Of a DNA stretch of 51,207 bases, positions 1-51,207 are shown in pieces. The position numbers and the translations under genes were made by a program. The notes under the pieces were generated by a model. That model saw only the letters and a program-made list of their open reading frames with translations. It had not been told where the DNA came from and did no database searches. Origin of the DNA: a virus; the IMG/VR virus record IMGVR_UViG_3300007517_000146, positions 1-51,207 of that record; one strand, 5' to 3'. Every line of letters begins with the position of its first letter. Positions within the stretch are counted from its first letter, which is position 1.

Positions 1-192
1 GCTGGAGTAGGCGTTGGTACTGGCGCTGGAGTAGGCGTTGGTACTGGCGCTGGAGTAGGCGTTGGTACTGGTGCTGGAGTAGGCGTAGGTACTGGCGCTG
101 GAGTAGGCGTAGGTACTGGCGCTGGTGTAGGCGTAGGTACTGGCGCTGGAGTAGGTGTCGGTACTGGTGCCGGAGTAGGCGTTGGTACTGGT
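1..192. repeat. 24-bp tandem repeat encoding PVPTPTPA
   Basis: There are eight consecutive 24-bp units, differing mostly at third codon positions. On the minus strand each encodes Pro-Val-Pro-Thr-Pro-Thr-Pro-Ala. The array starts at the window edge, so its true length is unknown. The synonymous differences suggest selection on the peptide, which is an extended Pro/Thr linker. Confidence 0.95.
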
Positions 193-2027
193 GTTGGTTC
201 TACTACACCCTCTATATTAAAGTTATAGGGGCTATTCAATACATCATTACTAGTGAATGATAATTGACCTGTATATGTACCAGCAGTGGTAGCTACTAAT
301 TGTACCTGTAATGTAACTTGTGATAATGCAGGCACTGTTAATGGGGTAGTACCTACCACTACATAACCAGTAGGGATGGTGATAGTATCTATAATTAGTA
401 CTGCATCCCCTAGATTCTTAATGTTTAGGGCTTTAGTAATAGGTGCACCCTCTGTAGTAGTCCCTAATGAGATAGTGGTATTACCGGCAATGGCAGTAGC
501 GCCATCTAATACCTCAAGTAGTGGCATACAGAACTCATACGCGCCTGCATCTACAATAGTATTACCACCACGTAATCGTACCCTACCAGTTTGATCTATG
601 GTAGGGGCCCCTATATTATTACCAGCATCCTTAGCAGGACTATTGGGTAGTAGTGGTCGTACTAGGTAACCATTGACAATCTGTAGCGCCCCCAGTAGTG
701 GGTTTACAATGGTGGCGGTAGCGGTCACATTATTATCATTAGGGTCTGAGGGGTTACTTCTATCAGGGTACTGTATATTATTACCACCATCTAATAGGTT
801 CCCGAATACATGGTATGCCACATCGTATGGGTTCCCAGAAGTGTTATTAGAGTATATGGAGTTCTTCGTGGTGACGGCTGCCTTTGTAGGTAATCCTATG
901 AGGGCAATAGCACCCGCATAATCACCCGCATGATTATTGGCGATAGTAGTACTAGATATATTACACACACTAGTAGAGTTAGAGCCTATGTATATAGCCC
1001 CCCCTAAGTTTCTAGTAGAGTTACCGGAGAAGGTACTATTGATTATATTGAGATTACCATCTTCCCCAACCCATAGCCCACCCCCATGATCATTGGCAGT
1101 ATTGCTGGAGAAGGTACACCTATTGATAGTACTTAAAGCCGCATTACCTAATCTAACCCCACCCCCTGAGCCACTATTAGTGCCTGTCCCCGTGGATCTA
1201 TTATTGGTGAAGGTACTACTCTCTAATAATATCTGATCATTATAGTACCCGAAGAGGAATGCAGCTCCACCTTCATCAGTACAGCTATTATTATCGAATA
1301 TACTATTACGTACATTTATATCACCCCTAGTGGTACCGGGTGCATAGTTTACACCAGACGTATTAGCACCATCTACATATATGGCACCCCCTACGTGACC
1401 AGCTACATTACCTCTAAATTCACAGAGGTCTACATCGAGTGTACCGAGGAGGTTATTAATGGCACCCCCTAAGCCCCCACTATTATTAATGAACTGAGAT
1501 CTAGTAACTGTCAAACTGCCCCCACTCTTAGTAGCTATAGCCCCCCCTGACCTTTCACCAGTAGTTCTAGTAGCTACATTACCTTGGAGTACACAATCAC
1601 TGATTGTATTATTACTCTGGAACCCTGTGTATATACCGCCCCCATCCTCTGCTATATTATCTAGTACCTGCACCGATTGCAGGTGTATCTGACTACCCAT
1701 ACTCCCTAAGATAGCGCCCCCTGCCCCTACCTCATCGACACCTGTAGCTCTCCCATCACTTAGGGTTAAGTTCTTTATATTGACTATTGGTGTGCCTAGT
1801 AACTTTATAATGCGTACAGAGTTACCGCCACTGATAGCTATAGGGGTAGCTAATACACCATCTATGGTCACACTCTTAGTAATAGATAATGTAGATGATA
1901 GTGTTATTGTCTGTGAGGATAGGGATGGGGAGAAGGATATAGTGTCCCCCGCTATGGCATTATTTAGTGCTTGCCTTAATGTACCCGCCCCACTATCCTG
2001 TACACTTGTGACAGTCAGTATTGCCAT
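1..2027 (-). CDS. Beta-helix adhesin or tail-spike-like protein, 3' end outside window
   Basis: The leftward frame is open from ATG 2027 to the window edge, at least 675 codons. The N-terminus ([20 protein letters not shown] and onward) has the GAGTLRQAL pattern of right-handed parallel beta-helix proteins of the 'choice-of-anchor Q' or polymorphic-adhesin type, followed by many short Asn/Gly-rich rungs. Near 200-370 the translation resembles an Ig-like 'choice-of-anchor D' domain ([14 protein letters not shown], then SPYNFNIEG). It then enters a PVPTPTPA octapeptide repeat, encoded at 1-192, that acts as a linker to an unseen C-terminal part. An AGAAGG lies about 12 nt before the start. Being next to three fibre genes, it is probably a virion-surface receptor-binding or adhesion protein. 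The fold call is good; the exact role is inferred. Confidence 0.75.
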
Positions 2028-2101
2028 AGTCTATGTAAGCCTTCTACTATACTTGTGAATATATATTCCTTGTGGGGGCATTAGACACCCCCTCTACCTG
2101 C

Positions 2102-3226
2102 TTATGGGACGTATGTGACGTACCCTCCAAACCCTACTACCATCTTTGTAGTTACCATATCTACTACCCACTCCGTAGTGGGTATAGACTTATCCCTATC
2201 ATTTACAAGAGGGGTGGGGGCCTGTGGATTGCCTGTGAAGACAGGACTGGCAATAGGTGCAAACCCCTTCGTGTTTACCCACTCAGTAGTAGGTATAGAT
2301 TTACTACTATCATTTATAGAAGGGGTGGGGGCCTGTGGATTACCCGTGAAGACAGGGCTAGCAATGGGTGCGAATCCTGTAGTAGTCGGTAAGTTTACCT
2401 GCCCTACACTGCCTGCATTGACTGATACAGTCCCCAGTAATGCGTTAGGTCCAGTAGGTGCTGTAGATGATACTACTACAATGGTCGCATTACCTACCAC
2501 TACAGCGTAGATTGATAGGATACCATTACTAGAACTGGTAAAGGTATATTGACCACTGACTACTGGGTACTGTGCACCAGATACTGTGACCGTCCCATCA
2601 GACCATAGGATACCCGTCCCTGCATTGGTAATAGATAAAGTAGGGAAGTCTGACCCTGCTAATGTAGATTGCACTACACTACGCACCCACGAGGTAGTAG
2701 GTACCTTATTACTATTATCAGTTAGTGAAGGGGTCGGTACTGTAGGCACCCCTGCAAACGATGGGCTGAATATAGGAGCCCAACCTGTAGCATTACTATT
2801 ACTACTAATACTCACAATATTAGTACTATTGGTAGTGACGCTAGATAGTAAGTACCCCTGATTATTATTGGGACTGACAGTAGAAGCAACTACCGCCCCA
2901 TCTAAGTAACGTACCCAAATGTACTCCACTGAGTTAGCGCCCACCGCTAATGGGAGTGTGGTACCTGTTACATATATAGGTGTACTAGTTGAGGGATTAG
3001 TTACTGTACCGCTGGTATAGGTGATGTTTAACCCACCCCCATCTAATATTACAGGTGCGCTAGGTACAATACCTAATAACCCTTTAACCCACTCCGTATT
3101 CGCTACAGTCTTATCGCTTGTACTAGATGGTGGTGTAGTGACCTTTAAGGTAGCCCCCTCAAAGGAGTATATCTGACCAGGTACTGCTGTTAGGAGATCA
3201 CTGCCGCTCTTGAATGATGAAGTCAT
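2102..3226 (-). CDS. Tail fibre protein (374 aa)
   Basis: This is a phage fibre protein. It has repeated units of the type FAPIASPVFTGNPQAPTP followed by a short Asp/Asn/Lys stretch and PTTEWV; two nearly identical units sit at about residues 290-360. These units are typical of tailed-phage fibre shafts. The middle has a beta-rich module with VEYIWVRYLDGAVVAST, also found in the two neighbouring fibres. The C-terminus ends in VGFGGYVTYVP, shared with its neighbours. The start overlaps the upstream fibre gene by four bases (ATGA), with AGGTG five bases upstream, so the two are translationally coupled. The C-terminal module is probably the receptor-binding tip (inference). Confidence 0.85.
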   Translation of the reverse strand: MTSSFKSGSDLLTAVPGQIYSFEGATLKVTTPPSSTSDKTVANTEWVKGLLGIVPSAPVILDGGGLNITYTSGTVTNPSTSTPIYVTGTTLPLAVGANSVEYIWVRYLDGAVVASTVSPNNNQGYLLSSVTTNSTNIVSISSNSNATGWAPIFSPSFAGVPTVPTPSLTDNSNKVPTTSWVRSVVQSTLAGSDFPTLSITNAGTGILWSDGTVTVSGAQYPVVSGQYTFTSSSNGILSIYAVVVGNATIVVVSSTAPTGPNALLGTVSVNAGSVGQVNLPTTTGFAPIASPVFTGNPQAPTPSINDSSKSIPTTEWVNTKGFAPIASPVFTGNPQAPTPLVNDRDKSIPTTEWVVDMVTTKMVVGFGGYVTYVP

Positions 3227-4173
3227 GGTGTCACCTCTGTAGGTTGATAGATTAAGTAGCCACCAAACCCTACCCCATAACTACCTGTCATCCAAGTATT
3301 ACCGGAGTTATTGGTTGTAGCTTGTGTGATGGAGATAATAGCAGTAGGGCTAGTGATGACAGTAGCCAACAATCTACCTAGTGTAGGATTAGGGTTGGCT
3401 GTGGATGCCACTACCTGACAGTCTGAGTACCGTACCCATATGTACTCTGTAGATGACGCATTGACTGCTAGATCAGTGGGTAATGGGCTAATAGCACAAG
3501 GGTTAGAGCCTGGCTTAGGTACTGTGCCAGTAGTCACATTAACCTTCAAACCACCCTTATCTACTACTTGTGGTAGGCCGGCTAAGGTAGTACCATTGGA
3601 CATGAAGTTAAGGATGGCATCATTTACCCACTTCGTACTGGGGATAGAGTTATCATTATCCCCTACAGGTGGGTGCGGTACTTTTGGATCACCTTGCAGG
3701 AATGGGGATACATTGGACGCATACCCCCCAAAGGATGCCATGTTAACTATCTCGTAGATAGTCGTGGCATTAGTATACACATATGCAATCAATACCCCGT
3801 ACGCTGGATCAACAGGCAGTGTACTCACTACTACCTGGCAATCTGAGTAACGTACCCATACATGCTCCGTAGATGACGCATTGACAGCTATTGGGGATGT
3901 AGATACTGATATATTACATGCTCCTCCTGATGGGATGGTTACGGTACCACTAGATACTGTGATAGCTAAGGTAGGGTCAACACCCCATTTACTGACAGTA
4001 GGCCACATAGGCGTACCAGTAATTAGAGAGGTCACCCACCCAGTAGTAGCCACCTTATTAGACGCATCACTCATAGGGGGGTGATCTGCTTCCAAGGTAG
4101 TGGTCTGGAACTTATGTACTGTGCCCGCCCCCGTCAGGGCTAGGATATTACTCGCCCCACTGAATAAATACAT
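3223..4173 (-). CDS. Tail fibre protein (316 aa)
   Basis: This is a second fibre in the leftward set. It contains fibre units ending in NKVATTGWV and NSIPSTKWV, and two copies of a module around EHVWVRYSDCQVVVST and EYIWVRYSDCQVVAST, so the putative tip domain is internally duplicated. The C-terminus has YGVGFGGYLIYQP, the motif shared by all three fibres. AGGAG lies eight bases before the ATG. It is translationally coupled to the next gene. It is shorter than most fibres and probably forms part of a hetero-oligomeric or alternative fibre tip. Confidence 0.82.
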   Translation of the reverse strand: MYLFSGASNILALTGAGTVHKFQTTTLEADHPPMSDASNKVATTGWVTSLITGTPMWPTVSKWGVDPTLAITVSSGTVTIPSGGACNISVSTSPIAVNASSTEHVWVRYSDCQVVVSTLPVDPAYGVLIAYVYTNATTIYEIVNMASFGGYASNVSPFLQGDPKVPHPPVGDNDNSIPSTKWVNDAILNFMSNGTTLAGLPQVVDKGGLKVNVTTGTVPKPGSNPCAISPLPTDLAVNASSTEYIWVRYSDCQVVASTANPNPTLGRLLATVITSPTAIISITQATTNNSGNTWMTGSYGVGFGGYLIYQPTEVTP

Positions 4174-4246
4174 TATGTAATCTCCTACTATTCATTACTA
4201 CTAAGAACCATACACCTCCTATTGAGATGTATGGCATGCACATACT

Positions 4247-6664
4247 CTATGGGATGTACACTAAGTACCCACCGAACCCCACACCGTAGTGACCTGTCAG
4301 ACATGTGCTCATGGAACCCACTGCCGCCCCTACTTGTGTGATCGAGATGATGTCATCAATACTACTGACGACTATGCCAATGACGTCCCCATGATCTACT
4401 TGCGGTCTGAATGTAGATGCTACTACCTTACAGTCAACGTACCGTATCCAGATGTACTCAGTCTGTCCACCATTGACCGCTACAGGATTAGGTAAAGGGG
4501 TAATATCACAATCGGGTACTGCAGCCCCTGGGGATATGATCTGCCCTGCAGTGACATTGATATTCAATCCCCCTGCATCAGTTACCCGTGGCCTATTACC
4601 CAATGGGGCGGGGCATACGAAGGCCTCGACCGCATTATTGACCCATGCCGTAGTAGCTAAGCTATTATCATCATCACCTACTGGTGGGTTAGGGGCTGTA
4701 GGCGTACCCACAAAGTTAGGGCTATTGATAGGCGCCCAGTTACCTGTAGGGGCATTGACTATAGTTACCGTCCAGTTAGGACTAGAACCAGTGACCGTCA
4801 CATCCCCTAGGAAGTGGTACTGATTAGCTGGTAGTGAACTATCACTGGCAATCATTGCACAGTCTGAGTAGCGGGTGTACACGTACCTGGTAGTAGTGTT
4901 AATGGGGATACTGCCAGATGGTATTACACACTCCCCATTAATACAGCTAGTACCGCTACATGGACTACTAACAGGTGTCTTAACTAACCCACTAGTGTAA
5001 TTGATATTCAAGCCCGTACCAGGACTCAATTGGGGGGCGATAGGTATCCCGCTCACATACGCCTGTACCCATGCCGTAGTTGGTACTAAATTACTATTAT
5101 CATTGGCGGCAGGGTGCGGTGCCTTCAAGCAATCTGCAGTCAGGTCTAAGCACCCTGTGACGCTGGCCTTTAACCTAATGTCACCATTGGTTGCCTGCTC
5201 GAAGAACCCACCCCCTGCACCAGCTAACTTACTAGTCACCCACTCCGTAGTGGCCAGTGACTTATTATTCTCATTGATACCTACGAGGCCATAGTTACCA
5301 CGTGGGATACTATTGAACTCCAGACCCACATTACTGGCGGTGAAGGCCGGTAACCCACCTGCCACTACTAAGCCTGCTGGTCTAATGGCTACATCACCAC
5401 TGAATGTATTAGCTTGTGTGAAGGTATTGGCTGCATTACGTACCGCGTAATTGATGGGGGCGGGGGTATTCACTACCGTCGATATCTCTACACCACTACC
5501 TACTGCTACTACACCCACAGTCCCCATGAGGTACTCCCCGGCAGCTAAGGCTGGGGTAGTTGAGTTAGGACTTACAACACCTGTAGCATTGACCTTCACA
5601 TAGTAAGTACCCGGTGTCGTATATGTATAACTACCGGCAGTCACTATAACTGAACTACCATTAATTACCACAGACCCTGCAGTCCAGTCGAGTGTAGATG
5701 GACTGACTAAGCTCTTACTGAGAACTGGTACACCACTGGATATAGCTGATGCTACAGCCTGTGCGATAGATTGCTGTACCCATGATGTCGTGGGCACCTT
5801 ATTACTATTATCAGCGGCCGGTATAGCAGGCCCTATCGTAGGCACTTGTGAGTAACTATTACTCCCCTGCCATACATTATTCGTGGTTAAGAGACTGGCT
5901 CCTGTGGGGAGGTTAGCCTTCAACCAGCCAATGGTCGGGACATTTACATCTGTAGTGGTAGCTGTCGCCCATGTACCAGCAGGTGTTGGCGCCCTAAGTC
6001 CTGCTGTGGCAGTGAAGTCGTGGGTACCAGCAGTGAATACATTATTACCATTTAACTTAGCCCATACCCCACCCAATTGGGTTATGTACTGCTGCACAAA
6101 TAGGGTGGAGGCTACCTTACCATCGTAGGGGCCGGCTGCTGCCACAGTGGGGACAGTTACAGTACCAGTGAAGTCATTAGCTTGTGTGAATGTATTAGGA
6201 GCACCACGTCGTGCTAGATCCCCAGGTAAGTTAGTCACCATCTGCTGCACCCACGCAGTTGTCGCCAGACGTGTACTATTATCAGTAGACGGTAGTAATG
6301 TACCACCCCCACTCTGATCGGAGATGGCAGGGAAGTAATCAGTGGTCAGACCATTGAGCTTCGCCCCTAGATACGTGGGCCCCTTCAAGTCTGTCTGCCC
6401 TAAGAATATGTTCGCACCACTAATGGTATTGGCATTGATCTTATGGACGTAATCAGTCAATGGCAATTGCGTTGATGGTCCAATAGGCACTACCTCAGAT
6501 GCTGACTTAGCCACCCACAAGGTATGGGTAGTGGTATTCCATACCGGTTCACCCACAGTCCAAGCATTACCTGGTTGGCCATTGACTGCCGCTAATTCCG
6601 CCGATGTACCCTTAATGAAACTTAGATGGGTAACGGTAGCATTACCCGGAGTTACTCCTGACAT
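4247..6664 (-). CDS. Large tail fibre protein (805 aa)
   Basis: This is the longest of the three fibres. At least five repeat units end in (L/V)(A/P)TT(A/S/E)WV, for example TRLATTAWV, NKVPTTSWV and KSLATTEWV, spaced along the shaft. Modules with YVYTRYSDCAMIAS and EYIWIRYVDCKVVAST follow. The C-terminus is GHYGVGFGGYLVYIP. The frame is open further upstream, but ATG 6664 is preferred because GGGAG lies six bases before it and a start at 6715 would overlap the upstream gene. The 73-bp gap after the gene (4174-4246) lies before the next fibre and shows only that gene's ribosome-binding site. The N-terminus (MSGVTPGNATVTHLSFIKGT) probably docks to the tail. Confidence 0.85.
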   Translation of the reverse strand: MSGVTPGNATVTHLSFIKGTSAELAAVNGQPGNAWTVGEPVWNTTTHTLWVAKSASEVVPIGPSTQLPLTDYVHKINANTISGANIFLGQTDLKGPTYLGAKLNGLTTDYFPAISDQSGGGTLLPSTDNSTRLATTAWVQQMVTNLPGDLARRGAPNTFTQANDFTGTVTVPTVAAAGPYDGKVASTLFVQQYITQLGGVWAKLNGNNVFTAGTHDFTATAGLRAPTPAGTWATATTTDVNVPTIGWLKANLPTGASLLTTNNVWQGSNSYSQVPTIGPAIPAADNSNKVPTTSWVQQSIAQAVASAISSGVPVLSKSLVSPSTLDWTAGSVVINGSSVIVTAGSYTYTTPGTYYVKVNATGVVSPNSTTPALAAGEYLMGTVGVVAVGSGVEISTVVNTPAPINYAVRNAANTFTQANTFSGDVAIRPAGLVVAGGLPAFTASNVGLEFNSIPRGNYGLVGINENNKSLATTEWVTSKLAGAGGGFFEQATNGDIRLKASVTGCLDLTADCLKAPHPAANDNSNLVPTTAWVQAYVSGIPIAPQLSPGTGLNINYTSGLVKTPVSSPCSGTSCINGECVIPSGSIPINTTTRYVYTRYSDCAMIASDSSLPANQYHFLGDVTVTGSSPNWTVTIVNAPTGNWAPINSPNFVGTPTAPNPPVGDDDNSLATTAWVNNAVEAFVCPAPLGNRPRVTDAGGLNINVTAGQIISPGAAVPDCDITPLPNPVAVNGGQTEYIWIRYVDCKVVASTFRPQVDHGDVIGIVVSSIDDIISITQVGAAVGSMSTCLTGHYGVGFGGYLVYIP

Positions 6665-6692
6665 ATCAATCTCCCTATACTGTTTATCTAAT

Positions 6693-7385
6693 CTATGGTG
6701 TACTATAGCCCACAAAGCAATTGGCTAATGTACCGAAGTCTATTAACCCAGAGTCCGCATTCATGTACCTTACCCACCCAAAGTCCACCATCTGCGGCAG
6801 CCCCCAATACACATAATCAGGTGTAGGTCTACGTGTATTATCCATGTATAGCGTGAACATGGTAGATCGTACAGGCCCCGTATATGTTGGGAGCATACGG
6901 CCACTTAACCCAGTAGAGCCCCCTATGGCTGACCATAGCGCCACATTATCGGCATCATTCGCATTGACCTTCGTGGTCAGGTTATTGATCTGTGAGGTGT
7001 GCTGCGCTATCTGCGTAGTATGGCCTGCCACCTGCACCTGCAGTGAGTTCACCTGATTGATCAGGTTATTTATACGTGCACTCTCATCGGCTATATCTGA
7101 TTGCAACTCTATGCGGAGAGCATTAATGACCTGCGCTACGTGCCCAGTGGGACCTAGAACCTCTAGTTGTAGGGCATCTATTAGGGAGCGTAGTGAAGCA
7201 TCCCCAGTCATCAATGCCATGACCTCTGGGTACGCTAGTATGCTAGCCTTTAGATCGTATATAGTAGATGCTGCCTGTACCCCTAGATGATTAGACCTCT
7301 GGCGTAGGTTCGCAGTATTGGCATCTAATTGGGCGCACCCTAGCTTCCCATAGCTAGAGACATAATATAATGGGTAGTCGGGCAT
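6693..7385 (-). CDS. Coiled-coil tail-associated protein, function unknown
   Basis: The protein has 230 aa. Residues about 85-150 form a heptad-like coiled coil (INNLINQVNSLQVQ, TTQIAQHTSQINNLTTKV), a pattern common in trimeric phage fibre stems and spikes. The C-terminus contains a WVRY segment, echoing the WVRY module of the three downstream fibres. It is the first gene of the leftward fibre operon. GAGGAGG sits three bases before the ATG, which is tight but strong. A fibre base or fibre-connector role is inferred from position and shape. No catalytic motif is seen. Confidence 0.6.
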   Translation of the reverse strand: MPDYPLYYVSSYGKLGCAQLDANTANLRQRSNHLGVQAASTIYDLKASILAYPEVMALMTGDASLRSLIDALQLEVLGPTGHVAQVINALRIELQSDIADESARINNLINQVNSLQVQVAGHTTQIAQHTSQINNLTTKVNANDADNVALWSAIGGSTGLSGRMLPTYTGPVRSTMFTLYMDNTRRPTPDYVYWGLPQMVDFGWVRYMNADSGLIDFGTLANCFVGYSTP

Positions 7386-7569
7386 AGGCCTCCTCTTGTG
7401 ATGGCATAGGTACGCATCAGTTTATGTATATGTGTGCTACCTGGATTCTGTACGCCATGCGCTAGTAACATGTAAGCATACGGTCAATACTATATACAAT
7501 AGCATGTACATAACTTACAAAGCGTGTGGTATACTAGTACCATCCTTTGTACCGCATGGCTTACCAACA
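7386..7569. promoter_or_regulatory. Divergent intergenic region before the first leader RNA
   Basis: This stretch separates the leftward fibre operon from the rightward leader RNA. It holds no ORF worth calling. A TATACT hexamer at 7530-7535 is a candidate -10 for rightward transcription about 35 nt before the leader. No convincing -35 accompanies it. The leftward operon must also start transcription here or nearby. Confidence 0.3.
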
Positions 7570-7640
7570 GTCAGGAACTCAGGTCTAAAGACACTGAGCT
7601 TGCTAGAGTAATCACTCACAAGCTATTCTGACCAGCTTAA

Positions 7641-7666
7641 GTCGCTACGCTCCTAGCGTTGCTAAG
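7641..7666. repeat. Element A-like hairpin in leader copy 1
   Basis: This stem has GCTACGCT and AGCGTTGC arms around a CCT loop. The same hairpin occurs at 19003-19028 in copy 2 and, almost identically, at 39038-39063 outside the leader. It is part of the RNA in both copies. Confidence 0.7.
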
Positions 7667-7896
7667 TCTTCACTGACTACGTTATTTGGGTCATGACACC
7701 GGAGAATGCGTAGCTAGTTCTCCGCTCTATCGCTAGTGGTTAAACAGTCTTAAAGTCACTGAGACAGTGCTGCTAGCCTAACAAGCCCCTATAACATTGG
7801 CGAAGCTAACATCACCCCGCAAGGGAGAGGCCCCACAAGGGCAACCATTATGCGTACAGGGTTGTAAGGTTTGAGATGGTAATTGTCCCATCGAAA

Positions 7897-7923
7897 GTGC
7901 CGTAGGCTACGACCCTTGGGGAG
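7897..7923. repeat. Dispersed hairpin element B, copy 1 (inside leader RNA)
   Basis: GTGCCGTAGGCTACGAC followed by CCTTGGGGAG. Comparison with leader copy 2 shows a clean 26-nt insertion into the loop between two conserved stems, so the element was added after, or lost from, one copy. It is related to 31141-31188 and 38909-38940. Confidence 0.75.
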
Positions 7924-8059
7924 TACAGTACAAAAGTACACCTAATCGAACAACTCCAAGGCGGTAATGGATACAGAAAGATTCACGGTGGTTAAACCCA
8001 CCCACGTTGTTTCCCTCTCAGGGCTCGAGCCACTGAGGTTCCCACTTACCGAGGTTTTT

Positions 8060-8536
8060 ATGACTGATAATGAATCCCTGATTGATATTACTTCTGACAC
8101 TATCGATAACTCTGAGGTAGGGGCCCAGCAAGAGATTGCTATGCCTGAGCAACGTATGCTCCCCGGTATGGATATCACTAAGATTGTGTATGATGAGGCT
8201 ATCCGCTTAGCAGGAGAGGGTACACCTCCCGCGTACTGTTTCATGCGTAATGATATCTATACCTTACTGGCGGCAGCTAATAGCGCACCCGGTATTATGC
8301 GCTGGGTTAACCCTGAACTGTCACTTGATTGCTACATCATCCCCTTCTTCCCCCGTGGAGATCAGAACCCTATCATCCTCGCACATAGTTATGAACAGGC
8401 ACAGGAAGTGGTCATTGCATCCTTCCCCGAAGGTACCTTCACCTTCGTCACCCCTGAAGGTAGTGCACAGGGCCAGGCGCACGGTACCACAAAGGAGTGT
8501 GATGTGCCCTCTAATGAGGCGGTAGATCTCCTGTAA
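8060..8536 (+). CDS. Hypothetical protein behind leader RNA copy 1 (158 aa)
   Basis: The function is not recognised. The N-terminal ~40 residues are acidic and probably disordered. The rest looks like a compact alpha/beta domain (ITKIVYDEAIRLAGEG, CYIIPFFPRGDQNPIILAHS, EVVIASFPEGTFTFVTPEG). ATG 8060 is chosen because the conserved leader ends exactly there and GAGG lies five bases upstream. An in-frame ATG at 7967 would extend the protein into the leader, but in copy 2 the equivalent frame is broken, so that extension is not supported. It is the first gene of its operon, matching the sliding-clamp candidate behind copy 2. Confidence 0.7.
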   Translation: MTDNESLIDITSDTIDNSEVGAQQEIAMPEQRMLPGMDITKIVYDEAIRLAGEGTPPAYCFMRNDIYTLLAAANSAPGIMRWVNPELSLDCYIIPFFPRGDQNPIILAHSYEQAQEVVIASFPEGTFTFVTPEGSAQGQAHGTTKECDVPSNEAVDLL

Positions 8537-8585
8537 GATAGTTAGTAATACCCCATACAGAGTGCCCATAGGAGACAACTATCCT

Positions 8586-9689
8586 ATGGGTATCTTTATT
8601 GGTACCTATATGCCTATCTTAGAGAATGTACTCACACCTTATGGCCTAGCACCACACCCTTATGTGGGGACACGCGCTATGTCAACGCAAGGGGATGGTA
8701 AGTTTACCTCAGTTACTAGCGGCCCTGGTTACCTTATCACACTCACTAGGTCGCCACCCATTACTAAACAATCATGCTGTGATGTGCCCTGCCCTATACC
8801 TACTGATACCTATACCATTCCCATTGGTGTGAATCAAGCATTGATTACTACATCAGGGTCGCTCACACTCCCCGGAGGAGCGTTATGGTACCCACGTATG
8901 GGGACTGGGGTTAAGTTGTACACACACTTACCCCCCTTTACTTTCAAGTACGAGAATACTATTGATGTACCACCTTACTGGGCGGGCGCACTACTAGCAA
9001 AGGGCTGTAGCACTGATGCCGGTATAACCATACCTATCCCTTCAAGGGGGCACTATGAGGTCATAGAGAACTATAATACACAATTCTATTACGTGGATAG
9101 GGTGCCACGTGAGGCACTCCCACATAAGAGGTGTGAACTACCTAATCAGAAGGGTGCAACTATGGCGGGTGTCTATGGCTTCACATCATACCTCATATAT
9201 GATGGTAGACCCGAACTGAGCCTAGACTTAGAGGCAGTGGGTATATTAGGTGTCCCATGGTCTAGGGCGTGCATACCTTCTAATTACCAACACGCTGTGT
9301 ACTGGGAGAGATTGGCATTCCTTAGAGGGGTTATGGATTACCGTGGCTCAGTTACCGATAAGGGGGTGGCACAAATATTAGTTACCTCTAAGAGGATGCT
9401 CGAAGATCTACATTACTTAGTGCGCCGGTTAGGCGGGTGGACTCATGCCACTACATGCGGGTGCTGCGCTGATCCTTGCGGGTGGTTAGTAGATATACTA
9501 TTACCTAATGGGGAGAGCCCCTTCCACGTAACACCTACCACTTATGTACCACCTACATCTATAATCATACCCCCTTGGGTTGTGACAGATATAGAGTATA
9601 CATCAGAGGCTATAGTGGTGGGGCAAGTATCACCGGGTAGTACTTACTTTATATACCCTGACGTACTGGTTGCAGAGAGTACATCATAG
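8586..9689 (+). CDS. Hypothetical Cys-containing protein (367 aa)
   Basis: The family is not recognised. The protein is rich in Pro, Tyr and Gly and has clustered cysteines (QSCCDVPCPIPTDTY near the N-terminal quarter, and HATTCGCCADPCGWLVDILL in the C-terminal part). These could bind metal or form disulphides. ATG 8586 is preferred over the in-frame GTG at 8562 because AGGAG lies 11 bases upstream. Similar CGCC-like clusters appear in the proteins at 12708 and 50584, so these may be related virion or assembly proteins (speculation). No signal peptide or membrane segment is seen. Confidence 0.65.
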   Translation: MGIFIGTYMPILENVLTPYGLAPHPYVGTRAMSTQGDGKFTSVTSGPGYLITLTRSPPITKQSCCDVPCPIPTDTYTIPIGVNQALITTSGSLTLPGGALWYPRMGTGVKLYTHLPPFTFKYENTIDVPPYWAGALLAKGCSTDAGITIPIPSRGHYEVIENYNTQFYYVDRVPREALPHKRCELPNQKGATMAGVYGFTSYLIYDGRPELSLDLEAVGILGVPWSRACIPSNYQHAVYWERLAFLRGVMDYRGSVTDKGVAQILVTSKRMLEDLHYLVRRLGGWTHATTCGCCADPCGWLVDILLPNGESPFHVTPTTYVPPTSIIIPPWVVTDIEYTSEAIVVGQVSPGSTYFIYPDVLVAESTS

Positions 9690-9713
9690 ATGTCCAGCAT
9701 CATAGATGCAGTA
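9690..9713. repeat. 24-nt palindromic repeat, copy 1
   Basis: This segment is identical to 34217-34240 except for its three central bases. It contains the hairpin GCATC-ATA-GATGC, whereas the other copy has GCATC-TAT-GATGC, so the centre is inverted. It lies directly after the stop codon of the preceding gene. It could be a small mobile hairpin, a transcription signal or a protein-binding site. Confidence 0.7.
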
Positions 9714-9774
9714 CATGAGTACATAGTATATGGGCCGCACCCATACCTTACTAGTAATGTAATAGGTGTATGTC

Positions 9775-10182
9775 ATGGATGAATTAGATGGATGTCAGTT
9801 AAGTGTTGAGAGGTACCTATGCCTCCTACTAGATGCTACCTCTATTACCTTCCACATCGATATGTGTAGGGATAGACTGACCTTCACCCTCACAGGGCAG
9901 TGTGGTGGGACTCGGGTGTACTTCCATAACCCTATCGCCCCCCAATGTGTGAATAAGGTACATGACCTAATACAGATGTCCTACTGTAGTGGGAAGAGTA
10001 CCTGCACTAATATAACCTCCGCCCCCCTCAATGATGATGAGATAATTATGGGACTATCGCAAGCCCTCGCCCATAAGGTTGAGGAGATGGTATGTACCTG
10101 GGCAAGGGAGGATCTATATACTAGGACACAGCATTTAATACACGCCTCATTAGAGGCACAGGAGAAGTTATGCAAGAATTAA
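9775..10182 (+). CDS. Hypothetical protein (135 aa)
   Basis: The family is not recognised. It has several cysteines (RLTFTLTGQCGGTRVYF, SYCSGKSTCTN) and a helical C-terminal half (LSQALAHKVEEMVCTWARED). ATG 9775 is chosen over the in-frame GTG 9766 because an AGG lies about eight bases upstream. It overlaps the next gene by 13 bases, which implies coupled translation. Confidence 0.6.
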   Translation: MDELDGCQLSVERYLCLLLDATSITFHIDMCRDRLTFTLTGQCGGTRVYFHNPIAPQCVNKVHDLIQMSYCSGKSTCTNITSAPLNDDEIIMGLSQALAHKVEEMVCTWAREDLYTRTQHLIHASLEAQEKLCKN

Positions 10183-10853
10183 CATGTAGACAGGTCGCTT
10201 GGTTGACAGTGACCGCTAGTAATACTACAGGCCCGAAGTACCTTTATAAGAGAGATAACCTTACCTCTGCGTGGTCCCGCGCTACCAATAGTAAGAACCG
10301 TGAGGTAGAGTTCGCACTATATCAGACACTACGTAGGCAAGAGTATGTCTTAGTCAATAGGGATGGTACACCTATTACCGATGAGAAGGGGGCAGTGATA
10401 GGTAATAAACCATTACCCGCTGCTGTATTCAGCCCCACTATGGAAGATGTACAGGCCGCACTAGATAAGGTCACTGCTATGGATATGACCTCCGTACAGG
10501 ATGGTGAAGTACCTATCACGCGCCTTCTCACTCTAGAGCAGAGGATAGCGCTGATGAAGTTCACAGAGTCATTGACTGACTTACCGCGTGAACTACTCAT
10601 GGGGTATACCTTACAGGTTGCATTACATATACAGACATACACGCAGAAGGCTACACCTGATCAATCTGTACCTGAGTGGTTGCGGCCTGTCATGTCTATA
10701 TGTGACCCCACTGACTTAGGGCATATCATATCAGGCCTAGCTAAGGCTGATAAGAGTGAACTCATCTCTTTACTGAAGGAAGGGTTACCTGAAGTAATGC
10801 GCTTACAAGGTATCAGAGGTCTGTTCAGTAGTAATAATAATGCTACGCCTTAG
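10170..10853 (+). CDS. Hypothetical helical protein (227 aa)
   Basis: The family is not recognised. The N-terminal third is basic (KYLYKRDNLTSAWSRATNSK, then a Lys/Arg-rich stretch); the rest is predominantly helical. AGGAG lies five bases before ATG 10170. It overlaps both neighbours by 13-14 bases within the leader-RNA operon. The basic N-terminus could bind nucleic acid, but no motif proves it. Confidence 0.62.
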   Translation: MQELTCRQVAWLTVTASNTTGPKYLYKRDNLTSAWSRATNSKNREVEFALYQTLRRQEYVLVNRDGTPITDEKGAVIGNKPLPAAVFSPTMEDVQAALDKVTAMDMTSVQDGEVPITRLLTLEQRIALMKFTESLTDLPRELLMGYTLQVALHIQTYTQKATPDQSVPEWLRPVMSICDPTDLGHIISGLAKADKSELISLLKEGLPEVMRLQGIRGLFSSNNNATP

Positions 10854-11211
10854 TAAACACTTACTACTATGCGCGAGGGGTGTCTCTATAAGGAGCGCCC
10901 CCTTACCTGTAGTGACAGTCAGTAAGTACCTCAATGGCCCTGGTATGCGTACTAGGAGACATCTCACCCAATTAGCACAAACCATAGCACTCTCCCTATG
11001 CGGGTACTGTACGCACCCCCAATTATGGATAGCTATACGTGGTACACAGACTGGTAGAGATTGGGATAGTGTCGTACTCTTATTAGATGATGTACCCACT
11101 ATTGATTGGGTTAATCTCATACTCATTGATTACAGTAATAGGTCTGAATGGGGCCGGCCCTTAACCATATTAGTCATCAGGGAACTACAAGTATTAGCTA
11201 AGGATAAATAG
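10840..11211 (+). CDS. Hypothetical protein (123 aa)
   Basis: The family is not recognised. It has a basic N-terminal half with several Arg and Cys residues and a C-terminal alpha/beta portion (WDSVVLLLDDVPTIDWVN, RPLTILVIRELQVLAKD). It overlaps the preceding gene by 14 bases in another frame and has no clear Shine-Dalgarno, so the start is uncertain. The uninterrupted frame and the tight packing support a real gene. Confidence 0.5.
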   Translation: MLRLSKHLLLCARGVSIRSAPLPVVTVSKYLNGPGMRTRRHLTQLAQTIALSLCGYCTHPQLWIAIRGTQTGRDWDSVVLLLDDVPTIDWVNLILIDYSNRSEWGRPLTILVIRELQVLAKDK

Positions 11212-11213
11212 AC

Positions 11214-11668
11214 ATGAACTACAATGACATCAAGGATCAGGTAGTATAGATTACAGATAACTTAGAGCGACTACCTTTCAGTGCTATAGAAGAGTACTTA
11301 GGGGATCACAGAGATTGGGGCCTCACTCACTTACAATGTTCAGGGTTACTCATGAATGCTACGCACCCATCTATTAAGGTAGTGGTGCACTCTATGATCC
11401 CCATAGATAGCCGTAGGTATCATGCGTATTAGTAGACAGTACCGCTGCCTTCTTCTTTGTAGCAGCGGGTGGGTATGACTACCAGAGGAATTACATACTA
11501 GACATAGACGCATACAATACCTTCATACGTTATCTAGTGCACATAGCCATATATATAGCATTAGACTATAGTAGACAGTCACCCACGGCCGTTCAAGGGT
11601 CAGATCATGTGCCAGAGTTAGTGTGTGTGTTGGGTACACCATATTACTATGAGATATATGGAGCTATA
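11214..11668 (+). pseudogene. Decayed gene with in-frame amber stop and frameshift
   Basis: From ATG 11214 the frame reads MNYNDIKDQVV, meets TAG at 11247-11249, then stays open in the same frame (ERLPFSAIEEYLGDHRDWG and onward) to a stop at 11430-11432. A second frame is open from about 11417 and continues with coding-like sequence (FFFVAAGGYDYQRNYILDID) straight into the RNA ligase frame. The simplest reading is one ancestral gene broken by a nonsense mutation and a frameshift. Alternatives are sequencing error or recoding. The protein family is not recognised. Confidence 0.6.
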
Positions 11669-12700
11669 ATGCGTAAGTTAGCAACAGTAAGACGTGTGGC
11701 ACAAGTACTACCCATAGAGGGGGCCGACCTCATAGAACTAGCGGTAGTAGATGGGTGGCAGTGCGTCATTAAGAAGGATTCATTTAAGGCAGGTGATCTC
11801 TGCATATACTGTGAGATAGATACTGTATTACCCATCTCCGCTAACTATGAGTTCTTGAGGAAGGGGTGCTACATACAGAGAGATTGGTTGCAGACACCCA
11901 ATGGCGAGGGGTTTAGGTTACGTACGCTCCGCTTACGTAAACAAGTAAGTCAGGGGTTACTACTGACCTTAGACACCATTAGTCGATCATTGAGCGTGGG
12001 CCAAGATGTAACTGATATATTGGGTATAGTTAAATGGGAGCCGCCTGTCGCAGCTAACTTAGCGGGGCAGGTGCGTGGTAACTTCCCCAGTTATATACCT
12101 AAGACTGACCAAGAGAGGGTGCAGAATATAATGAGTAAGGTATTCTCTAGTGAGTACCTCGCGCACACCTGGGAAGCTACCCTTAAATTAGATGGCTCTA
12201 GCTGTACCTTCTTCCATAAAGATGGTGAGGTTGGTGTGTGTAGTCGTAGTGTAAACTTAAAGACTGATCAACTAGGCAATACCTTTGTTGATATGTTCCA
12301 TAAGTTACACATACCTGAATTATTACCACAGCACGGTAATATAGCTATACAAGGGGAGTTGATGGGCAATAAGATACAGGGTAATAGAGAGGGGTTCCAT
12401 ACCTTCAAGTACTACGTGTATGACGTGTGGGATATAGATAGTCAATGTTACCTAAAGAAGGGTGCACGTGACGAGATTATCTCGCACATGGGATTACAGT
12501 CAGTACCACTCCTAGATGTTGGTACTCTAGGAGAGCTAAGGTGTATCACTATACAAGATATGCTGGCGTATGTAGAGAGGCCCAGTATAAACCACCCAGT
12601 AGCTGAGGGGATAGTATTCAAGTGTATGAGTCAAGAGGATAATGTATCTCCGTATAGCTTCAAGTGCATTAGTAATACATACCTCTTACGTGAGAAGTAA
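11669..12700 (+). CDS. RNA ligase, DRB0094-like (343 aa)
   Basis: This is an ATP-dependent RNA ligase. The N-terminus MRKLATVRRVAQVLPIEGAD with DGWQCVIKK and YCEIDTVLP matches the N-terminal domain of the Deinococcus DRB0094-type ligase family. The nucleotidyltransferase core follows: motif I KLDGSS with the nucleotidylated Lys at about residue 173, GELMGNKIQG (motif IIIa region), EGIVFK (motif IV) and SFKCIS (motif V). ATG 11669 is chosen because family members begin at this sequence and GGAG lies five bases upstream; the longer open frame to 11537 belongs to the broken upstream gene. In phages such ligases repair nicked RNA, including tRNAs cut by host defences. Confidence 0.88.
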   Translation: MRKLATVRRVAQVLPIEGADLIELAVVDGWQCVIKKDSFKAGDLCIYCEIDTVLPISANYEFLRKGCYIQRDWLQTPNGEGFRLRTLRLRKQVSQGLLLTLDTISRSLSVGQDVTDILGIVKWEPPVAANLAGQVRGNFPSYIPKTDQERVQNIMSKVFSSEYLAHTWEATLKLDGSSCTFFHKDGEVGVCSRSVNLKTDQLGNTFVDMFHKLHIPELLPQHGNIAIQGELMGNKIQGNREGFHTFKYYVYDVWDIDSQCYLKKGARDEIISHMGLQSVPLLDVGTLGELRCITIQDMLAYVERPSINHPVAEGIVFKCMSQEDNVSPYSFKCISNTYLLREK

Positions 12701-12707
12701 TATCTAA

Positions 12708-13136
12708 TCACACGGCATCTCTCAGCACCCCTATCTCTACCTCGACATCCCTTAGTACACCATTGGTTATTGTCAGTACATCGGGTAGCTCACCCTCCAT
12801 AATCAATAAGGACATCTCCTTAATACCGCACCCTATATCCACTAGTACCTTGCACCCGCAGGTCACACGCACATAGAGGAATCCATACCCACCTACATCT
12901 AATGTCCTCTGCGCCCCCTTATCGAGCCATATAGTAGGTGTATCCACATTACGGAATGTACCCCCACCCCTATATAACAGACTACTAATCTTCTCATTAG
13001 TACTACATACGCCTGAACCTGTGCCCCTCCCTACCTCCATACCAAATGACCACCGTGTAGATATACCGCCACATGCCGGGCCCTGCGTGGTTATGGGGCG
13101 TGTATATGAGACCTCATCAAGGTAAATAGATGTCAT
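12708..13136 (-). CDS. Hypothetical Cys-containing protein, leftward (142 aa)
   Basis: A leftward frame fills a region with no rightward gene, between the RNA ligase and the nuclease. The protein is beta-rich (TLDVGGYGFLYVRVTCGCKV, ISSLLYRGGGTFRNVD) with clustered cysteines. ATG 13136 overlaps the start codon of the rightward nuclease gene (13135), so the two genes diverge from interlocking start codons. A GTGGGG upstream is a weak ribosome site. Its style resembles virion-associated proteins in this genome, but no family is recognised. Confidence 0.55.
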   Translation of the reverse strand: MTSIYLDEVSYTRPITTQGPACGGISTRWSFGMEVGRGTGSGVCSTNEKISSLLYRGGGTFRNVDTPTIWLDKGAQRTLDVGGYGFLYVRVTCGCKVLVDIGCGIKEMSLLIMEGELPDVLTITNGVLRDVEVEIGVLRDAV

Positions 13137-13590
13137 GAATGTATGCCCCACTGAGTATTACAATAACTGTACCAATAACTTATTGTGCCCTTTCTGTACT
13201 GTACATGGTGGGGATATACCTTTATACTCCCCCATACAGGATATAGGGCCGTACCCTATCAAGCCAGTCGGGACTGTCAAGGATAGCGCTAGACTTAAAA
13301 GGGATGGTAGACGTGCACAACGCTTAGGTACTGCCGCTGAGAGAGAGATATTCACTAGGCTCAATGGTACCCATAATGTGACCTCACAGAGTTATGATGG
13401 CACCATAAGAGGCTATAGGGCTGAGTACAAGGTCAGACTGAAAGGGGGCAGTGTATTACCTACTAAGGCCGAGTACCAGAAGGCAGTAGAGCAAGGTAAT
13501 AAGTTAATCATAGTAGAGGATAAAGTTAGTGGTATGAGTACCGTTACCATGAGCATAGAGACCTTTGAGGCATTAGTACATGATGAATAA
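13135..13590 (+). CDS. Small PD-(D/E)XK-type endonuclease candidate (151 aa)
   Basis: The likely active site is E69 (in GTAAEREIF), D88 (SYDGT) and E97-x-K99 (AEYKVRL), the pattern of PD-(D/E)XK nucleases such as Holliday-junction resolvases and restriction-like enzymes. The N-terminus has four cysteines (C4, C12 and CPFC at 18-21) that may bind zinc. The C-terminal half is a compact alpha/beta tail. It overlaps the next gene by 11 bases. It probably cuts DNA during replication, recombination or host-DNA breakdown. The motif is visible; family membership is inferred. Confidence 0.55.
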   Translation: MNVCPTEYYNNCTNNLLCPFCTVHGGDIPLYSPIQDIGPYPIKPVGTVKDSARLKRDGRRAQRLGTAAEREIFTRLNGTHNVTSQSYDGTIRGYRAEYKVRLKGGSVLPTKAEYQKAVEQGNKLIIVEDKVSGMSTVTMSIETFEALVHDE

Positions 13591-14089
13591 TATCAATACA
13601 GGTATGGTGTATTTGTATAGTACATCAACACGCTTGAGGCACCCATGCTACAGATCTATGCGTGAGGTAGCCCTTAATGTAATTAATGAATTAGAACCGA
13701 GGCATGCGTATTGCATGGGTGGTTTAGACTGGGATGGTGTATGGGGTACTATGTTATTAGAAGCTAATGTACCGTACACTTTAATACAGTTATGGCCGGG
13801 TGTAGGCAGTAGTTGGAGTAGGTGTGACCTACACTCACTAAATAAGTTAATTGATGGGGCTAATGAAGTAGTATACATTAGAGATGAAGTACGCGATAGA
13901 TATATCAGTGAGGAGGTATGGTTAGAATACTATAACTACCTATCTAATAATGTAGAGGCCCTGGCTGTAATGATGGGCCCGAGTAATACAGTCCCTAACC
14001 GTGTAGAACAAATGTGCAGTACTGCAACAGTCCCTATAATTAACTTATGGGGTAAGTACCAAGAAGAAAGGTTAGGTTGTAGTGAATAG
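13580..14089 (+). CDS. SLOG-like (YpsA/DprA-type) nucleotide-binding protein, paralogue 1
   Basis: The 169-aa protein shows the layout of SLOG Rossmann-like proteins: a helix ending ELEPRHAYCMGGLDWDGVWG (about 37-56), then LLEANVPYTLIQLWP, a short loop, HSLNKLIDGANEVVYIRDE (85-103), and a late EALAVMMGP strand. This parallels the pattern of YpsA-type proteins (Gly-x-D, 'IPyi' strand, 'adeVvyv' strand). The next gene shares the layout, so the two are tandem paralogues. GAGG lies nine bases before ATG 13580. Family members bind nucleotides or nucleotide-derived signals; a role in host takeover or anti-defence is only inferred. Confidence 0.5.
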   Translation: MMNNINTGMVYLYSTSTRLRHPCYRSMREVALNVINELEPRHAYCMGGLDWDGVWGTMLLEANVPYTLIQLWPGVGSSWSRCDLHSLNKLIDGANEVVYIRDEVRDRYISEEVWLEYYNYLSNNVEALAVMMGPSNTVPNRVEQMCSTATVPIINLWGKYQEERLGCSE

Positions 14090-14513
14090 TAAAGGGCTAG
14101 TACTTATGAGCATAGGGCCGGCCCTTATAGATATTGATACTCGACTACTATCTGCATTAGCTGAAGACCTAGTACGTGTATTAGAACCTAGCTATGGGTA
14201 CTGTGATGCGGAGGGTAGGTGGAGCATTGCATGGGGCACTGCATTAATGGAAGCCGGTATACCTTATTGCATCGCCAGACCATTTACTAACACTAAGAAG
14301 AGTACAGATACCTATAACTCACTCCTCAATAATGCAGACGGTATGTATTACGTAAGAGATGAACCTGGTGAGGGTATAGGTACAAAGGCACATATGTACA
14401 TCATAGATAAGGTACAAGCAGTAGTTGTACTAGACTTACCTTACCCGACACTAAACCTACAGTATAAGAGGTCATTAGCACTTAGCCACAGGTCTACAAG
14501 ATATACACCTTGA
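14082..14513 (+). CDS. SLOG-like nucleotide-binding protein, paralogue 2
   Basis: The 143-aa protein aligns by eye with the preceding gene: VRVLEPSYGYCDAEGRWSIA with AWGTALMEAGIPYCIARPF (about 31-68), NSLLNNADGMYYVRDEPGEG (79-98), and AVVVLDLP as the late strand. It starts at GTG 14082, overlapping the previous stop by eight bases; ATG 14106 with an upstream AAAGGG is an alternative. It is shorter than its neighbour at the C-terminus. The tandem duplication suggests two related ligands or a heterodimer. Function is not proven. Confidence 0.5.
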   Translation: MNSKGLVLMSIGPALIDIDTRLLSALAEDLVRVLEPSYGYCDAEGRWSIAWGTALMEAGIPYCIARPFTNTKKSTDTYNSLLNNADGMYYVRDEPGEGIGTKAHMYIIDKVQAVVVLDLPYPTLNLQYKRSLALSHRSTRYTP

Positions 14514-14539
14514 GTATAAGACTTTACTTAGTGTATATA
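14510..14539 (+). promoter_or_regulatory. Candidate promoter for the recombinase operon
   Basis: TTGAGT (14510-14515) is followed after 18 bases by TATATA (14534-14539), 41 bases before the recombinase ATG at 14580. This is one of the few real gaps in the rightward block. No terminator is visible for the SLOG-like genes. It is a sequence match only. Confidence 0.3.
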
Positions 14540-14579
14540 AAGTGTCTCAATCAACACGTACTTACTCATTACCAATACT

Positions 14580-15461
14580 ATGCCCCGAATATATAGCCCT
14601 ATCGGCTGCCCCACACTGGACGCACTGTGCGGGGGCGGTGTACCGCATGAATCATTAATATACATCTATGGTGGGGCCGGTCTCGGTAAGACCACACTCG
14701 CCCTAAACATGGCCCGTGCTATGGGGGGCGGTGTGTGGATAGATGCAGGCAGTAGTTTATGCCATAAGTACGCCCTACAAGAAGGGTCTGAGGATATGGT
14801 AGTTATAAACCCACACCTATTGGGTGGAGACGCTGACATCACCCTCGGGAGTGCCGTATGGCTACGACCCTTCTTGAGTGAGGTCGTAGATACCCCCAAC
14901 GTGGGGGCAGATAGCGTTAATGTATTACTACAACAGACACTCATACCCTTCATAGGTACTACACCTATCATAGTTGTGGATGACCTAACATGTCTATCAG
15001 GGACATTGGCTAGGTCACTACAATCTACTATGAAGAAGGTGGTCAGTATGTTATCAGGTAGTGGTACTACATTACTCATAACCAATCAGGTTAGACAATC
15101 TAAACATGGTACCTTACTGCCACCGGGGGGTTTATCATATGTGAAGTATGCAGACTTAGTACTGGAGTTAGGGCCGGCCTCTAAACGATTAGGTACCACC
15201 CTCAACGTAGATGTGAATATCATTAAGAGTAAAGTCGGGCCCTGCCAAGGAGTGAGAACAGTCCCCTTCTGTGATGGATTAGATTGTACACAGGATGTAC
15301 TACTGATGGCCGTTAAGAAGGGTGTGATAGAACAGAAAGGTAGTTGGTATCAGTATGGGGAGGATAATAGGCAAGGCCTTAACTCGCTGAGACAGGCGCT
15401 GACAAAGGATACAATCTATGAAATATATGGGGTACTCCGTGGCACTATTAATCGTCCTTGA
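14580..15461 (+). CDS. RecA-family recombinase (293 aa)
   Basis: This is a strand-exchange ATPase of the RecA/UvsX/RadA superfamily. Walker A is GGAGLGKTT at 31-39, Walker B is IIVVDDL at about 130-136, and LLITNQVRQS at 165-174 matches the ATPase-core segment that ends in NQxR. It is shorter than E. coli RecA (about 350 aa), as phage versions often are, and lacks an obvious long N-terminal helix domain. No Shine-Dalgarno is seen before the ATG. It overlaps the exonuclease by 44 bases. It probably acts in recombination-dependent replication and repair with the Dda-like and UvsW-like helicases encoded downstream. Confidence 0.85.
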   Translation: MPRIYSPIGCPTLDALCGGGVPHESLIYIYGGAGLGKTTLALNMARAMGGGVWIDAGSSLCHKYALQEGSEDMVVINPHLLGGDADITLGSAVWLRPFLSEVVDTPNVGADSVNVLLQQTLIPFIGTTPIIVVDDLTCLSGTLARSLQSTMKKVVSMLSGSGTTLLITNQVRQSKHGTLLPPGGLSYVKYADLVLELGPASKRLGTTLNVDVNIIKSKVGPCQGVRTVPFCDGLDCTQDVLLMAVKKGVIEQKGSWYQYGEDNRQGLNSLRQALTKDTIYEIYGVLRGTINRP

Positions 15462-16008
15462 TACAGAAACAGGTGGTTTGGATAGTAGAGAACATTCATT
15501 GCTATCAGTAGGCATGTGGACATTAGATACTGTAGCTAAGACTATCTACAACCCACTGTACTTCCTCGTGAAGGAACCCAATATAATCACTACACCGGAA
15601 GCTATGAAGGTTAATGGCCTAGACTTAGATGTAATTGATAGTCAGGGGTTAGCACCCATTGATGCCCTGAAGCGTATATGTGATTACTGCTGGGAACTGT
15701 GTAAGGTGCCACGCCCCGTAGGCCATAACGTAAGCTTCGATATGGGATTCCTACAGAGGCTGGTACGGTTAACACCTGAGCACCGCTTAAAGTTACCATT
15801 CAATTACCGTACTATAGATGTGCCCTCAATCCTGTACACAATGTACCTCACGGGTATATTACCTAGGGATATCTCATCCTCACAGAGAGCATTAGAGTAC
15901 TTTGGTATGGAGAGAGGTACAATACATAATGCACTACATGATGCTGAATGTACTGGTAAGGTGTACCTGGAGGTACTGAAACTGATAACACCAATAGACA
16001 GTAACTAA
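15418..16008 (+). CDS. DnaQ-like 3'-5' exonuclease (DEDDh)
   Basis: This is a proofreading-type exonuclease of 196 aa. Exo I is VLDTETGGLD, Exo II is VGHNVSFDMGFLQRL, and Exo III is NALHDAECTGKVYLEVL with the His-x4-Asp arrangement of DEDDh enzymes. The first ATG (15418) lies inside the recombinase gene. Internal ATG 15427 and GTG 15439 are also plausible, the latter starting right before the catalytic domain. The polymerase downstream carries its own exonuclease domain, so this enzyme may serve repair, recombination or RNA processing. Confidence 0.82.
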   Translation: MKYMGYSVALLIVLDTETGGLDSREHSLLSVGMWTLDTVAKTIYNPLYFLVKEPNIITTPEAMKVNGLDLDVIDSQGLAPIDALKRICDYCWELCKVPRPVGHNVSFDMGFLQRLVRLTPEHRLKLPFNYRTIDVPSILYTMYLTGILPRDISSSQRALEYFGMERGTIHNALHDAECTGKVYLEVLKLITPIDSN

Positions 16009-16016
16009 GGATAGCT

Positions 16017-16454
16017 ATGACACAGAAGAAGACAATTACACCCATAACAGTTGATGCTCTGATTGATAGTGGTAATGTACCGGCCATTATCTCCCGCTAC
16101 GTAGAGCTCATGCTCGATATGGAGAAGTTCAGGAAGTATCTCAGTCTTAATCCTAATATTGCTAAGGCATTGAGTAGTCTACTACCAGTACCCGCACCCA
16201 TACAGGGGGAACAATGGAGCCCATTCACACCACAGACAGGGTACGCCCCACAACCTAATGTACAAGAGCCTCTAGGTACCGTACATACTGATGTATCGCA
16301 GACATATGACTTTCCCTTGGAAGAGTATGTGGTAGGTACTAATAACGTTAACGCAGTTGACACCCCTTCTAATAAGTACTCATCACGGGATGCAGTAATT
16401 AGTATGCTACAGGGGTATCAAGGTATCGACCCTAATGGGGAGGTGACCTCATGA
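16017..16454 (+). CDS. Hypothetical protein upstream of the polymerase (145 aa)
   Basis: The family is not recognised. The N-terminal ~60 residues are helical (ITVDALIDSGNVPAIISRYV). The middle is Pro/Gln-rich and probably disordered, and the C-terminus ends in a short helix. AAGGA lies five bases before ATG 16017, and the stop overlaps the polymerase start as ATGA. The gene is coupled to the polymerase and may encode an accessory factor. Confidence 0.6.
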   Translation: MTQKKTITPITVDALIDSGNVPAIISRYVELMLDMEKFRKYLSLNPNIAKALSSLLPVPAPIQGEQWSPFTPQTGYAPQPNVQEPLGTVHTDVSQTYDFPLEEYVVGTNNVNAVDTPSNKYSSRDAVISMLQGYQGIDPNGEVTS

Positions 16455-18547
16455 GACACGTACAAGGTAAGGTATGCGACTTCAATGTCGTAGATAATAG
16501 CAACTCCTTAATAGAGGCAGCACATATCCTATCCAGGGAATATGACATGTTAGCTTTCGATACGGAGACTACAGTGACCTTACCGGGTGGTGTATATACA
16601 GACCCTTACGCATGCAAGGTGCGGTTAATACAGGTAGGATTCCCTAATGATATCCCCATTCTGATAGACACCTATAAGGTAGACCCGCACATGCCTGTCA
16701 TTGGGGGCACATGTATCATGGATATCTTAGGGGGTAAGAGTCTGGTCGCACATAATGCGACCTACGATTACAAGCAGGTCAAGGTATCTTTGGGTACTAA
16801 CCTAAATAAGTTGAGATGTAGTAAGGTTGCCATGCAATCCATCGCCTTAGCTAGTGGGTATAAGTCTGGTGTGCAGCGCGGGTTTTCATACCTATCTCTA
16901 TGTAGGGATCTACTATCCGTACGTATTAGTAAGGAATTGCAGGCATCTAATTGGGGGGCAGATGTACTGACTGATGCACAATTAGAGTACGCCGCCCTCG
17001 ATGTTGGTGCACCACGTACTGAATCATACTCCTCGATGTTACTCAAAGGCTATAGCATGCTCAAGTGGCAGAGTGATAAGTTGGGTATGCAGGAAGTATG
17101 GGACCTAAGACAGGACTTAGTACCCATAGTAGGGGATATGGAGTTACATGGTCTACTACTAGATACTGACCTCCTATCAGAACTAGGAGATGCAGTGAGG
17201 GGGCATGTAAGTTCTAGTACCCTCGGCCTATGTGAGATGCTGGGATTAGAGGTGTTCTCTAGTATCAGTGTACTTCCCAATGGCAGTATAGGGACTAGTA
17301 CTGTACCCACACCTAAGAGTAGTAGACTACTGAACCACAATGCGGGGTTACTGAAGTACATCAATAAGGCTATTAAAGAGCATGGTGTAGAGTTAGAAGA
17401 CTTGAAGGAAGAGAGCCTCAAACCTCACGGGATACTCCCCATAATTGGTACGTTGTTGCAGTACAATATGTACCACAAACTACTAGGGGATATTGATAAG
17501 TATAAGAGGTCTGCTAACCCTACCACTGGGTGTGTACATAGTCAGACTAATATAATAGGTACATCAACAGGGAGGATGTCTAACTCATCTGATAAAGATA
17601 CCATCAATAAGATATCCATACAGCAGATGAGTGGTAAGGCTGTCTCATTACCCAGTGGTTGCAAGTTAACATTGCAAGGGTGTGTGAGGGCTAAGCCTGG
17701 GAAAGTAATATTAGACTTAGACTTTGCGGGGCAGGAGTTATGTATAGCCGCTGCTATATCGGGGGATGAACGCATGCTCAATACATTCATATTGAAGAGG
17801 GATGTACCATACCTTGAACATCCAGATACAGGTGAGATGTACAAGAACCCTGACACAGACTTACACCTCATAGCTACTAAGAGTATAACCACTTACTCAT
17901 ACCTAAATGATTTACCCCCCTGGGAAGTCCTAGCAGCCTCAGAGATTAAGGGACCCGATGGTAAGAGCCCACGTAGTAAGGGTAAGGTTCTTAACTTCTT
18001 AACTATCTATGGGGCCAGCGCTGTATCTATAGCAGAAGATTTAGGTGTATCACAAAAGGAAGCAGAAGGGTTCCAGAAGGAATACTTCAATAACTTCTCG
18101 GGCCTTAAGAAGTGGTTAGGTGTGCAGGAGGCAGTGTCTACAAACTTACGGTACCTCACATTACCTATGGGGGCGCAGATCTTCACCAATGAGGCTAACT
18201 CTAAAGGTAAAGCGGATAAGGGGGCTATCAGTCGCAGGGCTGGTAATATACCCATACAAGGTACAGGTGCCCTCATGATGGCTAAAGCTGTACTGTACCA
18301 AAGAGAGAGGTTAGGGGATAAGTTACATCACCTAGCATTGATACATGATGGTGCCCTATGCGAGATACCATTACCTGATGGGGTAGAGGCTAAGGTAAAT
18401 GGGAAGTGGCACCCATATGTACTGCAGATAGAGCGTGAGGCTAAGCAGTGTATGTTGGATGCAGAGGATTACATCCTTAGCCCTATGATAGGGGCGCCAT
18501 TCCCCTGTGCTGCAGATAGTAAGTTGAGTATGTACTGGAGTCACTAA
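16451..18547 (+). CDS. Family A DNA polymerase with 3'-5' exonuclease domain (698 aa)
   Basis: This is the phage replicative polymerase. The N-terminal exonuclease domain has AFDTETTVT (about 35-43), LVAHNATYDYKQV and YAALDVGA. The polymerase domain has motif A LDLDFAGQELCIAA (Asp about 424), motif B RSKGKVLNFLTIYG (about 507-520) and motif C LALIHDGALCEIP (Asp about 633). In motif C the usual His-Asp-Glu is His-Asp-Gly, so the acidic residue next to the catalytic Asp is missing. There is no 5'-3' exonuclease domain. AGGTG lies five bases before the ATG. It works with the clamp candidate, clamp loader and primase encoded nearby. Confidence 0.93.
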   Translation: MRHVQGKVCDFNVVDNSNSLIEAAHILSREYDMLAFDTETTVTLPGGVYTDPYACKVRLIQVGFPNDIPILIDTYKVDPHMPVIGGTCIMDILGGKSLVAHNATYDYKQVKVSLGTNLNKLRCSKVAMQSIALASGYKSGVQRGFSYLSLCRDLLSVRISKELQASNWGADVLTDAQLEYAALDVGAPRTESYSSMLLKGYSMLKWQSDKLGMQEVWDLRQDLVPIVGDMELHGLLLDTDLLSELGDAVRGHVSSSTLGLCEMLGLEVFSSISVLPNGSIGTSTVPTPKSSRLLNHNAGLLKYINKAIKEHGVELEDLKEESLKPHGILPIIGTLLQYNMYHKLLGDIDKYKRSANPTTGCVHSQTNIIGTSTGRMSNSSDKDTINKISIQQMSGKAVSLPSGCKLTLQGCVRAKPGKVILDLDFAGQELCIAAAISGDERMLNTFILKRDVPYLEHPDTGEMYKNPDTDLHLIATKSITTYSYLNDLPPWEVLAASEIKGPDGKSPRSKGKVLNFLTIYGASAVSIAEDLGVSQKEAEGFQKEYFNNFSGLKKWLGVQEAVSTNLRYLTLPMGAQIFTNEANSKGKADKGAISRRAGNIPIQGTGALMMAKAVLYQRERLGDKLHHLALIHDGALCEIPLPDGVEAKVNGKWHPYVLQIEREAKQCMLDAEDYILSPMIGAPFPCAADSKLSMYWSH

Positions 18548-18918
18548 TGGATAATATCAATGACGTAGTCGCGCTAATAATGGACTCAGGGTTGCTAGGT
18601 AGTCGCATCACTGTACAGATAGATACAGACATCCTCCCCCTATGGGGTATGCTCATACAGAGTGAGGGGGGTAATGATTACTACCTATCCAATTACGAGA
18701 ATGGGGGTTACCTATTGCAAGGGAGCCGCCCTTCACCTAATGCACTAATTACTACCACCCCCAAGGGTATGATTAGTATGACTAAGGATCCAGAGGCTAA
18801 AGCATGCGGGTACTATATGCCGACCCTCACTAAAGAATCATTGGTGCGTACCTTACACTTAGTACGTACTGCCCTCCGGCAGACACCGCCGCCCATCGTT
18901 AAGTACAACAATAACTAA
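18547..18918 (+). CDS. Hypothetical protein downstream of the polymerase (123 aa)
   Basis: The family is not recognised. Its start overlaps the polymerase stop (TAATG), with GGAG six bases before the ATG. It has a helical start, a beta-rich middle (GNDYYLSNYENGGYLLQG) and a helical C-terminus. It is the last gene before the second leader RNA. Confidence 0.6.
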   Translation: MDNINDVVALIMDSGLLGSRITVQIDTDILPLWGMLIQSEGGNDYYLSNYENGGYLLQGSRPSPNALITTTPKGMISMTKDPEAKACGYYMPTLTKESLVRTLHLVRTALRQTPPPIVKYNNN

Positions 18919-19002
18919 AGGCCTAATAGACGTCAGGAACTCAGGTCTAAAGACACTGAGCTTGCTATAGTAATCTCTGGCAAGCCGTTCTGACCAGCTT
19001 AA

Positions 19003-19028
19003 GTCGCTACGCTCTTAGCGTTGCTAAG
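19003..19028. repeat. Element A-like hairpin in leader copy 2
   Basis: This is the homologous position to 7641-7666, with loop CTT instead of CCT and the stem unchanged. Confidence 0.7.
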
Positions 19029-19072
19029 TCTTAACTGACTACGTTATTTGAGTCATGACACCGGAGAATGCG

Positions 19073-19097
19073 ACGCTAGGTCGCTACGCTCCCAGCG
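19073..19097. repeat. Element A insertion in leader copy 2
   Basis: These 25 nt are absent from copy 1 at the same place (between GAATGCG and TAGCTAG). The core GGTCGCTACGCTCCCAGCG is identical to the reverse complement of the element at 39038-39063. Confidence 0.75.
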
Positions 19098-19413
19098 TAG
19101 CTAGTTCTCTGCTCTGTCGTTTGTAATTAAACAGTTCTAAAGTCACTGGAACAGTGTTGCAAGCCCAACAAGCCCTTATAACATTGGCGAAGCGAACATT
19201 ACCCCGCGAGGGAGAGGCATTTCTGCCGACCATTATGCGTACAGGATTGCGAAGCTTGAAATGGTAATTGTCCCATTGAGAGTACACTACAAAAGTACAC
19301 CGAGCCAAGCAACCCCAAGGCGGTAATGGATAGATTCACGGTGGTTAAAACCACCCACGTTGTTCCTATCTCAGGGCTCAAGCCACTGAGTTTCCCACTT
19401 ACCGAGAGTTTTT

Positions 19414-20502
19414 ATGAAGTACATTGTAAAGGATATCATCAGCTACGTATTAGCTATCAAGACAGCTTGGGCATTAGCCGCTAAGAAGGGTGAAAAGGAA
19501 GTACGCCTTAATCTTACAGGTAATATATTGACAGCTACAGCTATGGGAGGTGGGGCTATACTCCACTCCTCTATTGAAGTAGAAGGGGTCTTAGATGGCA
19601 CTGTCTGGGTAGATGGGGCGCAGTTAGTTAAGGTGTCCTCGCTAGTCCCTGTTGGGCGTGAACTGACTGTCACATTAGGTCAGGCGCTGATGTACCAGGT
19701 ACAAGGGTACGCATCACAGGATATAGTCTTATGTGCCTCGCACCCTACATTACCTAATGATATGGGTGTGAAGACACAACTATTCTCGGGTGCTAGTGTT
19801 GACTTGACTAGCTTGAATTGTGAGGATGGGAAGGCACTATCTACCTTATCGTTACAGGATTATGGTGTGGTACTGAATAGTAATATATCGGGTGCAGTAA
19901 TACGTACCATTATCCCCACCGCCTACACGTGCGCCCTACCCGTATTCACAGAGGTATCTGTACATATCCTCACTATCATGAAGAAGATGAAGGAGGCTGT
20001 ACTTTACCATCACGGTAAGAGTTACTTGGGGTTAGTAGATGGGTGCGTGGAACTATTGGTACCACTGACAGACTTCGCTAAGAATGACGTAGTGGATACT
20101 ATATCTGCATTACCTAGTGTGTATACATTAAGGGTACAACAATCAGACTTCCTATCTGCCCTGAATTGGAGTGCACTATCAACACCCACATCAGTCACCT
20201 TATCTTACAATGACCCCTTCCCTTACATTGAATTGACTGTCACCGGTACCACATCTCCTACTAAGATAGCCATGACGCAACAAGAGTCTGAGGATATGGA
20301 AGATGCTATCCTCACTATGGGTGATAATAAGTATGCCCCTACTACATTACTATCAGCCCTATCCGCATTACCTAAAGGGTTGATTACATTGACAGGGAAG
20401 TCATTCCCCGCTACCGATAACGAGAAGGCTATGGATATGTTATTACTATCCTCGCACAGTGATAGCGGCACTACAGATGTACTAGTTAGTGCATTAGCAT
20501 AA
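19414..20502 (+). CDS. Candidate DNA polymerase sliding clamp (beta-clamp-like, 362 aa)
   Basis: The length is close to bacterial DnaN (about 366 aa). The sequence has the alternating beta-strand/helix character of clamp repeats, with segments such as GTVWVDGAQLVKVSSLVPV and RELTVTLGQALMYQVQGY typical of the first clamp domain. Sequence identity to DnaN is too low for a motif-based call, so this is an inference. It is supported by the clamp-loader gene three genes downstream and the polymerase upstream. It is the first gene after leader RNA copy 2, so its expression is likely governed by that RNA. Confidence 0.55.
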   Translation: MKYIVKDIISYVLAIKTAWALAAKKGEKEVRLNLTGNILTATAMGGGAILHSSIEVEGVLDGTVWVDGAQLVKVSSLVPVGRELTVTLGQALMYQVQGYASQDIVLCASHPTLPNDMGVKTQLFSGASVDLTSLNCEDGKALSTLSLQDYGVVLNSNISGAVIRTIIPTAYTCALPVFTEVSVHILTIMKKMKEAVLYHHGKSYLGLVDGCVELLVPLTDFAKNDVVDTISALPSVYTLRVQQSDFLSALNWSALSTPTSVTLSYNDPFPYIELTVTGTTSPTKIAMTQQESEDMEDAILTMGDNKYAPTTLLSALSALPKGLITLTGKSFPATDNEKAMDMLLLSSHSDSGTTDVLVSALA

Positions 20503-20530
20503 TACAACACACAACAATTAGGTACTTCCT

Positions 20531-21205
20531 ATGACCTCGCATAATATCGACATCCTCAGACAGCCACACTGCCCCGACAACACATTAATCAAGCCGGGTA
20601 GGACATCAGATGCAGGCTATGACCTATCACTGGCAGACGATGTGATAATCCCCCCACTATCACAAGTACCACGGGAGATGACACGTACAGCGCCTCTCAG
20701 TGCCATTAATCAGAACATCTTAGATAGTATTGGCTATAAAGAGGGGGTACTGCCTAAAGGCTCACCTTACACTATCAAAGATGATGCCCTATGGCAGATG
20801 CAATACAACCCACCCCTATTCCGCACAGGCATTCATACACTCCCACAGGATGTACAACAGGGGCTATGGTTCATGGTATGTCTGCGGTCATCTACTAGTA
20901 CACGGATAGGGTTGAGATTACATAACTCTATTGGTGTGATTGATAGTGAGTACCGAGGTGAGGTATTGCTAGCCTTATACAGTGCATATGAGGTACCGAT
21001 TATCCTTCTCAGAGGGGAGAGGGTAGCTCAATTGATACCAATGACAGCACCGGCTACTAATCTCTTCATGGGCACAGATGTATCCATCTTACAGGTACGT
21101 GATGGTAGGGGAGGTGGCTGGGGCAGTACCTCTAATGCACAAAGTAATGACCCATCATGGTATGGGATGTCTGGGGGTGCAGTGATAGCATCCTTCGAGT
21201 CATGA
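20531..21205 (+). CDS. dut: dUTP diphosphatase (trimeric dUTPase)
   Basis: It hydrolyses dUTP to dUMP, limiting uracil in DNA and feeding thymidylate synthesis. The five dUTPase motifs are visible: I TSDAGYDLSL, II LRSSTSTRIGLRL, III NSIGVIDSEYRGEV, IV RGERVAQLIPM, and V GRGGGWGST near the C-terminus. It has 224 aa against the usual ~150; the extra residues lie mainly between motifs I and II. The stop overlaps the uracil-DNA glycosylase start (ATGA), so the two uracil-control enzymes are coupled. Confidence 0.92.
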   Translation: MTSHNIDILRQPHCPDNTLIKPGRTSDAGYDLSLADDVIIPPLSQVPREMTRTAPLSAINQNILDSIGYKEGVLPKGSPYTIKDDALWQMQYNPPLFRTGIHTLPQDVQQGLWFMVCLRSSTSTRIGLRLHNSIGVIDSEYRGEVLLALYSAYEVPIILLRGERVAQLIPMTAPATNLFMGTDVSILQVRDGRGGGWGSTSNAQSNDPSWYGMSGGAVIASFES

Positions 21206-21906
21206 TGCCCCCCGTATTAGCTACGCCAGCATTTACTAAATGTACTCGGTGTGCGCTATCAGAAGGGAGGAAGCATGACCCTATCCCCGGTAATAGCCCC
21301 TGCCCCTTAAAGGATGTACGATTGATAGTGATATCTGCATACCCTGGCGCTGAGGAAGTACGTGCGGGGCAAGCACTATCTCCATCTACAAGTAAGGTAG
21401 TGAATGCTGGGAAGATCTTCCAGACTACTATAGCCACTGTATCTAAGGAGTTAGGGTTTGACCTATATGCTGTCACGTACCGTACTAATGCAATGAAGTG
21501 CCCCCCTAGGGGTAAGAAGGGTAATCAATTAGTAGGGCCTAGAGATACATGCAAAGGTTGGCTACTGGCTGAACTATCGGGTATACCATCATCTACCCCT
21601 ATACTATTAGCGGGTAGTGATGCAGTGCACTCCCTACTGGGGACATCACTATTCGATAGCCGGGGCATTATCCACTACTACAATAATCATCCTGTAGTGA
21701 CGACAGTTAACCCTATAGAGGTTGAGCGGTCTGCACGATTCACCCGCACCAGTGATGGTCTAGTAGTAGGTGCACCCCCTTTGATAGGGAGTACAGGGTG
21801 GTTATATAAGAGAGACTTAAACCTCTTGAAGACATTGATACAGAGCGCGCCTCAGCAATCGCAGCCATGTGGCGCTCACACTACTGACAAGGAGGCACCA
21901 CAATGA
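21202..21906 (+). CDS. Uracil-DNA glycosylase, family 4-like (234 aa)
   Basis: It removes uracil from DNA. The N-terminus has FTKCTRCALSEGRK, then VISAYPGAEEVRAGQAL, the region of family 4 enzymes holding a Cys-x2-Cys and a modified GEAPG motif (here AYPGAEE). NAMKCPPRG and DTCKGWL supply two more Cys in positions typical of the iron-sulphur cluster. HPVVTTVNP is the second active-site motif. ATG 21202 is chosen for its ATGA overlap with the dUTPase stop. The frame is open to 21157, inside dUTPase, which is unlikely to be used. Confidence 0.82.
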   Translation: MMPPVLATPAFTKCTRCALSEGRKHDPIPGNSPCPLKDVRLIVISAYPGAEEVRAGQALSPSTSKVVNAGKIFQTTIATVSKELGFDLYAVTYRTNAMKCPPRGKKGNQLVGPRDTCKGWLLAELSGIPSSTPILLAGSDAVHSLLGTSLFDSRGIIHYYNNHPVVTTVNPIEVERSARFTRTSDGLVVGAPPLIGSTGWLYKRDLNLLKTLIQSAPQQSQPCGAHTTDKEAPQ

Positions 21907-23039
21907 GTGCAACCATTAGAGACGGGATGGCCTTAGCTAATAGGAAGCGGCCCCTCACACTTGATGCCGTACAAGGTCATGACATACTGTGCAAGACCTT
22001 ATCCCTAGTCATAGCCAATAACCTATGGGCAGAACACTCCCCCCTATTCCTACAAGGGAGTCCCGGTAGTGGAAAGACCACCCTCGCACTCCTCGGTGCA
22101 AGGGCTACACTATGCCCTAATAGACCATTGGGCTCCTCTGCTAACTGTGGTACTTGTGATACATGTACTGGTAAGGACACCACTAACATAGTCCAGTACA
22201 CGTGCACAGGGGCTGATGCTGATGCCATAGCTAACTTAATTGATATAGGTAGGGGGCAACCATTACCTAAAGAGAATAGCCCCCGTCTCAGGTTCTTCAT
22301 ATTGGATGAGGTATCCAATATGTCCAATCAACAATTGAGTAAGTTCTTAGAGGTACTAGAAGGGAGTAATCCATTCAATGTATGGGTAATGATATCTATG
22401 AAGCCGGAGAGAATGGATACTACATTATCTAATGCCCTTCTCTCCCGCTGCAGTACCTTCACATTACCACCCCTCACTACTGAACAGGTAACTGATACCT
22501 TAGTGCATGGGGGTGTATCTCGTGATGTAGCATCCGCTATCAGCCCATACTGCAATGGCAATGCACGCCTCGCATGGAGGAAGTTCGATAGTCTACTACT
22601 ACTGAACCCTGACGCTACACCAGAGTGGATTGAAGGTAACTTGGCAGGGGGTGCTACTATTACTAGCCGTAACCTCATGTGGCGTAAGTTACATGAAGGG
22701 GATGTACAAGGCATCATGGCCTTAATCAATGGCTGGGCGTGTGATAGTGATACATTGATATCCTTACTGAAGGGTGATGTTGTAGAAGCTATGTGCACTA
22801 ACCCTGCACCTATACAGGCTAAGGTATTGCGTGGCCTTATTAGTAGTAAGGATACAGACACTATGTACCTCCTCCTATCGTTCGTTGGTAAGGATGTATT
22901 GAATCGCTACACACCCGATAGTGATAGGCTTACTAGCGCTATACACGCTGATAATATAACCGTTGGCGCATTGGCCAATGTAGTTGCAGGATCTGCATGG
23001 TCACTATTAAGGGATAGGTATGCACTGCATATACACTAA
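21903..23039 (+). CDS. Clamp loader ATPase (DnaX-like, 378 aa)
   Basis: This AAA+ clamp-loader subunit resembles bacterial gamma/tau. Walker A is GSPGSGKTT at about 52-60. Four Cys (CPNRP...NCGTCDTC) form a zinc module as in DnaX. Walker B is FFILDEVSNM, followed by SKFLEVLEG and the SRC motif in LLSRCSTF. The C-terminal part would be the collar domain. AAGGAGG lies seven bases before the ATG. It starts as ATGA on the UDG stop and overlaps the next gene by 20 bases. It loads the candidate clamp for the family A polymerase. Confidence 0.88.
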   Translation: MSATIRDGMALANRKRPLTLDAVQGHDILCKTLSLVIANNLWAEHSPLFLQGSPGSGKTTLALLGARATLCPNRPLGSSANCGTCDTCTGKDTTNIVQYTCTGADADAIANLIDIGRGQPLPKENSPRLRFFILDEVSNMSNQQLSKFLEVLEGSNPFNVWVMISMKPERMDTTLSNALLSRCSTFTLPPLTTEQVTDTLVHGGVSRDVASAISPYCNGNARLAWRKFDSLLLLNPDATPEWIEGNLAGGATITSRNLMWRKLHEGDVQGIMALINGWACDSDTLISLLKGDVVEAMCTNPAPIQAKVLRGLISSKDTDTMYLLLSFVGKDVLNRYTPDSDRLTSAIHADNITVGALANVVAGSAWSLLRDRYALHIH

Positions 23040-23688
23040 TAGACACCCGGAGTGGGTACTATATCACCTGAAGATGGCAGGTAGTAAGGGGCGGGTTATA
23101 GACTCTATTAAGGAGGTAGACCCGCCCTCTCCTTTTGGGGAGCAGCTAGTATACATCATGACCTCAGAGCCACCCTCACTGCCCCCTTGGGGTGAGCTCT
23201 GGGTATGCGGGGATAAGGACAATGATACACCGGACATAGATTACGGCAGGGATATCATCAGTAGTTGTCTCGGTATATTGGATAGAGAGCTATGTGCATG
23301 GTTACTTAAGAAGTATAGTGATTACCCTGGCGCATTGGAGAGATTACTACTCAAGCTTAAGGTAGTCGCAGTAGTTAAAGGGGCAGTCATTACTATACCT
23401 GACGTGATAGACCTAATACCTACCTCCGATGCCACCCCTTTCTTATGGGAGTACCAGAAGACTGTAGGGTCTGCACAAGGGTTGAAGTTATTACATGCCT
23501 CCAGTATCACCAATAGTGACCTGTGGAAGACGTACATGGTGGATAGTGGGCTCATGAAGTACCTGAAGGTTTATCACCCTCAGCTAGTATATAGCTTACT
23601 ATCCATGAGGGTTGAGGTTGATAGGGGTATGCGTATATTAGATAGTGCATTACTATGGCACCTATCTACTATCAATGCCATGCTCTGA
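23020..23688 (+). CDS. Possible clamp-loader delta-like subunit (222 aa)
   Basis: Direct overlap with the DnaX-like gene, and a layout loosely like DNA polymerase III delta (an N-terminal alpha/beta region with QLVYIMTSEP and ELWVCGDKD, then helical bundles such as CAWLLKKYSDYPGALERLLL), suggest a partner subunit. It lacks a Walker motif, as delta subunits do. It is shorter than bacterial delta (about 340 aa). This is an inference from context, and it could be an unrelated small protein. Confidence 0.4.
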   Translation: MHCIYTNRHPEWVLYHLKMAGSKGRVIDSIKEVDPPSPFGEQLVYIMTSEPPSLPPWGELWVCGDKDNDTPDIDYGRDIISSCLGILDRELCAWLLKKYSDYPGALERLLLKLKVVAVVKGAVITIPDVIDLIPTSDATPFLWEYQKTVGSAQGLKLLHASSITNSDLWKTYMVDSGLMKYLKVYHPQLVYSLLSMRVEVDRGMRILDSALLWHLSTINAML

Positions 23689-23757
23689 CATATCACTTAG
23701 ATTATGTGTTAGCATGGCATTATCGATGTGTAAACAATAGCTTAGAGCAATAAACAA

Positions 23758-25224
23758 ATGTCTGATACAAACCTGACTAGCTTATTCTCCTTAGATGATA
23801 TGATGGCTGCTATGGCCAACATTGAAGGGGTGCGCGATACACCAGCCCCCACAGCAGATGACCTCTATGAATCATCAGGTGGTAACTCCTACACTAAGTG
23901 GAGAATGCCTACTGATACACGCACTGCATTGGTGGCCAATAAGGTAGATGTATCTCGTGGCCCATCTATCTCGTTATCTAAGCCTGGTAACTATAAGGAG
24001 ACTGAGAAGATGTACTCCGTAGTGAATGGCACCCCCACAGAAGTCTTTCCCACCACATTAGTGGGGGTGATGATTAATGTAGAAGTACGCCCATCACGTC
24101 AAGGTAATAGTGGGGAGGGCACTGCTAGTTCTGTAATTGGCATCTGCCGTGGTAATGAGTGCATTAGACGATTGCCATCCAATGAGACGGGCTTATTCGC
24201 TAATGTGTACGAATTCAATGAGAATAAGGATAGCCGTAATACTGCCCCTAGTAAGCAACTGACATCACTTAAGTGGATGCCTGTAACATCAGAGGGTGTA
24301 CTACTAGAGGACCTTATCCGTGATGGTAAGTCTACTGCTATGGTACTGAACAAGGAAGGTAAGGAGGTAGTAGCTAGTTACGATAATCGTGGCATGGCGT
24401 ACATGTACCTTACCCATGTTGGGGTGAGCGTTAAGTTAGCCTCGGATGCTAAGGGAGAGCCTATCATTCCTAAGATGATGAATAAGGAAGAGGCTATGCA
24501 GAACTTGGTTACTACCGAGCGACGGGTTGATAAGAAGGTGTTCAAGTCCTATAGCACCTTGCGCCTGTACCCCCTGAATGAATTGATGGATGAGGATGGT
24601 ACACCTTTAGATGCAATGTTCGTAGGTCTGAACATGAGCAATAGCGCCATGAAGAGTGCTTATAATGAGGGCCTCGCGGGTGTGACACACTTACTCACTG
24701 CCTTACTCAATTGCCAGGGGTTGAAAGCACCTCTTGGCCGTACACTATCGGAAGCTGATGGTACTATCTTACGTACCATCAATGACATGGAGTTCTATAA
24801 GCGGTTATCTGCATGGACTACTGTAATGACCCTAGGTATGAAGAAGGTACAAGAAAGTACATTCTATAGTGTACCCCACTTCGAGGCCTTCGATGTCTTC
24901 GGTACTTCCATCTATGATGGTTATCAACATAAGACATGGGCAGATGCTCGTAATGGTAGCTCTTTGAATGTAACTTACTACAGTGACTATTTGAGAGAGC
25001 GTGTGAAGTACAACCCCGCTACCTCTGTTAAGGTGGGCCTGTGGGACAAGTCAGTACTTGAGGCGGGGTTTGATGCAGAGCCTGAGAAGTTCTTACTATC
25101 TGACCTAGCACCTGAAGTAATCCCCACACCCCGTAAGGGATACACTGATGTATCGTACCGCGTAGCACCTGCTGCAGAAGAGTACTTGGTAGAGGCTGAT
25201 GAAGATGAAGGTGACCTGTACTAA
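23758..25224 (+). CDS. Candidate single-stranded DNA-binding protein (488 aa)
   Basis: The C-terminus is acidic and ends in EADEDEGDLY, like the partner-recruiting tails of SSB proteins. The body is large and mixed alpha/beta with basic and aromatic patches (WRMPTDTRTALVANKVD, FKSYSTLRLYPL). It stands alone between a 69-bp gap and a strong terminator, as expected for an abundantly expressed single gene. It does not have the size of a classic OB-fold SSB, so the call rests on the tail, context and expression layout. There is no Shine-Dalgarno. Confidence 0.5.
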   Translation: MSDTNLTSLFSLDDMMAAMANIEGVRDTPAPTADDLYESSGGNSYTKWRMPTDTRTALVANKVDVSRGPSISLSKPGNYKETEKMYSVVNGTPTEVFPTTLVGVMINVEVRPSRQGNSGEGTASSVIGICRGNECIRRLPSNETGLFANVYEFNENKDSRNTAPSKQLTSLKWMPVTSEGVLLEDLIRDGKSTAMVLNKEGKEVVASYDNRGMAYMYLTHVGVSVKLASDAKGEPIIPKMMNKEEAMQNLVTTERRVDKKVFKSYSTLRLYPLNELMDEDGTPLDAMFVGLNMSNSAMKSAYNEGLAGVTHLLTALLNCQGLKAPLGRTLSEADGTILRTINDMEFYKRLSAWTTVMTLGMKKVQESTFYSVPHFEAFDVFGTSIYDGYQHKTWADARNGSSLNVTYYSDYLRERVKYNPATSVKVGLWDKSVLEAGFDAEPEKFLLSDLAPEVIPTPRKGYTDVSYRVAPAAEEYLVEADEDEGDLY

Positions 25225-25249
25225 GCGTTAGATGATTGATTGAGTACAT

Positions 25250-25279
25250 GGGGCGGCCTATAATGACCGCCCCTTCTTT
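25250..25279 (+). terminator. Rho-independent terminator after the SSB candidate
   Basis: A perfect 7-bp stem GGGGCGG/CCGCCCC (25250-25256 and 25267-25273) with a 10-nt loop is followed by TTCTTT. It lies 26 bp after the SSB candidate stop and directly before the helicase. The helicase would need its own promoter or readthrough. Confidence 0.8.
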
Positions 25280-25291
25280 ATGGGTAGAGAC

Positions 25292-26827
25292 ATGACAGAT
25301 ATAACTAATGACGGTAATAAGGTACAGGTACAATATGATGGGCATATAGCATTAGTGGACGGGGTAAATAATATCCCCTTATTCTTAGCACCATTCACTG
25401 ATGCAGATACCGCAGACTACGATAAGGCCGGCCTTCCCACTACTACGACAGGTGAGCTAGTCTACTTACATACACAATGCCAGACAGGGGTACTTGTTCC
25501 TACTGGTCTATTAACTAAGGTACTCAATAAACCATACACTGATCGTGTAACTATTACACGTAAGACTGAGACTGCCGTTATAGAGCCCACGTGGGTTATG
25601 GGCACACACCTCAGAGACTATCAAGCTAAAGCTGTGAAGACCTCTCTACGTAAGAAGAGGGGCGTTATATCTATACCCACAGGTGGGGGTAAGTCACTCA
25701 TCATTGAAGAGTTATGCAGAGCACTCAGACATGCACTAATACTAGTACCTAGTAAGTTACTACTGTATCAGATGCAGGAACAGTTGAAGGCCTATGATGT
25801 GGGGTTAGTAGGAGATGGGCACTTAGATATAGGTCACCTCATAACTATAGCCATACCCGATACCTTATATAATAAGAGGGCTGATGCCCTAGTTAGGGCG
25901 TGGTTAGGTACTATACCCACATTGATAGTGGATGAATGCCATACTTTCTCATGCCCTACGGGTGCTGTCATATCCTCTCTTATGAGGGGGACACAGTACC
26001 GCATAGGGTTATCCGCCACACCTGTCATGGATAACTTACTCGAAGGATTAATAGGGCCCTTAGCTTATGTAGTGGCAGAGCAAGACCTCATAGCTAGTGG
26101 GTATATACTCGCACCTACTATTGAGGTGGTATATACTCCTCCCCTTGATACACCTATACCGGCACACCTCCATAGGTGGTACATCTCCATGAGGGGTAAT
26201 GGTTTCAACCCCGTACTATACCAGGCCCTATACAGTCACTGCATCTTACATAACAGTAGTAGGAATCAATTGATTGCAGATATGGCTAAGGAGTACGTGG
26301 ATAGTGATAGAGGCCCCCTCATCATCATTGTACAGCGTATAGAAGATACCCCTGGGAAGAAGGATAAACATGGTAATGATGTAGATGGTAAGGTATCGCA
26401 TGCCACTATCTTGGGGCCCCTACTAAAGGCTCGTGGCTTAGAGTATAGGACATTGTCTGGCACCTCTAAGAAGAAGGATAGACAGGAGATAGTATCTGGT
26501 CTAGGGGATGGCTCTATTAAGTTAGTAGTAGCGGGTGCTAATATCCTCAAGGAGGGTGTGAATATGCTACAGGTGACTGGTACCATCATCGCTGGTGCGG
26601 GGCGTGGTGGGGCGGAACAATCAGGCCTCATACAGCAAGCAGGTAGATTATTACGTGTAGCGGATAAGGCACAACCTACCCTATACATTATCAATGATGA
26701 TTGCCACACCCTCTTCAGTAATCAGGCACGTACCCTCATTGATGCTTGCGTGAGGACGTACGGTAAAGATAGTGTACAGAACTATGTACCACAGAAGAAG
26801 ACTGTAGAGTTAGTGCTACAACCTTAA
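25292..26827 (+). CDS. SF2 DNA helicase, UvsW-like (511 aa)
   Basis: The superfamily 2 motifs are ordered: the RDYQAKAV Q-region, Walker A IPTGGGKS (about 128-135), DECH box VDECHTF (about 213), SATP motif III (about 240), and motif VI QQAGRLLR (about 447-454). This matches phage T4 UvsW-type and related branch-migration helicases. ATG 25292 is preferred because the in-frame ATG at 25280 abuts the terminator T-run. The likely role is remodelling recombination and replication forks with the RecA-like protein. Confidence 0.87.
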   Translation: MTDITNDGNKVQVQYDGHIALVDGVNNIPLFLAPFTDADTADYDKAGLPTTTTGELVYLHTQCQTGVLVPTGLLTKVLNKPYTDRVTITRKTETAVIEPTWVMGTHLRDYQAKAVKTSLRKKRGVISIPTGGGKSLIIEELCRALRHALILVPSKLLLYQMQEQLKAYDVGLVGDGHLDIGHLITIAIPDTLYNKRADALVRAWLGTIPTLIVDECHTFSCPTGAVISSLMRGTQYRIGLSATPVMDNLLEGLIGPLAYVVAEQDLIASGYILAPTIEVVYTPPLDTPIPAHLHRWYISMRGNGFNPVLYQALYSHCILHNSSRNQLIADMAKEYVDSDRGPLIIIVQRIEDTPGKKDKHGNDVDGKVSHATILGPLLKARGLEYRTLSGTSKKKDRQEIVSGLGDGSIKLVVAGANILKEGVNMLQVTGTIIAGAGRGGAEQSGLIQQAGRLLRVADKAQPTLYIINDDCHTLFSNQARTLIDACVRTYGKDSVQNYVPQKKTVELVLQP

Positions 26828-26842
26828 TAGGACAGAACAAAC

Positions 26843-27118
26843 ATGATGAAACTATACAGGACGGATGATGGAGATATGTATTTACTGCTTACAACAGGTA
26901 GGGATTGCTATACTATTGAGGAGATGGCAGTGTACCGGCCATTAGAAGACACAGGTGATACTAAGCCCGAGACTACTTGGTACATCGAGCCCCTTGTGGA
27001 CTTCCTAGCTGGTAAGCATATCGTCGCCCTAGGTAAACTATCGGGTGATCAGATAGGTGCATTCAGTACTATACAGAATGAGAACTTATGTTCATTAGAG
27101 AAAGTACCAGTAGATTAG
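26843..27118 (+). CDS. Hypothetical protein (91 aa)
   Basis: The family is not recognised. It is a short acidic protein with a beta-rich start (KLYRTDDGDMYLLLTTGRDC). It lies between the helicase and dNMP kinase genes with 15- and 28-base gaps. A weak AGGA is upstream. The context suggests a co-transcribed accessory protein. Confidence 0.55.
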   Translation: MMKLYRTDDGDMYLLLTTGRDCYTIEEMAVYRPLEDTGDTKPETTWYIEPLVDFLAGKHIVALGKLSGDQIGAFSTIQNENLCSLEKVPVD

Positions 27119-27146
27119 AGATGCCCATTAACATAGAGTACACAAC

Positions 27147-27683
27147 ATGCACATCATAGGACTATCTGGATTACCTAATGCAGGGAAGGATACAGCGGCT
27201 GATTACTTAGTACATACTTACGGGTACATTAAGTTGAGTATGGCGCACCCTATACGTGAACTAGTCTACACCCTGTATATGTTAGATAAGGAGTTGATGA
27301 ATAATCGGTACTACGAGTCCCAACCACTATCAGAGTTAAGTGGGAAGACCATCAAGAAGGTACTTCAGACCATGGGTAGAACGTGCACAGAGATACATGA
27401 TGCTGTATGGGTCAATAGTGTCTTGAGTGACTTAGACCCTGAGCAACCTTACGTTATCTCAGACGTACGCAGACCATGTGAGATAGACACTATCAAAGCT
27501 ATGGGAGGGGTTGGTATTTACATTAATAGTAACCAACCCTTACCTAGCGATGGTCGCGATATGGCGCATGAGAGTGAGACACATCATGAGTACTTGGAGA
27601 ATAGTGCAACCTACTACATAAATAATAGAAGTACTATTCAAGACTACTACAAGAAGATAGATAATGTACTTAGCTGGCTATAA
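27147..27683 (+). CDS. Deoxynucleoside monophosphate kinase (178 aa)
   Basis: It phosphorylates dNMPs to dNDPs for DNA synthesis, like T4 gp1 family enzymes. The N-terminal P-loop is GLPNAGKDT at 8-16. KLSMAHPIRELVYTLY follows, and VISDVRRPCEIDTIKAMGG holds the conserved Arg region (VRRPxE). The length fits the family. No Shine-Dalgarno is seen. Its neighbours are ThyX and dUTPase genes of the same pathway. Confidence 0.85.
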   Translation: MHIIGLSGLPNAGKDTAADYLVHTYGYIKLSMAHPIRELVYTLYMLDKELMNNRYYESQPLSELSGKTIKKVLQTMGRTCTEIHDAVWVNSVLSDLDPEQPYVISDVRRPCEIDTIKAMGGVGIYINSNQPLPSDGRDMAHESETHHEYLENSATYYINNRSTIQDYYKKIDNVLSWL

Positions 27684-27691
27684 GGAGAGGC

Positions 27692-28051
27692 ATGATCACA
27701 CAATTAAATATCAATAGGCACTTAAAGAGTGTAGGCTTAGACCCTACTGCAGCCGTGTGGGGGTCTATGTTAGACCTCACATACCTCATACCAGAGTTCC
27801 TTAGTAGGGGCGGTAGTTATGATTGCATGATGCTAACAGATGAGGACGAATACCCTCACACTATTATGCGTGTGCAGTACAGTGATAACTCATTACTGCT
27901 CAATCGTTTCGACCTCCGAGGTTATGCAGTTATACGCATCACACAAGGACCACCATCCTCACAGGATATAGGGCCTATGGTGCAAGTACATCCTGACCAT
28001 TTAGATGCAGCCCTTTGCTATTTACTACAGGTACCGCACAGTGAACCATAA
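27692..28051 (+). CDS. Hypothetical protein (119 aa)
   Basis: The family is not recognised. It has a mixed alpha/beta sequence (LTYLIPEFLSRGGSYDCMML, YSDNSLLLNRFDLRGYAVI). AGGAG lies four bases from ATG 27692. It overlaps the ThyX start. No catalytic motif is seen. Confidence 0.58.
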   Translation: MITQLNINRHLKSVGLDPTAAVWGSMLDLTYLIPEFLSRGGSYDCMMLTDEDEYPHTIMRVQYSDNSLLLNRFDLRGYAVIRITQGPPSSQDIGPMVQVHPDHLDAALCYLLQVPHSEP

Positions 28052-29639
28052 CCATTACGACCCTGAGCTGGGTATAGCATCCGTCACTACCACTGAGGGA
28101 CAGATTGTATACTCATTGCTATGTAACCCAGGGACACGCACCCCTGCCGTCAATGCCTCTACCTTAGCCGCATATAGTAGGAGTAGTAGATCTATACCTG
28201 AACTCCTAGCGTACCGTAAGGATAAAAGTATATCCGCTGAGGAGGTACTGGATAGAGTTATCAGTGACTATAATCATGACTCTGTGAGAGGGTTAGGCCA
28301 CCTATCAGTGGCTATGGAGGGTATAGATTGTATTACCGCCATGCAGTTCTTCTACAATCATCACCTACAAGATGGACAAGAGAGGAGTACACGGTACCAA
28401 AACTACATTAAAGGGGGGCGGCAATATGCCCCCTACCCTATGAGTGATACTAGTCTTGGACTGTGTCCTACAGCAGTAGGCACTAGCACTACCGACAGTG
28501 CTTGCTACTACGAGATATTAGATTACTGGTTAGATGGGTACGAGTACTTCTACCCTTTAGTGAAAGACTACTTAGCTAATAGGTTTGAGGTTGATAGTAA
28601 ACATACCGCGCTGGTACCGCGTACCTTAGATTGCGTAAGGTACCTCATACCAATGGGCGTGAGTACGTCTGTCGGCGCTATACAGAGTGGGAGGGAGTGG
28701 AGTAAGTGGATAAGTACCTTATCTAATAATATGCAGGCTGACCTATCTAATGCCCTCACCACTTTGATGAAACGTGGTTGGGATGGGTATGTACCAGAGG
28801 GCGATATCTTAATACGCTTGGGGAGTGGGGAGTCCGCTGATGTACTGGGTATGGTTAACGCTGTCTACGGGTGCAGACCATACTCTATAGAGCCCTGGGA
28901 TGTGACATTACCTATAATTGAGAACTTCTATGTCACCACACCTGGTGGGGTTAATTACTTTAATGGGGCCGACCCATTACTAATACACCTACACTTACTA
29001 AAGCACCCATCCCGTAAAGCTGGCCCCCTACGCTGTGGAGATGAGTTACAGGGACTACTGGCTGCCTATAACTGGAAGAATGAGATAGGTCCCCTGGGAT
29101 CTGGTAGTAATGTAGTGGTTCATGGTGTAGCAGATATAGGTACTATTAAAGACCTACAGAGACATAGAACACTACCCTCGTTCATACCATTACTACATAG
29201 TGAGATGAATATCAGTCAAGACTTACAGGGTGAGTCATATACAATACACCCATACTTAATAGGTACACCTATAGGGCAGGAGATGTTAGCGTATATGTCT
29301 GTGGGGTATGAAAAGATAAGACAGTGGATGCAATATTTGAGACTATCATCTGTGGTATACCAGTCCTCTAAAGAGTACCGTGAGCGTGATACGTTAGAGA
29401 GTAGAACCATTAAGAACCTACTTCCACATGGTCATGTCACACCTTACATATTCTATGGCACGCCCTATACCTTCATGGGGTACGTAGCTGACCTCAGATC
29501 TAAACCAGGTGGGCACATGGCATACCGATTACTGGCGCAAGCATGGGCATGTGAGATTAGTTACCAGTGGCCTTCATGGGGTTGTAAGCTACCGCCCATG
29601 CCAACATTCTCACGGGATGAATTCATCGATAGAACTTAA
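28041..29639 (+). CDS. thyX: Double-length flavin-dependent thymidylate synthase (ThyX, 532 aa)
   Basis: It makes dTMP from dUMP using FAD and methylene-tetrahydrofolate. The protein is about twice the usual ThyX length and looks like two fused ThyX units. The N-terminal unit has NHHLQDGQERSTRYQNY: E114, S116, R118 and Y119 match the end of the RHR-x5-E-x-S-x-R-Y signature, but its RHR is NHH. The C-terminal unit has DLQRHRTLPSF with RHR at 374-376 but lacks the E/S part. Double-length ThyX proteins are known in other bacteria and phages. GTG 28041 with an upstream CAGG is preferred; ATG 28005 would overlap the previous gene by 47 bases. Confidence 0.82.
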   Translation: MNHNHYDPELGIASVTTTEGQIVYSLLCNPGTRTPAVNASTLAAYSRSSRSIPELLAYRKDKSISAEEVLDRVISDYNHDSVRGLGHLSVAMEGIDCITAMQFFYNHHLQDGQERSTRYQNYIKGGRQYAPYPMSDTSLGLCPTAVGTSTTDSACYYEILDYWLDGYEYFYPLVKDYLANRFEVDSKHTALVPRTLDCVRYLIPMGVSTSVGAIQSGREWSKWISTLSNNMQADLSNALTTLMKRGWDGYVPEGDILIRLGSGESADVLGMVNAVYGCRPYSIEPWDVTLPIIENFYVTTPGGVNYFNGADPLLIHLHLLKHPSRKAGPLRCGDELQGLLAAYNWKNEIGPLGSGSNVVVHGVADIGTIKDLQRHRTLPSFIPLLHSEMNISQDLQGESYTIHPYLIGTPIGQEMLAYMSVGYEKIRQWMQYLRLSSVVYQSSKEYRERDTLESRTIKNLLPHGHVTPYIFYGTPYTFMGYVADLRSKPGGHMAYRLLAQAWACEISYQWPSWGCKLPPMPTFSRDEFIDRT

Positions 29640-29693
29640 CGTGACTACAAGACACACAGATACATTTAACCCGGTAATTCCTGGCCATCCAGT

Positions 29694-30005
29694 ATGAGCG
29701 TACCCTCACTAGACTCACCATCTGCTAACTTCAATAAGGTGGACTTAGGGAATGGGGTCATCCTAATCTTCAGTTATAGATCACTAATAGCTATAACTGT
29801 ACAGGGTGTGACATTCCTATCCAATGAGTGCGTAGGGTATAGTAATACTACCACCAGACATATATCTACCTTAAGGCGGACTATTACCGTCAGCCAACAA
29901 CTATTCAAGGAGATTACAGAGACATGTTTAATCCGACCCCATCCCCAGACCAGCAACTGGCTATTACAGCTATCAAACAAGGGGAGCATAGGTACAATCA
30001 TTTAG
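29694..30005 (+). CDS. Small conserved-phage-type protein (103 aa)
   Basis: The segment LGNGVILIFSYRSLIAITVQ with GYSNTTTRHISTLRR resembles small phage proteins with a 'Y...IA' strand followed by an S-x-T-T-x-x-H motif. Their function is unknown to me. It overlaps the start of the Dda-like helicase by 82 bases in another frame. A shorter in-phage product is possible, but the open frame ends only at 30005. Confidence 0.5.
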   Translation: MSVPSLDSPSANFNKVDLGNGVILIFSYRSLIAITVQGVTFLSNECVGYSNTTTRHISTLRRTITVSQQLFKEITETCLIRPHPQTSNWLLQLSNKGSIGTII

Positions 30006-31135
30006 AAGGGGGCCCTGGGTGTGGTAAGTCTTTTGTAGTGAAGACATTACATGATATGGGGTATCCATTAATTAAGACATCCACTACTGGTATCTCTGCC
30101 ATCAATATAGGGGGCACTACCATCAACTCCTTACTAGGGTACTTCGATAGTGCAGACATGCGTAAGAAGCATGACAGTGGTCGCATATATGAAGCCCTGC
30201 GTACACATGTGGGGAAGACTATAGGGGTAGATGAGACGAGTATGTTATCTGCTGCACAGCTACAGATCATGATGTTAAATAATGAGCGTCTGTATGAGAG
30301 TACTGGCGCATGTGTGAACTTCCTATTGATAGGTGACTTTGGACAACTACCACCAGTGAAGGAAGAGCCTGCCTTTGAGAGCCCTTTATGGAAGTATGTA
30401 CATACCTATAGCCTAACTCATGTACACCGCACCACTGATAAGGAGTTCATTAATGCCTTACGCCACTTACGTGTGGGGGATGCACGCACCGCTGTGCACT
30501 ACTTCAATGACCTAGGCTTCCATAGTGATATTGATATGTCCTTTGAGGGCACTACCCTATACTCTTTGAACTATGGGGCGCAAGTACATAATGAGTACTC
30601 CCTCAGTCAGTTACAGGGGGAGTCTATGTATTACTACCCTATAAAGGAGGGTGACCCATTACCTGAGTGGAAGAATATACCAGACCCATTAGAGTTGAAG
30701 GTAGGGGCATTAGTCATCTTACGTAGTAACCAGTGGGATATGGGCTATGCCAATGGTGATCAAGGTTATGTCGTCAGTATGGGTAGTAATGTAGTGACTG
30801 TAGACTTATTGAGAGGGGGGCGAGTGGATGTGGCTATGACTGCCATTAGTCACAAGACATCCACTAAGAGGGGTCGTATTACCTTCATGCCCATCATCCT
30901 CGCGTACGCCCTCACCACGCACAAGGCACAAAGCCTATCCATAGACCACTTACAGGTGGTATTAGATGACCCTAATGCCGATGGTAATCTACGCTTCATG
31001 GGCAGGTGTCATGGCATGGCATTCATGGCCATCAGTCGCGCTACTACACCCAACAACTTACGTATAGTAGGTGACAGGCACTCATTCATACAGGCCTGTT
31101 ACTGTGATAAGAAGTACCTCCCATATATCCAATGA
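29924..31135 (+). CDS. SF1 helicase, Dda/Pif1/RecD-like (403 aa)
   Basis: It is a 5'-3' DNA helicase by family. Walker A is GGPGCGKS at about 29-36, motif Ia is KTSTTGISA, Walker B is GVDETSM, motif III is LLIGDFGQLPPV, and the late UvrD_C-like motifs are ALTTHKAQSLSID and ISRATTPNNLRIVG. The length fits T4 Dda (439 aa). AAGGAG lies 11 bases before the ATG. It is the last gene of the rightward replication block and probably assists origin melting or fork progress. Confidence 0.9.
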   Translation: MFNPTPSPDQQLAITAIKQGEHRYNHLEGGPGCGKSFVVKTLHDMGYPLIKTSTTGISAINIGGTTINSLLGYFDSADMRKKHDSGRIYEALRTHVGKTIGVDETSMLSAAQLQIMMLNNERLYESTGACVNFLLIGDFGQLPPVKEEPAFESPLWKYVHTYSLTHVHRTTDKEFINALRHLRVGDARTAVHYFNDLGFHSDIDMSFEGTTLYSLNYGAQVHNEYSLSQLQGESMYYYPIKEGDPLPEWKNIPDPLELKVGALVILRSNQWDMGYANGDQGYVVSMGSNVVTVDLLRGGRVDVAMTAISHKTSTKRGRITFMPIILAYALTTHKAQSLSIDHLQVVLDDPNADGNLRFMGRCHGMAFMAISRATTPNNLRIVGDRHSFIQACYCDKKYLPYIQ

Positions 31136-31140
31136 CGTAA

Positions 31141-31188
31141 GTGCCGTAGGCCACGACTGCCAAAGAGGGTGAGCGACCCTTGGGGAGG
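31141..31188. repeat. Dispersed hairpin element B, copy 2
   Basis: GTGCCGTAGGCCACGAC, then an extra ~17-nt spacer, then GACCCTTGGGGAG. It sits five bases after the Dda-like helicase stop, between convergent genes. It is related to 7897-7923 and 38909-38940. It can form two small stems (GTG-CC/GG-CAC and CCC-TT-GGG). It may aid 3'-end formation or be mobile. Confidence 0.7.
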
Positions 31189-31190
31189 TA

Positions 31191-31754
31191 TTATTTAGAA
31201 GGAGCACCCCCCCCAGTAGGGGGCATTAATGGCCTATCTGTAGAGGGTGGGTTCTTAAATATAGTCTTCTGATGGTTCCAGTAATTATAGAACTCACTGC
31301 CTATGAATCCTGTAATACTTGTGATTAGTAATAGGATGATAGCCTGTATGACATTGAGCTTCCATCCATAGTTGGCTAGCTCCTTAGCATTCAATGCGTC
31401 CTTCCTATTACTTTCATTGAGTTGTATATCGTCTATCACTAAACCCAACTCAAAGGATGCCTTATTAGCACTCTGTATGTGTTCGTAGAGGGTAGTATCT
31501 ATATCCTTGCTGTTACTTCTAACATCTGCTACAGTATCCTTTAACTGTTGTACACTGACCTCAATGGATGTTATACGTGTCATAATGGCGGGCTGCCCAT
31601 TACCTTCATATATGATGCGCGATAGTTTACGTGTCTCATCTATTAGTAGGGAGAGGCGGTTATCTATACTAGATATGGCTATGGAGTTATTCACCACCTC
31701 TGATAGGAAGGGTTTCAGAGCTACTAAAGCATCTTTTAAGTTGGTATTATCCAT
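31191..31754 (-). CDS. Coiled-coil membrane protein of the signalling cassette (187 aa)
   Basis: Residues about 20-130 are helical and coiled-coil-like (LSLLIDETRKLSRIIYEG, SIEVSVQQLKDTVADVRS). One strong transmembrane helix lies at about 134-152 (NVIQAIILLLITSITGF). A short Pro-rich tail ends the protein. The start overlaps the response regulator gene by eight bases, so it is the last gene of the histidine kinase operon. It could link the signalling proteins to the membrane. The function is otherwise unknown; a holin-like role is not supported by the single late TM helix. Confidence 0.6.
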   Translation of the reverse strand: MDNTNLKDALVALKPFLSEVVNNSIAISSIDNRLSLLIDETRKLSRIIYEGNGQPAIMTRITSIEVSVQQLKDTVADVRSNSKDIDTTLYEHIQSANKASFELGLVIDDIQLNESNRKDALNAKELANYGWKLNVIQAIILLLITSITGFIGSEFYNYWNHQKTIFKNPPSTDRPLMPPTGGGAPSK

Positions 31755-32274
31755 TTAACCCACTCCCCGCCTGTGCATTATCTATTATATTATCGAATAC
31801 TCTTTGGGAGTCAGTGACGACCTTCATAGATATACCAGACTTAGGTAAGCCTACAGATATTAGTGAGCGTATATATGACCCCCTGACAGATGCGTTATTC
31901 AATGTAATCCATAACTGCTCACTGTCAGGCTCTAACCTACCTTTATAGAAGTACCCCTGCGCTCCCATGCGTAAGGCTTCCAACTCTATATCCCTATCCG
32001 CAATGGCAGTGAATACCACTACTGTAGGGTATTCACCAGGGTGATTGGCCATTACACTAATCAAGGGCGCTAGTATTGATGTGGGGTTAGAGTCTGGCAG
32101 TAGTAAGTCTAGTAGTATTACATCATATTTATGGGCCTCTAATAGCTTCATTCCTCCTGTCAGTGTACTAGCTACATTTAATGTGTAGTGGTCTTGTCTA
32201 TGTAGTAAGGCTTCTTGTACCAACATCACATCACTCTTACTATCCTCAATCAACAATATACTTAAATTACTCAT
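31747..32274 (-). CDS. Response regulator receiver protein (175 aa)
   Basis: The REC domain has an acidic pair E10-D11, phospho-acceptor D56 (VILLDLLLPD), T89 (VVFTA) and K111 (GYFYKG). No DNA-binding output domain follows; the ~50-residue C-terminal extension is of unknown function. It is encoded between a second REC protein and a membrane protein. It is probably phosphorylated by the histidine kinase of the same operon and acts through protein contacts. Confidence 0.88.
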   Translation of the reverse strand: MSNLSILLIEDSKSDVMLVQEALLHRQDHYTLNVASTLTGGMKLLEAHKYDVILLDLLLPDSNPTSILAPLISVMANHPGEYPTVVVFTAIADRDIELEALRMGAQGYFYKGRLEPDSEQLWITLNNASVRGSYIRSLISVGLPKSGISMKVVTDSQRVFDNIIDNAQAGSGLNG

Positions 32275-32287
32275 CGGAACCCTCTAC

Positions 32288-32689
32288 CTACGCTATCTTA
32301 TTGATATCTAACCACCACTTAAATGTGGAGCACATGGTCTCAAACAATTGATCTACATCATATGGCTTAACAATGTAAGCATTAGCACCTACTTTATAGC
32401 ACCTATCTATATCACTGGGGTTAGAGGAGGTAGAGAATACTACTATAGGTACCTGGGACTCTGTCTTCTTTATGAGGGTTATTACTTCACACCCCCCTAC
32501 GCCAGTTAAGTTTAAGTCTAGTAACACTAGTCTCAAGGGCGTGTCACTATGTTGTAGTGCTAACCTAGCCCCTGCCCAATCAGTAACTATCTGCACCCCT
32601 ATATCTACCCCACAATCCTTTATAGCTTCCTCGAATAGGTGTGCATCAGTTAAGCTATCTTCTATGATTAATATCCTTTTAGTGTTCAT
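32288..32689 (-). CDS. Single-domain response regulator, Rcp1-like (133 aa)
   Basis: This is a stand-alone REC domain with E10-D11, D58 (LVLLDLNLTG), S86-T87 (VVFSTSS) and K108 (AYIVKPYD). The segments FSTSSNPSDIDRCYKVGANA and the C-terminal FKWWL resemble the Rcp1 group that partners cyanobacterial phytochrome kinases. The start overlaps the histidine kinase stop by 11 bases, so the two are coupled and are probably a cognate pair. Confidence 0.87.
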   Translation of the reverse strand: MNTKRILIIEDSLTDAHLFEEAIKDCGVDIGVQIVTDWAGARLALQHSDTPLRLVLLDLNLTGVGGCEVITLIKKTESQVPIVVFSTSSNPSDIDRCYKVGANAYIVKPYDVDQLFETMCSTFKWWLDINKIA

Positions 32690-34163
32690 GTCGTTTGATA
32701 CTCACGTGTACAGTAGCACCACCACCAGGTGTAGCAGTGACCCACGCACTACCTTGATGTATGTGAGCTACCTTCTCTACTATCGCTAAGCCCATACCAG
32801 TCCCCTCGAACTTACTCTGTGCCCTCTTAAATGGTCTGAATATGGCTAGCTCCATACCCTCCGGTACACCCACACCATGATCTGCTACAGAGATAACCCA
32901 ATGTGTGTCTGTTACAGTATGCGTTATCTCTATAGGCGCCCCCTCACCAAACTTAATGGCATTAGATAGTACGTTCTGTAGGCATGCTATTAACTGCACC
33001 TCATCACCCCACACTTCTGGGAATCCATTGGGGTCGTACATTATAGTGGGGCATACATCAAACACTAACTTACCGGATAGATTCCTTAGTGCCTTCATTA
33101 ATACATCTGATAGGGGTGCCCACTTCATAGACTTAGTCTTAGACCCCAAGCGTGAGTACTCTAATAGGTCAGTTAGTAATTCACCCATCCTCTTAGACGC
33201 ATCTATTGCTGTATCCACGTAATGTAATGCTGCTAATGATACCTCACTCCCATGTCTCTTCTTCAACAATCCTAAGAAGGATGTGATAGTGCGTAATGGT
33301 TCTTGCAGGTCATGACTAGCTATGCGCGTGAAATCTTCTAACCTCTTAGTGATGACTGCTAACTCTGTTATATCTATTAATGTGGATACAACCATAGGCT
33401 CTAAAACATTATCACCAGGTACGAATAATCTATGCACAGTAAAGTATCTATCCTTACCTTTACTGGATAAGGATATCACTGTCTCCCCAGTCGCTAGTAC
33501 ACTGCCCTCCTCTTCTATAGAGGTTGCGGGGAAGTAATCACCCCACTCTACCTTACCCACCATATCCTTGGGGCTAGTATACCCAGCAGCCTCAGATAGT
33601 GCCTTATTCACTAATATAAACTTACCTGTATCATCTTTTATTCCTAGGTATACGGGCGTACTATCGATGACCTTCTGCAGTAACATCTTACTCTTCTTTA
33701 TCTTAGAGTGTAATGATATATTCTCTACAAGAGCTTCCTTCAAGAGGCTCCCACTTATGTGTAGGGCGGTAGTCTGTAGTAATGACTTATCATCGGGGCT
33801 CCACTTGCGCGGGCTATTGATGTTATGTACCCCTACCACGCCCCACACAATCCCCAATACCTTTATTGTGGAGTATAGGTATGACCGTACGCACAGACTA
33901 TCCACGAGTGCCCTATGAGTAGTGGAAGTGATGGTATCCTTATCCTCTAATGACCAGTACTCTTCGTCTAATAGCGAATCCATTACAGTACACTGCTGCC
34001 AATTTATAGTAGGGGGGGTACTACCTGGTATAGGAGCACCCGATGATGCTATAAATGTACCACCAGTATAATCCTCAGTGAATTGGAATACCACCGCCCT
34101 ATCCGCACCTATAGTCGTAACTAAGTTAGATAAGGCCCATTCATAATTATTACCTTCTTGCAT
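32679..34163 (-). CDS. GAF-PAS sensor histidine kinase (494 aa)
   Basis: Domains in order are GAF (about 1-145), PAS (about 155-275; DSTPVYLGIKDDTGKFILVN), HisKA with the phospho-His near residue 284 (RIASHDLQEPLRT), and HATPase_c with N-box LSNAIKFGEG, G1 VADHGVGVPEG and G2 GTGMGLAIVEK. There is no transmembrane helix, so it is cytosolic. The SHDLQEPLR signature is typical of phytochrome-like kinases, but no conserved chromophore Cys context is obvious. ATG 34163 has GAGAGG five bases upstream and is preferred over GTG 34178. A full kinase in a phage is unusual. Confidence 0.9.
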   Translation of the reverse strand: MQEGNNYEWALSNLVTTIGADRAVVFQFTEDYTGGTFIASSGAPIPGSTPPTINWQQCTVMDSLLDEEYWSLEDKDTITSTTHRALVDSLCVRSYLYSTIKVLGIVWGVVGVHNINSPRKWSPDDKSLLQTTALHISGSLLKEALVENISLHSKIKKSKMLLQKVIDSTPVYLGIKDDTGKFILVNKALSEAAGYTSPKDMVGKVEWGDYFPATSIEEEGSVLATGETVISLSSKGKDRYFTVHRLFVPGDNVLEPMVVSTLIDITELAVITKRLEDFTRIASHDLQEPLRTITSFLGLLKKRHGSEVSLAALHYVDTAIDASKRMGELLTDLLEYSRLGSKTKSMKWAPLSDVLMKALRNLSGKLVFDVCPTIMYDPNGFPEVWGDEVQLIACLQNVLSNAIKFGEGAPIEITHTVTDTHWVISVADHGVGVPEGMELAIFRPFKRAQSKFEGTGMGLAIVEKVAHIHQGSAWVTATPGGGATVHVSIKRHEH

Positions 34164-34289
34164 ATACACCTCTCGCACTATGATTACATTATGGCAGTGA
34201 TTCTAGTACATCGGATATGTCCAGCATCTATGATGCAGTATGACCGTTAATTATAGAGATTTAGTACGCCGCCCCCTACAATAAATACC
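34164..34289. promoter_or_regulatory. Divergent region between kinase and primase
   Basis: This spacer separates the leftward signalling operon from the rightward primase operon, so promoters for both are expected here. It contains the 24-nt palindromic repeat at 34217-34240. TATAGA at about 34252 is a possible rightward -10. No clear -35 was found. The primase lacks a Shine-Dalgarno. Confidence 0.3.
34217..34240. repeat. 24-nt palindromic repeat, copy 2
   Basis: This matches 9690-9713 except for the inverted central triplet (GCATC-TAT-GATGC here). It lies in the kinase-primase divergent spacer. Its location in gene-free DNA at both sites suggests a regulatory site or small mobile hairpin. 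Confidence 0.7.
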
Positions 34290-35597
34290 ATGGATCCCAA
34301 TACACTCGCTCGCCTCAGTGAGATACACGCGCACAGTAAACTCACAGATCTAATCCCTACATTAAAGGTAGGCTCTAATAATTGCCCCTACTGTGCCCGC
34401 CCTAGCTTCTCTTTGAATAGTAAAGGGCTAGGGTGGTGTTACTCCACTAAGTGCCCCAGTCATGGGAGGGTGGTAGATGTCGTACACCATTACCGGTGGG
34501 TACATAATATGTGGGGTAGCGGTAGTTTCTATCAGGCAATGGATGCACTGGAACAAGAGTATGGCTTATCGACTACCAATGAGTATATGGATGTGAAGAT
34601 ATCTATATTGGAGGAAGTACTATCTATATACCAATCATTACTACATAGTGGTGAGGGGGTACATGCTATGGCTTACCTGAAGTCTAGAGGGTGGACTGAT
34701 AAGACTATTGCGTCCGCTGGTATAGGTTACGCCCCCCACGCACAGACATTAATCAGTTATGGCTTAGATATTACTAGCTTACAGAACATAGGGTTACGTT
34801 CTACTGAAGACTCCGAAGGTAGGGACTATATGGGTAAACGTATCATCTTCCCTATTAAGGATATTAGGGGGAAGGTGGTACATCTAACAGGCCGGTATAT
34901 CTACAACATACCTTTACGTGAGGATGGGGAGCCTATGTTCCCTAAGTGGAAGCACACTAAAGGCTCAGGGCTTACAACTATATCCCATTACCTAGTCGGG
35001 GAAGAGCACATTACCTCCTATAAAGATAGGGGTAATCCTTACGTGTACCTAACTGAAGGGTACCCTGACACCCTATCCCTACATAATCTATCATTGCCAG
35101 CCCTAGGTACATTAGGCTTGCAGGGATTGCTGCACCATTACCATAAGCTAGAAGGGTTCGAGGAGATCATATGTATATATGACTCTGATGTACATGCAGA
35201 TGATCACCCCTATTACGCGGGTGAGTATAAGTCGTGGAGGGTAGTCATACCGCAATTGATTGAGCTACAGACGTTACTGCCACATGCAATGATAAGTATA
35301 TGTATATTACCTACAGAAGGTTCGCACATGGTAACTAACAAACTATTCACCTCCAAAGACATCAATGAGTACACATTAGGCACCGGCTGTAATGGTAGGT
35401 CATTCACTGCTATGGTTGAGAGTAGAAAGATATCCTTGGTAGAGTACCTCATTGGTAAGTATGGGCGCGACCTATCGTGGCATAAGAAGCTCACACAGTT
35501 AGTGACGGCTACAGGTCGCGGTAAAGAACTACTGCAATCATATGTCCCCTCATCTATGTCCCCTTTAGAGTATGTACTAGCTATATGGGGAGCTTGA
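34290..35597 (+). CDS. DnaG-type DNA primase (435 aa)
   Basis: An N-terminal zinc ribbon (C32-x2-C35 in NNCPYCARPSF, C50, and C55/H58 in YSTKCPSHGR) is followed by the catalytic core: GIGYAPHAQ, IIFPIKDIRGKVVHLTGRYI, Toprim acidic residue E256 (YLTEGYPDTLSL), and the IYDSDVHAD Asp pair. No helicase domain is fused. It synthesises RNA primers for the polymerase. It overlaps the next gene by 13 bases. Confidence 0.88.
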   Translation: MDPNTLARLSEIHAHSKLTDLIPTLKVGSNNCPYCARPSFSLNSKGLGWCYSTKCPSHGRVVDVVHHYRWVHNMWGSGSFYQAMDALEQEYGLSTTNEYMDVKISILEEVLSIYQSLLHSGEGVHAMAYLKSRGWTDKTIASAGIGYAPHAQTLISYGLDITSLQNIGLRSTEDSEGRDYMGKRIIFPIKDIRGKVVHLTGRYIYNIPLREDGEPMFPKWKHTKGSGLTTISHYLVGEEHITSYKDRGNPYVYLTEGYPDTLSLHNLSLPALGTLGLQGLLHHYHKLEGFEEIICIYDSDVHADDHPYYAGEYKSWRVVIPQLIELQTLLPHAMISICILPTEGSHMVTNKLFTSKDINEYTLGTGCNGRSFTAMVESRKISLVEYLIGKYGRDLSWHKKLTQLVTATGRGKELLQSYVPSSMSPLEYVLAIWGA

Positions 35598-35977
35598 AGT
35601 ATGCTGTGTGGTTAGAAGGGGCCTACGATGACAATATAATTCTCCCCCTAATACTGATTGGTGTAGAGACTGTAGATGATGTAGTAGTGTCCTCAATGCA
35701 CTACACCCTATGGTCACAAGATAAGGCCACTGTAGAAGAGTACGTAGACAGATTACATAAGGTTATGGGGTGGGATACTAATGTACTCTATGACCCCACA
35801 GCACTCTCAATAGCTAAGAAAGGGGGGAAGTTATTGAGAGGTGCTTACATTAGCTTATGGGATCAGCTATTCCCTACCTTACACCTTGAGAGGTACGGAT
35901 GTAATAATAGGCGCAGGCTTAGGGAACTCATAGCGGCTATGCCCATACCCCCACCCTTTATAGCTCACAGCCCCTAG
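35585..35977 (+). CDS. Hypothetical protein (130 aa)
   Basis: The family is not recognised. It starts inside the primase end and has an N-terminal alpha/beta segment (YAVWLEGAYDDNIILPLILI) and a basic C-terminal helix ending in several Arg. No Shine-Dalgarno is visible. The overlap suggests coupled expression with primase. Confidence 0.55.
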   Translation: MGSLKYAVWLEGAYDDNIILPLILIGVETVDDVVVSSMHYTLWSQDKATVEEYVDRLHKVMGWDTNVLYDPTALSIAKKGGKLLRGAYISLWDQLFPTLHLERYGCNNRRRLRELIAAMPIPPPFIAHSP

Positions 35978-36005
35978 ATCAGTTAATACATACACGCACA
36001 AAGAT

Positions 36006-36374
36006 ATGAATAACTTAATAGCAGACGTATTGAAAGCATTACCGGCTGGTACTAATCTAACGACTACCTTGATGGTAATAGATTACATACTATGTACCAC
36101 TCCCGTATCAGTAGGTGAAGAGGTAGAGGTGTTAACCCATGTACTAGATATAACTAAACTACTGAGATTAGAGTGGGGCCCTGTATTCACACCCGATATT
36201 CTGGCATTAGCATTAATGGGGCAAGTGCCTACAGCTACTGGTAATGTAGATAAAGGTATCGCTACCACCCATAAAGGTATCTGTAAGAAGAGAGCCTCCC
36301 TCTACAATGAAAAGGAGGCTGGTGTATGTACTATGGCTGAAACTGTACGCGCTACCTTTCTACGGGAGTGTTAG
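36006..36374 (+). CDS. Hypothetical protein (122 aa)
   Basis: The family is not recognised. The first 80 residues are helical and hydrophobic (LTTTLMVIDYILCTTPV); the C-terminus is basic. Its stop codon TAG is the first part of a dispersed hairpin element (TAGCAACGCT). It converges on the RuvC-like gene with a 23-bp overlap of their 3' ends. Confidence 0.55.
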   Translation: MNNLIADVLKALPAGTNLTTTLMVIDYILCTTPVSVGEEVEVLTHVLDITKLLRLEWGPVFTPDILALALMGQVPTATGNVDKGIATTHKGICKKRASLYNEKEAGVCTMAETVRATFLREC

Positions 36375-37002
36375 CAACGCTAGGAATGCTTCCTCGCTGT
36401 CCACTCGGAGAGGGGACAAGAGCATCCTGCGAGGAGGGAGCGCAGCAACCTAACGACTTTAGTGGGTGAACTTGTAGCAAGTGGTACCACCCCAAGCATA
36501 TAGCATCTGCTAACCCATCCTTCTTCCTACCTCTAGCCCCTGTCAGTACTGCTTCTGGGAATAGGGTATTAGCTAATGTCCACGTCCTAGCCTTTGTATC
36601 CTTAAGTGGTGGCACTACTGGATTACCTATTACCTCTTTCACCTTAGATAACCATACAATAGGCTCTACTAATGTCAAGGGCTTATCAGAGCCTAATGCT
36701 ATACATGCCTCTAACTTACCATACCCTCTAGCATGATTCCATGTACTCATAGCAGAGTTACCACGTCTACACCTCTGTACCTCTAACACAACCTCATCAT
36801 AATGTACCTCTTCTAACCAATGTATCAATGTCTGCAACCCCTTCGCAGTGTCTAAGTTAGGCATATCAAATACCTCTACTAAGGTAAACATACCTCTGAA
36901 GTTAATTGATATATGAGCTATGCCTCCCTTAGCCCCTGGGTCTATTGCTACTACCGTCCTATCACCTAATGCAGGCACTGCCCCCTCTTTATGTACTGCC
37001 AT
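36352..37002 (-). CDS. RuvC-like Holliday junction resolvase / RNase H-fold nuclease (216 aa)
   Basis: RNase H-fold acidic residues are placed as in RuvC: D21 (VVAIDPGAKGGIA), E74 (DEVVLEVQR), and D162/D166 (KKDGLADAICLGWY). The family cuts branched DNA, here probably recombination intermediates before packaging. ATG 37002 is chosen; the frame continues to 37053 through the palindromic promoter region, so that extension is unlikely. The last ~25 residues are encoded by repeat-like DNA and look non-conserved, suggesting extension of the C-terminus by an element insertion. Confidence 0.82.
   Translation of the reverse strand: MAVHKEGAVPALGDRTVVAIDPGAKGGIAHISINFRGMFTLVEVFDMPNLDTAKGLQTLIHWLEEVHYDEVVLEVQRCRRGNSAMSTWNHARGYGKLEACIALGSDKPLTLVEPIVWLSKVKEVIGNPVVPPLKDTKARTWTLANTLFPEAVLTGARGRKKDGLADAICLGWYHLLQVHPLKSLGCCAPSSQDALVPSPSGQRGSIPSVANTPVER
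36371..36396. repeat. Dispersed hairpin element A, diverged copy
   Basis: TTAGCAACGCTAGGAATGC at the 3' ends of two convergent genes matches the left arm of element A (see 39038-39063). The right arm is diverged. It supplies the stop of the rightward gene and encodes C-terminal residues of the leftward RuvC-like protein. Confidence 0.45.
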
Positions 37003-37029
37003 ATGTTTTACTACTAAATGTAGTGAGTG

Positions 37030-37045
37030 TGTTATACTTATAACA
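37030..37045. promoter_or_regulatory. Palindromic operator/promoter between divergent nuclease genes
   Basis: A 16-nt inverted repeat, TGTTATA-CT-TATAACA, lies midway between the divergent RuvC-like and RecB/Cas4-like genes. Each strand offers a TATA-rich -10-like sequence. The overlapping 14-mer GTGAGTGTGTTATA (37023-37036) recurs at 40878-40891 upstream of another leftward gene. It could bind a dimeric repressor controlling both nucleases. Confidence 0.45.
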
Positions 37046-37065
37046 TAACACATTCCGCATACCTA

Positions 37066-38142
37066 ATGCAAACATTAACCTCCCCAAAGACTGTCTTAGC
37101 TAATCCCATCATATCCACTAAGGATATACCCAGGGATCAATACACTTACTATTCTGTCAGTAGATTACAGACTTACTTGAAGTGTGGTGAGGCATACCGC
37201 TTACAATACATAGAGAGACAGAAGAGAGAGTACACATCCTCATACTCCACAGTCGTGGGTTCACTAGCGCACAATGCACTAGAGATGTACTTTTTAGGTA
37301 AGGGTACGGTAATAGATATGTTTGAGTCTACCTCTGAGGCTTGTCTCATTGACTTGAACCTTATAGATGGTAATGATGGGGATATATATGCTGACCTATT
37401 GCGGTACGCGCATGGCGTGCGCTCCCTATATGAGAGGGCTTCTATATCCTATACTGGGCCTAACCCTATACGCACTGCTAAGGGGGATGTGCCATCAGTA
37501 CCACAATCGACTACTGCGTGGAAGGATGCTATGGCAGGCTTGGGTCAAGGTATGCTGAAGGATGGTTTAGATGCCCTATCTATAGGTAAAGGGCTCTCAT
37601 TCTCACTATGCGATGCCTATGCTGAGGCGTATGCTCTAATGACTAAGTACGTGGTACCTGAGTTAAATGTACTGTATGTCGAGCTAGGATTATCTAAGTA
37701 TGATGAGCGTATGATAAATCCTGTCCTATTGCCTACTGAATACGGTGGCGGTAAGGGGATACACTTATCAGGCTCTATCGACTTAGTAGCCATGTACAAT
37801 GGTAAGCTATCTATTATAGACCATAAGACCTCTGCTGGAGCGCCACCTTCCCCAGATGAAGTATCTACTAACCCGCAATTGTTAGCGTACGCATGGGCGT
37901 ATGAGCAACTCACAGGGCACGTTGTAGAAGGTGTAGGTATCAATCACGTACGCTCTGGTAAGCTTATATGGTCACCACCCAGTACGCACAAGGACAAGGT
38001 GCTATCATCATTACTGGGGGTGCATAAGGCTATAGAGGCTGATTACTTCCCCCTACACACACCCTCTGAGTATGACTCACCCTGCACTAAGTGGTATGGT
38101 AAGGAATGCCCCTTCAAAGTACAATGCTGGGGTTGTGATTAA
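37066..38142 (+). CDS. PD-(D/E)XK nuclease, RecB/Cas4-like with Cys cluster (358 aa)
   Basis: The N-terminus YYSVSRLQTYLKCGEAYRLQ is typical of RecB-family nucleases (Cys40). HNALEMYF follows. The catalytic motif is D239 (LSGSIDLVAM) with D252-x-K254 (IIDHKTS), then a helical QLLAYAWAYEQ motif. The C-terminus has C340, C348, C354 and C357, which with C40 fit a Cas4/AddB-like iron-sulphur cluster. Phage relatives process DNA ends in recombination. ATG 37066 avoids the operator-containing extension to GTG 37027. Confidence 0.86.
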   Translation: MQTLTSPKTVLANPIISTKDIPRDQYTYYSVSRLQTYLKCGEAYRLQYIERQKREYTSSYSTVVGSLAHNALEMYFLGKGTVIDMFESTSEACLIDLNLIDGNDGDIYADLLRYAHGVRSLYERASISYTGPNPIRTAKGDVPSVPQSTTAWKDAMAGLGQGMLKDGLDALSIGKGLSFSLCDAYAEAYALMTKYVVPELNVLYVELGLSKYDERMINPVLLPTEYGGGKGIHLSGSIDLVAMYNGKLSIIDHKTSAGAPPSPDEVSTNPQLLAYAWAYEQLTGHVVEGVGINHVRSGKLIWSPPSTHKDKVLSSLLGVHKAIEADYFPLHTPSEYDSPCTKWYGKECPFKVQCWGCD

Positions 38143-38153
38143 ATAGATGGGTA

Positions 38154-38175
38154 CCCTACAACCTATAATGTAGGG
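38154..38175 (+). terminator. Hairpin between nuclease gene and tRNA
   Basis: A 7-bp perfect stem CCCTACA/TGTAGGG with an 8-nt loop lies 11 bp after the nuclease stop and six bases before the tRNA. There is no T-run, so it may be a processing signal for the tRNA 5' end or a weak terminator. Confidence 0.4.
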
Positions 38176-38180
38176 GGCGC

Positions 38181-38254
38181 GGAGCTATAGTTCAGATGGA
38201 TAGAACAGGACATTCCTATCGTCAAGGTCGCAGGTTCGAGTCCTGCTAGCTCCA
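38181..38254 (+). tRNA. tRNA-Arg (anticodon CCU)
   Basis: This is a 74-nt cloverleaf: acceptor GGAGCTA/TAGCTCC, D-arm GTTC/GAAC, T-arm GCAGG-TTCGAGT-CCTGC, discriminator A, CCA not encoded. The anticodon loop is TTCCTAT, giving CCU for AGG codons. The anticodon stem is weak: A31-C39 and G27-A43 are mismatched. AGG is a common Arg codon in this genome's genes, so the tRNA probably compensates for low host supply. A spurious reverse-strand ORF across it is the usual tRNA shadow. Confidence 0.9.
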
Positions 38255-38273
38255 TTAACAATAAGAACGTACT

Positions 38274-38519
38274 ATGACTAAAGATGGCATATATAAGGTC
38301 ACTACAGGACAATGGGATCACAATAATAAGTATAACTCCCCACAAGGGCCCGCAATTGTAGATGGTAAGCAACTACAGGCATGCGGTAGAATCATAGAAC
38401 CAGGCGACTCCTTAAACTCTATGCCACCCCCGGGTACCTTAGTGTATATGTTAGGGGTGCCTATTATACCAGATGGTATCTATAGGTTAGCGGATACTAT
38501 TACATCCAGTGATGATTAA
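38274..38519 (+). CDS. Small hypothetical protein (81 aa)
   Basis: The family is not recognised. It begins 20 bases after the tRNA and is hydrophilic then Gly/Pro-rich, with a beta-like C-terminal half (GTLVYMLGVPIIPDGIYRLA). It has no Shine-Dalgarno. It heads a run of very small genes. Confidence 0.5.
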   Translation: MTKDGIYKVTTGQWDHNNKYNSPQGPAIVDGKQLQACGRIIEPGDSLNSMPPPGTLVYMLGVPIIPDGIYRLADTITSSDD

Positions 38520-38536
38520 CTTATTGAGGTGATGAC

Positions 38537-38695
38537 ATGATTACTCCAGGCCCTACACTGTCTGACCCTAATACAGTCCCAGACACTATCAACACTCTTA
38601 CAGCGCCATCGGTACCTGAGTACATCTACATACCAGAAGATGTGGATGGTGATGACCTATCAGGTGGTACCAATATCTACCTATATGATGATTGA
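38537..38695 (+). CDS. Very small acidic protein (52 aa)
   Basis: The frame starts at ATG 38537 with GAGGTG five bases upstream and ends at TGA 38693-38695. The N-terminal half is Pro/Thr/Ser-rich and the C-terminal half is acidic (VDGDDLSGGTNIYLYDD). It overlaps the next start by 11 bases. Good ribosome site and packing support it; the function is unknown. Confidence 0.5.
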   Translation: MITPGPTLSDPNTVPDTINTLTAPSVPEYIYIPEDVDGDDLSGGTNIYLYDD

Positions 38696-38849
38696 TACGC
38701 CTATAGGTGCTGTACTCATCCCAGATGAGACAATTACTTACCAACCAGCACGCCGCATACCACGTATAACAATTGATGTACAAGTAATCACAGGAGCTAT
38801 TATCAGTGGATATAAAGGACGTCCAGCCAGAACTAAGGCGACTGTTTAA
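38685..38849 (+). CDS. Very small basic protein (54 aa)
   Basis: It starts at ATG 38685 (a second ATG is at 38688), inside the end of the previous small gene. The C-terminal half is basic (YQPARRIPRI, GYKGRPARTKATV) and could bind nucleic acid. The frame is also open upstream to 38640, but that part overlaps the previous gene. The family is unknown. Confidence 0.45.
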   Translation: MMIDTPIGAVLIPDETITYQPARRIPRITIDVQVITGAIISGYKGRPARTKATV

Positions 38850-39041
38850 AGATATGGGTCGCAATGAACTACAGTCATTACAACAGCTACTCAATACTAT
38901 GACAAGTAGTGCCGTGGGCCACGACCCTTCTTGAGTGGGGTGATGAAGCTAGTACATACCGCTATCAATGCAGAGCTAGAAGATATTAAGACAACCGATG
39001 TACGTGATATGTTGACCACCCTATCAAGGAGTACAGTCTAG
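38806..39041 (+). pseudogene. Small helical gene interrupted by a hairpin element
   Basis: GTG 38806, with AGGAG nine bases upstream, opens VDIKDVQPELRRLFKDMGRN and so on for 42 codons, then stops at 38932-38934 within element B. A second frame from ATG 38943 (MKLVHTAINAELEDI and onward) ends at TAG 39039-39041. Removing exactly the 32-nt element (38909-38940) joins both halves into one uninterrupted frame of about 67 codons. The product would be a helical protein of unknown function. Two separate tiny genes are the alternative. Confidence 0.5.
38909..38940. repeat. Dispersed hairpin element B, copy 3 (inside a small gene)
   Basis: It begins GTGCCGTGGGCCACGACCC and ends in TTGAGTGGGG, matching the element in leader RNA copy 1 and at 31141. 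It introduces a stop in the host reading frame. Confidence 0.7.
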
Positions 39042-39063
39042 CAACGCTGGGAGCGTAGCGACC
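39038..39063. repeat. Dispersed hairpin element A
   Basis: CTAGCAACGCTGGGAGCGTAG followed by CGACC forms a stem of ACGCT/AGCGT with flanking complementarity. It provides the TAG stop of the preceding small frame, as the diverged copy at 36371 does for its neighbour. Confidence 0.75.
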
Positions 39064-39095
39064 TACTCTCCACACATACATAAGGATTACCAGTA

Positions 39096-39311
39096 ATGGA
39101 TTCAATAAGTAAAGAAGGGCTACTCAGCCTACTACAGAGTAAGGTCATGACACAGGATGAGATCATTGCACTAGTACAATCTATGGCCCCCTTAGAGCCT
39201 GATAAGACCATACTCAATGGTTACTACGGTAATGTAACTCCCACCCTGGGATTACTGGGTACAGGGCCCGATTACCAGTACACAGGACTATTCCCAGGGT
39301 GGCTGGGGTAA
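39096..39311 (+). CDS. Small hypothetical protein (71 aa)
   Basis: The family is not recognised. The N-terminal 35 residues are helical (KEGLLSLLQSKVMTQDEIIA); the C-terminus is Gly/Tyr-rich. AAGGA lies nine bases before the ATG. It is the last rightward gene before a convergent hairpin. Confidence 0.55.
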   Translation: MDSISKEGLLSLLQSKVMTQDEIIALVQSMAPLEPDKTILNGYYGNVTPTLGLLGTGPDYQYTGLFPGWLG

Positions 39312-39316
39312 ACATA

Positions 39317-39345
39317 CGACGGACCCTATAATAAAGGGCCCGTCG
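39317..39345. terminator. Hairpin between convergent genes
   Basis: The stem CGACGG-A-CCC/GGG-C-CCGTCG has nine paired positions around one A-C mismatch, and loop TATAATAAA. It lies between a rightward and a leftward gene end and could serve both. T-runs are poor on either side. Confidence 0.55.
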
Positions 39346-39374
39346 CTATATTCAATAGAGATAATTGTATAGGA

Positions 39375-40076
39375 CTATGCTGCGGGCATTATGGCCTTAA
39401 TGATGGCACCCTTCTCCTTTAAGCGCCTCATTATCCTCTGCTGTGCGGATGGGCTCTCCATCCTTATCTCCTGCAGTATGATGTCTGCTAGCTCACGGTA
39501 CGTATTCATCTGGTGTAAAGCCTCTATCACTTGCCTCGCATCCTTGACTGAGGAGCGTATCTGCCCTATAGCCGCTAACTTCACCTCGTACCTAGTAGTC
39601 TTAGCTCTAGAGAACTCACTCTCATCGGCCGCCTCTACCTCCGATAATGTGGTCTGTAACATCATCAATATATCTTCCATACGACTCTTGGTATCGAATA
39701 TGGATAGGTTGGTCATGGTACTCCTACGCACTACCCCCGATTGTTCATAGGTATTGATCCACTTCTGTACCTCCTGACCACTGATCTCCATACCAGTCTG
39801 TGTGTGCACTGCGCGAGCTATCGCTGATGTATCCATGCCATCACAGTACATTGATAGCACCGCCAACCCACACCCCAATCTATCTATGGTATGGACATCA
39901 TTTAATGTTAACCCCCCTTCTACTGGGGTATCCATGGACGTAATAATGTCATCTATATCTTCTAACAATGTCACCACTGTGGGGACACCTACTAATGACT
40001 TACTCAATAGGTAAGCCTTCAATCGCCCCTTCCACTGCACCAGTGCAGACGTTATTGTATCACTCATAATAGTCAT
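39375..40076 (-). CDS. Possible small-terminase-like or DNA-binding helical protein (233 aa)
   Basis: It is mostly helical. Residues about 75-120 include an HTH-like region (DTSAIARAVHTQTGMEISGQ, then EVQKWINTYEQSG). The C-terminal half is helical and coiled (VKLAAIGQIRSSVKDARQVI, RELADIILQEIRMESPSAQQ). This architecture, N-terminal HTH followed by an oligomerisation region, is seen in small terminases and some regulators. The start overlaps the upstream gene's stop (TAATG), so the genes are coupled. No definitive motif is visible. Confidence 0.35.
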   Translation of the reverse strand: MTIMSDTITSALVQWKGRLKAYLLSKSLVGVPTVVTLLEDIDDIITSMDTPVEGGLTLNDVHTIDRLGCGLAVLSMYCDGMDTSAIARAVHTQTGMEISGQEVQKWINTYEQSGVVRRSTMTNLSIFDTKSRMEDILMMLQTTLSEVEAADESEFSRAKTTRYEVKLAAIGQIRSSVKDARQVIEALHQMNTYRELADIILQEIRMESPSAQQRIMRRLKEKGAIIKAIMPAA

Positions 40077-40825
40077 TAATATAAAGGGTTACTACCTTTG
40101 GGGTACGTGTATACAGTGTATGACCCCAGTAACCCTAAGTCAATAGGTGGTAGTTCCCCATCCCCTACATCACCATTGAGTGCCCAATTGAATACCATAT
40201 TGAGGAACTTATCCCAGTTCCTGCGTAAGGTTGATGGGTCAGTATTCTTATACCTAGCAATACTATTCTTGGACATACTGGATGCCCTCCACATATGCTC
40301 TGCTAAGCTAAATAAGTGCGGGTCAGTTAAGTGTATCTTCCTTATTGCTTCCTTCAAGGCTGGCTTCTCTACTATATAATCTTTATATGTCCAGGGGGTT
40401 GTGGCACCGTAATGACTATACTGATCCCTCATGTAGATAAGTAGTGACTCCCTCATCTTCTTATCAGAGGTAATGGGTAACTTACAGTACCCTCTGAGGT
40501 CAGAGATATTACTACCAGTCAATTCATGTGGTAACTGTAGTAGTACGTTCTCCATCCACCTATCACACCGCCTCTTCAATGTGGATGGGTCTATGTTATA
40601 GGCATTAGATATATCGTCCCTACTGCGCGCAGTGCGCCACACATACTCCGCCAATCTATGCCCCGACCTATTGTTCTTATATACAATACCAAGGGCTGAC
40701 CTCATCTCTTCGCTAGTGATAGTCACTGTACCGCAAGGTACATCTACTACCCAATCATTACCCGTAGCGAACCCTGATCTTAGGTACGTCTTCAGGTGAT
40801 CATATATCGGATTAGGGCTCGGCAT
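40076..40825 (-). CDS. Protein with duplicated HTH-like unit (249 aa)
   Basis: Two internal repeats align by eye: LAEYVWRTARSRDDISNAYN with IDPSTLKRRCDRWM (about residues 58-92) and LAEHMWRASSMSKNSIARYK with NTDPSTLRRNWDKFL (about 176-210). Each resembles an HTH unit with the DPSTL(K/R)RR segment as recognition helix. The protein is therefore probably a DNA-binding regulator or packaging factor. AGGAAG lies about six bases before ATG 40825. The upstream spacer carries a 14-mer shared with the nuclease operator region. Confidence 0.5.
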   Translation of the reverse strand: MPSPNPIYDHLKTYLRSGFATGNDWVVDVPCGTVTITSEEMRSALGIVYKNNRSGHRLAEYVWRTARSRDDISNAYNIDPSTLKRRCDRWMENVLLQLPHELTGSNISDLRGYCKLPITSDKKMRESLLIYMRDQYSHYGATTPWTYKDYIVEKPALKEAIRKIHLTDPHLFSLAEHMWRASSMSKNSIARYKNTDPSTLRRNWDKFLNMVFNWALNGDVGDGELPPIDLGLLGSYTVYTYPKGSNPLY

Positions 40826-40940
40826 TCATTACTTCCTATTACATTGTCGTGTCTCTATACCTCCATTTCTATCAATATGGTGAGTGTGTTATATGGGCGT
40901 GTATGCTTGATGTGGGCACTGTGGTTAGTTATCCCATGAG
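40826..40940. promoter_or_regulatory. Spacer between the tape-measure-like gene and HTH-like gene
   Basis: This 115-bp gene-free stretch contains GTGAGTGTGTTATA at 40878-40891, identical to 37023-37036. In both places the motif precedes a leftward gene, reading TATAACACACTCAC on the coding strand, so it may be a promoter -10 region or regulator site. Confidence 0.35.
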
Positions 40941-43900
40941 CTACGTTAAGGCGCTATGCCCGGGGTATGCGACGGCTTGTATTACAACATCCATGAAGTA
41001 CACATTCAATGGGCTGTAAGTCTTCTTTACCACAACCTTCTGATTGGTAGTAGACCGGGCCTTATCTACCATCAGAGGGGCAGGCGTGGGGGCCTGTATA
41101 CTACTAGGGTGCGCTGCTGGTAAGTTCACCTTTAAGGTCACGCCCTTCGGTGTACCATCAGATACTGCCTTCTTAATGGATGCAGTAAGAGTAGCGACTG
41201 CCTTCATATCTACTTGCTCCCTAATTGATAGGGTAGTCCCAGCCACTGCACTGGGGGCCATAATAGCAACCACCCTATCATATGAGGCTTGTATGTGCCT
41301 CCTCTCCTCCTTGAGGATGACCTCCTTATTACTGGCAGATGATAGTATAGACCTCCATATGTACTGCCCTATGATGGTCTGATTATGTAACTGACCACGT
41401 AACTTAATCTCAGAGGAGATCATATTATCTACTACAGAGTCAGGTCTCAGTGCACTATTGGTGGGGGCTGTAGGGCTGTACCCATATATGGATGGGTCTA
41501 CGATAGATGATGCTACCCTATCCCCCGTGTAATCCATATTGAGCTCTATAGTCTTCTGGAACTCCCACTCTATCGCTTGCTGCGCTGTACCTACAAAGAA
41601 TGGACTATCTGAACCCATAGGGTTGGTATACCCCTGCAACCACGTACCCCTCTTAGTAGCAAGGAATCCCTCCCCTATCATAGGCACATCTTTAGTAGCC
41701 CCCGATAGGGTGGATGTAATCTTACTCCATACTCTCTGCATCCCCTTCGGGTCTAGCGTCCCCCATAACCCCATTACTAAGGCACTAGTTAAAGCTACAC
41801 CTCCCGCTATAACTGCCCCACCCGCTATCGCAGCAGCACCGGCCCCTAATCCTAATACACCCGCTATACCCGCACCAGCAGCCATTACTGCCCCACTACC
41901 CGCCACATACGATAGGCTGGCTATAGCACCCCCTAATGCAATACCGCCTATCGCACCACCTAACATAGCTACACCTGTGGCACCTGTCTTCTTACCTACT
42001 GTGTCTACAGTATTGGCTAATGTATTTACAGACCAATCAAATACCTTAGATACCCCCTTAGCAGTCGCTGTCACACCTGTAGTTATCGCAGTGCCGGCAC
42101 CCCCTAATCCTTTACCTATTGCAGACCCTGTATTACTAACCCACCCATTGACTGAATCTTTTATACCCTGCGGTGCTAGTAAGTTAACTAGACCGTACGT
42201 GGCTGTCCCTATCGCACCTATAGCTAATAATCCTAGACCCACTAAAGAGGCAATACTACCGAAGGTTAACCCTACACCTCCTGTAATTAATGCCCCCGCT
42301 AATCCAACCATAACCCCTATACCGGCTACCAACTTACCGCCTACAAACATTACGCCAGCCATCACACCGGCGGATAGTAAGCTCATAGCCCCTACATACC
42401 CAGCCTCTTGTGCTAACTCCTTCTGCTCCCCTGTTGTATAAGTGGAGTCGGGTGCATAAGCTTCTGCCGCCCTACCGAATGCCCCCCATATATCAGTGGC
42501 CTCGAATAGACTGAACACTGAGAATAGTGTCTCTGTCAGAACCCCTGCACCTTTCTGTACCTTCCCCCAATTGGTAGGCTTACTCCTCCTAGCTCTCCAC
42601 TCTGCATCAGACATACCGCCACCTATACCACGGGGTGTTGATGATACACCCGGCCCCATCCTCCTACCTGGTTGTGTGGTAGCGTGGGGCGTGGCATTAT
42701 GACCCATATCTATACTCTCACCCAATAGTTCCTCAAACCTATCCGCTACATCTAAGGGCAAGGGTGTCGCCATACCTGCCCATTCATGCCTCATCTTCCC
42801 TAGGGGCCCGCCCTTATCTCTTAGCTTATCCAATGCCCTCTGCACTAAGTGGAGTATCCCATCCTCATCAGTCTTCACCGCCCCCTTATTCAACTTCAAT
42901 AGGGAGCCTGACTGGTGTAACTCGCTCTCCACTACCTCCCTTATTACCTTCTTTATCTCATCCTTATAGGTGCCCACAGGGTCTAATAACTCTACCCCCG
43001 TGGGTGTTACTACTGTATTGTATGGCTGCATACCATCCGCAAACCTATTCGCTATAGATGCCTGGAACCCCTCCCCATAAACACTTCCCCATGACTTAGG
43101 GTTCGCTACTATCTGCTCTATAGGGGCATTAGTGAATATCGATAGGAATGGTACCCTATACTCTACTACATCCTTACCAACTAATACCTTACTAACTAGA
43201 GATGTATTGTCTAAGGCAGTGAAGTACCTATCAACTACATCCAATACTGGCGATGATATCTCATCTACTAATGTACTGACCCGCATAGGCTTACCGTGTA
43301 CATTAGTCACGGCATTAGTAACTTGCTGTAGGTACGGTTGTGTCCTCATGTAATCACCAAATAGGACACCATTAGTCTTCAAGGAACTATTGATGGCGTC
43401 TTGCGCTATCTCTACAATCTGGTGTACCTTAGCAGGTGGTAATATCACAGCACTCTGTGCCACACCCCTAGTAGTGACATTATCCGTAAGGTGTGGGTTT
43501 ATTGAGTACATCGCCCCATGCTTACCCTCACTTATCGTATATAGGTTATGGGGGGTCAATTGTGTACCGGCAGGGGATACTACTCTCGCCACCCTATGTG
43601 GGTATATCTCGTACTCACCCACCTTCCTACGTAAGAACCAATCCCTAGAGTAATGTTTATCTAATGCTTCCTCTATGGCATTCACTTCCCTATTCAAGAA
43701 GAACCCACCTACTGATGCAGCAGCAAACATACCCAATGTACCTACTGCTGTCAGCCCTACTGTATACGCTATAGGTGTAGGTAGTACCCCTAGTAACATA
43801 CGAGCGGGTGTCCATAGGGGACTATCCGTTAAGGATGTCTTACCACTTATACCAGTTGCTACTTCATCCTCAATCCACTCCCCTTGCGCTAGCGGGACAG

Positions 43901-46900
43901 TGTCATCCCTCAGACCATTCTTACTCACACTGAACGCTTTGATACCATGTATGCGTACCTCCCTCATCATATTCCCGAAGGTACTACTTATTAACTTACT
44001 ACCCGTGAGTATCGCCCCCATTAGACTACTATCCATACCGTTATAGGCTGGATTCATATCCTCCTTCAACATGGCCGATATTAATGACTCAGGGGGCTGA
44101 TGCGCCATCTGCTTAGTGACCGCTTGCCTATGTGATAGTGCGAGAGCTATCAAAGGATCCTTAGCAGCAGCCGATAAGGCACCCGCACTAGGGACACTAT
44201 ACTTTCTAGGCTTAGCTAAGGGTTGCATCTTGGCAGTGTACGAGAGTATACCTATAGATGCCCTCCTCAAATGGGCCTGAGTTATTGGTACATTCTCCTT
44301 AGTCAATGTCTGTAACTCCCTCATGGCATTGACCATATTGAAGTGTAAGTCCTGACTAGTACCTATTGAATTGAAGAGGAATGATGCGGACATAGAGTAC
44401 GTGGCAGTTGATAGGTCAGCCCCCGCCCCTTGCACCTGTAAGTATGGCGTCACTCTATCCCCAAACTCGCCCCTCCTCAATGTCACACCACCTAGTACCT
44501 GCACCCCCACGAACGCATTGGGGGCATCGAATACTATTAACTCTGACATCTGCTTCCATAGTGAACTGGCAGTAGCCCCTAACTCTTTGCTACCCTTCAA
44601 CATCTTCCTATTAGTTAGGAGATTGATACCACCACCCTCTTTAACGTACTGCTTCGCTAATAGGGACTCCTCATTAATAGACCTATCAGTGCCCGTAAAT
44701 AACCGCACTGTATCCCCTATGGATCTCATTAGGCTATTGCCACCATCTAAGTGGTCATATAACCTATCCATACTATCTTTACCCATAGATGCAGTAACTA
44801 ACCCTACACCTAATGCTACTGCCCCTAATAGAGTCGCACCCTTTAATGCTCTCCTAGGTAATAGGTCAGGTAATAACTTCAACGATACACCTATACCGCG
44901 CCCTTTCGAGACTACTGTATCGAGGGCCGTCTCAACTTCCTGGCTTATGTTGGGGGTTATCTGTACCGCCTTATGTATCTTATTATCGTATAGAACCTTC
45001 GAGGCATTATGGTACTCCTGTAAGTTACTGGCTAGTGCATCCCCACCTATATCGTGACCCCTCCTCAAGATTGTATCTATATCCTTCTCTAAGTGCGATG
45101 CCTTCCACTGCAATATACTCTCCCTCGCTTGCGCCATTATATTATCTGTAGGGGCCGGTCTCTTCCTACGTACTAATCTCATGTACTCATCTACTGTATC
45201 CCCGGCACTCTTCCCCATGCCACCGTACATCGTCATGGCAGCAGTACTTACAGTTGCATACATCGCCACTGTCATAGCCCTCTGATATGTCCACCCCCCT
45301 GCCTCTAAGTTGGGGATGGCACCTGTCGCATCCGTTGGTGCCTTGTACCCTAATATAGGTACCCATGAGGGGAAGTACTCGCCCTCTAACTTGCGTGTGG
45401 ATTCAGCATTGAATGCAGCATTACCTCTCTCCTGGTACCCAGACCATGAGGGGGGTTTATCCATACCTATAGCTATACCGAATGTAGATGATGTGAATAG
45501 CGTCCCCAATGTGGCCATAAGCGCTAGCACACCCGCCCCCCTACCTATTACCTTCTTCAATGTATTAGGTAATGGGATGCGTGGTCTCCCCATACGGGAT
45601 ATAATGCCAGCCCCTAAGCGGCTCTCCTTAGTTAGGGCCGCTGCCATATACAAGCCACTCCCTGCTACTGCACCTATTACACCACCGGTAGTAGACCCCG
45701 CCTGCGATGCGTAAGGGTCTGTAGGACTAGATGACATCACCGCACCAAGGGCACTACCTGCTGCCGCCCCTAATACACCCCATATTAGGGCCCGACCTAT
45801 ATGTCTACCATAGAATGATGGGTCAGTTAATGCGGAACGGGTACCTATTGTTGTAGGTGTCTGCAACATCCCCTGCGCTATAGATGATGGGGATTGTATC
45901 GCAGGCATTACCTTCGGCATGAATGCCTTACCAGCAACCATATAATCTACACCAGTCATTGACATACTGATGCGTAAGGCACTACTCGGTAGTATTAGGG
46001 CCGTATCCGTTAAGGCAGTCACTACCCCACGTATCCCTTTATCCCACCCCCCATCTAACATGTTCTTCATGAATGGGGTACGTGTTGCCAGAGACCGTAT
46101 ACCCGCCTGTGCTAGGTTAGCAGTCCCTGTTATCAATCCTAATCCAGTGAGTGTCGTCAGTATTGCTGTACGTACCGTAGAGAAGTCACCCATAAATGTC
46201 CCAACATTAGGGTCTTCATTCAGGGCCAAACCTACAGTCCCCCTAGCATCCCTTGTGACCTTGAATGGTAATGGTATGGGGATAGATATACCCGTTACAA
46301 TAGGGCCCTGTATACCTACAGAGTAATAGGATGTACCCATAGTCCTCATAGACCCATCTTCATTATAGGTCGCACCCTTTATACTCTCCGCCATGAACAT
46401 CTGCAGGTTAGGGAGTACGGCCTGCTTCGCTATGACCTGTGTACCTCCTCTTACATAGCCTGGTTCCTGTTCCTTACCACGTAAGGTCTTCATCCACCCC
46501 ATCGCATAGTAAGCGCCCATTAACTCAAGGCGTGAAGCATCCCCCGCCCTCGCCCTATCCTTCACCCTTTTGACGTACGTTGTCATGTCTGCGAGTATAG
46601 TGCCTTCCTTCTTATTCACTGTCTCCCAATCATCCCTCCCTACCTTCAGGAATGATGTGAACATACCCGCTACTAATCCCAACCCACCTCCTATAAGGGC
46701 CCCTGCCAATCCCCTCCTACCCTTACCACCTACTGCCTTACCCACACCTACACCCACTAATCCCAATGCTATAGGGTCTAATGTACCCTCTCTACCTTCT
46801 CTCATTGAAGATGTCACGGTACCTATGGCCGCACCTACTACTGCCCCAACTATCGTACCTAATACGATACCCTTACCTCCCATCGTGCGTCCTAGTATAC

Positions 46901-49900
46901 TGCCGGCAGCTACTGCCCCTAATGACCCAAGGACTGTACTATCTAATGTCCCCGATGATGTCATACTCCTTGAGGTATTCATTGCCCCTGCAATGCCCTT
47001 TGTTAAGACTGTCATCGCTACTAATGATAGTGCCCATGCGGCAGCCGTATTCCTCCACTTATTACCTTCTAAGGCTGCGAACGACATACGCATGAAGTCA
47101 TCTTCCACACCACTCATGTGCAGTACTACGCGCGGTGTATTAGGGAATAGTTCTATTCCTACCATCCCCCCATTAAAGGATGTTACCTTCGGGTGTGGTA
47201 CTGCACCACTAATGGCACCAGATAACTCACTGGCTGTAATATTCAATGCCTTCGCTACCGTATCCCTTCTCATGGCGTACGTGAGTATTCGCTGTCCCTG
47301 CTTAGCGGAGGCAATGTAATGTGCTGGCACGAATAACCCTGCCGCTAATAGGTAATCTAGTGGCATACCGGCTACTGTTGGCAGTAACGCATCCCCTTTA
47401 AATTCACTAGATACCTGTATACCCTCAGCCCTCAGTGATAGGGCCGTAGTTAATTGGGTGAATATAGATACCCCATCAGTCGTACGCACTAACTTCTCCG
47501 CGAATAGGCTGAGGGCTATGATACTAATCGCTGCAGTACCTAACTTACCTTTAGTAACACCAGATGTGGCATCCTTCCCCCACCCCGCACGCACCCTATC
47601 TAACTTCTTCTTAGTCACGCCAGACATGTATGATGCGTGCTGCCGTGACCTCAGTGTCTCCCCTATAATGGACATCGCCTTAGAACCTACCTCACCCCTC
47701 GCCCCTGGTATCTTGAGGACATCTAACATCACATCATCTATTAATGTTATCTCTCTTACTAATGGATCTACTAATGGCCCTAACTTCATCTGCGTAGCTC
47801 TATATATCTCTGCCTGCACCTTAGTACTCGCTATATCCAATGCAGGGTTCATGGCCTTCATACCCTGTACTACCTCATCCTCTACCCTCTGCAGCATATC
47901 CGCAGGTATCTCATGCCCCCACCTTATATTACCGCTAGCAAACAGTGACCTCTCCATCTTCGATATAGCTACTGAGGATGCCTCTAAAGACTTCACTACC
48001 TCACGCCTCTCTTTAATGTGCTGGAGTATCCTACCTGGGCCTTCTGTTATTGCATTCAATACACCCAGATCAGGGCCGAGGGTATTACTCAAGGCCTTGT
48101 ACTCTGCTAAGTACTCACTTAACCCACCTGTACCTTGCAGTGCGCGCCCTATTGAATTAGTTACCTCATCGAAGGAGAATATATCACCCAGTACCTTGAT
48201 GTCTTTAGAACTCTCCACACCACCACCGAAGTGCTTACTCACTGCCCTGAATTGCGTTATAGGTAATGGTACAAGGTCCAATACCTCCTGTATTACAGAC
48301 GCTACACGTGATGCCCTATCCTTGCCAGCATTCTTTAACCTGAATGTGACATTGGCTATATCATCATCTACCTTCGCATACTTACCCGTCAGTACTACAT
48401 CCGCCCTCGCTTGCTGCCACGCATTACTAATACGGGGATTAGCTTGTAGTAGTACCTGACTCCTCTCTTCTACATCCCTAATGAATGCCAGTGCTCTACT
48501 AGAACTATCATTGAGCTCTACATCAAGGAAGGCTGGTCTCTTCATCTCATTGACTACATTACTCAACCCCTTACGCAATTCTCTAGCCCCTTCCGACCCC
48601 TCAGTGTATGGGTCTATGTGCTCTAAGATAAATGGCTTGAGCGTGTTCTCCATCAATGTACCAGACCTCTCTCTCGTCAAGGTAGACATGTGGTACACAC
48701 TCGCACCCATCCTATCTAGTGAATAGAACCCTTTCATACCATACGCCCCCTCCATTCTCTGAAGGTCTGCCATGGCAGATTCTAATAGTGCCTTACCTTT
48801 AGTAGTGCGTGGGTCATGCTGCACCATTATCTGTGAGCCTACTACTGCCTTCCTTTCTACAGATAAGTAATCCACCATAGACCGGGCCCTCTCTAACCCC
48901 TCATAGTCTGCCCTAGTGGTACTACCTATCTCACGCAGTAACTCCTCCCTATACTCCGTTACATTGGTTGCCCCTATACCCATGCCCGTAGTTAACTGTC
49001 TAGCAAAGATACCCTGTACCATACCCCCTCTGAAGGTATTAGCGGAGGCACCCACATTAATTAGGGATTCCACCTCACCTTTCATCATCTCCCCTAAGAG
49101 GATGTTAATAGGTTCACCTATCGCTAAATACAGAGCCACAGATGATGCTGCACCTATCGCTATCTCTGTCCCCTTACTCAAGAACGTCTCGAAGAACCCC
49201 TTACTCTCCCCTGGGTAACTTAAGCCTCCCTTACCTATTACCTGCCCATTATCCTTATCACCCCACAGTGCACCACTAGGTGAGGCATATAGGTACGTCC
49301 TATCTAATACCCTACCTATTAATCCCGTTATTGAGGGTATGAACCCTACCTCATCCTTATATAATCTACCCCAATCATTACTAGCGCCCCACTCATTGAT
49401 GGCCGCACCTAAGCCCCCACCAGTTAACTCCTTATCGTACTGTGTCACATAGGATGTCGTTAACCCTACACCTGCACCTAGTAACCCACCCGCTAATGTG
49501 CCTATTAGGGCCCCACCTACACGGCCACTGAGCCCGCCCATTAATGTACCTACTAATGCACCCGCCACTACAGTACTGCCCACGTCCTGTGGTAATGAGT
49601 TTGCGTTACGCCCATGCTTCGCTAAATACCCCACCTGGTACATTGACGTGGCTACTGACGCATCATCATTAGTTATTATGTTCTCAGTTAGCCCTGCTTG
49701 CCTCATTAGGGCATTGTATTGACCACGGGCATAGAAGTACGAACCACCCATAGATGCAGGGAGTAAATACCCCTGATCTTTGCTTGCTAGTGATGCAAAT
49801 CCTTGCGGTATACCTAATGCCTTGGCTCTGTCTTCTACTACCTGACGCTCTATTAATGCCCTATTAGTTTTAGATGCAGTACTCTCTTGTAGTGGTATGA

Positions 49901-50570
49901 GCATAGATACTATAGTACCTATTGTTGGATGCTTATACTCAACTGGCATTATGTAAGAGGGGTCACTGTATAATCCCTTACCTTGCTCTACCGTCTTTAA
50001 CCACTCCTTCCGTAGTTCAGGCGTGAAGACATCGCTACTATAGAACCTAGTGCCTGGTTGGTATGGGTGTGCATACCCTTCTTTTATAAGGGTCTGAGCT
50101 ACAGACTTACCCTCCCCCGTAATGATGTCTCCTACGTACCTACCAAACTTATCCTTCTCCTTAAATGATACAGATACAGTACCATCACCTACTAACTCTT
50201 TGACACGTTCTGTACCTTCCCACCCAAATGGTTGATTGAATGCTTTACCTACTGCTGATAGAGGGTTGTACCCATTACTATTACTGTACCTACTCCATGG
50301 GTTTAACGCATCCCATACCTGGGACTTGTGCGATAACTCTGGCGCATCTACACCCTCTAACCTTATAATCTTCCTATCACCGTCTATCTTTACGGTGAAC
50401 GTATCCGCATCTGCTATATTGGTAATGACACCTCTTACTAACTTACTACTACCTCCCCTACTACTAATAGGCCGCATCCCTGTATTACTAATATCATTAC
50501 GTACCCCATGCCCATACTGCTGCGTAGGGTATCTCTGCATGTACCCCTCATCCCACCCACTACCACCCAT
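40941..50570 (-). CDS. Giant tape-measure-like protein with N-terminal nuclease domain (3209 aa)
   Basis: Residues about 45-195 form a staphylococcal-nuclease-like domain: D54/D56 (ADADTFTV), R70, D75-A-P-E78 (RLEGVDAPE) and R144 (KFGRYVGD), so the catalytic set looks complete, with an extra ~30-residue insertion after E78. The rest alternates long helical stretches with many Gly/Ala-rich hydrophobic segments (for example AGALVGTLMGGLSGRVGG), as in tape-measure proteins that span the membrane during DNA injection. At about 0.15 nm per residue it would imply a tail near 480 nm if entirely helical. The size, position among structural genes and hydrophobic segments support the call. A virion injection or surface protein is an alternative. 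Confidence 0.7.
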   Translation of the reverse strand: MGGSGWDEGYMQRYPTQQYGHGVRNDISNTGMRPISSRGGSSKLVRGVITNIADADTFTVKIDGDRKIIRLEGVDAPELSHKSQVWDALNPWSRYSNSNGYNPLSAVGKAFNQPFGWEGTERVKELVGDGTVSVSFKEKDKFGRYVGDIITGEGKSVAQTLIKEGYAHPYQPGTRFYSSDVFTPELRKEWLKTVEQGKGLYSDPSYIMPVEYKHPTIGTIVSMLIPLQESTASKTNRALIERQVVEDRAKALGIPQGFASLASKDQGYLLPASMGGSYFYARGQYNALMRQAGLTENIITNDDASVATSMYQVGYLAKHGRNANSLPQDVGSTVVAGALVGTLMGGLSGRVGGALIGTLAGGLLGAGVGLTTSYVTQYDKELTGGGLGAAINEWGASNDWGRLYKDEVGFIPSITGLIGRVLDRTYLYASPSGALWGDKDNGQVIGKGGLSYPGESKGFFETFLSKGTEIAIGAASSVALYLAIGEPINILLGEMMKGEVESLINVGASANTFRGGMVQGIFARQLTTGMGIGATNVTEYREELLREIGSTTRADYEGLERARSMVDYLSVERKAVVGSQIMVQHDPRTTKGKALLESAMADLQRMEGAYGMKGFYSLDRMGASVYHMSTLTRERSGTLMENTLKPFILEHIDPYTEGSEGARELRKGLSNVVNEMKRPAFLDVELNDSSSRALAFIRDVEERSQVLLQANPRISNAWQQARADVVLTGKYAKVDDDIANVTFRLKNAGKDRASRVASVIQEVLDLVPLPITQFRAVSKHFGGGVESSKDIKVLGDIFSFDEVTNSIGRALQGTGGLSEYLAEYKALSNTLGPDLGVLNAITEGPGRILQHIKERREVVKSLEASSVAISKMERSLFASGNIRWGHEIPADMLQRVEDEVVQGMKAMNPALDIASTKVQAEIYRATQMKLGPLVDPLVREITLIDDVMLDVLKIPGARGEVGSKAMSIIGETLRSRQHASYMSGVTKKKLDRVRAGWGKDATSGVTKGKLGTAAISIIALSLFAEKLVRTTDGVSIFTQLTTALSLRAEGIQVSSEFKGDALLPTVAGMPLDYLLAAGLFVPAHYIASAKQGQRILTYAMRRDTVAKALNITASELSGAISGAVPHPKVTSFNGGMVGIELFPNTPRVVLHMSGVEDDFMRMSFAALEGNKWRNTAAAWALSLVAMTVLTKGIAGAMNTSRSMTSSGTLDSTVLGSLGAVAAGSILGRTMGGKGIVLGTIVGAVVGAAIGTVTSSMREGREGTLDPIALGLVGVGVGKAVGGKGRRGLAGALIGGGLGLVAGMFTSFLKVGRDDWETVNKKEGTILADMTTYVKRVKDRARAGDASRLELMGAYYAMGWMKTLRGKEQEPGYVRGGTQVIAKQAVLPNLQMFMAESIKGATYNEDGSMRTMGTSYYSVGIQGPIVTGISIPIPLPFKVTRDARGTVGLALNEDPNVGTFMGDFSTVRTAILTTLTGLGLITGTANLAQAGIRSLATRTPFMKNMLDGGWDKGIRGVVTALTDTALILPSSALRISMSMTGVDYMVAGKAFMPKVMPAIQSPSSIAQGMLQTPTTIGTRSALTDPSFYGRHIGRALIWGVLGAAAGSALGAVMSSSPTDPYASQAGSTTGGVIGAVAGSGLYMAAALTKESRLGAGIISRMGRPRIPLPNTLKKVIGRGAGVLALMATLGTLFTSSTFGIAIGMDKPPSWSGYQERGNAAFNAESTRKLEGEYFPSWVPILGYKAPTDATGAIPNLEAGGWTYQRAMTVAMYATVSTAAMTMYGGMGKSAGDTVDEYMRLVRRKRPAPTDNIMAQARESILQWKASHLEKDIDTILRRGHDIGGDALASNLQEYHNASKVLYDNKIHKAVQITPNISQEVETALDTVVSKGRGIGVSLKLLPDLLPRRALKGATLLGAVALGVGLVTASMGKDSMDRLYDHLDGGNSLMRSIGDTVRLFTGTDRSINEESLLAKQYVKEGGGINLLTNRKMLKGSKELGATASSLWKQMSELIVFDAPNAFVGVQVLGGVTLRRGEFGDRVTPYLQVQGAGADLSTATYSMSASFLFNSIGTSQDLHFNMVNAMRELQTLTKENVPITQAHLRRASIGILSYTAKMQPLAKPRKYSVPSAGALSAAAKDPLIALALSHRQAVTKQMAHQPPESLISAMLKEDMNPAYNGMDSSLMGAILTGSKLISSTFGNMMREVRIHGIKAFSVSKNGLRDDTVPLAQGEWIEDEVATGISGKTSLTDSPLWTPARMLLGVLPTPIAYTVGLTAVGTLGMFAAASVGGFFLNREVNAIEEALDKHYSRDWFLRRKVGEYEIYPHRVARVVSPAGTQLTPHNLYTISEGKHGAMYSINPHLTDNVTTRGVAQSAVILPPAKVHQIVEIAQDAINSSLKTNGVLFGDYMRTQPYLQQVTNAVTNVHGKPMRVSTLVDEISSPVLDVVDRYFTALDNTSLVSKVLVGKDVVEYRVPFLSIFTNAPIEQIVANPKSWGSVYGEGFQASIANRFADGMQPYNTVVTPTGVELLDPVGTYKDEIKKVIREVVESELHQSGSLLKLNKGAVKTDEDGILHLVQRALDKLRDKGGPLGKMRHEWAGMATPLPLDVADRFEELLGESIDMGHNATPHATTQPGRRMGPGVSSTPRGIGGGMSDAEWRARRSKPTNWGKVQKGAGVLTETLFSVFSLFEATDIWGAFGRAAEAYAPDSTYTTGEQKELAQEAGYVGAMSLLSAGVMAGVMFVGGKLVAGIGVMVGLAGALITGGVGLTFGSIASLVGLGLLAIGAIGTATYGLVNLLAPQGIKDSVNGWVSNTGSAIGKGLGGAGTAITTGVTATAKGVSKVFDWSVNTLANTVDTVGKKTGATGVAMLGGAIGGIALGGAIASLSYVAGSGAVMAAGAGIAGVLGLGAGAAAIAGGAVIAGGVALTSALVMGLWGTLDPKGMQRVWSKITSTLSGATKDVPMIGEGFLATKRGTWLQGYTNPMGSDSPFFVGTAQQAIEWEFQKTIELNMDYTGDRVASSIVDPSIYGYSPTAPTNSALRPDSVVDNMISSEIKLRGQLHNQTIIGQYIWRSILSSASNKEVILKEERRHIQASYDRVVAIMAPSAVAGTTLSIREQVDMKAVATLTASIKKAVSDGTPKGVTLKVNLPAAHPSSIQAPTPAPLMVDKARSTTNQKVVVKKTYSPLNVYFMDVVIQAVAYPGHSALT

Positions 50571-50583
50571 AACATATACCCCC

Positions 50584-51132
50584 CTAGTTCAGGCAGATAA
50601 TATCACGTACCTCTGCCTCGCACCACTTCTCACACCTATGCACTAACCCCGCATACCTACCCACTAACGACTCAATGGTCATCAACCCATTACCACGCCC
50701 ATGCTTGATATCTATGCCCGTTACTACTACACCCGTTAGGGCGTAGAACCCAGCTCCTTCTGGTGTAATACTTACGTCTGTGTAGATGTCGTATAGGTAC
50801 TTACTATCTACCCATAACTCTAGTGGGGGGCGCCCTCCCTGTAACTCTATAGTCTGTGGGTTACCGTCAGGGTCTACCCTCCCATGTGGGGGTAAGTGAA
50901 AGTTATCATAGAACCCACCCTCTGCAGCATACCCATCACATAACTCCCAGGTGCCATTCTTATACACCTTCAAGCCCCTGAATCGCATCTGTATGCAGCA
51001 CGTATAACATATACCGCCACACCCTACTGGCGTAGGGCTTAATAGTACCAGGGGGTACTTGTACCCTGGGTCCCAGGTAAACGACCCCATGGCGCAACTA
51101 GAGGGGGGCAACATTGGGAACTGTCGTGGCAT
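50584..51132 (-). CDS. Cys-rich hypothetical virion-associated protein (182 aa)
   Basis: It lies 13 bp upstream of the tape-measure-like gene on the same strand. The N-terminal third has a Cys cluster (VGCGGICYTCCIQMRFRGLK); the middle is beta-rich, and the C-terminus has CEKWCEAEVRDIICLN. AGGAG precedes the ATG. Cys pairs may bind zinc. It is probably a tail assembly or tail-tube-associated protein by position only. The family is not recognised. Confidence 0.55.
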   Translation of the reverse strand: MPRQFPMLPPSSCAMGSFTWDPGYKYPLVLLSPTPVGCGGICYTCCIQMRFRGLKVYKNGTWELCDGYAAEGGFYDNFHLPPHGRVDPDGNPQTIELQGGRPPLELWVDSKYLYDIYTDVSITPEGAGFYALTGVVVTGIDIKHGRGNGLMTIESLVGRYAGLVHRCEKWCEAEVRDIICLN

Positions 51133-51207
51133 GATCCTATATCTCCTATATGTGTTCTATCTGGCTTATACTGCACTACATCCCTTAAGGTTAGTGGTAC
51201 TAGGTAC
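51133..51207. other. Window edge: no supported gene
   Basis: The last 75 bases contain only the upstream region of the Cys-rich gene, including its ribosome-binding site. No frame here can be supported as a gene. Confidence 0.5.

Follow-up and report, generated by a model that had tools for sequence, protein, structure and literature searches.

Two leader-like repeats in a viral contig are probable non-autonomous HEARO/IscB elements with a conserved RNA domain in the iscB position

IscB is a relative of Cas9 that resembles its ancestor, and its guide RNA normally ends at the start of the nuclease gene. ATGA or GTGA was reportedly given as the insertion site of HEARO by Weinberg in 2009, and Altae-Tran is said to have described, in 2021, standalone, trans-acting omega RNAs in Ktedonobacter racemifer with no nuclease gene at the locus. 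To our knowledge, standalone omega RNA loci have not been reported to carry a second conserved RNA domain. IscB nucleases use HEARO as their omega (guide) RNA, more than 16% of contigs with HEARO-associated nucleases are classed as viral, and only a few of these nucleases are associated with the transposase TnpA (PMC9755519). Here we describe two related stretches in a 51,207-nt viral DNA (IMG/VR record IMGVR_UViG_3300007517_000146, positions 1 to 51,207; the whole stretch is called the window below). We conclude, with a probability of about 0.86, that each is a non-autonomous IS200/IS605-type HEARO/IscB element whose omega RNA works with IscB in trans. Neither the omega RNA nor this type of element is new; what is new, as far as our tools show, is a conserved RNA domain, called X, that replaces iscB and is spread in cyanobacteria and their phages.

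The two copies lie at 7570-8059 and 18932-19413, where an earlier sequence-only reading had placed them, and share 79% identity over 516-520 alignment columns (E 3e-82). They form the strongest repeat in the window, leaving aside a short-period array at 1-198, which consists of short direct repeats with a 24-nt period and is broken off by the contig end. Similarity starts at the first bases GTCAGGAACTCAG and runs to the last base directly before the ATGA of the next gene, so that 8059 is the final base of copy 1. The downstream genes, which are unrelated to each other, begin exactly there, with ATGA at 8060 and 19414, as the same reading had it. The features are as follows.

7554 to 7569, plus strand: predicted guide of copy 1 (5' flank), outside the element; the flank differs at every copy
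7570 to 8059, plus strand: copy 1, whole non-autonomous element, 490 nt, delimited by the end of its similarity to copy 2; site empty in phage OR578706
7570 to 7815, plus strand: HEARO RNA (IscB omega RNA scaffold) of copy 1; RF02033, 144.5 bits
7578 to 7598, plus strand: 5' end hairpin of copy 1, CTCAGGTCTAAAGACACTGAG, recognized in the sequence
7843 to 7970, plus strand: domain X of copy 1, with a 26-nt insertion in this copy; model R1, 98.6 bits
8017 to 8037, plus strand: 3' end hairpin of copy 1, CTCAGGGCTCGAGCCACTGAG, recognized in the sequence; its arms covary among 41 elements
8051 to 8054, plus strand: Shine-Dalgarno-like GAGG in the tail of copy 1, 5 nt ahead of the ATG; putative function
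8060 to 8063, plus strand: ATGA, target and predicted TAM of copy 1 and start codon of gene 1; [AG]TGA adjoins other elements likewise
8060 to 8536, plus strand: gene 1, 158 aa, function unassigned; orthologue in OR578706
18916 to 18931, plus strand: predicted guide of copy 2 (5' flank); boundary set by the empty site ATAGAC/ATGAAG
18932 to 19413, plus strand: copy 2, the element in full, 482 nt; its site is cleanly empty in OR578706
18932 to 19202, plus strand: HEARO RNA of copy 2; RF02033, 130.9 bits
18940 to 18960, plus strand: 5' end hairpin of copy 2, recognized in the sequence
19228 to 19329, plus strand: domain X of copy 2; model R1, 114.3 bits
19370 to 19390, plus strand: 3' end hairpin of copy 2, recognized in the sequence
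19404 to 19408, plus strand: Shine-Dalgarno-like GAGAG in the tail of copy 2, 5 nt ahead of the ATG; putative function
19414 to 19417, plus strand: ATGA, target and predicted TAM of copy 2 and start codon of the sliding-clamp candidate
19414 to 20502, plus strand: gene behind copy 2, 362 aa, taken as a sliding-clamp candidate from its position beside the DNA polymerase and clamp loader

The sliding-clamp candidate has no PHROG match and no NCBIfam match. The frame of gene 1 is open upstream into copy 1 from an ATG at 7967 (7967-8536), and a fusion peptide with its start inside the element is possible there. A small palindromic repeat (TCGCTACGCTCYYAGCG) occurs at 7638-7664, 19077-19104 and 39038-39065; it sits in omega RNA loops and elsewhere, and is also dispersed in phage contig G004. 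The window further contains a tRNA-Arg (CCT) at 38181-38254 and a 3209-aa ORF on the minus strand at 40941-50570.

cmscan against Rfam, the check that the sequence-only reading had itself proposed for an RNA it called unidentified, matched the 5' half of both copies to HEARO (RF02033) at full model length (model 1-211), with both scores above the gathering threshold of 83. A high-scoring hit to a known family was what that reading had named as grounds for refutation, and its word unidentified does not hold for the 5' half. Like the omega RNAs of known IscB systems, the window copies have a variable flank in the guide position and ATGA/GTGA adjoining the element. They differ from them in having a 102-nt domain X, and no iscB ORF, after HEARO; such an ORF follows HEARO directly in L009, L011 and L010. 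The IscB-coding HEARO elements (ISC/IS200-IS605; L009, L011, L012) share with the window copies HEARO, the end segment, the hairpins and the ATGA target, but measure about 1.6 kb with iscB, whereas the window copies are ORF-less elements of about 0.48 kb with X. With the standalone omega RNAs reported from Ktedonobacter racemifer they have in common that nuclease-free omega RNA loci outnumber nuclease genes; in contrast to those, the elements described here are delimited, phage-borne and located at start codons.

Imperfect hairpins at the two element ends match each other in sequence, and the design CTCAG-NNC-loop-GNC-A-CTGAG, which the earlier reading had noted in the first and last hairpins, is common to both in each copy. 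The two further differences between copies that it had listed are also present: the compensatory change GCCC/GGGC versus GGCA/TGCC, and the loop change GCAA versus GCGA.

Viral relatives were sought via the DNA polymerase and clamp, and none was found besides the overlapping 62-kb contig G005, a 100% match to window 19090-20500. An annotated phage collection yielded Microcoleus phage My-WqHQDG (OR578706.1), which has orthologues of both downstream genes and of neighbouring genes, with the element absent at both sites. The gene 1 orthologue shares 56% identity over residues 32-127; the orthologue of the clamp candidate shares 61% over residues 1-334 and lies 15 nt after the preceding gene. Both are annotated as starting at the very same ATG as in the window. 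At site 2 the flanks are joined exactly in OR578706 (ATAGAC/ATGAAG), with no target duplication: the site reads ..TTACATAGACATGAAGTACAT.. there and ..CTAATAGAC/element/ATGAAGTACAT.. in the window. Site 1 lacks the element as well, and the upstream non-coding flank there is too diverged to fix the 5' boundary from the empty site alone. The absence from both OR578706 sites and the exact junction at site 2 demonstrate that each window copy is an inserted mobile element.

The copies had been described as a leader RNA common to two operons. They do stand in the leader of two transcription units, and this part of the description holds; as an account of what they are it fails, since the relative has both genes without the element and near-identical copies occupy unrelated sites in cyanobacterial chromosomes. 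We therefore regard it as very improbable that they are cis-acting leaders regulating two phage replication operons, with mobility incidental. Their position at the start codons of two genes, one of them next to the DNA polymerase, would fit such a role, as would tails with GAGG/GAGAG 5 nt ahead of the ATG and an X that is conserved and specific to the sense strand. However, many cyanobacteria have the element before genes of other kinds and at ATGA sites where no gene starts, the Shine-Dalgarno-like motif is rare among cellular copies, and the 5' half belongs to a guide RNA of a nuclease. The replication and packaging roles considered earlier found no support.

Patterns from the end hairpins and the 3' half were used to locate further copies in viral contigs and cyanobacterial genomes; some were found in the former and many in the latter. 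A profile built from five phage copies detected 42 full-length elements (nhmmer), of which the 41 that were aligned measure about 430-540 nt. In all 42 the 5' flanks are unrelated and [AG]TGA adjoins the 3' end, and the same holds for the 3' end of 38 of 40 additional copies. Copies at unrelated loci of one chromosome are up to 99.5% identical, with the match stopping at the element boundaries, which indicates recent transposition.

The elements occur in three architectures that have the HEARO start and the end segment in common: HEARO with iscB (about 1.6 kb), HEARO with X (about 440 nt) and HEARO alone (about 370 nt). Among 130 above-cutoff HEAROs from eight cyanobacterial genomes, 60 are followed by X, 27 by IscB and 43 by neither, and X and IscB never occur together. 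X begins 20-35 nt past HEARO in 56 of the 60, and IscB 27-47 nt past it. In a sample of 98 cyanobacterial genomes, X is present in 12, with a maximum of 32 copies per genome. A second subfamily (L210, L211, L212, L213, L215) also ends at ATGA and has mutually matching end hairpins of its own, CCCCGGC..GGGACGGGG and CCGTCCTAAAAGGACGGGG, which suggests a second transposase specificity. An apparent third tail type, ..CACGGCGCGAGGTGTTTG/GTGA, was observed on X elements of one cyanobacterial genome (L339, L345, L346, L347), and a second genome has a tail like it.

No IscB and no Y1 transposase (PF01797) was found in the window or in contig G005. Complete IscB is encoded in all eight cyanobacterial genomes searched, and also in related phage contigs (L009 and L011/L012) whose element ends are identical in type to those of the window. 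OR578707, the sister record of OR578706, encodes IscB with its own HEARO. Phage contig L010 carries an IS605 that encodes TnpA and TnpB and bears at its ends a hairpin of the window-element design, and TnpA with similar ends was found in G006/L010. Because iscB and tnpA are absent from the viral contig, which is an incomplete phage genome, activity of the elements depends on partners elsewhere, a point that counts against our preferred reading, and from the sequences at hand we infer mobilisation in trans.

By analogy with IscB biology, the 5' flanks probably act as the guides of the omega RNAs; the predicted length of 16 nt is an assumption taken from known IscB guides. With co-opted TnpB guides as the parallel, the window omega RNAs might have been domesticated, and kept to aim a host or phage IscB at element-free rival phages or to repress or cut host loci. 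The guides would derive from phage gene flanks beside ATGA, making element-free relatives their natural targets; IscB is carried by related phages; and 16% of HEARO nuclease contigs are classed as viral (PMC9755519). This seems unlikely to us: sequence does not set it apart from plain selfish homing, and OR578706, the one known relative, matches only about 6 bases beside the ATGA at site 2 and would not be cut.

Elements adjoin gene starts more often than expected. In a first sample, 28 of 40 assessable elements adjoin an ORF of at least 60 codons that starts exactly at the ATG, against a background of 22% for the remaining ATGA positions of these loci (p 2e-10). A second, independent sample, drawn mostly from three further chromosomes, gave 23 of 38 against a background of 15% (p 1e-10). 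ATGA is often the ATG of a start codon plus the following A, and insertions therefore land at gene starts, in sense orientation. The enrichment must in part be survival bias, insertions within genes being lost, but intergenic ATGA is also available as a target. We found no link between IscB elements and start codons in the literature that could be searched.

Confinement of X to gene-adjoining copies was considered and rejected (28 of 40 X elements versus 11 of 22 HEARO-only elements; Fisher p 0.17, not significant). A general Shine-Dalgarno sequence in the element tail was rejected as well, GAGG being present in only 6 of 41 aligned elements; the sequences suggest that some copies at most, window copy 1 among them, may supply their own ribosome site.

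Domain X is a single RNA domain of about 102 nt in the iscB position, with an internal loop and two hairpins. It matches no family in Rfam 15 (scans of copy 1 up to E 1 and of the X from a homologous element up to E 10), and the same searches of the 3' half gave no group I or II intron, riboswitch or ribozyme match. The earlier exclusion of group I and II introns, RNase P and tmRNA was thus borne out, and its view that this is a genuine structured RNA is upheld by the alignment: across 55 related sequences, 97% of cells in the 30-pair structure are standard pairs, and 11 of the 30 pairs are changed on both sides, above all 500 shuffles (127 cells versus 42 in shuffles). GATGG/CCATC versus AATGG/CCATT, a change already pointed out between the two window copies, lies in helix 3. 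The covariation score is 0.286, compared with 0.194±0.007 when shuffled and at most 0.09 when slid, and the alifold energy has a z of -6.9 against column shuffles. The cells hold 238 G-U and 23 A-C, and this excess shows that the plus strand, that of the omega RNA, is under selection. Nothing on X was found in the literature that could be searched.

In the second subfamily (L210-L215) HEARO scores 25-34 bits where it is still detected, and X 62-88 bits. X keeps its score where HEARO has drifted; it is therefore the better-conserved part and must have a function. These data bear directly on the proposal that X is leftover iscB sequence in internally deleted, decayed copies. X does sit in the iscB position with equal spacing, and one of its frames, SKHYAYRVARF, weakly resembles an IscB arginine-rich stretch, SRHTRYRPARF. 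Against this, tblastn of four IscB proteins stayed at chance level (best E about 0.07), base pairing in X is strongly constrained and shows compensatory changes, X recurs in 60 of 130 HEARO loci, and in the second subfamily it is better conserved than HEARO. We consider this proposal scarcely credible and reject it.

Our best guess for X is a 3' domain with an accessory or stabilising role in a trans-acting omega RNA. Among the points against the best explanation are two that concern X. In 44 elements, the highest-ranking covarying pairs include no stack that joins HEARO and X. OR578706 also has a free-standing X at 116561-116690 on the minus strand (L306:1562-1691; 53.8 bits), in an intergenic region, and no HEARO is detected beside it at E up to 1, which a simple reading of X as the omega RNA 3' domain does not predict. 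About 300 nt that fold well precede this X, which may be the 3' domain of another RNA. The window contains no free-standing syntenic X above noise.

X may have an accessory effect on the gene behind it or on the processing of the RNA. A more specific version, in which X is a self-cleaving or RNase-recruiting module that frees the omega RNA from the mRNA of the host gene, would suit a compact single domain with the guide RNA on one side and the captured start codon on the other; we think it quite improbable, as X matches no Rfam ribozyme family and 43 of 130 HEARO elements do without it. The elements resemble group I intron IStrons in that there, too, an RNA module renders an IS605-type insertion harmless (PMC4227781), but they have no Rfam group I or II intron match, and X is not a known ribozyme.

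Each element is built of a 5' hairpin, a full HEARO omega RNA, X, a 3' hairpin and a U-rich tail adjoining ATGA. Under our preferred reading, a Y1 transposase (TnpA) in trans would excise the element and insert it 5' of its target ATGA, which would also serve as the TAM beside the guide target. The omega RNA would be transcribed as the leader of the gene behind it, which would remain intact. The host or a related phage would provide IscB in trans; loaded with the omega RNA and guided by the 5' flank, the nuclease would cut at flank+ATGA in alleles that lack the element, and repair templated by the copy that has it would restore the element in the cut allele (homing).

A bolder idea, which we hold only tentatively and think less probable than its negation, is that X, as an RNA module, has its own function (processing, protein recruitment or nuclease substitution) and has taken the place of the nuclease gene throughout a class of selfish elements. 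If so, these RNA-only elements would consist of a guide RNA and a helper RNA and would settle at start codons while leaving the gene unsilenced, and phages would also have adopted X as a free-standing RNA (OR578706, 116561-116690). The form of the element seen most often in cyanobacteria and their phages lacks a nuclease, and has a second strongly conserved RNA domain instead. This makes it testable whether guide-RNA-only elements live on trans-acting IscB, which RNA can replace a nuclease gene, and how a mobile element occupies start codons without killing the gene, and it would offer a compact natural omega RNA variant and a new candidate for Rfam.
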